DNA from: Verrucomicrobiales bacterium
GTDB lineage: Bacteria > Verrucomicrobiota > Verrucomicrobiia > Verrucomicrobiales > DEV007
Direction: 5' to 3'
NCBI GenBank assembly: GCA_029213195.1
Contig: JARGNI010000052.1
Coordinates: 1 to 33,647 of the forward strand
DNA length: 33,647 bases
Part shown: piece after piece, positions 1 to 33,647 of the stretch
How the letters are laid out: every line of letters starts with the position of its first letter
How positions within the stretch are numbered: the first letter of the stretch is position 1
Program-made: the position numbers and the translations under genes
The notes under the pieces: model-generated
Seen by the model: only the letters and a program-made list of their open reading frames with translations
Database searches by the model: none
Told to the model about the DNA's origin: nothing

Positions 1-60
1 GTGCTGGCCATCGTGCTGGCCATCGTGCTGGCCATCGTGCTGGCCATCGTGCTGGGCATC
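1..60 (+). repeat. 12-bp in-frame tandem repeat (GTGCTGGCCATC, four exact copies plus a degenerate fifth)
   Basis: Bases 1-48 are four identical 12-mers. Bases 49-60 are a fifth copy with one change (GGC for GCC), and the sequence then degenerates. The unit length is a multiple of three, so copy-number change would alter the length of a hydrophobic helix without shifting the frame. The repeat touches the window edge, so the true copy number is unknown. Confidence 0.85.
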
Positions 61-144
61 GGGCTGATCGTGGAGAAAGTTCTCTACCTGGTTTGTGCGG
101 TGCAGGCCGGTCGAAGGCACGAGCGAGGAGGTGGGCATGAATGA
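1..144 (+). CDS. C-terminal end of an unknown membrane protein (partial, 5' end outside window)
   Basis: The first reading frame is open from base 1 to a TGA at 142-144 and gives 47 residues. It begins with four exact V-L-A-I units followed by V-L-G-I and G-L-I-V, which would form one long hydrophobic, probably membrane-spanning helix. A charged tail rich in Arg, Gly, His and Glu follows. The stop overlaps the ATG of the O-antigen ligase-like gene (137) by 8 bases, and the ligase ribosome-binding site AGGAGGT (126-132) lies inside this frame. That suggests translational coupling in a polysaccharide operon. The product could be the last helix of a flippase or glycosyltransferase, but nothing in this fragment identifies a family. 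The codon repeats make length variation possible. Confidence 0.5.
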   Translation: MLAIVLAIVLAIVLAIVLGIGLIVEKVLYLVCAVQAGRRHERGGGHE

Positions 145-1477
145 TCCGTCCTCGTCCGGTTCCTGGAACTACGAGACTGCTTTGCTGCAGAGGAGAAACG
201 AGGTGCGCACCTCGAGGTTTCTCTCTGCCTTGGTCATCCTGCCGCTCTTGATCTTTTCGATCAGTATCTGGTTGGTGCGACCGTTTTCCTTGGGCGATAC
301 CTTTTCGCTGACACTTGCCGCTCCAGGTCTGTTGCTGATCGGGGTTCTCCTCGTGAGACTGCCGCGTGGCTATGTTCTCGATCGATTGAGTGCGGTTCGT
401 TTTGAGTTTGCCCTGTTGCTTCTCATGGTGGCGCTGAGCTTGCTCTCGATCGTCAACAGCGAGAGTCCGATCCGGAGTTTTCGTATCATCTATCCGAGTT
501 TGCTCCCGCTGACCCTCTTCGCGCATCTCCTTGTGGTCGGATACCTTGCACCGGAGAGGCTTCGGCAGATTCCCATGGTGATGATCGCAGGGGCGGTGGT
601 CTTCAGCATGATCCCGATTCTGCTCGCGACGGTCCTGCCTCCAGTGAAATCACTGATCTATGAGGAATATCGGGCGCGGAACGGGTTCGAAAATTCCATC
701 CAGCATTCCATTGCCCTGACCACGATTGTTCCTCTCGTGGTATACGAATTTTCCCGTGCCAGGAAGCTGACATGGAAAGTGGGGTGGGCAATTTTTCTGG
801 TGGCCTTTGCCTATACGGCATTCCGGGCTGGATCGAAGTCGGCCATGGGGGTTGCCTTCCTGACCGGGGTGATTTTCTATCTCCTCCTTGCTCTGCAGAC
901 GAGAGAGTTCAAACGCATTCTCGGTGTGGTCATCGGGATCGTGTTTCTCGGAGCGTTTCTCTGGATGTTCGGTCTTTCGATTGCGGAGAAACTGAGCCCG
1001 CTGGTCGCGGAGAAGATCCGATCCATCATCGAGGGAGGGGTTTCGAACTATCAATCGATCGAATCCCGCCAGATGTTCTGGGCCGAGGCGATTCGGCAGG
1101 GGAAGGCTCATTGGTTGATCGGCACGGGTGCCGGCGAGAAAGTTCTCGGAGTGGCTCACTCCCACAATCTTGTCCTCGACTATTTCAAGGGCATCGGGAT
1201 TTTCGGAGCGGCGGCGATCGCGTTGCTCTGTCTTGCGATCCTGTTACGAACGGGAATCCGGGCACTCGGGATGCTACGGGGGAATACGAGCGAGACGGAG
1301 ATTCGTGGATTGGCCTGCTTTTTCGGGGCCAGCAACTATGTGATCTGCAGCCAGTTGTCCGATTGTTTTGGACCTTCCACGGTCGGATTTCTCTGGCTTG
1401 TTTTCCTCACGGGAATTTTCCTCGTGCGGAGCGATTCGGACAGGGGAGGTCAGACCCAGCGGTCGATCTCGGTCTGA
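137..1477 (+). CDS. O-antigen ligase / polymerase-like membrane protein (Wzy_C family)
   Basis: Predicted 446-residue polytopic inner-membrane protein that would polymerise or ligate lipid-linked glycans. It shows about ten hydrophobic segments. A periplasmic-loop-like part contains S-R-Q-M-F-W-A-E-A followed by G-T-G-A-G, then H-S-H-N at residues 341-344 and a glycine-rich stretch (K-G-I-G-I-F-G). This order is typical of the WaaL/Wzy_C family. The ATG at 137 is preferred over an upstream in-frame ATG at 95 because AGGAGGT lies 4 bases before it. The 3' end overlaps the convergent deacetylase by 28 bases. Ligase and polymerase members cannot be separated from sequence alone. Neighbouring glycosyltransferases and a deacetylase support a role in exopolysaccharide or O-antigen assembly. 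Confidence 0.8.
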   Translation: MNDPSSSGSWNYETALLQRRNEVRTSRFLSALVILPLLIFSISIWLVRPFSLGDTFSLTLAAPGLLLIGVLLVRLPRGYVLDRLSAVRFEFALLLLMVALSLLSIVNSESPIRSFRIIYPSLLPLTLFAHLLVVGYLAPERLRQIPMVMIAGAVVFSMIPILLATVLPPVKSLIYEEYRARNGFENSIQHSIALTTIVPLVVYEFSRARKLTWKVGWAIFLVAFAYTAFRAGSKSAMGVAFLTGVIFYLLLALQTREFKRILGVVIGIVFLGAFLWMFGLSIAEKLSPLVAEKIRSIIEGGVSNYQSIESRQMFWAEAIRQGKAHWLIGTGAGEKVLGVAHSHNLVLDYFKGIGIFGAAAIALLCLAILLRTGIRALGMLRGNTSETEIRGLACFFGASNYVICSQLSDCFGPSTVGFLWLVFLTGIFLVRSDSDRGGQTQRSISV

Positions 1478-2403
1478 AAGGCGGTGTGGTCCCGATTGTG
1501 GATCCACAACCGGGGAAGCGCGTAGCCGTCGGAATCGGAAGTGATGACACCGCGATTGGCGGCGAAGGCTTGGGTGATACCGGATTCCTTTGCCGCAGCG
1601 ATCGTGTCGCCGTTGAAATCCCGCCCGCGTAGTCCGAAGGGGTAGCTCAGGATCGTGACCTCCGTTCCCGTGATCTTCGCGAGTCGATCCGCCGAGGTCT
1701 TGATCTCCTCTGCCTGTTTTTCATAGGGGAGTGCGAGGAGACGACTGTGAGTAACACTGTGGGCACCGATCTCGATGAGCGGATGCTGAGCGAACCGTTT
1801 CAGCTCCTCTTCGCTCTGGCATCGTTGCTGAGGAGCAAGGGAAGGGGCGTCGATGAGCGACTCCCATGTTTTGAGGATCTCTTCGCGGAACGCGGGGGCA
1901 CGCTGGCGAAGTTCGAGGGTGATGTAGTCGAAGAGCTCTCGTCGGGTTTTCGAGGTCGTGGGGATGGACTTCGAGGAGGATGGAAAGGAGAGTAGCTCCG
2001 GCAGGTTAGGGGCGAGAAGAATCAGGTTCGCGAGTCGGTCCCACCAGAAGGGCTGGCCGAGATTGCCGGTCGTGACAAAGAGGGTGGCCGGGATTTCGAA
2101 CTGCTCGAGAATCGGCAAGGCCACTTCGAGGTTGTCGAGATAACCGTCATCAAAGGTGACCGCGATTTTTCCGGACGGGAGCTCTCCGTCGGAGAGATGC
2201 TCTTGCAGTTTCGGTACGGAAAGAGCTCGACCGGACAGGGCCAGGCTTTCCATGTGCCCGGCGAAATATTCCGGTGAGACGCAGAGCCGAAAGGGGTCGT
2301 TCTCCGGCTCATCAACCCGATGATAGAGGAGCGCGCCACAGCGCGGTTTGGCCCGGCTCGCCAGCCAGTGTCCCACTTCTCGTAGTTTCCGCTGCAATGC
2401 CAT
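1450..2403 (-). CDS. Polysaccharide deacetylase (NodB / carbohydrate esterase family 4)
   Basis: A 317-residue protein expected to remove N-acetyl groups from a sugar polymer or lipid-linked intermediate. Motif 1 is T-F-D-D-G-Y at residues 83-88, with the catalytic and metal-binding aspartates. Motif 2 is H-S-V-T-H, with metal-ligand histidines at 215 and 219. A later S-Y-P-F-G corresponds to motif 3. No clear signal peptide is present, as in several exopolysaccharide-locus deacetylases. It is the last gene of a minus-strand set GT4-GT2-deacetylase; the gap to the GT2 stop is 15 bases. A GGAG about 8 bases before the ATG could act as ribosome-binding site. The exact substrate is unknown. Confidence 0.88.
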   Translation of the reverse strand: MALQRKLREVGHWLASRAKPRCGALLYHRVDEPENDPFRLCVSPEYFAGHMESLALSGRALSVPKLQEHLSDGELPSGKIAVTFDDGYLDNLEVALPILEQFEIPATLFVTTGNLGQPFWWDRLANLILLAPNLPELLSFPSSSKSIPTTSKTRRELFDYITLELRQRAPAFREEILKTWESLIDAPSLAPQQRCQSEEELKRFAQHPLIEIGAHSVTHSRLLALPYEKQAEEIKTSADRLAKITGTEVTILSYPFGLRGRDFNGDTIAAAKESGITQAFAANRGVITSDSDGYALPRLWIHNRDHTAFQTEIDRWV

Positions 2404-2418
2404 CGAAGCACTCCGGGA

Positions 2419-3255
2419 TCAGGCAGGTTTCTCTGCAGGCGTCTCCGACGACTCGCTGCCTCGTGCGAATCCCAACGCTTTCTTGATGCGGGTCCGCCAT
2501 GTCGGAGGAAAGAACATTTTCGCGGTGCGGTTGATGAGTGCACCCCACCAGAGGCCGTCGAGTGGCCTGGGATTCTGAAGCTTGAAACGGATTCCCGAAA
2601 GCATCTGTGCACGGAAGTTCTTTCCACTGATCCCCTGCGCTCGAATGTAGCAGTCGACGAGAGGTTGCTCGAGGTTGGCCGTTTTCGTTGCTTCGGTGAT
2701 GCGAGTGAAAAGGACGAAGTCCTCGATATGGCGGTGACGTGGGTCGTAGAGTCCGGTCGTCTTCAGAACTGCAGTCCGGATCATGACACTGGGATGGATG
2801 AAGCAATTGTGAAAAACGATCCGGCGACGGAGCGATTCCGAGCTCAGGGGCAAGTTGGTGGTGAAGAGGGCTTTGTGAGTGGTTTCATCACGAAAGACCA
2901 CGTTCGACCCTAACATGCCGAGATCAGATTCCTCCTTCATTCGCTGGTATTGAGTGAGAAGCCGTGCGGGACGATTCAGATCGGCAGCATCGAGGCGAGC
3001 GATATAGGCAAAGCCCTCGTCGAGGATGTAGCGAAGACCGGCATTCAAGGCTCCGGTGATCCCTTGGTTCTCCGGCAAACGGATCAGCTTGATGGAAAAG
3101 AGATACTCACTTTGGTCAATCTCGACAGGTTCCGGGCTTCCGTCGTCGACGACCACGACGGTGAAGGAGTTGTCCTTCTCGTCGATGGATCGGAGGGTTT
3201 TCCGCAACGCCTCATTGTCGTTGTAGGAAGGGATCAGGACGGCGAGGTCTTTCAT
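2419..3255 (-). CDS. Glycosyltransferase family 2
   Basis: A 278-residue GT-A fold enzyme that would transfer a sugar from a nucleotide-sugar during surface polysaccharide synthesis. The N-terminus has the strand V-L-I-P-S-Y-N, then V-V-V-V-D-D-G-S with nucleotide-binding aspartates near residues 37-38. D-A-A-D at 89-92 fits the DxD-type metal site. A later H-P-S-V-M-I-R-T is common in GT2 enzymes of polysaccharide loci. There are no membrane segments, so it is probably cytoplasmic and membrane-associated. No strong Shine-Dalgarno precedes the ATG. It lies 41 bases downstream of the frameshifted GT4 and directly upstream of the deacetylase. Donor and acceptor cannot be inferred. Confidence 0.88.
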   Translation of the reverse strand: MKDLAVLIPSYNDNEALRKTLRSIDEKDNSFTVVVVDDGSPEPVEIDQSEYLFSIKLIRLPENQGITGALNAGLRYILDEGFAYIARLDAADLNRPARLLTQYQRMKEESDLGMLGSNVVFRDETTHKALFTTNLPLSSESLRRRIVFHNCFIHPSVMIRTAVLKTTGLYDPRHRHIEDFVLFTRITEATKTANLEQPLVDCYIRAQGISGKNFRAQMLSGIRFKLQNPRPLDGLWWGALINRTAKMFFPPTWRTRIKKALGFARGSESSETPAEKPA

Positions 3256-3296
3256 GAAAGGAGAAGAATGGATTGCGAGCAGGTGGAAATTTGGGC

Positions 3297-4495
3297 TTAC
3301 GCGTGGAGGACCGGCTGCGAGGAGGGCAGGGGGGCAGGTTTTTTTTCAGGAGACTCGAGAGCATTCGGCACGAGTTCGGCATAAAGTCTGAGATACTTTT
3401 GAAACATAATCCCGAAACTGAAGGCCTGCAGGAAAGTCTCGCGGCCTTTTTCCCCCATGCGGTGCAGCGCAAGCGGACGAGAGAGGGCTTTCTCCAAGGT
3501 GTCGACGAGAGCGTTTTCGTTCTCGGGCTCGACGAGGAAGCCGTTCTCTCCCGGATGGATCATCTCTCGACTGCCACCGACATCCGAAACGAGGGCAGGG
3601 AGTCCAGCTCCCATGGCTTCGAGGGTGCTTCGGGGAAATCCCTCCCAGCGGTGATGAGGAGAAAGAGATCGTGTTCGACGAGAAGTCCGGGAATGTCACT
3701 GCAGTACCCTTTGAAGTGAATGCGGTCGGAGAGCCCAAGGGACTTGGAAAGTACCTCACATTCTTCGCGAAAGGGCCCGTCCCCGACCAAGGTCAGGTCC
3801 CACGAGAGATGGCCGAGACGATGAAGTGCGCGGATGAGGAGCTTCTGATTCTTCTGCTCCTCGAAGCGAGCGACCATGATCATTCGTGTTGCATCGTTCT
3901 CTTCGCGAGCCGGCGTCCCTTGGGGAAACCGGTCTCGTACGCCGTTGTGAATGGTCACCAGTTGATCGCAGTGACTGACTCCGGATTGAAGGGCGAAGGT
4001 TCGCTCGTCTTCACTGACGGTAATGATCTTGGCGGCAAGAGGAGCGAGACGTTTTTCGATCCACCGGTAGAGCCATGCTTTTCGGAATCCCTCTACGAAG
4101 GACCAGCAGTGTGGGGTGTAGAGTACGGGGCAGTTCAAACCGATCGCAGCGAGTCGGCCGAGTGCGCCAGCCTTTGAAGAATGCAGGGAAATGAGATCTG
4201 GTTGGAACTCGATGAAGTGTTTTCTCAGTTCTCGGATCGCACGAAAGTCCTGGAGCGGATGGATGTGCCGTCCCATGGACTCGATACACCGGAAATGCAG
4301 TCCGGCTGCGGCATATCGTCGTGGGACTTCTTCTGTCGGGGTGCCTCCAATGAGAATTTCCACCTCGTGCCCGTCCTGTTTGAGGCGATTCGCCATGTCG
4401 AGAATGTGCAGCGACGAGCCACCGAAGGAGTCTCCGCGGGCAATCGTGAAGAGAATTCGGAGTGGGCGCGAGAATGCGGGAGAAGAATCTTTCAT
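3297..4495 (-). pseudogene. Glycosyltransferase family 4, interrupted by a single-base frameshift
   Basis: Two minus-strand frames together make one GT4 enzyme of about 399 residues. The first (start 4495, M-K-D-S-S) has the N-terminal Rossmann-like part with G-G-S-S-L-H-I and continues through the donor-domain strands H-N-G-V and V-G-D-G-P. It then changes to nonsense after L-F-L-L-I-T-A-G. The second frame, ending at 3297, carries the rest. Read with one extra base near 3644-3646, the junction becomes A-G-E-G-F-P-R-S-T-L-E-A-M-G-A-G, the classic E-x7-E region of GT4 enzymes. The missing base falls in a C/G run, so sequencing or assembly error is possible. If real, the protein would lack its donor-binding end. 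Start choice: 4495 puts the first Rossmann strand at the usual distance; ATGs at 4528 and 4591 are in frame but less likely. Confidence 0.8.
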
Positions 4496-4526
4496 GGACT
4501 CTGCAGAGAAGTGGGATCGGGAATTC

Positions 4527-5267
4527 ATGAGTTCGCGGGTGCGGGCTGACAAAGAGCCGGACCTGAACTTTCGGCTGAACCTGGAATCCACCCAGCGAGT
4601 CGCCGAAGCGGCAAGGACTCATGGGATTTCTCGAATCGTTTTCTCTTCCTCGGCGGCGGTCTACGGTGACACCGAAGAACTCCCGATCCGCGAAGACAGT
4701 ACGACGGATCCCATCAATCTCTATGGATCCGCGAAGCGACTTTCCGAGCAGCTGCTGGCCGGTCATGCCCATACCTTCGGAATGACCGCGGTCTCTCTTC
4801 GCTTCTTCAATGTCTATGGTCCACGGCAGGATCCTCGATCTCCTTATTCGGGAGTCATGTCGATCTTTGCAGATCGCTTTTCACGTGGTTTGCCGGTCAC
4901 CGTCTATGGGGACGGAACCCAGACTCGGGATTCCGTTTCCGTTTTCGATGTGGCGCGAGCCGTTGCTTCTGCTGCGACTCGAGAAGAGGTCGGGACAGGA
5001 GAATACAATATTTCGACTGGTCGCGCTGTCCGGATACTCGATATCCTCGAGGCGTTTCAGAAGATCTATCCAGATGCGCCTGAGCCAATTTTCGAGTTGG
5101 CGCGACCCGGTGAGATTCAAGATTCGCTGGGGGCTACGAAGAAGGCCGAACGCGCTCTTTCGTTTCGATCCCGGGTTTCGCTTCAGGATGGGATTCGGTC
5201 ACTCATCACAGGAGCTCTTCCCAAGGTGCCCAGCGGTAGCGATACGCTGTTGACCAAAGTGGCATGA
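4527..5267 (+). pseudogene. NAD-dependent sugar epimerase/dehydratase, 5'-truncated
   Basis: The frame encodes the C-terminal two thirds of an extended short-chain dehydrogenase of the UDP-glucose 4-epimerase type. Visible are N-F-R-L-N-L-E-S-T, S-S-S-A-A-V-Y-G-D, the catalytic Y-G-S-A-K (YxxxK) and R-F-F-N-V-Y-G-P-R. The first 80 or so residues of the family, with the GxxGxxG NAD-binding loop, are absent. Sequence upstream of 4527 instead belongs to the start of the divergent GT4. Without the Rossmann loop the product (246 residues from the ATG at 4527) should not bind NAD. It therefore looks like a remnant left by a deletion or rearrangement at about 4495-4540, or like an assembly join. Confidence 0.78.
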
Positions 5268-5272
5268 CGGTT

Positions 5273-5291
5273 CAGAGGAGGCAATCCTCTG
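5273..5291. terminator. Hairpin between convergent genes, possible terminator
   Basis: CAGAGGA (5273-5279) and TCCTCTG (5285-5291) form a perfect 7-bp stem with a 5-base loop. It sits between the stop of the epimerase remnant (5267) and the stop of the PQQ-propeller gene (5326). No long T-run follows on either strand, so termination strength is uncertain. Confidence 0.4.
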
Positions 5292-5325
5292 TTCTCCTCA
5301 CAATCCGGGGGCTGTGAGCGACCCT

Positions 5326-6531
5326 CTACTTTGAGACGACTTCGACCACGGCAAGATCCCCCGCCGCGTTGCGGCAGTAGATCCGGCCGTTGGAGAATAC
5401 GGGGGAGGTCCAGCATTTCCCTTCGAGAACCTGCTGCTGGAGAAGGGGGGTGAAACCCTCCGGGGTGGCCCGGAAGAGAGTCAGCTTGCCGAGATCAAAT
5501 ACGATCACGATCTCCCCGGCTGCTTTGAGTCCACCGCTTCCGAAACCTTCTTCCGACCAGATTGTCTCCCCGGTTTCGACATCGGTGCAGATGAGTTCCG
5601 TCGGCCGATGGGTTGTGCCGTGTAGAGAGTAGAGATGGTTACCGATCTTCACTCCCGGATTGAAATACCATTTCAGGTCGTGCTGCTTCCAGGAAACAGT
5701 CGGCTCGGATCCGCCGGATCCAGGGATCAGCATTTCTGTGCCCGCGCTGGAGGAGACGACAATTCGATCTCCCACGACAACAGGGTCTGCAGCATTGACG
5801 TCGCGACTCGACTTCCAGGGGTAGCTCCAGATTTCCTTTCCCGAAGAGGAATCCAAAGCAATCAGCGCTTTGGCGGAGAAAAGCAGATGCGATGCGGCGG
5901 ATTCTCCGCCTGGAAACGGAACGACGGTGGCATACCCGGAGGTTTCAGTCGACGGCATCCAGAGGGTTTCCCCCGTTTCCCGCGAGAGGGCCAGACCGCC
6001 GCGCCCGACATTGAGGAGAACTCGATCCCCATCGATGTAGGGAGAACAGGCAAAGCTCCATTCGGGAAGGGCAAACTCATGATCGGCGAGAAGATCCCGT
6101 TCCCAGATCACCTTTCCCGTTTCCAGGTCGAGTCGAAAAGCGTGACCCTTCTTGCTGAGTGTGTAGACGGACCCTTCGTGAACGGTTGGGGTTCCCCCTG
6201 GCCCTCCTTCGTAGTAGAGGGGATCGAGGGGGCAGTCGTAGGTGTGTTTCCAGAGAACTTCCCCGCTCTCCGCATCGAGACACCAGACGGTGTCACGGTC
6301 GTCCTGGTTCCCCATCGTCAGAACGCGGTTTCCGACAACGGAAACGGTGCAGAATCCGATGCCGACCTTGGCCTTCCATGCGATCGGAAGCGACTCTGGG
6401 AGGTTCTCCGGGATTGCTTCCAGGGAAATTCCATCGTGGTTCGGGCCGCGCCAGTGGGGCCAATCGGACGACCTGGACAGGGAGGCGGCGAGAGAAAGAG
6501 TGAGGACGAAAAGCAGAACTCGCGATCTCAT
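5326..6531 (-). CDS. Secreted PQQ-like beta-propeller protein
   Basis: A 401-residue exported protein with a signal peptide (hydrophobic residues 4-17). The mature part opens with W-P-H-W-R-G-P-N-H-D-G, a signature of planctomycete and verrucomicrobial PQQ-repeat proteins. Repeated blades follow, with phrases such as L-D-A-E-S-G-E-V-L-W-K, L-D-L-E-T-G-K-V-I-W-E and T-D-V-E-T-G-E-T-I-W-S. These fit the PQQ_2/BamB-like propeller fold. Such proteins are often annotated as dehydrogenase-like or BamB-like, but no catalytic residues can be named here. It lies downstream of the DUF3472 and esterase-lactonase genes on the same strand. A 14-bp palindrome sits just before the start codon. The role is probably periplasmic, perhaps as scaffold or in sugar metabolism. 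Confidence 0.82.
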   Translation of the reverse strand: MRSRVLLFVLTLSLAASLSRSSDWPHWRGPNHDGISLEAIPENLPESLPIAWKAKVGIGFCTVSVVGNRVLTMGNQDDRDTVWCLDAESGEVLWKHTYDCPLDPLYYEGGPGGTPTVHEGSVYTLSKKGHAFRLDLETGKVIWERDLLADHEFALPEWSFACSPYIDGDRVLLNVGRGGLALSRETGETLWMPSTETSGYATVVPFPGGESAASHLLFSAKALIALDSSSGKEIWSYPWKSSRDVNAADPVVVGDRIVVSSSAGTEMLIPGSGGSEPTVSWKQHDLKWYFNPGVKIGNHLYSLHGTTHRPTELICTDVETGETIWSEEGFGSGGLKAAGEIVIVFDLGKLTLFRATPEGFTPLLQQQVLEGKCWTSPVFSNGRIYCRNAAGDLAVVEVVSK

Positions 6532-6533
6532 GA

Positions 6534-6547
6534 AGGGAAGCTTCCCT
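6534..6547. promoter_or_regulatory. 14-bp perfect palindrome directly upstream of the PQQ-propeller start
   Basis: AGGGAAGCTTCCCT is self-complementary and lies 3 bases upstream of the ATG (6531, minus strand). It could be an operator. A purine-rich half may instead serve as the ribosome-binding site. No regulator family is recognised. Confidence 0.25.
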
Positions 6548-6737
6548 CATGAATCCGCCCCCGCAATTCCTGATCTGCGTTTGCCGTCGGATTGGGATGG
6601 CGCATTACTGGCTCTCCCAGCGGAATCTTTTCGGACCTCTCTCCTCTGGCAAGCGATTCGATCAGATTCGAAAGGAGGGGGAACGTTCTCGTTGCCCCCG
6701 CGCCGAGCAAGAACGTCCTCCCCGGTCCTCCTGGGCC

Positions 6738-8429
6738 TCACTCGGCCGGTGGGGCGGTAAGAGTCGTGCTGGACCAGAACTGGCCTTCCTCGGTCTTGAG
6801 ATACAGTCGAGCCCGTAGCGGTCGGGACGGATCCGGATCATCGAAGACGAATTGATTCTTCCCTTTACGAATATCGGGGATCGGGACGTTCTGGGCCCAA
6901 CGCTCTGCAAAAGTCAGTCCTTCGTCGGAGCCGAAGTAGAGGATGGCTTCCTCGATGGTGGATTGATTCTGAAGGTCGAAAGTGATGCGAGCTTTCCCGC
7001 TGCGCCGTTCCAGCTGGCTGGCTTCGATGGAAGAAGAGAGCGAGTGGAGAACGGCGAGCTTTTTCGGGTCGAGGAAGGGAGCGTCGGAAGTGGCTGTGTC
7101 AGGCATCGCGATGGGTTCGCCATCGGCAGGTGGTTTCCGGAAAGTCCACCCTCCTGTGGTCAGGTAGAACCAGCCATCTTCTGTTGTACCGCGATCGGTG
7201 TGGGTGAGCCCGGTTTCCTTGTTCACGTTTCCGTTGCTCATCTGGTCGAGTGCGAGGAGTTTCCCTTCTTCGTCGAGGATCCAACCTCGATAGCGCATCG
7301 TGCGCTCATAGGGACCCGTGCGCTGGACCGGAGGTGGCCCGGGAACCTCGACAAAGCTGCCCACCCAGAGGGAGGAGAGCGGTTTGCCCTTGTTCCATTT
7401 CTTTCCCGCACCGAACAGTCGCCATCTCTGTTCGTCGCTGGCATAGAAGTATGAAAAATAGGTGTCGTAGCGCTCCCCGGGCTCGACCCGGAGAGCGATC
7501 GCCTGGCGCTGTCCTGTTCTTCCTTCGAGAGGTTCCCATCCTCGGATTTTTACTCCCGTTCCTTCATGGTCGAAGCCGCTGAATTTTGCATCGGGATTCC
7601 CGATCGCGAGAAGATGAGAGAGTTGCTCGATGGGTGGTTCCGGTGCGCCTCGCCCAAAGGACCAGAGGGAAAAGTTGAATCCGCTGTTTACGGTTCCATC
7701 GGCCTTCCAGGTCGGCCCGTAGTAGCCGAACGGTGTCGTGATGGGGCAGTAGAAGCCGAGATCACCAGGGACCGCGTCCATTTCCATGATCCAGAGTCTG
7801 ACTTTGTCAGGATTTTTCGAGCTGGTGAATTTGGTGTGAGCGGCAGCGGGTCGCCAGCGTTTCCGAATCACGCCTGCGCCGGCAATAGCCGAACCACTCA
7901 AGTGGAGAAAGGAAACTCGCGTGGCGGGAGTACCCGCATCACAGCGCAAGCGAATCGATTGCTGCCCCGGTGTTGCCATGGAGGTCTCGATCGAGCTCCC
8001 TCGCAGCGGGGTAGCCTTTCCTTCTTCGTCCAGGAGCGAGAAGGAGCCGCCCCCTTCGATCTGCCATTGAACCTGGAGGGTTCCTGCGGAGGGAAGAAAG
8101 ATGCCCCATTCCGCGATATGCCCCTCCTTCCATCCCTCGATGTGGGAAAACGAATTCCCGCCGTTGAGATTCGCGATGTCGGGTACGTCTCCCTTCCCAG
8201 CTGCCCGGGGACCCCGGATGGGAAAGAAGACTTCGTTGGGGGTCAGGAAGAGATCTTCCGAGGAGGATTTCTGAACCCAGAAAAATTGATCGGTAGTGCC
8301 GGGAGCTGGAACCATCTCCGGTTCGGTCCCCAGTTGCCCCATGCCTGACCGAGGGTTGCTTTGAGCGAGCAACGTTATCTCGCCCACGCTTGCGAGAAGA
8401 AGAAAGAATGGAAGAAAGACCTTACCCAT
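6738..8429 (-). CDS. Secreted DUF3472 domain protein
   Basis: A 563-residue exported protein when started at the ATG at 8429, which places a signal peptide (M-G-K-V-F-L-P-F-F-L-L-L) at the N-terminus. An in-frame GTG at 8477 would add 16 residues before it. The first half contains a beta-sandwich-like region (H-I-E-G-W-K-E-G-H-I, S-I-R-L-R-C-D-A-G-T-P) of the sort paired with DUF3472. The centre has F-G-Y-Y-G-P-T-W and N-F-S-L-W-S-F-G, typical of DUF3472, a family found beside glycan-degradation genes. A fibronectin-like C-terminal part ends with many polar residues. The biochemical role of the family is not established. It lies between the esterase-lactonase and PQQ-propeller genes on the same strand. 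Confidence 0.72.
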   Translation of the reverse strand: MGKVFLPFFLLLASVGEITLLAQSNPRSGMGQLGTEPEMVPAPGTTDQFFWVQKSSSEDLFLTPNEVFFPIRGPRAAGKGDVPDIANLNGGNSFSHIEGWKEGHIAEWGIFLPSAGTLQVQWQIEGGGSFSLLDEEGKATPLRGSSIETSMATPGQQSIRLRCDAGTPATRVSFLHLSGSAIAGAGVIRKRWRPAAAHTKFTSSKNPDKVRLWIMEMDAVPGDLGFYCPITTPFGYYGPTWKADGTVNSGFNFSLWSFGRGAPEPPIEQLSHLLAIGNPDAKFSGFDHEGTGVKIRGWEPLEGRTGQRQAIALRVEPGERYDTYFSYFYASDEQRWRLFGAGKKWNKGKPLSSLWVGSFVEVPGPPPVQRTGPYERTMRYRGWILDEEGKLLALDQMSNGNVNKETGLTHTDRGTTEDGWFYLTTGGWTFRKPPADGEPIAMPDTATSDAPFLDPKKLAVLHSLSSSIEASQLERRSGKARITFDLQNQSTIEEAILYFGSDEGLTFAERWAQNVPIPDIRKGKNQFVFDDPDPSRPLRARLYLKTEEGQFWSSTTLTAPPAE

Positions 8430-8504
8430 GGGCTGGAATGGTGCCTCCCTCCTCGCAGTCCGGCAAGAGAATAGCACTCTGGGAACGAAAAACGGAAAAC
8501 TCCA

Positions 8505-10358
8505 TCATCGGGTCACGATATCGGAAATATTCTCGTCCCACTCCAGTGTGTCCACTCGTGTCAACTCACCCTCATTTCCGACCCGATAGGCCATCAGGGT
8601 TCCCGACTTGAATCCTGTCGCGAGGAGCCATCGGCCGTCTGGAGACAAAGCCAGGCCCCAGGGGATGGCATCGGCGGGGGTGACTCCGAGCGCTTTCAGC
8701 TCCCCGTTATCAAGCACTTCGTATCGAGAGATGAAATCGAAATCATGCTTGTGACCGCGGATGCCGGCAAAAACGAAGCGACCATCCGGGCTGATCACGA
8801 TATCCGAAGAGCTGACCCCTTCTTCCGGGATTTTCTCGACGGGGAGATCACAGACCTGGCGGATCGTCAGGCTCCCATCCTCGCTGCGGTCATACACGGA
8901 TACGCCGAGATGCTGCTCGTTGCTGAAGTAGAGAATCGGGAGCGTTGGATGATAGGCGAGATGACGGGGGCCGGTTCCTTCGGGAGGTTCGGCGTCCAGT
9001 TTCTCCATCGGGGAAAGTGCTCCGTTTTCGGCGTCGAAGTGGTATTGATAGAGTGCGTTGCTGTCTTTGACGTAGGGGATGTAAATCGAGCGATTGTCCA
9101 GAGAGGGGAGAACGCAGTGTGCGGCCTTTCTGCCTTCGTTGAGGCTGGAGACTCGATCCCCGACTCGCCCCGCTTCGTCGAGCTCGTAGACATCGACGAA
9201 GCCATCGCCATAGTTGCATCCGAGCAGAAAATTACGAGCCCGGTCGAGACTCAGGTAGCTGTACCCGTTGGCGCCATTGAAAGGAACGATCGAGTCCTGT
9301 TTCCCGTCTGCTGCGAGAGTGACCATCGCTCCGGGAGCGACGCCGTCTTTCCCGCGATTGGTCGAGACATAGACTTGGGGGAGAAAAGGGTGATCGGTGA
9401 TCGTCGCGGGAGAGAATCCGAGATCAACTTGTTCTACTGCCTCGAGGGCCAGGTTTGCGCCGGACGGGGTGGCCTTCACGATCCAGAGAGAGTTGCCGTT
9501 GCGGCTCGGGGCGTAGGCATGAAAGGGTTTCCCCACGGCTTCGAGCCGAGTCATCGCCATCACCATGTCGCTGCCCAGCTTGTGGCATCCGGGAGTCGCG
9601 ATGTGAACATCCGGTTTCCCATTGCGGTCGGGCTCATACTCGACGCCGATGAGGGGAACGGTGGAGAGATGGGGATCCACAGATGCGACCCGATCGAGGG
9701 TGGCGTTGATTTTCTGCGGACCTTCCCCGAGGTCGCGGATGTGTCCTGCGACGATGGGCAGGTCCGGGTCTCCGACGATATGCCGAAAACGCCAGAACAC
9801 GTTCTGGATCGCGTCTTCGAACTTCTCCGCATCGGTCTTGACGTTGGATTCTCCCTGGTGCCAGAAAAGACCTTTGATATCGAGATCTTCTCCGAGAAGG
9901 GACTGGCTCTGGGCTCTCGCTTTGGTCAGGTAGGTTTCAAACAGATTGAAGAGACCTTCGTCAAAAGACTTCCCGCCCTGGGGGTCTGCCCCGGGCCACC
10001 AGCTGTTGATTTTCTCTTCAGTCACCGGTGCTCCGCATCGGCAGTACTGCACGATCACGATATCCTCGCCTCCCGCCCGATCCTGCAAAGCCTGGATCAG
10101 CCCGTATCCCTTGCCGGCGGGATTGAGTCGGGTGAGGGTGACCATTTCCGAGGAATCCGGTTCGGAAACACAATTCATTCCGAAGTAGTAGATCTTCGGG
10201 TCTTCCGATTCGGGATCGACTGGGGTGCCGGGCATCTGACCGATCTGGGAGAGACGCCATCCGTTGGACTGCCCCGCAACGATATAGGTGTCGATCGCCT
10301 GGAGTGAGGGGAGGGCGAAAAGGGCGAGGGAGGCAAAGGAGAGGAGCAGGGGTTTCAT
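8505..10358 (-). CDS. Secreted fusion of SGNH acetylesterase (SASA/DUF303) and lactonase-type beta-propeller
   Basis: A 617-residue exported protein with a signal peptide (M-K-P-L-L-L-S-F-A-S-L-A-L-F). Residues about 22-280 form a SASA-type SGNH esterase. The nucleophile Ser31 lies in V-A-G-Q-S-N, H-Q-G-E-S-N spans 167-172, and a catalytic D-V-H lies at 250-252. Residues about 290-617 are a seven-bladed propeller of the lactonase (YbhE/Pgl) family, seen in Y-V-S-T-N, F-L-L-G-C-N-Y-G-D-G, G-P-R-H-L-A-Y-H-P and S-P-D-G-R-F-V-F-A. The esterase half should remove acetyl groups from sugars. The propeller half could hydrolyse sugar lactones or act as a binding module. The frame is uninterrupted, so the fusion is not caused by an apparent sequence error. 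It heads a minus-strand set with the DUF3472 and PQQ-propeller genes. Confidence 0.82.
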   Translation of the reverse strand: MKPLLLSFASLALFALPSLQAIDTYIVAGQSNGWRLSQIGQMPGTPVDPESEDPKIYYFGMNCVSEPDSSEMVTLTRLNPAGKGYGLIQALQDRAGGEDIVIVQYCRCGAPVTEEKINSWWPGADPQGGKSFDEGLFNLFETYLTKARAQSQSLLGEDLDIKGLFWHQGESNVKTDAEKFEDAIQNVFWRFRHIVGDPDLPIVAGHIRDLGEGPQKINATLDRVASVDPHLSTVPLIGVEYEPDRNGKPDVHIATPGCHKLGSDMVMAMTRLEAVGKPFHAYAPSRNGNSLWIVKATPSGANLALEAVEQVDLGFSPATITDHPFLPQVYVSTNRGKDGVAPGAMVTLAADGKQDSIVPFNGANGYSYLSLDRARNFLLGCNYGDGFVDVYELDEAGRVGDRVSSLNEGRKAAHCVLPSLDNRSIYIPYVKDSNALYQYHFDAENGALSPMEKLDAEPPEGTGPRHLAYHPTLPILYFSNEQHLGVSVYDRSEDGSLTIRQVCDLPVEKIPEEGVSSSDIVISPDGRFVFAGIRGHKHDFDFISRYEVLDNGELKALGVTPADAIPWGLALSPDGRWLLATGFKSGTLMAYRVGNEGELTRVDTLEWDENISDIVTR

Positions 10359-10523
10359 GAGGGAATGGGTAGACTGTCGATAGGAATGCGGGATCAGACA
10401 AGCCCTTCCCGTAGCGCCTTTGCGACCGCTCCGCCGAGGGGCTTAGTCGAGAAGAACGGTGTGACGTGCATTCGTGGCAGAAGAAAGATCGTGTCGGGAC
10501 GCAGGATTGTGTATAGGTCAGGC

Positions 10524-11906
10524 ATGCGGCTCGATCTTTCTCGCTGGATTCTTCTTCTCCCTGCGCTCTACCTGTCGACCTCCTCTCTCCGAGGCGAAGA
10601 AATCTGGGTGGATGGCGAGAGGGGAGACGATTCCTCCCTGGGAACCTGGGAGCAGCCCCTTGCCACGATCAAGGCGGGACTGGAACGTTTGCAACCGGGC
10701 GTGACCCTGCACATCCTGCCGCAGGAGAAACCATGGCCGACTGATATCCGGATCACCCGGAGCGGAACCGCGGAGGAGCCCATCGTGATCGATGGACATG
10801 GAAGTCTCGCGAGCGGTCGGCGTGAGGTCCCTCTTGAGGAGTGGACGAGAAACGAGGACGGCTCCTACCAGCGTCCTTTGCCCAACAATGCCTGGGGGAT
10901 GGCCTCTCATTGGGAGGGGGGATTCCCGCTCGTCTGGTTCGATGGCGAAGCAGGGAAGAATGTGACCTCTCGGGAAGAACTCGTTTCCGGGTCCTATTTT
11001 CTCTACAAGAATCGGGCCGAGCAAAGAACCGACCCTCTGCACAATACCCTTTTCATCCGACCACCCGAGGTCGTGAATGGTGATTCGGTCAGGATCGAAA
11101 CGATCACCCGGGAAGGTGGAATCTTCGTGGGCGGAGATCACGTCGTCGTCAAAAACTTCGTGGTGGAATATGGAGGACGAGATGGGTATGCGACCCATCG
11201 AAATACGGGAGTCGTCTTCGAAAATGTGGAGGCGCGCTATTTCATGGACCAGGGGATGTCTCATCATGGCGCAGAAGTCGTGGTCCGCGATTCGTGGTTC
11301 CATCACAATGCGGGTGCCGGGATCGTCGATGTGTATTCCGAGGCCAAGGTGACCTATGAAAATTGCCGGATCGAATTCGACACCTGGCGAGGAGGAGTCG
11401 AATTCCACTCGGGTGAATTCCAGATGATCGGGTGCGAGATCCGAGCGAATCCACAGAAAGGGATCACCGTGACCAAGGGGGCGACCCTGCTCCTGAGAGA
11501 TTCCCTTGTCGAAGGAGGGGGTCAGGAAAAAGAAGGGCTCGTCGGGATCAAGTTGGGGGAAGGGTCCGCGCTGCGCGTCATGAACACGACGATCCGCGGA
11601 TTTTCAACGGCCCTGGAAACGACAATCAATGCGCAAACCGAGCTCACAGTCGACAGCTGCTTGTTTGAAGGAAACGACAGGCATCTCGATTTCTCGGAGA
11701 TGCACCGCAAGGGGCGAGCCGCATTTTCGGCAGAAGATCGGGTGACCCTGAAGAAAAACCACTTCGAGGCCGCCGGTTTTCGTCATGTTCTGAAACGCGA
11801 ATCGGACACCGGTTGGAGGGTTGAAACGGACATGTTCACCGCGACGCAGTACGACGCTTTTTCGGCTCGTTGGGGTGGAGATTCGACCAGTTCGTCGGAG
11901 GACTAG
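10524..11906 (+). CDS. Secreted right-handed parallel beta-helix protein (pectate-lyase-like)
   Basis: A 460-residue exported protein. The ATG at 10524 is chosen because it is followed by a signal peptide (W-I-L-L-L-P-A-L-Y-L-S) and preceded by a purine-rich AGGTCAGG; an upstream ATG at 10365 would add 53 unlikely residues. The mature protein begins I-W-V-D-G-E-R-G-D-D, followed by a W-E-Q-P-L-A-T-I segment as in DUF1565-type beta-helix proteins. It continues with repeated coils such as V-V-F-E-N-V-E-A-R, V-V-V-R-D-S-W-F-H-H-N-A-G and V-T-Y-E-N-C-R-I, which match the beta-helix repeat fold. Catalytic residues of a named lyase family cannot be assigned. It is divergent from the esterase-lactonase, with 165 bases between them for promoters. 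It is probably a polysaccharide lyase or glycan-binding protein. Confidence 0.8.
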   Translation: MRLDLSRWILLLPALYLSTSSLRGEEIWVDGERGDDSSLGTWEQPLATIKAGLERLQPGVTLHILPQEKPWPTDIRITRSGTAEEPIVIDGHGSLASGRREVPLEEWTRNEDGSYQRPLPNNAWGMASHWEGGFPLVWFDGEAGKNVTSREELVSGSYFLYKNRAEQRTDPLHNTLFIRPPEVVNGDSVRIETITREGGIFVGGDHVVVKNFVVEYGGRDGYATHRNTGVVFENVEARYFMDQGMSHHGAEVVVRDSWFHHNAGAGIVDVYSEAKVTYENCRIEFDTWRGGVEFHSGEFQMIGCEIRANPQKGITVTKGATLLLRDSLVEGGGQEKEGLVGIKLGEGSALRVMNTTIRGFSTALETTINAQTELTVDSCLFEGNDRHLDFSEMHRKGRAAFSAEDRVTLKKNHFEAAGFRHVLKRESDTGWRVETDMFTATQYDAFSARWGGDSTSSSED

Positions 11907-11928
11907 ATGCCGTCGGTTTGCGGATGGG

Positions 11929-13461
11929 TCAAAGCTTGGGAGCCTTCCATTCGGGAATCCCGCCTTCCTTCATCTGCTTTTCAAAGAGCACATGGTAGGG
12001 GCGGGTTGGTGACATCGGTGCCTCTTCGTTGACCATGAGCGGCCGAGCTTCCTTCCAGAACGTGTCGTAGGCTTTCTTCATGTCCAAAGCAACAGCCTCG
12101 TGGTCAGCGATCACGTTGGTGGTTTGGGCAGGATCCTTCTCCATGTCGTAGAGGGCGTCCTTCTCTGCGAGAGAGTCGGCATCGCCTCCTCCGCCACCGA
12201 CGAAGCGATAGCGATGATTCCGGACCGCGTAGTTCTTCCACTGGTGGTCATTCGGCTCCTCGCCTGTCTTCCAGCGGGCTTTCTGGGTAAAGAGATAGCG
12301 ATCTGGCCAGGAGGAATCCGGGTTCTCAATGAGGGGGAGGAAGCTTCGACCTTCGACCTGTTTCTCGGGAACTTTTGCGCCGGCAAGAGCGGCGAGCGAG
12401 GGGAGAATGTCGATGTGGGCGGCGATGTGATCGATCTGGTTGTCTGCCTTGATCTTTCCATCCCAACGAATGAAGAACGGCACGCGAACACCGCCTTCGT
12501 CGGCCGAGCCCTTGAGGCCTTTCATGTTCGCATTGTAGGGTAGCATCGGAGTTCCGTCCGGTGCCTTCCCCACCTCTTTGCCGAGACGGCCGGAGCCACC
12601 TCCTGTCATGCCATTGTCGGACATGAAGATGATGACGGTGTCTTCCATGAGGTCCCACTCCTCCAGTTTCGTGAGCAGACGACCGACGTTGGTGTCGATG
12701 TTCTCGATCATCCCATAGAACCCGGCGGTCTTTTCGCTGAAGCCGAGATCGGTGAAATATTTCTCGTTCTCCGGGGGAGCGATGAAGGGACCATGAGGGG
12801 CGTTGGTGGTAATGTAGGCAAAGAAGGGTTCGTCGCCGTCTTTCACCTCCTCGATCCAGCCGAGTCCGGCCGTGAAGAATAGGTCGGTGCAGTAGCCTTC
12901 GGTTTTCACGAACGAACCATTGTGGCGGATCACCGGATTGAAATACTTGTTCCCCGGCGCATCGGCACAGGAGCAGGCGTAGGCTTGCCCGATCCCCCCG
13001 GCCCCGTGGATGAAGACCTCGTCGAAACCTCGCTCGTGAGGCTGATAGGGATCTTCATCACCAAGATGCCATTTCCCAAAAATTCCGGTGGAATACCCCG
13101 CCGATCCTAGGACCTGGGGAAGAATGGTTGCGTCGAGAGTCATCCGCTCCCGCTCGAGGATGGTGTGGGTGATCCCGTTTTTCATCGGGTGTCGACCTGT
13201 CATGAGGGCGGCACGAGTCGGGGAGCAGGTCGGACTGACGAGGAAGCGATCGAATCGCGTCGAGGTATCGTGCAGGGTATCGAGATTCGGTGTGCGAATC
13301 CAGGGGTGACCATGCTTCCCGACCGGACCATATCCCTGGTCATCGGTGATGATGAGGATGATGTTCGGTTTCGAACCAGAGAGTTCACTGGCAGGAGAAG
13401 GAAGGGTTGCGAGAAGGCTCAAAAGGAGTAGAGCCGAAAAATACGATAGAAGCGTGCGCAT
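11929..13461 (-). CDS. Secreted Cys-type sulfatase (arylsulfatase family S1)
   Basis: A 510-residue exported enzyme expected to hydrolyse sulfate esters, probably on polysaccharides. A signal peptide follows the ATG at 13461 (L-L-S-Y-F-S-A-L-L-L-L-S); an in-frame ATG at 13518 would add 19 residues. Metal-binding D-D lies at 40-41 (I-I-T-D-D-Q-G-Y-G). The signature C-S-P-T-R is at 79-83, where the Cys must be turned into formylglycine by a maturase. Further family motifs are G-K-W-H-L-G, N-A-P-H-G-P-F and M-S-D-N-G-M-T-G-G-G. No maturase gene is in this window. It lies convergent with the beta-helix gene (22 bases between stops) and would act with the esterase on a sulfated, acetylated glycan. 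The substrate sub-family cannot be given. Confidence 0.93.
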   Translation of the reverse strand: MRTLLSYFSALLLLSLLATLPSPASELSGSKPNIILIITDDQGYGPVGKHGHPWIRTPNLDTLHDTSTRFDRFLVSPTCSPTRAALMTGRHPMKNGITHTILERERMTLDATILPQVLGSAGYSTGIFGKWHLGDEDPYQPHERGFDEVFIHGAGGIGQAYACSCADAPGNKYFNPVIRHNGSFVKTEGYCTDLFFTAGLGWIEEVKDGDEPFFAYITTNAPHGPFIAPPENEKYFTDLGFSEKTAGFYGMIENIDTNVGRLLTKLEEWDLMEDTVIIFMSDNGMTGGGSGRLGKEVGKAPDGTPMLPYNANMKGLKGSADEGGVRVPFFIRWDGKIKADNQIDHIAAHIDILPSLAALAGAKVPEKQVEGRSFLPLIENPDSSWPDRYLFTQKARWKTGEEPNDHQWKNYAVRNHRYRFVGGGGGDADSLAEKDALYDMEKDPAQTTNVIADHEAVALDMKKAYDTFWKEARPLMVNEEAPMSPTRPYHVLFEKQMKEGGIPEWKAPKL

Positions 13462-13572
13462 GAGAGAAAGTGTAGGGACGAATCGGGCGATGGGGCAACT
13501 GGGAATGGAACAGCGCACATGGCCGGATCATGGAGGGGATTCTCGTGAGGCGGGGGAAAGACTCGAGGGAAT

Positions 13573-14673
13573 CTAGGAGAACGGTCCTGGCTCCTGCTGG
13601 GTGGCGCAGTGGATGCTTCCTCCTCCGGCAGCGATGCCGTCCACGTTGAGCGCAACGATTTCTCGATCGGGGAAGAGTCGACGGAGTGATTCCTGCGCTG
13701 CCTCATCGGCTTCGCGGTCTCCAAACTGCTGCAGGAGTACTGCGCCATTGCAGACATAATAGCCCACGTATCCGGCGGCAAAATCATCGCTCTCGAACTT
13801 GGGCCGAACTCGTCCCGGAGCGGTGAGAACTTCGACTTTGAGGTCCCTGCCGTGGGCATCGGAGGCCTCACGAAGCAGTGCGATGTTCTCCCGCGTCACT
13901 TCGTGATCCGCAAAAGAGTCGTCGGGTTCGTATCCTGCCGCGACGACACCTGGACGAACGAACCTGGCATAAAAATCAACATGTCCGTCGGTGATGTCTT
14001 TCCCTCGCACCCCGGGGAGCCAGATAATCTTCTTCAGTCCGAAGAGGGGGAGAAAGAGATCTTCGAATTCACTCTTCGACATGCTGGGGTTGCGATTGTC
14101 ATTCAGGACACAGCTTTCCGTCAGGATGGCAGTGCCATCGCCATCGCCTTCGAAGCAGCCTCCTTCGAGAACGAGATCCGTTTCGAAGAGCTTGACGCCA
14201 GCCTTCCTCGCGACAAACGCGGCAACTTTGCGGTCGAGTGCATGTTGTTGCTTTCCTCCCCACCCGTTGAAATTGAGATCGACAGCAGCCTTGCCTCCTT
14301 TGTCATCGAGTAGGAAGACCGGACCTGTATCGCGAATCCAGAGGTCGTCCAGTGGGCAGCCGTGCAATGACACATTTGCCCCAACCTTTTTCCCGACCAG
14401 GTTGCGTTCTTTGTTTCGGACGAGGAGTGAAACGGGTTCGAACTCGGAGATCGTGTTGGCGATCTGGATCAGGTTCTTCTGAACTTCGGGTAGCAATCGC
14501 CGGCCCCAGATCGAGTGCTGAGCACCAAAGGCCATCCAGGTCCGAGTGTGGTGCGCGGCTTCGTCTGGCATTTGCCAGTGAGAAGCTGGGCGAGACGATT
14601 GGGCCACGAGCGAATGAGAAGTCATAGCGCCGATTCCTCCAAGGAGAACCTGTCTCCGGGAACGTCTTTTCAT
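13573..14673 (-). CDS. Tat-exported agmatine deiminase-like protein (PPAD family)
   Basis: A 366-residue protein of the peptidyl-arginine/agmatine deiminase family, which in known members turns agmatine into N-carbamoylputrescine plus ammonia. Seen are W-I-R-D-T-G-P-V, N-F-N-G-W-G-G-K, L-E-G-G-C-F-E-G-D-G, D-G-H-V-D-F-Y-A-R-F and the C-terminal G-G-G-S-I-H-C-A-T-Q-Q-E-P with catalytic Cys356. The N-terminus has a run of arginines (K-R-R-S-R-R-Q) followed by a weakly hydrophobic stretch ending near V-A-Q-S, which looks like a Tat signal. Most agmatine deiminases are cytoplasmic, so export is unusual. It may also be an arginine- or peptide-directed member. The gene is alone on its strand between the sulfatase and a divergent small exported protein. 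Confidence 0.85.
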   Translation of the reverse strand: MKRRSRRQVLLGGIGAMTSHSLVAQSSRPASHWQMPDEAAHHTRTWMAFGAQHSIWGRRLLPEVQKNLIQIANTISEFEPVSLLVRNKERNLVGKKVGANVSLHGCPLDDLWIRDTGPVFLLDDKGGKAAVDLNFNGWGGKQQHALDRKVAAFVARKAGVKLFETDLVLEGGCFEGDGDGTAILTESCVLNDNRNPSMSKSEFEDLFLPLFGLKKIIWLPGVRGKDITDGHVDFYARFVRPGVVAAGYEPDDSFADHEVTRENIALLREASDAHGRDLKVEVLTAPGRVRPKFESDDFAAGYVGYYVCNGAVLLQQFGDREADEAAQESLRRLFPDREIVALNVDGIAAGGGSIHCATQQEPGPFS

Positions 14674-14783
14674 GGGGGGAAGATGACAGGATGAACGTTA
14701 GGGCGTCAAGGCGGAGGAGGGTTTCGTTGAACCTGTTGCAAAGAAGTCTTTCCAGGCGGCGACCCGCTTGCTACAGAGAGCAG

Positions 14784-15500
14784 ATGAAGTGCTATCTCTC
14801 GACCCTCTCTCTCTCTCTCCTTCTATCGCTCGCAGTTGCGTATGGCGACGAAGAGGGAGAACTGATCTTTTCCGACGACTTCGAGCGAACCGAGTCGCAA
14901 GAAGAGACCGACGAGCCAGGCAACGGGTGGGCCACGAATAGCAAATCGCGCGCCAAGGGGAACAAGCAGGTCGATCTCAAGGATGGGGCGATGCGGATCT
15001 TCATTCATGAAGAAGCCGATCATGGCGTTTCCGTGAAGCAGGAAGTGGCGTTCACCGACGGCGCAGTGGGTATGCGATTCATGCTCGAAGAGGCCAGGGA
15101 CAGTCTCGGGCTCAATTTTGCCGACCTGAAGTTCAAGGAGGTCCATGCCGGACACCTCTTTGTGACCAAGATCAGCCCCAGGCAGGTGCAGCTTCAGGAT
15201 CTAAAAACGGGAAACATGGATTTGAAAATTCGAGAGGCGAGGAAAGCAGGGACGACGACTCCCGAGCAGGATGCCATGCTCAAGACCAAGATGGTGAAGT
15301 TTCCGGTCGACCTGGAAGTGGGGGAGTGGCATGACCTTCTCGTCGAGATCGAGGGAGATCAACTGACTGTCTCGATCGACGGAAAGGAAGTGGGACAGTT
15401 CTCCTCCGAAGGCATCGCCCATCCTACAAAACGGGCCCTGCGACTGGCGGTACCCCGCAATGCTGTCGTAGATGACATCCAGATCTGGAGAAAGAAGTAG
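14784..15500 (+). CDS. Small exported protein, DUF1080 / concanavalin-fold-like
   Basis: A 238-residue exported protein. The ATG at 14784 is preferred because a signal peptide follows (C-Y-L-S-T-L-S-L-S-L-L-L-S); an ATG at 14691 would add 31 basic residues. The mature protein starts L-I-F-S-D-D-F-E-R-T and continues with N-G-W-A-T-N, L-K-D-G-A-M-R-I, F-P-V-D-L-E-V-G-E-W-H-D-L, V-S-I-D-G-K-E-V-G and D-D-I-Q-I-W-R. This order resembles DUF1080 (3-keto-disaccharide hydrolase) and laminin-G-like sandwich domains that bind or cleave glycans. No catalytic site can be pointed out, and a purely structural or binding role is possible. It diverges from the agmatine deiminase-like gene, with 110 bases in between. 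Confidence 0.65.
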   Translation: MKCYLSTLSLSLLLSLAVAYGDEEGELIFSDDFERTESQEETDEPGNGWATNSKSRAKGNKQVDLKDGAMRIFIHEEADHGVSVKQEVAFTDGAVGMRFMLEEARDSLGLNFADLKFKEVHAGHLFVTKISPRQVQLQDLKTGNMDLKIREARKAGTTTPEQDAMLKTKMVKFPVDLEVGEWHDLLVEIEGDQLTVSIDGKEVGQFSSEGIAHPTKRALRLAVPRNAVVDDIQIWRKK

Positions 15501-15624
15501 AATCCGATCTCGTTCGAAACGGGCATTCACTCTTTTCAACTGGGCTTCGATATGAGAGGATTCCGAGGTAGAGTGGCTGTCTTTTTTGGGCTCTCTCACT
15601 CTTGATTCAACCGCTCTCGATTCG

Positions 15625-16242
15625 ATGAAAATTTCGATCCTCTCTCTTGTCCTTCTTGTAGGAACCTCGATCACTTTCGCGCAGGAAAAGCAGACGACTC
15701 CCATCAAGCCTGTCGCTCCCCAGCCGGAAGCTTCTCAAGTCGGGCCTCCCAAACCCAAGCCGATTCCGCCGGAAAAGGGCCCCGCGAAGCCTGTTCAAGC
15801 CGAACCCATTCCGGAGAAAGCGACGCCGGCTGCACCGGAGAAGAAAGAACCGGAGACTTATGTCATCAAATCAGGTGACAACCCCTGGTCGATCGCCAAG
15901 GCGCACGGTGTCGAACTGGCAGAGTTGATGAAAGTGAACGAGATCAAGGATGCCAAGAATCTCAAGATTGGGGATACGTTGATTCTCCCGGCAGGAGTGA
16001 AGTCGAAGAACAAGCCTTCTGCGCCCGAGAAGAAAGATCCGCCGAAGAAGGAGGTGACCGTGTCTGAACCGGCTCCAAAAGATGGGGATGACTGGGCCTG
16101 GCACACCGTCCAAAAGGGAGAGAATCCGTGGACCATTGCCAAGAAGCTGAAGGTGGATCACCAGAAGATCATCGGCTTGAACGAGGGCGTCGATTTTCGC
16201 ACCCTGAGCATCGGTCAGAAAATCAAGGTGCCGAAGAAGTAG
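15625..16242 (+). CDS. Exported double-LysM protein with proline-rich linker
   Basis: A 205-residue protein with a signal peptide (I-S-I-L-S-L-V-L-L-V-G-T), a Pro/Lys/Glu-rich region of about 60 residues, and two LysM domains. The first contains Y-V-I-K-S-G-D-N-P-W-S-I-A-K. The second contains H-T-V-Q-K-G-E-N-P-W-T-I-A-K-K. Each ends with a conserved G-D-T-L-I-L-P or G-Q-K-I-K-V-P strand. LysM domains bind N-acetylglucosamine polymers, so the protein should attach to peptidoglycan. The rich linker probably spans the periplasm. No catalytic domain is present. An upstream in-frame ATG at 15586 would bury the signal peptide, so 15625 is taken as the start. It is convergent with the next gene (22 bases between stops). 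Confidence 0.85.
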   Translation: MKISILSLVLLVGTSITFAQEKQTTPIKPVAPQPEASQVGPPKPKPIPPEKGPAKPVQAEPIPEKATPAAPEKKEPETYVIKSGDNPWSIAKAHGVELAELMKVNEIKDAKNLKIGDTLILPAGVKSKNKPSAPEKKDPPKKEVTVSEPAPKDGDDWAWHTVQKGENPWTIAKKLKVDHQKIIGLNEGVDFRTLSIGQKIKVPKK

Positions 16243-16264
16243 GAGGCACCCTTCGCCACGCTCG

Positions 16265-16837
16265 TTATTCCTGGTAGAGAAAATTCTCCAGTTCCTTCTG
16301 GGTATCCACCAGGAGGAGGCGCTTGGCATTGCTGAGGAGGATTGCTTCGGCCTCTGCGTTGGAAACGTTCTTGTTCTCGGCTTTCTTGAGAAGACCGGCG
16401 ACTGCCTCGGGATTTCGGCTGCTCGCTTCCTTGAGAAGGTGTCGTATGACCTGTTCTTTCGCGTAGTAGACCCGTCGCTCCATGGAGGTATCGATGGTCG
16501 TTCCTTCAGGGCCATTCGGGTCAAACCTCCAGGATCCCTGGGTCTGGAAGACGAAATACAGATTTCCACGATCCACGTAGTAGTACTCGGTGCCAAAGCC
16601 GTGGTCGCTTCCGGAAGTGAAGGCCATTTTGACGAGAATCCCGTTCGCGTCGTAGGATTTGACGAGTTCGGCGGTTTCTGGTCCGTCATCCAGCTTGATG
16701 GTCCGCTGGCTCAGCTTGGCATTTTCAGTCTGGTTGTATTTCGCTCGAATCTCGAGGATGCGTTCATCTTCCGCATGGATCGCAGGGGCAGCGACGAGGG
16801 CAAAAACGGCGAGGATGGGGAGAGTCAGTCGGTTCAT
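16265..16837 (-). CDS. Exported protein of unknown function
   Basis: A 190-residue protein when started at the ATG at 16837, which gives a signal peptide (L-P-I-L-A-V-F-A-L-V-A-A) with a probable cleavage site after A-I-H-A. The mature protein is mostly polar. It has a beta-rich first half (Y-D-A-N-G-I-L-V-K-M-A-F, Y-Y-Y-V-D-R-G-N-L-Y-F-V) and an Ala/Glu/Lys-rich helical C-terminal half. I do not recognise a family. An ATG-less extension to 16927 has no signal-like features and is rejected. The gene lies downstream of the pseudouridine synthase on the same strand, with about 100 bases between them. Confidence 0.6.
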   Translation of the reverse strand: MNRLTLPILAVFALVAAPAIHAEDERILEIRAKYNQTENAKLSQRTIKLDDGPETAELVKSYDANGILVKMAFTSGSDHGFGTEYYYVDRGNLYFVFQTQGSWRFDPNGPEGTTIDTSMERRVYYAKEQVIRHLLKEASSRNPEAVAGLLKKAENKNVSNAEAEAILLSNAKRLLLVDTQKELENFLYQE

Positions 16838-16939
16838 ATGGAGTAGGACGTTTGGAGCGGATGGGTTTGCAGATTTTTTGGTTCGGAGTATGCAAGAAGA
16901 CCTTCGCTTTTTCCAAGGGAAGAGCAACTGGCCACAAGC

Positions 16940-17599
16940 CTAGGAGAAGATCGATTCCAAGAGAGGATCGGAGGAGGCTTCGATCGTGATCGTTTCTCTG
17001 GTGGTGGGGTGCTCGAAAGACAGGGCCTTTGCTTGGAGCAGCATCCTCGTCCCGGTTCCCAGTTTTGCCCCCAGTTCATCGGAGCGTTCGATCCCGGCAT
17101 AGCGATAGTCTCCTACGATAGGATGACCAGCTGAGAGAAGGTGTTTCCGAATCTGGTGGTAGCGACCGGTTCTGGGTTTTGCTTCGACGAGAGCGACTCC
17201 CTGGTTCGATTTCTGCAAAAGGCGGAAAGCCGTCTCGGCGTCCTGGGCCTTGGACTCTGGTTCTCGACGAAGCGGTTCCCGGCAGGTCCACGACCCGGTT
17301 TCGGGAATCCCGTCGATGACGGCGAGGTAAGTCTTTTCGATTCTTTTCGATGTGAAATCGTCTCGCAGTTGTTTTTCCGCTTTCTCATCGAGAGCAAATA
17401 GCAGGACGCCGGAGGTAGGGCGGTCGAGACGGTGCAGGACCCGGATCTTCTTCCCAACCTGATCCCTGAGAATCTTCATGGTGACCTCATCCTCCGGCTC
17501 GGGATGAGAACTCGGGTGCACGAGTTGTCCCGCCGGTTTGTCGACCGCAATGAGCCACTCGTCCTGGAAGAGGATGGTGAGAGGTTTGAGTGAAGCCAT
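16940..17599 (-). CDS. RluA-family RNA pseudouridine synthase
   Basis: A 219-residue cytoplasmic enzyme that would convert specific uridines of tRNA or rRNA to pseudouridine. The catalytic motif H-R-L-D-R-P-T-S-G-V-L-L begins at residue 56, with Asp59 as nucleophile. The family motifs I-A-V-D-K-P-A-G and T-G-R-Y-H-Q-I-R-K-H-L, followed by G-H-P-I-V-G-D, are present. There is no S4 domain, and the length resembles TruC/RluA-like single-domain enzymes; the target site is not predictable. The ATG at 17599 is used, although a TTG codon directly precedes it in frame. The gene follows the octahaem cytochrome by 18 bases and may be cotranscribed with it. Confidence 0.9.
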   Translation of the reverse strand: MASLKPLTILFQDEWLIAVDKPAGQLVHPSSHPEPEDEVTMKILRDQVGKKIRVLHRLDRPTSGVLLFALDEKAEKQLRDDFTSKRIEKTYLAVIDGIPETGSWTCREPLRREPESKAQDAETAFRLLQKSNQGVALVEAKPRTGRYHQIRKHLLSAGHPIVGDYRYAGIERSDELGAKLGTGTRMLLQAKALSFEHPTTRETITIEASSDPLLESIFS

Positions 17600-17617
17600 C
17601 AAGAAGCGAGAGGTTGT

Positions 17618-19981
17618 TCAACCTCCCAGGCTCTGCACGAGTTGTCGCAGGTTGGGATTTTCCGGCTCGACCTGGAGCGCTTCGCGAGCATAGCGGAGCG
17701 CTTCCTGCATTTTGCCGCCATCGCGAAGGATGGTCGCGAGACCTACGAGATATTCGACATTGTAGGGATCGATCTCCTGGGCTCGCTGGAGATAAGGAAT
17801 TGCTTCCTCGAAGCGTCCGAGAGAGTTGAGAGCGACCCCGTAGAAGTAGTGCGTCTGCGCGTGATTCGGCATCAGCTCGGTCGCTTTGCGAAGTTCCTCG
17901 ACTCCCTCATCATAGCGCTTCATCCGGATGAGGAATCGCGCGAGAGAATCACGGGCCAGTCCCTGGTTTTCCGGGAGCATGGCTTCCTTCACCGCCCGGC
18001 GAAAAATCTCTTCGGCCTCCTTGGGGCGATTCTGCTGATAGAGCAGCTCGGCGAGATTGACTTGGGCGGGGACAAACTCCGGCTCCACTTTCGTCGCGTT
18101 CCGATAGGCTTCCTCGGCCTTGGCGAGATCGTTGAGATCACTGTAGAAGAGTGCCAGATCCATATGACCTGCGGCGCGGTCGAATATGGCGGACTGTTTT
18201 TCGTAGAGATCCGCAGAGGCTTTCTCAAAGGCGGCTTTCTGAGTCTCATCGAGTCGACCGGAGATCACCGCGACGGCTCTCGCGGCCGCGGCCCGCACCA
18301 TGGCGACGGGGTCCTCGAGAAGGGCGATTGCGGGCGTTCTTTGCTGGGCCGGGTAGAGGAGGAGAGCGCTCAAGCCTTCCGCGCGAACTCCCGGCTCGGG
18401 ATCCTCGAGGCTTTTCAAAATCGCGGAGATAGTCTGCTCGGTGGGGCGCTGTTCCCCGATCGTTTCCACGGCGGCGGCCCGCACGATCCACGGTCGGTCG
18501 GGATCGTTGGCAAGGGCAAGAAGACGATCCATCGACCCGGGTTCTCTCTGTCGAGCCGAGGCGAGGATTTCTCCGTAGTGGGCATTGCGGGGACCGGACC
18601 CCCACCAGTTCTTGAAATGCTCGATGGCCCAGTCCTGGGACTGATCTTCATGGCACTGGGTGCAGGCATCGGGTGCGCCGATTTCTTTCGCAAGATCGGG
18701 ACGAGGAATGCGGATGCTGTGATCGCGTCGGTCATCGACACCCATGTAGGTGGTCTCCGGCATGTGGCATTCCACGCAACTCGCGCCAGTGCTCGCCATC
18801 GGATGGAAGTGGTGCGCCGGCGTGTTGAAATCGCCCTGGTGACACTGGAGGCAAAGCGCATTCCCCGGGAGCTTGAGCTTCATCGAATGAGGGTTGTGGC
18901 AATCGGTGCATCGCACGTCGGCATGGAACATCTTGCTCTGAACGTAGGAGCCGTAGACATAAACCTCCTCGTCGACCTGCCCGTCGTGGTGATAGAGGCG
19001 ATCGGAAATGATGGAGGGCAAATGCGTATCGTGGAAGCTCTTCCCTGCCGTGTAGACCGGTTCGCCGAGCTGGCGATGGGAGTGGCATCGGGCACAGGTC
19101 TCGACCTGGACGTCGGAGTGGATCGGGGTTGTCCGTTTCGGGAGATTGGTTTCCGGGTCGATCGTCCAACCACCTTCCTCAGGTTCCTTCAAGGTCACCA
19201 CGAGTCCTTTGGAAGCAACGTAGTCCCTCAGTTCCGAAAAATCGGCGGCAGGGGCTTCTCCCGCTTCGACCTTGAGAGTCGCCTCGGCCCACTTGACGTG
19301 CTCGGATCCCGGACCGTGACAGGCCTCGCAGGTCACATTCATATCCGACCAGGTCGTGTGGTAGCTGAGGGTTTCCGTATCGAATCCCTTGTCGAGATTG
19401 GTGGAGTGACAATCGGCGCACATGTAGTTCCAGTTGAAGTGTTTTCGCGTCCAGTGAAGGAGGTCGTCGGCGGGGACTTCCTCGTCGGGGTAGAGGTGAT
19501 ACCAGCGTTGTCCGCCTTCTTCGACCGGCCGAGAATCCCAGCAGACCTGGAGCGCCTGGTAGCGTCCGCCTTCGAAGGGGATGAGATACTGCTGCAGGGG
19601 ATAGTGCCCGAAGGTGTAGTCCACCTTCATGTCGCGATACTCGCCGTTCTCGTCCTGAGCGTTGATCCAGTATTCCTCCCCCTTGCGGAAGAATCGGAAT
19701 TTCTGCCCGAAGTGATCGAACTCCGCGTCGTCGAAATCACCGAGGACGAACTCCTCCGTCGCCGGATTCATCGCCTTGTAGTGATCGCTCAGGAGCCATT
19801 CGTCATACTGCTCCTCGTGACATTCGGTGCAGTTTTTCAGACCGACATAGGTGGCCTCCGGAATGTTGTGGTAGGGCGTGTAGGTCGATTCCCCGACGGT
19901 TTCCTCCTCCTTCTCAGAGCCGCAGGAGACAAGAAAGAGTCCGATTCCATAGAGGAAGAAGGGGAGGAAAAAGCGACGCAT
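17618..19981 (-). CDS. Octahaem c-type cytochrome lipoprotein with HEAT and TPR repeats
   Basis: A 787-residue exported electron-transfer protein. The N-terminal signal ends in a lipobox (L-V-S-C, Cys20), so it should be lipid-anchored. Eight CxxCH haem sites are visible at about residues 51, 188, 218, 296, 358, 377, 402 and 440. Several are followed by typical multihaem phrases such as C-H-G-P-G-S-E-H and D-C-H-N-P-H-S-M. Residues about 485-580 form HEAT-like helices (P-W-I-V-R-A-A-A-V-E-T-I-G-E). Residues about 595-787 form four or more TPRs (A-E-E-A-Y-R-N-A, A-L-N-S-L-G-R-F-E-E-A-I-P). This arrangement matches cytochrome c554-like or doubled-CXXCH proteins, but no active-site residues of a known reductase were recognised. 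Haem-attachment machinery is not in the window. Confidence 0.92.
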   Translation of the reverse strand: MRRFFLPFFLYGIGLFLVSCGSEKEEETVGESTYTPYHNIPEATYVGLKNCTECHEEQYDEWLLSDHYKAMNPATEEFVLGDFDDAEFDHFGQKFRFFRKGEEYWINAQDENGEYRDMKVDYTFGHYPLQQYLIPFEGGRYQALQVCWDSRPVEEGGQRWYHLYPDEEVPADDLLHWTRKHFNWNYMCADCHSTNLDKGFDTETLSYHTTWSDMNVTCEACHGPGSEHVKWAEATLKVEAGEAPAADFSELRDYVASKGLVVTLKEPEEGGWTIDPETNLPKRTTPIHSDVQVETCARCHSHRQLGEPVYTAGKSFHDTHLPSIISDRLYHHDGQVDEEVYVYGSYVQSKMFHADVRCTDCHNPHSMKLKLPGNALCLQCHQGDFNTPAHHFHPMASTGASCVECHMPETTYMGVDDRRDHSIRIPRPDLAKEIGAPDACTQCHEDQSQDWAIEHFKNWWGSGPRNAHYGEILASARQREPGSMDRLLALANDPDRPWIVRAAAVETIGEQRPTEQTISAILKSLEDPEPGVRAEGLSALLLYPAQQRTPAIALLEDPVAMVRAAAARAVAVISGRLDETQKAAFEKASADLYEKQSAIFDRAAGHMDLALFYSDLNDLAKAEEAYRNATKVEPEFVPAQVNLAELLYQQNRPKEAEEIFRRAVKEAMLPENQGLARDSLARFLIRMKRYDEGVEELRKATELMPNHAQTHYFYGVALNSLGRFEEAIPYLQRAQEIDPYNVEYLVGLATILRDGGKMQEALRYAREALQVEPENPNLRQLVQSLGG

Positions 19982-20034
19982 GGAAGAAAAATTTCAGGAG
20001 AGATACGACCGGAAAATTGAGGAGGGGACGGGGC

Positions 20035-20065
20035 AACCCTGTTGAATGGATGACCAAACCCTGTT
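20035..20065. promoter_or_regulatory. Pair of 9-bp direct repeats (AACCCTGTT) between divergent genes
   Basis: AACCCTGTT occurs at 20035-20043 and again at 20057-20065. The start-to-start distance of 22 bases equals two helical turns, so a protein could bind both on one DNA face. The pair lies between the octahaem cytochrome start (19981, minus) and the methyltransferase start (20079, plus). A weak promoter-like pair (TTGAAT at 20042, TTTACT at 20064) overlaps it. Confidence 0.35.
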
Positions 20066-20078
20066 TACTAGGGGGAAC

Positions 20079-21095
20079 ATGCCGGATTTACGAGCATTTC
20101 TCCAACAGACTTTTGAGAAAACGGGGGGCATCATGCCGTTCGAGAACTTCATGGCGATGGCGCTCTACGATCCTCGCTTTGGTTACTACTCGAACGGGAT
20201 CGAGACGGTTGGGGGGGCGAGAGGTGACTTTGCGACCGCTGCCACCCTGTCCGGTGGCCTTGGGCGGGCGATCGGGTCCTGGATCCGGGAGTCGGAAGAG
20301 GAGTTCGGGAAATTGCCGGTCATCGAGGTCGGGGCCGGCACGGGAGATCTCGCGAAGGAAGTGCTCAAATCCTTTGGATGGTGGAAGCGTCGGCACGTCG
20401 ATTATCACATAGTCGATGTCTCCGAGCCTCTCCGAAAACGGCAAAAAGAGAACCTCAAGGGATTGCCGGTCACCTGGCATACCGGTATTTCCGAAGCCCT
20501 CGATGCGGTAGACGGACGCGCCCTGATTTTCTCCAACGAACTGGTCGACGCCTTTCCCGCGAAATGGTTTTCCTGGAGCGAGATCGAGCAGTGTTGGCTC
20601 GAGATTTTCGTAAAATTCGATTCTCGGAAAGGGATCGAGGAGATCTTTCGGCCCTTGCCAAAAGGCTTCCCCGATTTTGCCTACTCGGCATTGCAGTTGC
20701 CGAATCTGGAGCAGGAGCAGCGAGTCGAGATCCAACCGCTGTATCAACGCTGGCTGGCGAACCTGGCCGAGCATTGGAAAGAAGGGCTGCTCCTGACGAT
20801 CGACTACGGAGGAACGCCCGAGGAGATCTATGAACGACGTCCTGGAGGCAGCTTGCGAGCTTACTATAAGCAAGATCGCATCGAGGGAGCGGGAATCTAT
20901 CAGCGTTTTGGAAAACAGGATCTGACCGTCGATGTGAACTTCACCGACCTGCAGAACTGGGGAGATGAGTTCGATTTTGATATGGTGTCGGAGAGCTCCC
21001 AGGCAGAGTTTCTCAATCGATTCGGGGAAGGGGACGATGCCATGGCGGGATCGGGTCCCGGCGAAGCGTTTCGAGTCCTCGAGCAACGCCGGTGA
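20079..21095 (+). CDS. MidA-like SAM-dependent methyltransferase (Methyltransf_28, NDUFAF7 family)
   Basis: A 338-residue cytoplasmic protein. The start at 20079 is chosen because AGGGGG lies 3 bases upstream of this ATG. The N-terminus has the family signature F-M-A-M-A-L-Y-D-P-R-F-G-Y-Y-S. G-D-F-A-T-A-A-T-L-S follows, then the SAM-binding V-I-E-V-G-A-G-T-G-D-L-A and later F-S-N-E-L-V-D-A-F-P. The eukaryotic relative NDUFAF7 dimethylates an arginine of complex I; the bacterial target is not established. The protein is slightly shorter than many family members. It precedes a 389-base gap before leuA and is divergent from the octahaem cytochrome. No terminator with a T-run follows it, though a REP-like hairpin lies about 115 bases downstream. 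Confidence 0.88.
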   Translation: MPDLRAFLQQTFEKTGGIMPFENFMAMALYDPRFGYYSNGIETVGGARGDFATAATLSGGLGRAIGSWIRESEEEFGKLPVIEVGAGTGDLAKEVLKSFGWWKRRHVDYHIVDVSEPLRKRQKENLKGLPVTWHTGISEALDAVDGRALIFSNELVDAFPAKWFSWSEIEQCWLEIFVKFDSRKGIEEIFRPLPKGFPDFAYSALQLPNLEQEQRVEIQPLYQRWLANLAEHWKEGLLLTIDYGGTPEEIYERRPGGSLRAYYKQDRIEGAGIYQRFGKQDLTVDVNFTDLQNWGDEFDFDMVSESSQAEFLNRFGEGDDAMAGSGPGEAFRVLEQRR

Positions 21096-21209
21096 GCGGG
21101 CGTGAAGAAAACTTGAAGACATTTACCTTTCAATTTCTCATCGACGAGATGGAGGGACATCATCCTCGATGTCAGCAGATCGTGCGGTAACGGGAGTAAA
21201 AGAGCGAAC

Positions 21210-21229
21210 GGACCGCGAGGACGCGGTCC
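21210..21229. repeat. REP-like palindrome (8-bp stem, 4-base loop)
   Basis: GGACCGCG (21210-21217) and CGCGGTCC (21222-21229) form a perfect stem closed by an AGGA loop, followed by CTCCTGC rather than a T-run. It lies in the gap between the methyltransferase and leuA. The form resembles repetitive extragenic palindromes, but copy number cannot be counted from a single window. It could also help stop read-through from the upstream gene. Confidence 0.5.
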
Positions 21230-21275
21230 CTCCTGCTCGGGGATCCCTCCGATTTCATTCACACCCCAAATGAGA

Positions 21276-21304
21276 TTGCGACTGGACAGAGGGCCTTTTA
21301 AAAC
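21276..21304 (+). promoter_or_regulatory. Probable leuA promoter
   Basis: TTGCGA (21276-21281) and TAAAAC (21299-21304) are separated by 17 bases. Each matches four of six positions of the bacterial sigma-70 consensus. Transcription would begin near 21311, about 10 bases before the leader-peptide ATG and upstream of the attenuator. That is where an attenuated leuA promoter should lie. Confidence 0.45.
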
Positions 21305-21319
21305 TAGGTTTCCTCACGG

Positions 21320-21391
21320 ATGAAAGCTTTGACACTTCGCACCGAAATTCCTGCTCTCCCGCTCGCTCTCGAGCTGGTGCTACTGGGCTGA
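21320..21391 (+). CDS. leuA leader peptide (23 residues, leucine-rich)
   Basis: ATG at 21320 to TGA at 21389-21391 encodes 23 residues, eight of which are leucine. Ile and Val also occur. The control segment just before the stop reads L-E-L-V-L-L-G and includes the less common codon CTA. Leucine shortage should stall the ribosome here. No good Shine-Dalgarno is seen; the proposed transcript start leaves only about 10 bases of 5' leader. The last codons overlap the left arm of the 1:2 hairpin of the attenuator. Attenuation leaders are known for leu operons in several phyla; this peptide is not related in sequence to the enterobacterial one. Confidence 0.7.
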   Translation: MKALTLRTEIPALPLALELVLLG

Positions 21392-21467
21392 TCTGCCCGG
21401 TATCGTCATTTCTTCCAACTTCTGAACTCCCGTTTTGTGGGGCAGTGCGTCCCGATTTTTCCTTTTT
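21383..21467 (+). promoter_or_regulatory. Leucine attenuator of leuA (1:2, 2:3 and 3:4 pairings)
   Basis: Three mutually exclusive pairings are visible. Segment 1 (CTGGGC, 21383-21388) pairs with segment 2 (GCCCGG, 21395-21400) around a 6-base loop that includes the leader stop codon. Segment 2 (CTGCCC, 21393-21398) can instead pair exactly with segment 3 (GGGCAG, 21440-21445). Segment 3 (GGGGC, 21439-21443) can otherwise pair with segment 4 (GTCCC, 21449-21453) to form a terminator. A ribosome stalled on the Leu codons would cover segment 1 and allow the antiterminator. A ribosome at the stop codon would cover segment 2 and allow termination. The pairing logic is seen in the sequence; in-vivo operation is inferred. 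Confidence 0.72.
21439..21467 (+). terminator. Attenuator terminator upstream of leuA
   Basis: GGGGC (21439-21443) and GTCCC (21449-21453) form a 5-bp GC-rich stem with one G-U pair and a 5-base loop. It is followed by T5 at 21456-21460 and T5 at 21463-21467. It ends 17 bases before the leuA ATG, which fits an attenuator better than the end of an upstream gene, the nearest of which stops 340 bases earlier. Confidence 0.68.
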
Positions 21468-21484
21468 CCAAAAACCCAAGAACC

Positions 21485-23182
21485 ATGAATCCTGAATCCA
21501 TCCAGAAATATCGACCGTTTCCGGCGGTCGAGTTGCCGGACCGCCAATGGCCGGACCGGACGATCATGCATGCCCCGATCTGGTGCAGCGTCGACCTTCG
21601 CGACGGGAATCAGGCGCTACCCATTCCGATGAGCGTGGAAGAGAAGATCCGGCTCTTCGATCAGTTGGTTCGGATCGGGTTCAAGCAGATCGAGGTGGGT
21701 TTTCCTTCCGCCGCCGATACGGAGTTCAATTTTCTCCGGGCACTCGTCGAACAGGACTTGATCCCCGACGACGTTACCATCCAGGTGCTGGTGCAAGCGC
21801 GCGAACACTTGATCCGGCGGACTTTCGAAAGTCTGGCCGGCGTGAAAAAAGCGATCGTCCATCTCTACAACTCGACCTCCCCTCTGCAGCGACGGGTCAC
21901 CTTTGGCGATGCTTCGAAGGAGAAGATCAAGCAGATCGCCGTCGAGGGAGCCGAGTTGATCAAGGAACTCGTGCCGACAGTGCCCGATACCGAGATCACC
22001 TTGCAGTATTCGCCCGAGAGCTTCTCGGATACGGAGATGAACTATGCCCTCGAGGTCTGCAATGCCGTTTCCGCCGTCTGGGAGCCGGCTCCGGACAAGA
22101 AGATCATCCTCAACCTGCCGGCGACGGTGGAGTGGTCGACTCCCAATGTGCACGCCGATCAGATCGAGTGGTTCTGTCGTCACGTCGACAACCGCGAGAA
22201 TTCCATCATCAGCTTGCACACCCACAACGATCGTGGCACGGGAACGGCTGCGACCGAACTCGGTTTGCTTGCTGGTGCGGATCGCGTCGAGGGAACCTTG
22301 TTTGGCAATGGAGAGCGAACCGGGAACCTCGATCTCGTCATCGTCGCATTGAACATGAACAGCCACGGAATCGAGACGGGATTGGATTTCTCGGATCTTT
22401 CCTCGATTCGCCAAGTCTATGAGGAGGTGACCCGATTGACCGTTCCGGAACGTCAGCCCTATGCGGGAGAGCTCGTCTTCACTGCTTTCTCCGGGAGCCA
22501 CCAGGATGCGATCAAGAAAGGCTTCGATCGCCGAAAGAGCGACGTCGAAGAAAACGACGAGGCCTACCCCTGGGGCGTTCCCTATCTGACCATCGATCCG
22601 CAGGACATCGGTCGCAGCTACGAGGCCATCATCCGGATCAACAGCCAGAGCGGGAAAGGAGGCGTCGCCTATGTGCTCGATCGCGAGCATGGGTTCGATC
22701 TTCCCAAGGCGATGCACCCGCAGGTCGGAAAGTATGTCTATGATCGTGCCGACCAGGAAGGACGCGAGCTGAGCAATGAGGAGATCGGAGACATTTTCTT
22801 CGAAAGTTTCGTCAATCTCGAGACCCCGATGCAATTGATCGAGTTCGAGCTGGATCACACGGCAATGGCGCGGGGAGAAGTGGTCTGTCATGCGACCGTG
22901 AGAATCGGGGACGAAGAGATCAAGGGGACGGGAAAAGGCAATGGCCCCATCAATGCTTTCGTTCACTTGCTGGAAGAAGCGGGACAGAAAGACTTCAATG
23001 TCACCGACTACCGAAGCCAGGCGCTGCGAGGTGGATCCGATGCGGATTCGGCGGCTTATGTTCAAATTCGTGATGAGAAATCCGGCACCCTGCTCTGGGG
23101 CTGCGGGATCGATCCCTCCATCGAGATGGCCGGTCTCAAGGCACTCATCTGTGCGTGGAATCTCCAACAAACCACCAAGTGA
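21485..23182 (+). CDS. leuA: 2-isopropylmalate synthase, type II
   Basis: A 565-residue cytoplasmic enzyme catalysing the first committed step of leucine synthesis: acetyl-CoA plus 2-oxoisovalerate to 2-isopropylmalate. The length and N-terminus (Y-R-P-F-P and D-R-Q-W-P) are those of the long fungal/actinobacterial-type LeuA. The HMGL-like barrel shows S-V-D-L-R-D-G-N-Q-A-L, with R39 and D40, and the metal site H-T-H-N at 245-248. A LeuA-dimer regulatory domain, where leucine feedback normally acts, fills the C-terminus with G-K-G-N-G-P-I-N-A-F. The start at 21485 follows the attenuator; an in-frame ATG at 21437 lies inside the terminator region and is rejected. The stop overlaps the ATG of the HAD gene by one base. 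Regulation by leucine attenuation is inferred. Confidence 0.95.
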   Translation: MNPESIQKYRPFPAVELPDRQWPDRTIMHAPIWCSVDLRDGNQALPIPMSVEEKIRLFDQLVRIGFKQIEVGFPSAADTEFNFLRALVEQDLIPDDVTIQVLVQAREHLIRRTFESLAGVKKAIVHLYNSTSPLQRRVTFGDASKEKIKQIAVEGAELIKELVPTVPDTEITLQYSPESFSDTEMNYALEVCNAVSAVWEPAPDKKIILNLPATVEWSTPNVHADQIEWFCRHVDNRENSIISLHTHNDRGTGTAATELGLLAGADRVEGTLFGNGERTGNLDLVIVALNMNSHGIETGLDFSDLSSIRQVYEEVTRLTVPERQPYAGELVFTAFSGSHQDAIKKGFDRRKSDVEENDEAYPWGVPYLTIDPQDIGRSYEAIIRINSQSGKGGVAYVLDREHGFDLPKAMHPQVGKYVYDRADQEGRELSNEEIGDIFFESFVNLETPMQLIEFELDHTAMARGEVVCHATVRIGDEEIKGTGKGNGPINAFVHLLEEAGQKDFNVTDYRSQALRGGSDADSAAYVQIRDEKSGTLLWGCGIDPSIEMAGLKALICAWNLQQTTK

Positions 23183-23850
23183 TGGCGACTCCTCGCGCAG
23201 TGATCTTCGATCTCGACGGCACCCTTCTCGATACGCTGCAGGATCTCGGCGATTCTGGAAATGCGGTGTTGGAAGCTCGTGGTTTCCCGACTCATCCGAT
23301 CGAGGCCTATCGGACCTTTGTCGGCAATGGGATGATGAATCTCGTCCGGGATATTTTCCCGGAGGGAAGCCGTCCCGAAGAAGGGGCGGAGACCGATCAA
23401 GTCCTCACCGAGTATCGCGCGGCCTATGGGGAACGCTGGCAGAACACGACCGTTCCCTATCCGGGAGTTCCCGAACTGCTCGACGCGCTTGCCGAAGCCG
23501 GGATTCCCATTGGAGTTCTCTCGAACAAGGCCCACGACTTCACCGTCAAATGTGTCGATGCCTTTCTTCCCGGATGGAAATGGGATGTTGTGCTAGGCGC
23601 CCGGGATGGGGTGGCGAAGAAGCCGGATCCCGCCGGAGCCGTCGAGGCGGCTTCGCTACTCGGACTCGAGACGACCGAATGCTGTTTCATCGGTGACTCC
23701 GATGTCGACATGATGACGGCGGTGAACGCGGGAATGCTGCCCGTGGGTGTCAGCTGGGGGTTTCGCTCTGTTGAAGAACTGCGCCAAGCAGGAGCGGAGG
23801 TGATCCTGGAAACGCCTGCGGATTTGCCTGCCTTGGTCGGAATCGGCTAG
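23182..23850 (+). CDS. HAD-superfamily hydrolase, phosphoglycolate phosphatase-like
   Basis: A 222-residue cytoplasmic phosphatase of HAD subfamily IA. Motif I is F-D-L-D-G-T-L-L-D-T, with the nucleophile Asp10 and acid/base Asp12. Motif II is V-L-S-N-K. The Lys of motif III lies in K-K-P-D-P. Motif IV is F-I-G-D-S-D-V-D-M. A helical cap lies between residues about 18 and 90, as in phosphoglycolate phosphatases (Gph), but substrates in this group are hard to predict. The ATG at 23182 shares its first base with the leuA stop (TGATG), so translation is coupled to leuA. The pairing with leuA has no clear metabolic reason. The end overlaps the convergent Na/Pi cotransporter by 4 bases. Confidence 0.88.
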   Translation: MATPRAVIFDLDGTLLDTLQDLGDSGNAVLEARGFPTHPIEAYRTFVGNGMMNLVRDIFPEGSRPEEGAETDQVLTEYRAAYGERWQNTTVPYPGVPELLDALAEAGIPIGVLSNKAHDFTVKCVDAFLPGWKWDVVLGARDGVAKKPDPAGAVEAASLLGLETTECCFIGDSDVDMMTAVNAGMLPVGVSWGFRSVEELRQAGAEVILETPADLPALVGIG

Positions 23851-25469
23851 GGTTTGGAGTTTGATCCAGCCCTGTTCTCTGCCGTTTCCAATTTCTCGCT
23901 GTAGAACACGATACGGGCGGCGTGGTAGGTGATGCGCCGAAGCCATCGCCTCCCATCGAGAAGGTCGTCGAGACCTTCCCCGGACATTTTTCCCTCTCGC
24001 GCTTCTTCCATCAGCTTCTGCCGGAAATCGTGACGCTCCTCTTCCATCGCTTTCGCGCGTGCCTTGAGCGCTTCGCCCGCCTCGCTTGGCGGTTCGCCGA
24101 TTGAAAGCTTTTCCACGAGGGCAAGAAGTTCAGCCTGGATCTCTCCGGCTTGTCGGCAGAGTTCCTTACTGGTAGCGACCATGGCAGCGAGTTCAGTGTC
24201 GGAGGCTCGTTCGACCAGTCGCTCGACGTGATCGAGCAGGTGAAGACTCTCGAAAATGCCTTCGGATTCGAGTCCCGACTCCTCGTCATCCGCCGTTCCG
24301 ACATCGACTGCATACTGTCGTCCCGCATCCACCGCGGCGAGGACCGCGACCAGGGCTCGCTCCTGCTCCAGTCCTTTTTCAAGCGAAAGAACCGAGGCGA
24401 CGCCCTGCAATCCGTATTTTGCCGTTCGCAGGCTGCCGTTCTTGAGGCCTTCGAGAGCGACAGGCGGATCCTTGAGAAGGCTGGAGTCGAAGACTACCGA
24501 CAGAGGCGTTCCCTTCTCCGGAAAAAGACGTTTGATCAATCGGCCGAAGGGAAGGGTGAAGGGGAGCGCGATGACAACCCCGAGGATATTGAAGGTGCTG
24601 TGAAACCCCACCGCCACCATTTCGGGGGTGCCTTCGGATGCTCCAGGCCAGAGCCGCGCGATGAGGATAAGGTAAAGGGGAAGGAAGAAAAACGCGCCGA
24701 TCCCGGTGAGGACGTTGTAGATGACATGAGCAAAGCCAGTCCTGCGCGAAGCGGTGCTTCCTCCCAATGTTGCCAGGGCTGCCGTTGCCGTTGTTCCGAT
24801 ATCCGCCCCGATGATGACGGCAGCGGTCTGGGGCAGATCGAGAATGGAAGCATTCAAGGCGGTGAGGGCCGTCGCTACGGTGGCACTGGAACTCTGTGTA
24901 ACCAGGGTGAGGAGAATTCCGATGAGGAGGAGGACGAATCGCCCTCCCATGGAATTTGCATTCCACTGGCTCAAATCGATCACGGATTGGTAATCCTGGA
25001 GGCCTGCTTTCAGGTAACCGATCCCGAGAAAGATGAGACAGAAGCCGGCGAGAGCTTTTCCAAATCCGCGGATTCTTTTCTTCTGCTTCATGAGATAGCA
25101 GAAGGCCGCGATAAAAAGCAGGGCCAACGCGGCCTCTTCCAGTTGCACTTTGAATCCAAGGAGCGCCACCATCCAACCGGTGATCGTGGTCCCGATGTTG
25201 GCTCCGAAGATGATTCCGAGGGAGGAGCCGAAAGTCATGAGGCCGGCGCCGACGAATCCGATCGCGGCTACGGTCGTGGCACTGGAGCTCTGCACCAGAG
25301 CGGTTGCGGTGGCTCCGGTGAGCGCTCCCGTGACGGGATTCCGGGTCGATCGAGCAATCCAGTCGCGAAGTCGGGCCCCGGCCAGCTTCTTGAGGCCGGA
25401 AGTCATCACGCTCATTCCAAACAGGAACAAGCCAATCCCTCCGAGGGTCTGCAGAAGCGCCGTCAACAA
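23847..25469 (-). CDS. Na/Pi cotransporter family protein with C-terminal PhoU-like domain
   Basis: A 540-residue inner-membrane protein expected to import phosphate with sodium. Two inverted repeat halves each carry Q-S-S-S-A-T (in T-A-L-V-Q-S-S-S-A-T-T and L-V-T-Q-S-S-S-A-T-V), the family hallmark. G-A-N-I-G-T-T and G-A-D-I-G-T-T follow the first and second. About eight to ten membrane segments occupy residues 1-310. Residues about 340-540 are charged and helical, like the PhoU domain of NptA-type bacterial members. The frame has a TAG 9 bases upstream of 25469 and no ATG before the first helix, so initiation at TTG (25469 or 25466) is likely. The next ATG would delete most of helix 1. No pho-box was recognised. 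Confidence 0.9.
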   Translation of the reverse strand: MLTALLQTLGGIGLFLFGMSVMTSGLKKLAGARLRDWIARSTRNPVTGALTGATATALVQSSSATTVAAIGFVGAGLMTFGSSLGIIFGANIGTTITGWMVALLGFKVQLEEAALALLFIAAFCYLMKQKKRIRGFGKALAGFCLIFLGIGYLKAGLQDYQSVIDLSQWNANSMGGRFVLLLIGILLTLVTQSSSATVATALTALNASILDLPQTAAVIIGADIGTTATAALATLGGSTASRRTGFAHVIYNVLTGIGAFFFLPLYLILIARLWPGASEGTPEMVAVGFHSTFNILGVVIALPFTLPFGRLIKRLFPEKGTPLSVVFDSSLLKDPPVALEGLKNGSLRTAKYGLQGVASVLSLEKGLEQERALVAVLAAVDAGRQYAVDVGTADDEESGLESEGIFESLHLLDHVERLVERASDTELAAMVATSKELCRQAGEIQAELLALVEKLSIGEPPSEAGEALKARAKAMEEERHDFRQKLMEEAREGKMSGEGLDDLLDGRRWLRRITYHAARIVFYSEKLETAENRAGSNSKP

Positions 25470-25566
25470 GACTACCTAGCCCTTCATCGGTGATGAAATC
25501 AAGTCACCTGTCATGCCCCCTGATCCCGTAGCTCTCGTTTTCTGACGGCTGCCCTACCGTTTTGAG

Positions 25567-27519
25567 ATGCTGCGAACCTGTTGCCAGCTGTTTTTCTCGT
25601 TCTTCCCCTTTTGGTTCTCAAGCCTCGCACTTGCGATGGAGCCAACGGCGGAAGGGGTTTCCGTCTTCCTCGAGAAATATTGTCTCCAGTGTCATGGGGA
25701 GGGAAAGGTGAAAGGCAAAGTCGACTTTACGACGGTTTCTGCCTCGAGGCCGACTGACGGGGATTTCGATCTCTGGGAACTCGCTTCCGAAGTCGTCGAC
25801 TACGAGGAGATGCCTCCCGAGGAAGAGAAGCAGCCTACCGTGGAGGAAAGGGCCGCTTTCCTGCAATGGTATCGAAACGTTTACGAGAAGGTCGAGGCCA
25901 AGCCTGGGGTTTTCCAGCCGCGACGTCTCTCCGCTCCCGAGTATCGAAACACGATGCGTTCTGTTTTTGGGTTTGATCTGGAGAACAAGGTCATCGCCGC
26001 TGAGCAGACCGTGACCGAACCATCGCTGATCCTGAAGCTCATGCCTACGGATCCGCCGGGAGAAAGTGGCTACATCAACGACACACACGCTGCCTCCCTT
26101 TCGACGCATCTCTGGGATCAGTATGCCTATTTTTCAGAAGCGGCGGTGAATCAGCTCTTTGCCAGGGTACGGCGTCCCCAGTTGGAAGATCTCGTTGGAA
26201 AGGAGCTTCCGGGAGATTTCACTCCCACTTCCCTGACGCAAACTCAGGCGGCCGCGCTTCTCGAAAACTTTGCGAATCGCGCCTTTCGCCGTCCGATACC
26301 GGAAGAGATGCTGAAGGAAAAATTGGAGAAGATTGCGGGTCTGTCAGGAAATCGATTGCTTCGGGCGGTCAAGTTCGAGATGCGTGCCGTTCTCATGTCT
26401 CCCGCCTTTTTCTACCGCGGCATGATGATGCCTCAGAGCCCGGGAAAACAGCAATCGGTGGACAGCTATGAATTGGCCGAACGACTCTCCTATTTTTTCT
26501 GGGAAGACATGCCGGATGAGGAACTTTCTCGGGTCGCTTCCGATGGATCTCTGAATGAACCGGAAGTCTTCCAAGCCCAGGTCCTGCGACTCCTGGAATC
26601 TCCGAGGGCGCGCAGTCTTGCTGAAAGCTTCGCCGTGCAGTGGTTGGTTCTCGATGAAATCGACGATGTCTACGCGGACCCGACGCAACTGCATGCGTTC
26701 AAGAATCAGCCGATTGATTTTCTGAACTACCTCTTTACGGAAAACCGTCCGGTCATGGAGATTATCGACTCCGAAGTGACGTTTGCGAATTACATCACGG
26801 CGTCCATTTATCCGAAGGATCGGCACCAGTTGGCGAAGTATGTCAAACCGAAGGGCATTGAAAGAGCTTCGGTTCCGAATCAGAAGATTCGGCTCGAGAA
26901 AACCGAAGGACGTGGGGGGCTTCTCACGATGCCTGCGATCCTCGCGATGAATCATGGCCCGATCATCCGGGGCACCTGGACCCTTCGACATATCCTCGGA
27001 GAGCACCTGGGAGAGCCACCGGCCGACATTCCTCCCATCGAATCCACCGCGGGTGACCGGTCGCTGAGTTTTCGTGAGAAGTTTGCGAGACATCGTTCGG
27101 ATGCCGCTTGTGCTCGGTGTCATGACAAGATCGATCCTCTCGGTTTTGCGTTCGAGGCCTACAACGACAAGGGAGGGTTTCTACTGGGCCGGGACAAGAA
27201 AGCTCTGCCCAAGTTGGTCAGTGGAAAGAGTTCGTCGGGAAATCAAATCGACCCCTCGGGCAAGTTGCCAACAGGAGAGACATTTGCGAATTTCGAGGAA
27301 CTGAAACAAATCCTCATGACAAGTCGGCGGGAGGACATCGTTCGCAACATTGTCGAACAGGTTCTTTCCTATGCCCTTTGCCGTGACCTGGAAGCTTACG
27401 ACGCGCCTACGGTCGATTCGATTACGGAAACGATTGTCAATTCGAACGGCAGTTGGCAGGATCTCTTTCTCGAAGTGGTCAACAGCCTGCCTTTCCGTGA
27501 GACTGTTTTCCCAGAGTGA
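25567..27519 (+). CDS. Secreted planctomycete-type cytochrome with DUF1587/DUF1592/DUF1588/DUF1585 domains
   Basis: A 650-residue exported protein with a signal peptide (residues 1-23). A cytochrome-like haem site, C-L-Q-C-H, is at 39-43. R-R-L-S-A-P-E-Y-R-N-T-M-R-S-V-F-G marks DUF1587. DUF1592 follows, with E-L-A-E-R-L-S-Y-F-F-W. DUF1588 follows with R-G-T-W-T-L-R-H-I-L-G. A second haem motif, C-A-R-C-H, is at 515-519 within D-K-I-D-P-L-G-F-A-F-E. The C-terminus matches DUF1585. These large cytochromes are abundant in Planctomycetota and Verrucomicrobiota and almost always sit beside a DUF1552 protein, as here; their reaction is unknown. The gene is divergent from the Na/Pi cotransporter (97 bases) and cotranscribed with the next gene. 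Confidence 0.93.
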   Translation: MLRTCCQLFFSFFPFWFSSLALAMEPTAEGVSVFLEKYCLQCHGEGKVKGKVDFTTVSASRPTDGDFDLWELASEVVDYEEMPPEEEKQPTVEERAAFLQWYRNVYEKVEAKPGVFQPRRLSAPEYRNTMRSVFGFDLENKVIAAEQTVTEPSLILKLMPTDPPGESGYINDTHAASLSTHLWDQYAYFSEAAVNQLFARVRRPQLEDLVGKELPGDFTPTSLTQTQAAALLENFANRAFRRPIPEEMLKEKLEKIAGLSGNRLLRAVKFEMRAVLMSPAFFYRGMMMPQSPGKQQSVDSYELAERLSYFFWEDMPDEELSRVASDGSLNEPEVFQAQVLRLLESPRARSLAESFAVQWLVLDEIDDVYADPTQLHAFKNQPIDFLNYLFTENRPVMEIIDSEVTFANYITASIYPKDRHQLAKYVKPKGIERASVPNQKIRLEKTEGRGGLLTMPAILAMNHGPIIRGTWTLRHILGEHLGEPPADIPPIESTAGDRSLSFREKFARHRSDAACARCHDKIDPLGFAFEAYNDKGGFLLGRDKKALPKLVSGKSSSGNQIDPSGKLPTGETFANFEELKQILMTSRREDIVRNIVEQVLSYALCRDLEAYDAPTVDSITETIVNSNGSWQDLFLEVVNSLPFRETVFPE

Positions 27520-27527
27520 TAGAAGTC

Positions 27528-29138
27528 ATGAAACGAAACTGGAGCATAGATCGAAGAACCTTCCTGCGAGGCGCTGCTGGCGCAGCTCTGCCCCTGCCGT
27601 TTTTGAATCTGATGGAGGCAAGCGGAGCATCCGATGCCACCAACCTGGCCGGGGACGAGGGCCCTCCGGTGCGTTTCCTGTCACTCTTCAAACCCAACGG
27701 TGTGCATCCTCCTTCCTGGAATATCAACGGTGGAACGGAACATGATTTCCGAATGTCCCCCCTCATGGCACCCTTTTCCCAGCACAAGGATGACCTGCTC
27801 ATCCTGGACAATATGGGGGACTATGGCTTTTCCTCTCATGCGAATTCCACGCGTCGATTCCTGAGTGGGCACCATCAGAATACGAATCAGGCTTCCCTCG
27901 ATCAGATTCTCGCGGACCATATCGGAAGGGAAACTCGTCACCGATCACTCGAACTGACGACCGAGGGGCTTTTCCCAGGGCAGATTGGGTGCAGTTACAT
28001 TTCTTACGGACCGGGTGGGGAGAGACTTCCCCGGGAAAGTGATCCCCAGCTGATCTTCGACCGCCTATTTCGGCATCCCATGGCGGTTCCTTCGAAGCGA
28101 AGAGAGATGAGTAGTCTTCTCGATCGCGTCAGTGACGATGCGAAGTCGCTGCAGAGGAAGGCAGGAAGCGAGGATCGAGATACTCTCGAGGAATACCTCT
28201 CGGTCGTCCGCGACACAGAGAAGCGCATCGAGAGGATGGAGGAAAATGCGAGTCCTCCTTCAATCAACTTCGAGGATCTCGAGCGACCACCTCTCGCCAC
28301 GAATCTCGATGATCAGGTCAATGCGATGATCGACCTGATCGCTCTTGCACTCTGGACGGATTCGACTCGTTGCGCCACCTACATGCTGGGGAATAGCAAC
28401 AGTCGCATGATTTTTGATTTCCTCGGGGTGAAGGAACAACACCACTACCTGTCTCACTTTTTCCGGAACTTCAGCCGAGAGAATATCGATGGCCTGCTCA
28501 AGATCAGCTTGTGGCATATGGAGAAGTTCGACTACCTGCTCACGAGGTTGAAGTCCTTCAAGGATCAAGAGGGCACCCTGCTTGATCATACGGTCGTTCT
28601 CTTTGGTTCCGGTATGGGGCACAGCGACAATCATACAGCCCAGCGGGTTCCCACGATCCTCGCCGGGAAGGGTGGCGGAATGCTCAAGACAGGGCGGTAT
28701 CTCCGCTATGCCGAGAACCAGGAACTGGGGAATCTTCACCTTGCCCTGATGCAGGGGTTTGGGGTTCCAGTAGATACCTTCGCGAATTCATCGAAGCCAA
28801 TCCAGGGATTGGACGGCAGTCCTTTCGAGATGTATCAAGAGCGCCCCTTCGAGAGCTGGATCAAGCTGACCAGTGGAAAGATCACGGTTCAGGGGCGGCT
28901 CGTGATGTCCGAGAACCTCGACGAGGCCAAGACATTCTACATGGAGGTCGAAGGGAAAGATCCTGTCCGGGTCGAGGTCAGCTTCCGCGACTTTCACAAC
29001 TTCAACCTGGCCTACCACGTGGGAACTCCGATCACGCTTTCGGGGAATCGTTCGGACAAGAACGGCCAGTTGTTGATGACGAAAGTGACCGAGCTCAAGT
29101 CCGTTTTTGGGAAGAGCGACCCGCGGAAGGCCGGATAG
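27528..29138 (+). CDS. Tat-exported DUF1552 protein with a C-terminal extension
   Basis: A 536-residue exported protein. The start at 27528 gives a Tat signal, R-R-T-F-L-R-G (Arg9-Arg10). The DUF1552 core runs to about residue 440, with F-K-P-N-G-V-H-P, S-S-H-A-N-S-T-R-R-F-L-S-G, R-E-S-D-P-Q-L-I-F-D-R-L-F and F-G-S-G-M-G-H-S-D-N-H. The last 90 or so residues (from S-G-K-I-T-V-Q-G-R-L-V) are an extra beta-rich segment that resembles an OB-like fold. The gene begins 8 bases after the DUF1592 stop and is followed by a hairpin with a T-run. The conserved His/Asp/Asn-rich block is reminiscent of alkaline-phosphatase-fold proteins (DUF1501 relatives), but no activity is established. Confidence 0.9.
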   Translation: MKRNWSIDRRTFLRGAAGAALPLPFLNLMEASGASDATNLAGDEGPPVRFLSLFKPNGVHPPSWNINGGTEHDFRMSPLMAPFSQHKDDLLILDNMGDYGFSSHANSTRRFLSGHHQNTNQASLDQILADHIGRETRHRSLELTTEGLFPGQIGCSYISYGPGGERLPRESDPQLIFDRLFRHPMAVPSKRREMSSLLDRVSDDAKSLQRKAGSEDRDTLEEYLSVVRDTEKRIERMEENASPPSINFEDLERPPLATNLDDQVNAMIDLIALALWTDSTRCATYMLGNSNSRMIFDFLGVKEQHHYLSHFFRNFSRENIDGLLKISLWHMEKFDYLLTRLKSFKDQEGTLLDHTVVLFGSGMGHSDNHTAQRVPTILAGKGGGMLKTGRYLRYAENQELGNLHLALMQGFGVPVDTFANSSKPIQGLDGSPFEMYQERPFESWIKLTSGKITVQGRLVMSENLDEAKTFYMEVEGKDPVRVEVSFRDFHNFNLAYHVGTPITLSGNRSDKNGQLLMTKVTELKSVFGKSDPRKAG

Positions 29139-29195
29139 GGGCTGGGAAGGCTGCCGGGGCGAGAGAAGTGCGAAAAAGGCGTGTGGGCCAATTGG

Positions 29196-29225
29196 CATCG
29201 GAGTCTCTTCGCTTTCCGATGTTTT
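29196..29225 (+). terminator. Terminator of the DUF1592-DUF1552 operon
   Basis: CATCGGA (29196-29202) and TCCGATG (29215-29221) form a perfect 7-bp stem with a 12-base loop, followed by T4 at 29222-29225. It lies 57 bases after the DUF1552 stop. Confidence 0.6.
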
Positions 29226-29229
29226 GCGG

Positions 29230-29250
29230 AAAAAACCTCCCGGGTAGGTT
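29230..29250 (-). terminator. Terminator of the purine nucleoside phosphorylase transcript
   Basis: On the minus strand AACCT (29250-29246) and AGGTT (29238-29234) form a 5-bp stem with a 7-base GC-rich loop, followed by T6 (complement of 29230-29235). The first stem base is the last base of the phosphorylase stop codon. Confidence 0.55.
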
Positions 29251-30047
29251 CAGATCTCTACCATAGCCGGAACGACACTCTCGAGAAGAGAGAAGAGGTC
29301 CTGCGCGGCTCTTTTTCCCACCTCGATGACCTCTTCGTGATGGAGCGGTTGCTGGCTCAAGCCGGCGCCGTAGTTGGTCAGGCAGGAAAGTGCGATTACC
29401 CGCATTCCGAGGGCGCGCGCCTGGATCGCCTCGGGAACGGTCGACATTCCGACGGCGTCGGCTCCGAGTTGCCGGAGCATTCGCACTTCGGCCGGAGTTT
29501 CGTATTCGGGACCATTGACCCAGGCATAGACTCCCTGGTGAAGGGAGAGCTCTTCTCGATCCGCGGCTTCCGCGAGGAGAAGTTCTCGAAGCTCACGGGA
29601 ATAGACCTCGGACTGGTCGATGAAGTGAGGGCCGCCGGTCAGGGGGGATTGGCGAGCGAGATTGAGATGATCCGAAATCACCATCCAACGGCCCGGATTG
29701 AAATTCGCATTCACGATCCCCGCGGCATTGGTCAGGAGGACGGTTTTGATCCCCATCTCATGGAACAAGCGGATCGTTGAGGCGACCTCGCGGGCGCTCC
29801 ATCCCTCATAGAGATGAACTCGTCCCTGGGCCACGGCGACCGGTGTTTCCCCCAGTTGTCCGAGATGCAGCTTTCCGGCATGCCCTTCCACGGCGCTTAT
29901 GGGGAGCCCCTTGATTTCCGAGAAATCGACGGCTGTGGATTCTTCCAGCTGATCGACAAATCCTCCGAGACCTGACCCGAGAACGAGTCCGATTTCGGCC
30001 TGGCTCTTCGGGAAATCCTGAGGAAGGGAGAATTCGGGGGCATTCAT
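29250..30047 (-). CDS. Purine nucleoside phosphorylase (trimeric, PNP/MTAP family)
   Basis: A 265-residue cytoplasmic enzyme that splits purine ribonucleosides with phosphate to free base and ribose 1-phosphate. The phosphate site G-L-V-L-G-S-G-L-G lies at the N-terminus. G-R-V-H-L-Y-E-G, L-T-N-A-A-G and M-V-I-S-D-H-L-N follow. The signature G-P-E-Y-E-T-P-A-E-V-R-M-L-R leads to G-A-D-A-V-G-M-S-T-V-P-E, and L-T-N-Y-G-A-G-L comes near the end. An Asn after L-T supports guanosine/inosine preference rather than MTA, although this needs testing. It follows the ketopantoate reductase by 9 bases on the same strand and is followed by a terminator. Confidence 0.93.
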   Translation of the reverse strand: MNAPEFSLPQDFPKSQAEIGLVLGSGLGGFVDQLEESTAVDFSEIKGLPISAVEGHAGKLHLGQLGETPVAVAQGRVHLYEGWSAREVASTIRLFHEMGIKTVLLTNAAGIVNANFNPGRWMVISDHLNLARQSPLTGGPHFIDQSEVYSRELRELLLAEAADREELSLHQGVYAWVNGPEYETPAEVRMLRQLGADAVGMSTVPEAIQARALGMRVIALSCLTNYGAGLSQQPLHHEEVIEVGKRAAQDLFSLLESVVPAMVEI

Positions 30048-30056
30048 GGGTTCGGG

Positions 30057-30977
30057 TCAGCATGCGCGAGCTTCCACGGCATCGCAAATTTCATTGTAGA
30101 GGGATTCCAGTTCCGGGGTTTCGATCCCCAGTTCCTGCGCTTTTCGGAGAGGTTCTCCCCAGATTGACTCGATCTCCACGGCCGAACCGTTCCCAAAATC
30201 GATCAGGCTCGAGGGCCGATAGGGCCCCATCTTCTTCGTGCCTTCGATATTCGCTTCGGCGAAGCCTTCTGAAATCGCCAGGTCCTGGGCGGCCGCGGTT
30301 TCGATAACCTCTTGCATGAGGGTGCGAGCTCGTCGCTCGAGCCGAGGTTGGGAAAGAATCTCTTCGGTATCGATTCTCCCCGCTGCGATGGAGAGCCCAT
30401 TGAAGGGGATATTCCAGATCAGCTTTCGCCAGCGGGCGAGTTTCAGGTCGGGCAGGGGGCGGCAGTCGATCTGGGCAGACTGAAAAAGCGAGGCGACGGA
30501 TTCGAGAGATCCTGATTCGGTGTATCCTCCCATCTCGATTCGTCCGGCGGCGAGGTGATGAATGATTCCGGGTTCTCCTCGATTGATGCAGACAAAGCAA
30601 AGTCCGCCAAGAATCGGGCGATTCGGAAATCGCGAGGCCAGGAATTCCTCACTTCCCAATCCATTCTGCAGGGTGAGGAGGCGAGTGGAATCGTGGAGCA
30701 GGGGAGCAACCAGGTCGGGGAGATCCTCATTCGAGGTGGTCTTCACCGCGATGATGACCAGGTCCACGGGGCCGATCGATTCGGTGTCCCCGAACGCCCG
30801 CACGGGGTTGAGGTAGAGATCCCCATCGATGCTATGGATCTGCAATCCGCGCTCGATCACCGCTTCGAGATCGCGGCGCATGAGGAACGACACCTCGCTC
30901 TGAGAGGTGAGGCGGGCTCCATAGTAGCCTCCGACGGATCCGGCGCCGACGACTGCGATCTTGCGAATCTCTGCCAT
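30057..30977 (-). CDS. 2-dehydropantoate 2-reductase (ketopantoate reductase family)
   Basis: A 306-residue cytoplasmic NADPH-dependent reductase of the PanE/ApbA family, which in its classical form makes pantoate for coenzyme A. The nucleotide-binding loop V-V-G-A-G-S-V-G-G-Y-Y-G-A is at the N-terminus. V-I-I-A-V-K-T-T, L-T-L-Q-N-G-L-G and K-L-I-W-N-I-P-F-N with its catalytic-region Lys and Asn are also present. R-P-S-S-L-I-D-F-G-N-G fits the C-terminal helical domain. The ATG at 30977 begins M-A-E-I-R-K-I-A, the expected spacing to the first strand; an ATG at 31004 adds nine residues. The first gene of an operon with the purine nucleoside phosphorylase, it diverges from the SMUG1 gene. Paralogues with other substrates exist, so panE is not assigned firmly. 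Confidence 0.87.
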   Translation of the reverse strand: MAEIRKIAVVGAGSVGGYYGARLTSQSEVSFLMRRDLEAVIERGLQIHSIDGDLYLNPVRAFGDTESIGPVDLVIIAVKTTSNEDLPDLVAPLLHDSTRLLTLQNGLGSEEFLASRFPNRPILGGLCFVCINRGEPGIIHHLAAGRIEMGGYTESGSLESVASLFQSAQIDCRPLPDLKLARWRKLIWNIPFNGLSIAAGRIDTEEILSQPRLERRARTLMQEVIETAAAQDLAISEGFAEANIEGTKKMGPYRPSSLIDFGNGSAVEIESIWGEPLRKAQELGIETPELESLYNEICDAVEARAC

Positions 30978-31050
30978 ACCGGGGAGATACGATTTCCTCA
31001 CCATCGGCGCAACCTTCTTGACGAATCGGTTTCTCCTTCTTCAATGGGGC

Positions 31051-31779
31051 ATGTCCATTGCCCGGGATCTTGAAACAGCCACCCACGAATTGAACGAGAA
31101 GCTCGAGGGGCTTTCGTTTACAGAACCGGTGACCCATACCTACAATCCCCTCGTCTATGCGGCCGAGTCTCATCGGGCTTTCCTGGAACGGTACGGAAAT
31201 TCCAGGAAGCGAGTGCTTCTCATGGGAATGAATCCCGGACCTTGGGGAATGGCGCAGACGGGCGTGCCGTTTGGAGAGATTCCGGCCGTCCGCGACTGGA
31301 TGGAAATCAGCGCTCCCGTCGGCAAACCGGATCCCGAACACCCGAAGCGTCCCATCACCGGATTCGACTGCGAGAAATCGGAAGTCAGCGGACGCAGGCT
31401 CTGGGGGTTGTTCTCCGAAAGATTCCCCGATGCAGGCGACTTCTTCCGCGATCATTTCGTGGTGAACTATTGCCCCCTCGTCTGGATGGAAGAATCGGGA
31501 AAGAATCGAACCCCCGACAAGCTTCCTGCAAACGAGATGAAACCAGTCAGCGAAGCCTGTGATGTCTATCTCGCGGAGTATATTCGATTGCTCGATCCCG
31601 ACTATCTCATCGGAGTGGGAGCGTTTGCCGAGAAGGGGCTTCAGAGAATTGCGGGCGCCTTCGAGAAAGACTTCATCTTCGGGCGAGTGTTGCATCCGAG
31701 TCCGGCAAGTCCTGCGGCGAATCGTGACTGGGCAGGAACGGCGGAGAAACAACTGCGCGAAATCGGGGTGTGGTCCTAG
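31051..31779 (+). CDS. SMUG1-type single-strand-selective uracil-DNA glycosylase
   Basis: A 242-residue DNA-repair enzyme that should remove uracil or oxidised pyrimidines from DNA. The catalytic motif M-G-M-N-P-G-P-W-G-M spans residues 58-67, with Asn61 as expected for SMUG1. The second motif H-P-S-P-A-S-P-A-A-N starts at residue 215. Between them F-V-V-N-Y-C-P-L-V-W resembles the family's base-binding segment. The ATG at 31051 has GGGG directly upstream. Upstream in-frame ATGs, the first at 30961, would overlap the promoter space of the divergent reductase and are rejected. SMUG1 is best known from animals but occurs in a few bacteria including Opitutae and Geobacter. No other DNA-repair gene is near. 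Confidence 0.9.
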   Translation: MSIARDLETATHELNEKLEGLSFTEPVTHTYNPLVYAAESHRAFLERYGNSRKRVLLMGMNPGPWGMAQTGVPFGEIPAVRDWMEISAPVGKPDPEHPKRPITGFDCEKSEVSGRRLWGLFSERFPDAGDFFRDHFVVNYCPLVWMEESGKNRTPDKLPANEMKPVSEACDVYLAEYIRLLDPDYLIGVGAFAEKGLQRIAGAFEKDFIFGRVLHPSPASPAANRDWAGTAEKQLREIGVWS

Positions 31780-31813
31780 GGCTGGGTGTGGTAATCTCTG
31801 ACGCCCATCCGAG

Positions 31814-32785
31814 ATGACCTCATCACCAGCGAACGACACCCGACTTCTCCGACACGCGAGCTGGCTCTCGTTCTGGGTCGGAGTCCTCATGCTCGTGATC
31901 AAGAGCGTAGCCTGGTGGCTCACGGACTCCACTGCGATTCTCAGCGACGCGGCCGAATCGGTGGTCCATGTCGCAGCAGTGGCTTTTGTCGTCTATAGCC
32001 TGCGGCTTTCCCAGAAGCCCCCGGATCAGGATCATCCTTATGGACACGCCAAGATCTCATTCTTTTCGGCTGGTTTCGAAGGAGGCCTGATCTCGATCGC
32101 GGGAATCTTCATCCTCGTTCAGGCGATTGGGCATTGGATTGCGGGGGAGACGCCGAAAGAGCTGGGTTGGGGAAGTGGGCTGGTTGCCCTCGCGCTCGTC
32201 ATCAACGGTTGGCTGGGTTGGTATCTCTTAAAGCTCGGGAAAGGAAAGAAGTCGCTCATCCTGGAATCGAATGGGCGTCACGTACTCGTCGACGCCTGGA
32301 CCAGTCTCGGCGTCCTGGGAGGACTTCTTTTGACCTGGATCTCCGGTTGGCCCTGGCTGGATCCCCTCTGTGCGATTTTTGTTGCCATCCACATTCTCAG
32401 AAATGGCATTGGTCTACTCTGGCAAAGCGCGAACGGTCTCATGGATCACGCCGATCCGAAGGTCCGGAATGCACTCGCTGCGCATCTTGATGAGGCAACG
32501 GAGCGTTTCGGAATTACCTGGCACCACATGCGCCACCGGCATCTTGGTGACGGGCACTGGGTCGACGTTCACCTTGTTTTCGAGGATGAAACGACGGTCA
32601 AGGATGCTCACGAAGTAGCCACAAAGATCGAAGAAGTGATCCGAGGTGCTTTGGGAAGCTCGACTTCGGTTACGACTCATCTCGAGCCAGCGGAGGATCA
32701 TGAGCGAATTCACGGACATCCTCCCGGAACGGCATCCTTCGAGTCACCTCCGTCTGACAGGCAGGATCTGGGCGGAGGAATTTAA
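31814..32785 (+). CDS. Cation diffusion facilitator (CDF) family transporter
   Basis: A 323-residue membrane protein expected to export divalent metal ions in exchange for protons. About five or six hydrophobic helices are visible, followed by a cytoplasmic ferredoxin-like domain ending in a His-rich tail (H-L-E-P-A-E-D-H-E-R-I-H-G-H). Helix 2 holds S-D-A-A-E-S-V-V-H (44-52). H-P-Y-G-H-A-K follows at 74-80. Helix 5 holds H-V-L-V-D (H156, D160). The helix-2 metal pair appears as Glu48/His52 rather than the D-x-x-x-D of YiiP, so metal preference may differ. The gene follows SMUG1 by 34 bases and may share its transcript. Confidence 0.9.
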   Translation: MTSSPANDTRLLRHASWLSFWVGVLMLVIKSVAWWLTDSTAILSDAAESVVHVAAVAFVVYSLRLSQKPPDQDHPYGHAKISFFSAGFEGGLISIAGIFILVQAIGHWIAGETPKELGWGSGLVALALVINGWLGWYLLKLGKGKKSLILESNGRHVLVDAWTSLGVLGGLLLTWISGWPWLDPLCAIFVAIHILRNGIGLLWQSANGLMDHADPKVRNALAAHLDEATERFGITWHHMRHRHLGDGHWVDVHLVFEDETTVKDAHEVATKIEEVIRGALGSSTSVTTHLEPAEDHERIHGHPPGTASFESPPSDRQDLGGGI

Positions 32786-32805
32786 ACTGATCACATTCTT
32801 TGTTC

Positions 32806-32833
32806 TTGACTTTACTATATGATAGTGTAGGGT
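32806..32833 (+). promoter_or_regulatory. Promoter-like site with an inverted repeat
   Basis: TTGACT (32806-32811) matches the -35 consensus well. TAGGGT (32828-32833, 16-base spacing) is a weak -10. Between them ACTAT-ATG-ATAGT (32814-32826) is a perfect 5-bp inverted repeat that could be an operator. It would drive transcription of the small unit ending at 33106. Confidence 0.4.
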
Positions 32834-32850
32834 GGAAAAAATATCATCCA

Positions 32851-33045
32851 ATGACAATAGGTAGAAACAGAATCATGCAAACAGCGACATCCAGTCGTTG
32901 GGGGAGCCATTGTGCTCCGATGCAGGTTCCGTGTCTCCGCAGTCAGTTGAAGTCAACAGGGCGATATTCCCAAATTTTCAACGAGATTTTCAACGAGATT
33001 CTCAACGATACCGAGAAGAGCGAAGGGAGGGTCCAGTTCACGTAG
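32851..33045 (+). CDS. Possible small protein (64 residues), unknown function
   Basis: An ATG at 32851 (or an in-frame ATG at 32875) opens a frame to the TAG at 33043-33045. It is bracketed by the promoter-like site at 32806 and a strong intrinsic terminator at 33075. The C-terminal half contains a 12-bp tandem repeat, giving I-F-N-E-I-F-N-E-I-L-N-D, and ends with charged residues. The N-terminal part has several Cys and no recognisable domain. No convincing ribosome-binding site precedes either ATG. The transcript could equally be a non-coding RNA. No family is recognised. Confidence 0.3.
   Translation: MTIGRNRIMQTATSSRWGSHCAPMQVPCLRSQLKSTGRYSQIFNEIFNEILNDTEKSEGRVQFT
32974..33009 (+). repeat. 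12-bp tandem repeat, three copies
   Basis: ATTTTCAACGAG occurs at 32974-32985 and 32986-32997 exactly. A third copy at 32998-33009 has two changes. If the surrounding frame is translated it gives N-E-I-F or N-E-I-L repeats. Confidence 0.8.
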
Positions 33046-33074
33046 TGAATTCAAATATTGAATTTTGCCCCGTG

Positions 33075-33106
33075 AACCCGCTCTCCGAAAGGAAGCGGGT
33101 TTTTTT
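33075..33106 (+). terminator. Strong intrinsic terminator
   Basis: AACCCGCT (33075-33082) pairs perfectly with AGCGGGTT (33094-33101). Inside, TCC/GGA is closed by a GAAA tetraloop (33087-33090), with one bulged C. Seven T residues (33100-33106) follow. It would end transcription of the unit starting near 32820. Confidence 0.88.
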
Positions 33107-33647
33107 GTAACTAATTCAAAATCATAGAGATATAACTCCCGGGTAAAGGCCGGGAAACAAGAATAGAGATCAGGAAAAATAAGAAGCCCGTCGCCAGCTG
33201 GAACTGACGACGGGCCAAGGAAAGCGAAGGATCGTTGGAATGGATCGCTTGCTCACGCAAGAGAAACGATAGCGTTCAATTCCAAACGGTCAAGCAGAGC
33301 GAGCCGGAACGGTTCCTCAGTGAACGGCCGTGTCGTTTACTATGCTCATTCGCCTTTCATGAAAGATTTATATAGAGAATTGAAAAGGCTTTTTGGGAGA
33401 TGTGCCTGCGAAACATCGAAACGTCCGCCGGGAAAACCCGCGGCTACCTCGTAGGAGAGGTAACGGTGTTCGTTCTTTATAAATGATGAAAATGAACCTG
33501 AAGCTACCGAAGAAGTTGTTTCGATTCGCGGAGTGATTCTCACTCGCAGCAAGGTTCCGTTTTCGTTCCGGCCGTCGGAAGAGACTTAAAAGAAAGGCTC
33601 TTCGCTAAATCGTGTGGGTAGCAGGTAGGGGCTTGAGGTCGCCAGCG
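33107..33647. other. AT-richer, hairpin-dense non-coding tail
   Basis: No convincing protein gene is present. Besides the minus-strand terminator, inverted repeats occur at 33138-33154 (CCCGG/CCGGG), 33235-33285 (TTGGAAT/ATTCCAA enclosing CTTGC-TCAC-GCAAG), 33399-33416 (GATGT/ACATC), 33425-33443 (CCGCCGGG/CCCGCGG with AAAA loop and one bulge), 33445-33462 (TACCTC/GAGGTA) and 33578-33603 (GAAGAG/CTCTTC). A 68-codon minus-strand frame (33552-33346) with a TTG start ends in ATGA overlapping an 11-codon frame (33349-33317); neither is convincing. Base composition is clearly richer in A+T than the genes. The region may hold a structured RNA or a leader of something beyond the window. Confidence 0.55.
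33175..33215 (-). terminator. Intrinsic terminator for minus-strand transcription
   Basis: GCCCGTCG (33186-33193) and CGACGGGC (33208-33215) form a perfect 8-bp stem, extended inside by CAG/CTG across a C-A mismatch to a 6-base loop. On the plus strand an A-rich tract (33175-33185) precedes it. On the minus strand this becomes TTCTTATTTTT after the stem. It implies a transcript arriving from the right side of the window. Confidence 0.6.

Follow-up and report, generated by a model that had tools for sequence, protein, structure and literature searches.

Leader-peptide attenuation is a textbook kind of switch, and most documented amino-acid leader peptides come from Proteobacteria, Actinobacteria and some Firmicutes. 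Passages of a 2010 survey state that, ermC apart, no such case had been shown outside Proteobacteria and Actinobacteria before the Firmicutes case that the survey itself presents (PMC2965389). The enteric his, leu and trp attenuators, as portrayed in sections of PMC1183508, combine a leader ORF rich in codons for the pathway amino acid with a terminator-like hairpin before the first gene, and both features recur at the locus described here. By gene, the closest known system is the actinobacterial LEU element, which likewise joins leuA with a Leu-rich upstream ORF and a conserved RNA fold. Parts of its description present this fold as a pseudoknot whose base stem pairs Leu codons with the Shine-Dalgarno box of leuA, and argue that the fold binds a protein or small molecule, the ORF being incidental or a translation booster (PMC1262725). 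Control by a Leu-rich leader peptide is also described for the BCAA operon of Staphylococcus aureus; this attenuator peptide, going by excerpts of PMC5794164, comes from a Firmicutes species and a different operon, and is likened to our locus by its leader peptide alone. Upstream of cysS in Rhodobacterales, uORFC-8-2 is, according to portions of PMC8632094, an order-restricted structured leader whose uORF contains codons of the regulated amino acid, as here, but gene, amino acid, order and structure are all different.

None of the literature matches listed describes a leader of this kind in Verrucomicrobiota, which leaves its absence from print unproven. In the excerpts concerned, joint mentions of Verrucomicrobia and leader peptides relate to erm(B), and elsewhere to the E. 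coli His leader and MgtL; no word beginning with Verrucomicrob occurs in the main texts of PMC2965389, PMC8632094, PMC4833913 and PMC2864571. Here we analyze the region upstream of leuA in a Verrucomicrobiales bacterium (assembly GCA_029213195.1, contig JARGNI010000052.1), for which an earlier note, made from the letters of the DNA alone, had proposed a complete leucine attenuator. The whole stretch of 33,647 nucleotides that was analyzed is called the window.

Results

The leuA locus

The window belongs to a genome of 5.9 Mb in 115 contigs (G000). Its LeuA protein (Table 1) also matches NF002991 (PRK03739) with 803 bits. The leuA frame is open in the 5' direction up to a GTG at 21437, which adjoins hairpin T; the ATG at 21485, at which the relatives align, is the likely start codon, and no purine-rich Shine-Dalgarno sequence is visible immediately 5' of leuA in the window. 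A PF02636 methyltransferase gene (20046-21092) lies directly upstream of the leader, and an apparent C-terminal coding sequence of such a methyltransferase is recognizable at the same place in several relatives. Neighbor genes with PSD/PSCyt domains (DUF1592, DUF1588, DUF1585) and one for an HXXSHH (DUF1552) protein are found at 25567-29138.

Table 1. Features of the leuA leader region in the window
Feature	Position	Strand	Description	Basis
Promoter-like site	21283-21310	+	-35 TGGACA 21283-21288, 16-nt spacer, -10 TAGGTT 21305-21310	loose pattern
Leader peptide ORF	21320-21391	+	MKALTLRTEIPALPLALELVLLG, then stop; 23 codons, 8 Leu	ORF list, 30 aligned leaders
Helix P1	21330-21408	+	21330-21333 with 21405-21408; closes junction around P2 and P3	MFE, covariation
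Helix P2	21339-21380	+	GCACC 21339-21343 with GGUGC 21376-21380, plus G21344-U21375	MFE, covariation
Helix P2b	21361-21374	+	GCUCG 21361-21365 with CGAGC 21370-21374, within P2	MFE, covariation
Helix P3	21381-21402	+	21381-21388 with 21395-21402; leader stop codon in loop	MFE, covariation
Antiterminator proposed in the earlier note	21393-21445	+	CTGCCC 21393-21398 with GGGCAG 21440-21445	complementarity
Conserved CCAACTTC segment	21415-21422	+	3' of P1	recognizable in most genus-group leaders
Hairpin P4 region	21428-21443	+	CCC...GGG; exclusive with T; weak in window	covariation rank fifth
Terminator-like hairpin T	21438-21454	+	6 bp with closing U-G, loop AGUGC	terminator scan; -8.1 kcal/mol
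Split T-tract	21456-21467	+	TTTTT CC TTTTT	at least 4 T next to T in 24/30
leuA	21485-23182	+	yeast-type 2-isopropylmalate synthase	TIGR00970, 730 bits (cut-off 697)

Distribution in the genus and family

A LeuA match, distant paralogues included, was obtained in 55 of the 56 genomes searched, 33 of which belong to the window's genus (G000 counted). Within the genus, a covariance model detected the leader element (E < 1e-10) in 27 of these 33 genomes, each time directly upstream of leuA. The leader is missing before leuA in two genomes (G015, locus L023; G017, locus L025), and four are without an intact leuA start, one being cut by a contig end and three having no leuA of this type. Three more strong matches fall in two other genera of the family. 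Conservation among related leuA upstream regions, which the earlier note had named as a check, extends for the ORF and the proposed 1:2 hairpin to most of the genus. The covariance-model search that it had named gave 30 matches with E < 1e-10 in 386 genomes, all directly upstream of leuA, although 29 of them match by construction, either as training leaders or by sharing a score with one (G012 is the exception). Among 17 weaker matches (E 2e-5 to 0.01), seven lie upstream of leuA and seven elsewhere, and for three the place of leuA was not seen.

The remark that such leaders have no standard annotation agrees with Rfam 15, a search of which gave no match in the window at the gathering score. 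Seven leuA loci, searched up to E 1, likewise showed no Rfam 15 match in the leader; the sole match in these loci, sR36 at 4953-5011 of L070, lies outside the leader and far below the gathering score.

Two side observations concern individual genus members. Instead of a leader, L023 and L025 share a short conserved stretch before leuA, consisting of the inverted repeat GCCAAAAGCTTGGC followed by GGGTGGGCG. The leaders of L008 and L010 show an identity of 0.70-0.78 to those of L016-L018 versus 0.57-0.63 to the window's, and their leuA genes are nearer to the window's (0.77-0.80 versus 0.71-0.74 to L016-L018); the leader region of these two loci may have been exchanged separately from leuA.

Leader ORF and promoter-like site

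The predicted 23-residue leader ORF with eight Leu codons is present at 21320-21391. Dinucleotide shuffling of 21200-21484 produced an ATG ORF of 15-35 residues with at least eight Leu in 6 of 2000 cases, and in 62 of 2000 when GTG and TTG starts were also allowed. The peptide comprises 23 residues in 23 of the 30 aligned leaders and 19, 24, 27 or 28 in the rest, and Leu accounts for 30% of the 708 leader-peptide residues in this set. All 23 leaders of equal length have Leu at codon 21, encoded by four different codons, and Gly GGC at codon 23, directly before a stop codon that is TGA in 15 and TAG in 8 of them. The synonymous excess of the leader ORF is mild (0.36 in frame versus 0.25 and 0.33 in the other frames), which is perhaps to be expected because RNA pairing constrains the same bases.

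The promoter-like site claimed for the window was missed by one method and recovered by another. A generic promoter scan of 21000-21600 gave no match, and a loose pattern (T-N-GACA or T-N-[GC][AC]CA, spacer of 15-17, TAnnnT, at most 45 nt from the leader ATG) occurs ahead of the leader ATG in 24 of the 26 leaders inspected, including the window's. These 26 were taken from the 30 aligned leaders; in L002 the match ended at an ATG that comes earlier. The two exceptions are L016, which has a similar site further upstream, and L027. Promoter-like sites of the genus group have a spacing of 16-17 nt, and their -10 box ends 9-16 nt before the ATG (9 nt in the window), so that translation from the predicted promoter would begin almost at the 5' end. 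The leader would thus be near-leaderless if this promoter is used.

A conserved RNA fold around the Leu codons

Folding the window's leader as a single sequence was uninformative: the energy for 21300-21484 was no better than chance, with z -1.08 and 21 of 200 shuffles reaching the same level. For the comparison, native and species-swapped duplex energies were contrasted for 3160 alignment-window pairs of the 30 leaders, from the leader ATG to the leuA ATG. The best five distinct helices were, in this order, P2, P2b, P3, P1 and P4, with native minus swapped values of -2.26, -2.05, -2.03, -1.30 and -0.99 kcal/mol against a background of -0.03 kcal/mol (sd 0.28). When the alignment columns were re-evolved independently on the leuA tree, P1, P2, P2b and P3 were each matched by 0 of 200 simulations, values that are approximate because the L008 and L010 leaders look recombined. 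Column counts agree, with 35 cells changed on both sides versus 16.1 in shuffles and 80.6% of cells paired versus 38-44% for slid versions; we prefer the segment-wise swap test to these counts because of misplaced alignment gaps in P3 of a few rows. The leader ORF and the predicted four-helix fold are well supported by these alignments. Of the covarying pairs sought in relatives, those of P3 were found together with P1, P2 and P2b, which the earlier note had missed; its CTGCCC:GGGCAG pairing showed none.

P2 and P2b are constructed around the run of Leu codons: codons 13, 15 and 17 (of the eight) lie wholly within P2, and codon 19 overlaps its 3' arm. The 1:2 hairpin that had been placed at 21383-21400 corresponds to P3 and is 2 bp longer (21381-21402). 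Its loop holds the stop codon, as had been claimed for the window, in 25 of the 30 aligned leaders; in four (L027, L064, L065, L068) the stop codon lies just 3' of the 3' arm, and L024 is ambiguous. P3 is poorly formed in L008 and L024. It is maintained with a coding as well as with a noncoding 3' arm, which points to selection on the RNA.

Terminator-like hairpin and competing pairings

The terminator-like hairpin and the split T-tract are both present, the hairpin spanning 21438-21454 where 21439-21453 had been given. A terminator scan of both strands of 21000-21600 yielded three matches including T, where shuffles gave 0.8 (sd 0.9). A run of at least four T comes right after T in 24 of the 30 genus-group leaders. 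TTTT falls into the bin from -30 to -20 of leuA in 23 of 30 (next highest bin 13), and occurs in 5.7% of background windows (276/4860). Covariation of T is weak (15 of 200 tree simulations as good) and its sequence is conserved; the hairpin itself is weak in L011, L014 and L015 (-0.8 to -3.1 kcal/mol).

The antiterminator proposed in the earlier note is perfectly complementary over 6 bp, and this part of the claim stands. As a conserved element we rejected it: the 30 leaders show no covariation, with a native minus swapped energy of +0.17 kcal/mol and an equal or better result in 125 of 200 tree simulations, and the sequence at the GGGCAG position differs in most of them. In masked-ribosome folding, its probability exceeds 0.2 in three of 30 leaders, the window among them. 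There, with Val20 in the A site of the masked ribosome, the pairing reaches 0.50 and T falls to 0.10; with Leu21 the values are 0.40 and 0.16, compared with 0.59 for T at the stop codon. P4 has marginal covariation, equalled in 4 of 200 tree simulations. Without a ribosome its probability is above that of T in 21 of 30 leaders; in the window P4 stands at 0.11 versus 0.61 for T. Across the leaders, mean P(T) is 0.13-0.23 at every ribosome position, and T at the stop codon exceeds the Leu stalls by more than 0.1 in two of 30; these partition functions describe equilibrium folding. Since T gains at the stop codon in only two leaders and P4 outweighs T in 21, equilibrium folding gives no general switch. 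Since CTGCCC:GGGCAG lacks covariation and exceeds 0.2 in three leaders only, the three-pairing attenuator is not what selection visibly kept; in the window's species it is possible.

Further pairings were considered. Helix P5 (CAACUUC:GAAUUG), a candidate that is attractive by eye in L067, L069, L104 and L108, shows no covariation within the 30 leaders (85/200); its native minus swapped value is -0.69 over 46 rows (four shorter rows dropped, no null computed). Pairing of the P3 5' arm with CCCAAC (29/200) was unconvincing. Low values were obtained for the P2b 3' arm with CCCAAC (4/200), for P2b with the G strand of T (7/200) and for the P2b 3' arm with P4 (13/200), none of which we claim, because their strands are common with P2b and they are tied to GC-rich clades. 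The scan from leader ATG to leuA ATG gave no base stem of the LEU type, in which Leu codons pair with the Shine-Dalgarno box of leuA; seventh in rank came one Leu-codon window with the stretch that precedes leuA (-0.79; native energy a weak -1.58).

Leaders beyond the genus

In 52 non-training leuA loci, 20 places matched the genus model up to E 1, and 16 of these lie upstream of leuA; the outside matches include Roseibacillus and other lineages. A sequence-only model gave 16 matches in 48 non-training loci, all upstream of leuA and two from one record. As this model finds outside leaders about equally well, the matches show homology of sequence, not of structure. CCAACTTC together with a T hairpin carrying an AAYUG-like loop is recognizable in many outside leaders, and CCAACTTC in part of the Roseibacillus-type ones. 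TTTT within 20 nt after T occurs in none of 15 Roseibacillus-type leaders (those of 17 in which T was located by pattern; L083 and L220 are a duplicate pair), and L104, L105 and L108 are likewise without a T-tract. Some Roseibacillus-type leaders have few Leu codons. A swap test within the 17 was too small and clustered to read.

Across the order, a Leu-rich ORF above the 95% shuffle quantile was present in 93 of 151 distinct upstream regions (about 7.5 expected; reverse strand 4/151) and in 67 of 124 outside the aligned set (about 6 expected). These counts include related genomes, so that the regions are not independent of one another, and some ORFs in them are not the leader itself (for example in L077 and L218). 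L092 and L093 (little upstream sequence), L180 and L225 (N) and near-duplicates were left out. Four of the five loci L035-L038 and L043 exceed the quantile.

In other genera, Leu-rich ORFs ending in LLLGLASR or LLLGLATR lie upstream of leuA (L183, L186, L188, L190, L194, L195 and similar loci), many with GTG starts and in an RNA context unlike the window's. They are possibly an older form of the same leader, a reading prompted by the leader ends LLGVSAR in L065 and LLGLSAR in L068. The 14 ilvB loci, one with almost no upstream sequence, gave no convincing Ile/Val/Leu leader and one weak candidate (L260). What precedes ilvB in several genus members (among L255-L265) looks like AT-rich inverted repeats of the GAAAATTGCGATTTTC kind, with no leader peptide in evidence; one such place was found in the genome of the window itself (L265), with at most three mismatches on both strands searched, and 7 of 200 shuffles were as good.

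Discussion

Comparison of related leaders supports the leader ORF, the promoter-like site and the predicted helices P1, P2, P2b and P3, and in the genus group also the terminator-like hairpin T with its T-tract. We consider it probable that these parts form a leucine-responsive, ribosome-mediated attenuator upstream of leuA, and we infer translation of the leader, sensing of leucine, termination at T and P4 as the competing fold. Transcription would start a few nucleotides 5' of the leader ATG, and the Leu-rich peptide would be translated by a ribosome. With ample Leu-tRNA, the ribosome would reach the stop codon at P3 and the transcript would end at T and the T-tract. With scarce Leu-tRNA, it would stall on the Leu codons in P2 and P2b and the downstream RNA would refold, P4 most likely capturing the G strand of T, and RNA polymerase would continue into leuA.

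As in classical attenuators, a short leader ORF with several Leu codons precedes a gene of the leucine pathway. Set against the enteric systems, as far as the sections of PMC1183508 describe them, the locus differs in several respects: no conserved antiterminator of the 2:3 type was found, the T-tract is limited to the genus group, P1 closes the leader into a junction with part of the Leu codons in P2, and the start codon follows the predicted -10 box by 9-16 nt. Unlike the LEU element, as depicted in parts of PMC1262725, the pairings with the best support leave the Leu codons inside the leader, and the genus group has a T-tract.

The evidence has to be weighed against other readings. There is a modest chance that the same Leu-stall sensor has another output, with T serving not as an intrinsic terminator but by way of Rho access, pausing, a bound protein or leuA translation. 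The sequences of T and CCAACTTC are conserved beyond the genus where the T-tract is not (0/15 Roseibacillus-type leaders), the AAYUG-like loop recurs, and T is weak in L011, L014 and L015, all of which favors such an output; the T-tract right after T in 24 of 30 genus-group leaders, against a background of 5.7%, speaks for termination. That the device works exactly as the earlier note described, with CTGCCC:GGGCAG as antiterminator, appears improbable. Its perfect complementarity and the response of the window to masking at Val20 or Leu21, which raises this pairing and lowers T, are what one would expect of it, but the absence of covariation, the low probability in all but three leaders and the different sequence at the GGGCAG position in most of them argue against it.

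An RNA fold that binds a protein or small molecule, the Leu-rich ORF being incidental or a translation booster, seems to us similarly improbable. It would suit the compact junction that the covarying helices form, the maintenance of P3 with a coding or noncoding 3' arm and the mild synonymous excess of the ORF; it accounts poorly for upstream ORFs that are enriched in Leu throughout the order in RNA sequences that differ, and for an invariant Leu at codon 21 that is written with four synonymous codons. Chance, finally, could place a Leu-rich ORF and hairpins in a GC-rich spacer, and the fold of the single sequence is unremarkable; covariation, position and distribution refute this for the conserved parts and make it a negligible explanation overall. 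Attenuation by a translating ribosome that responds to leucine is the reading we prefer.

Looking beyond the genus, we tentatively suggest an order-wide leucine leader family of the Verrucomicrobiales, in which a near-leaderless Leu-rich peptide would be read inside a conserved three-way-junction RNA and the output hairpin (approximately GGRYG-AAYUG-YRYCC) would be conserved apart from the T-tract. The same sensor might then lead to intrinsic termination in one lineage and to another output, possibly via a bound factor, elsewhere; the output step may thus differ between lineages. A leucine leader that spans an order of Verrucomicrobiota, with support from comparison, would bring this mechanism to a further phylum and would supply an annotation that Rfam 15 lacks, and its sensor and output parts could be followed separately through evolution.
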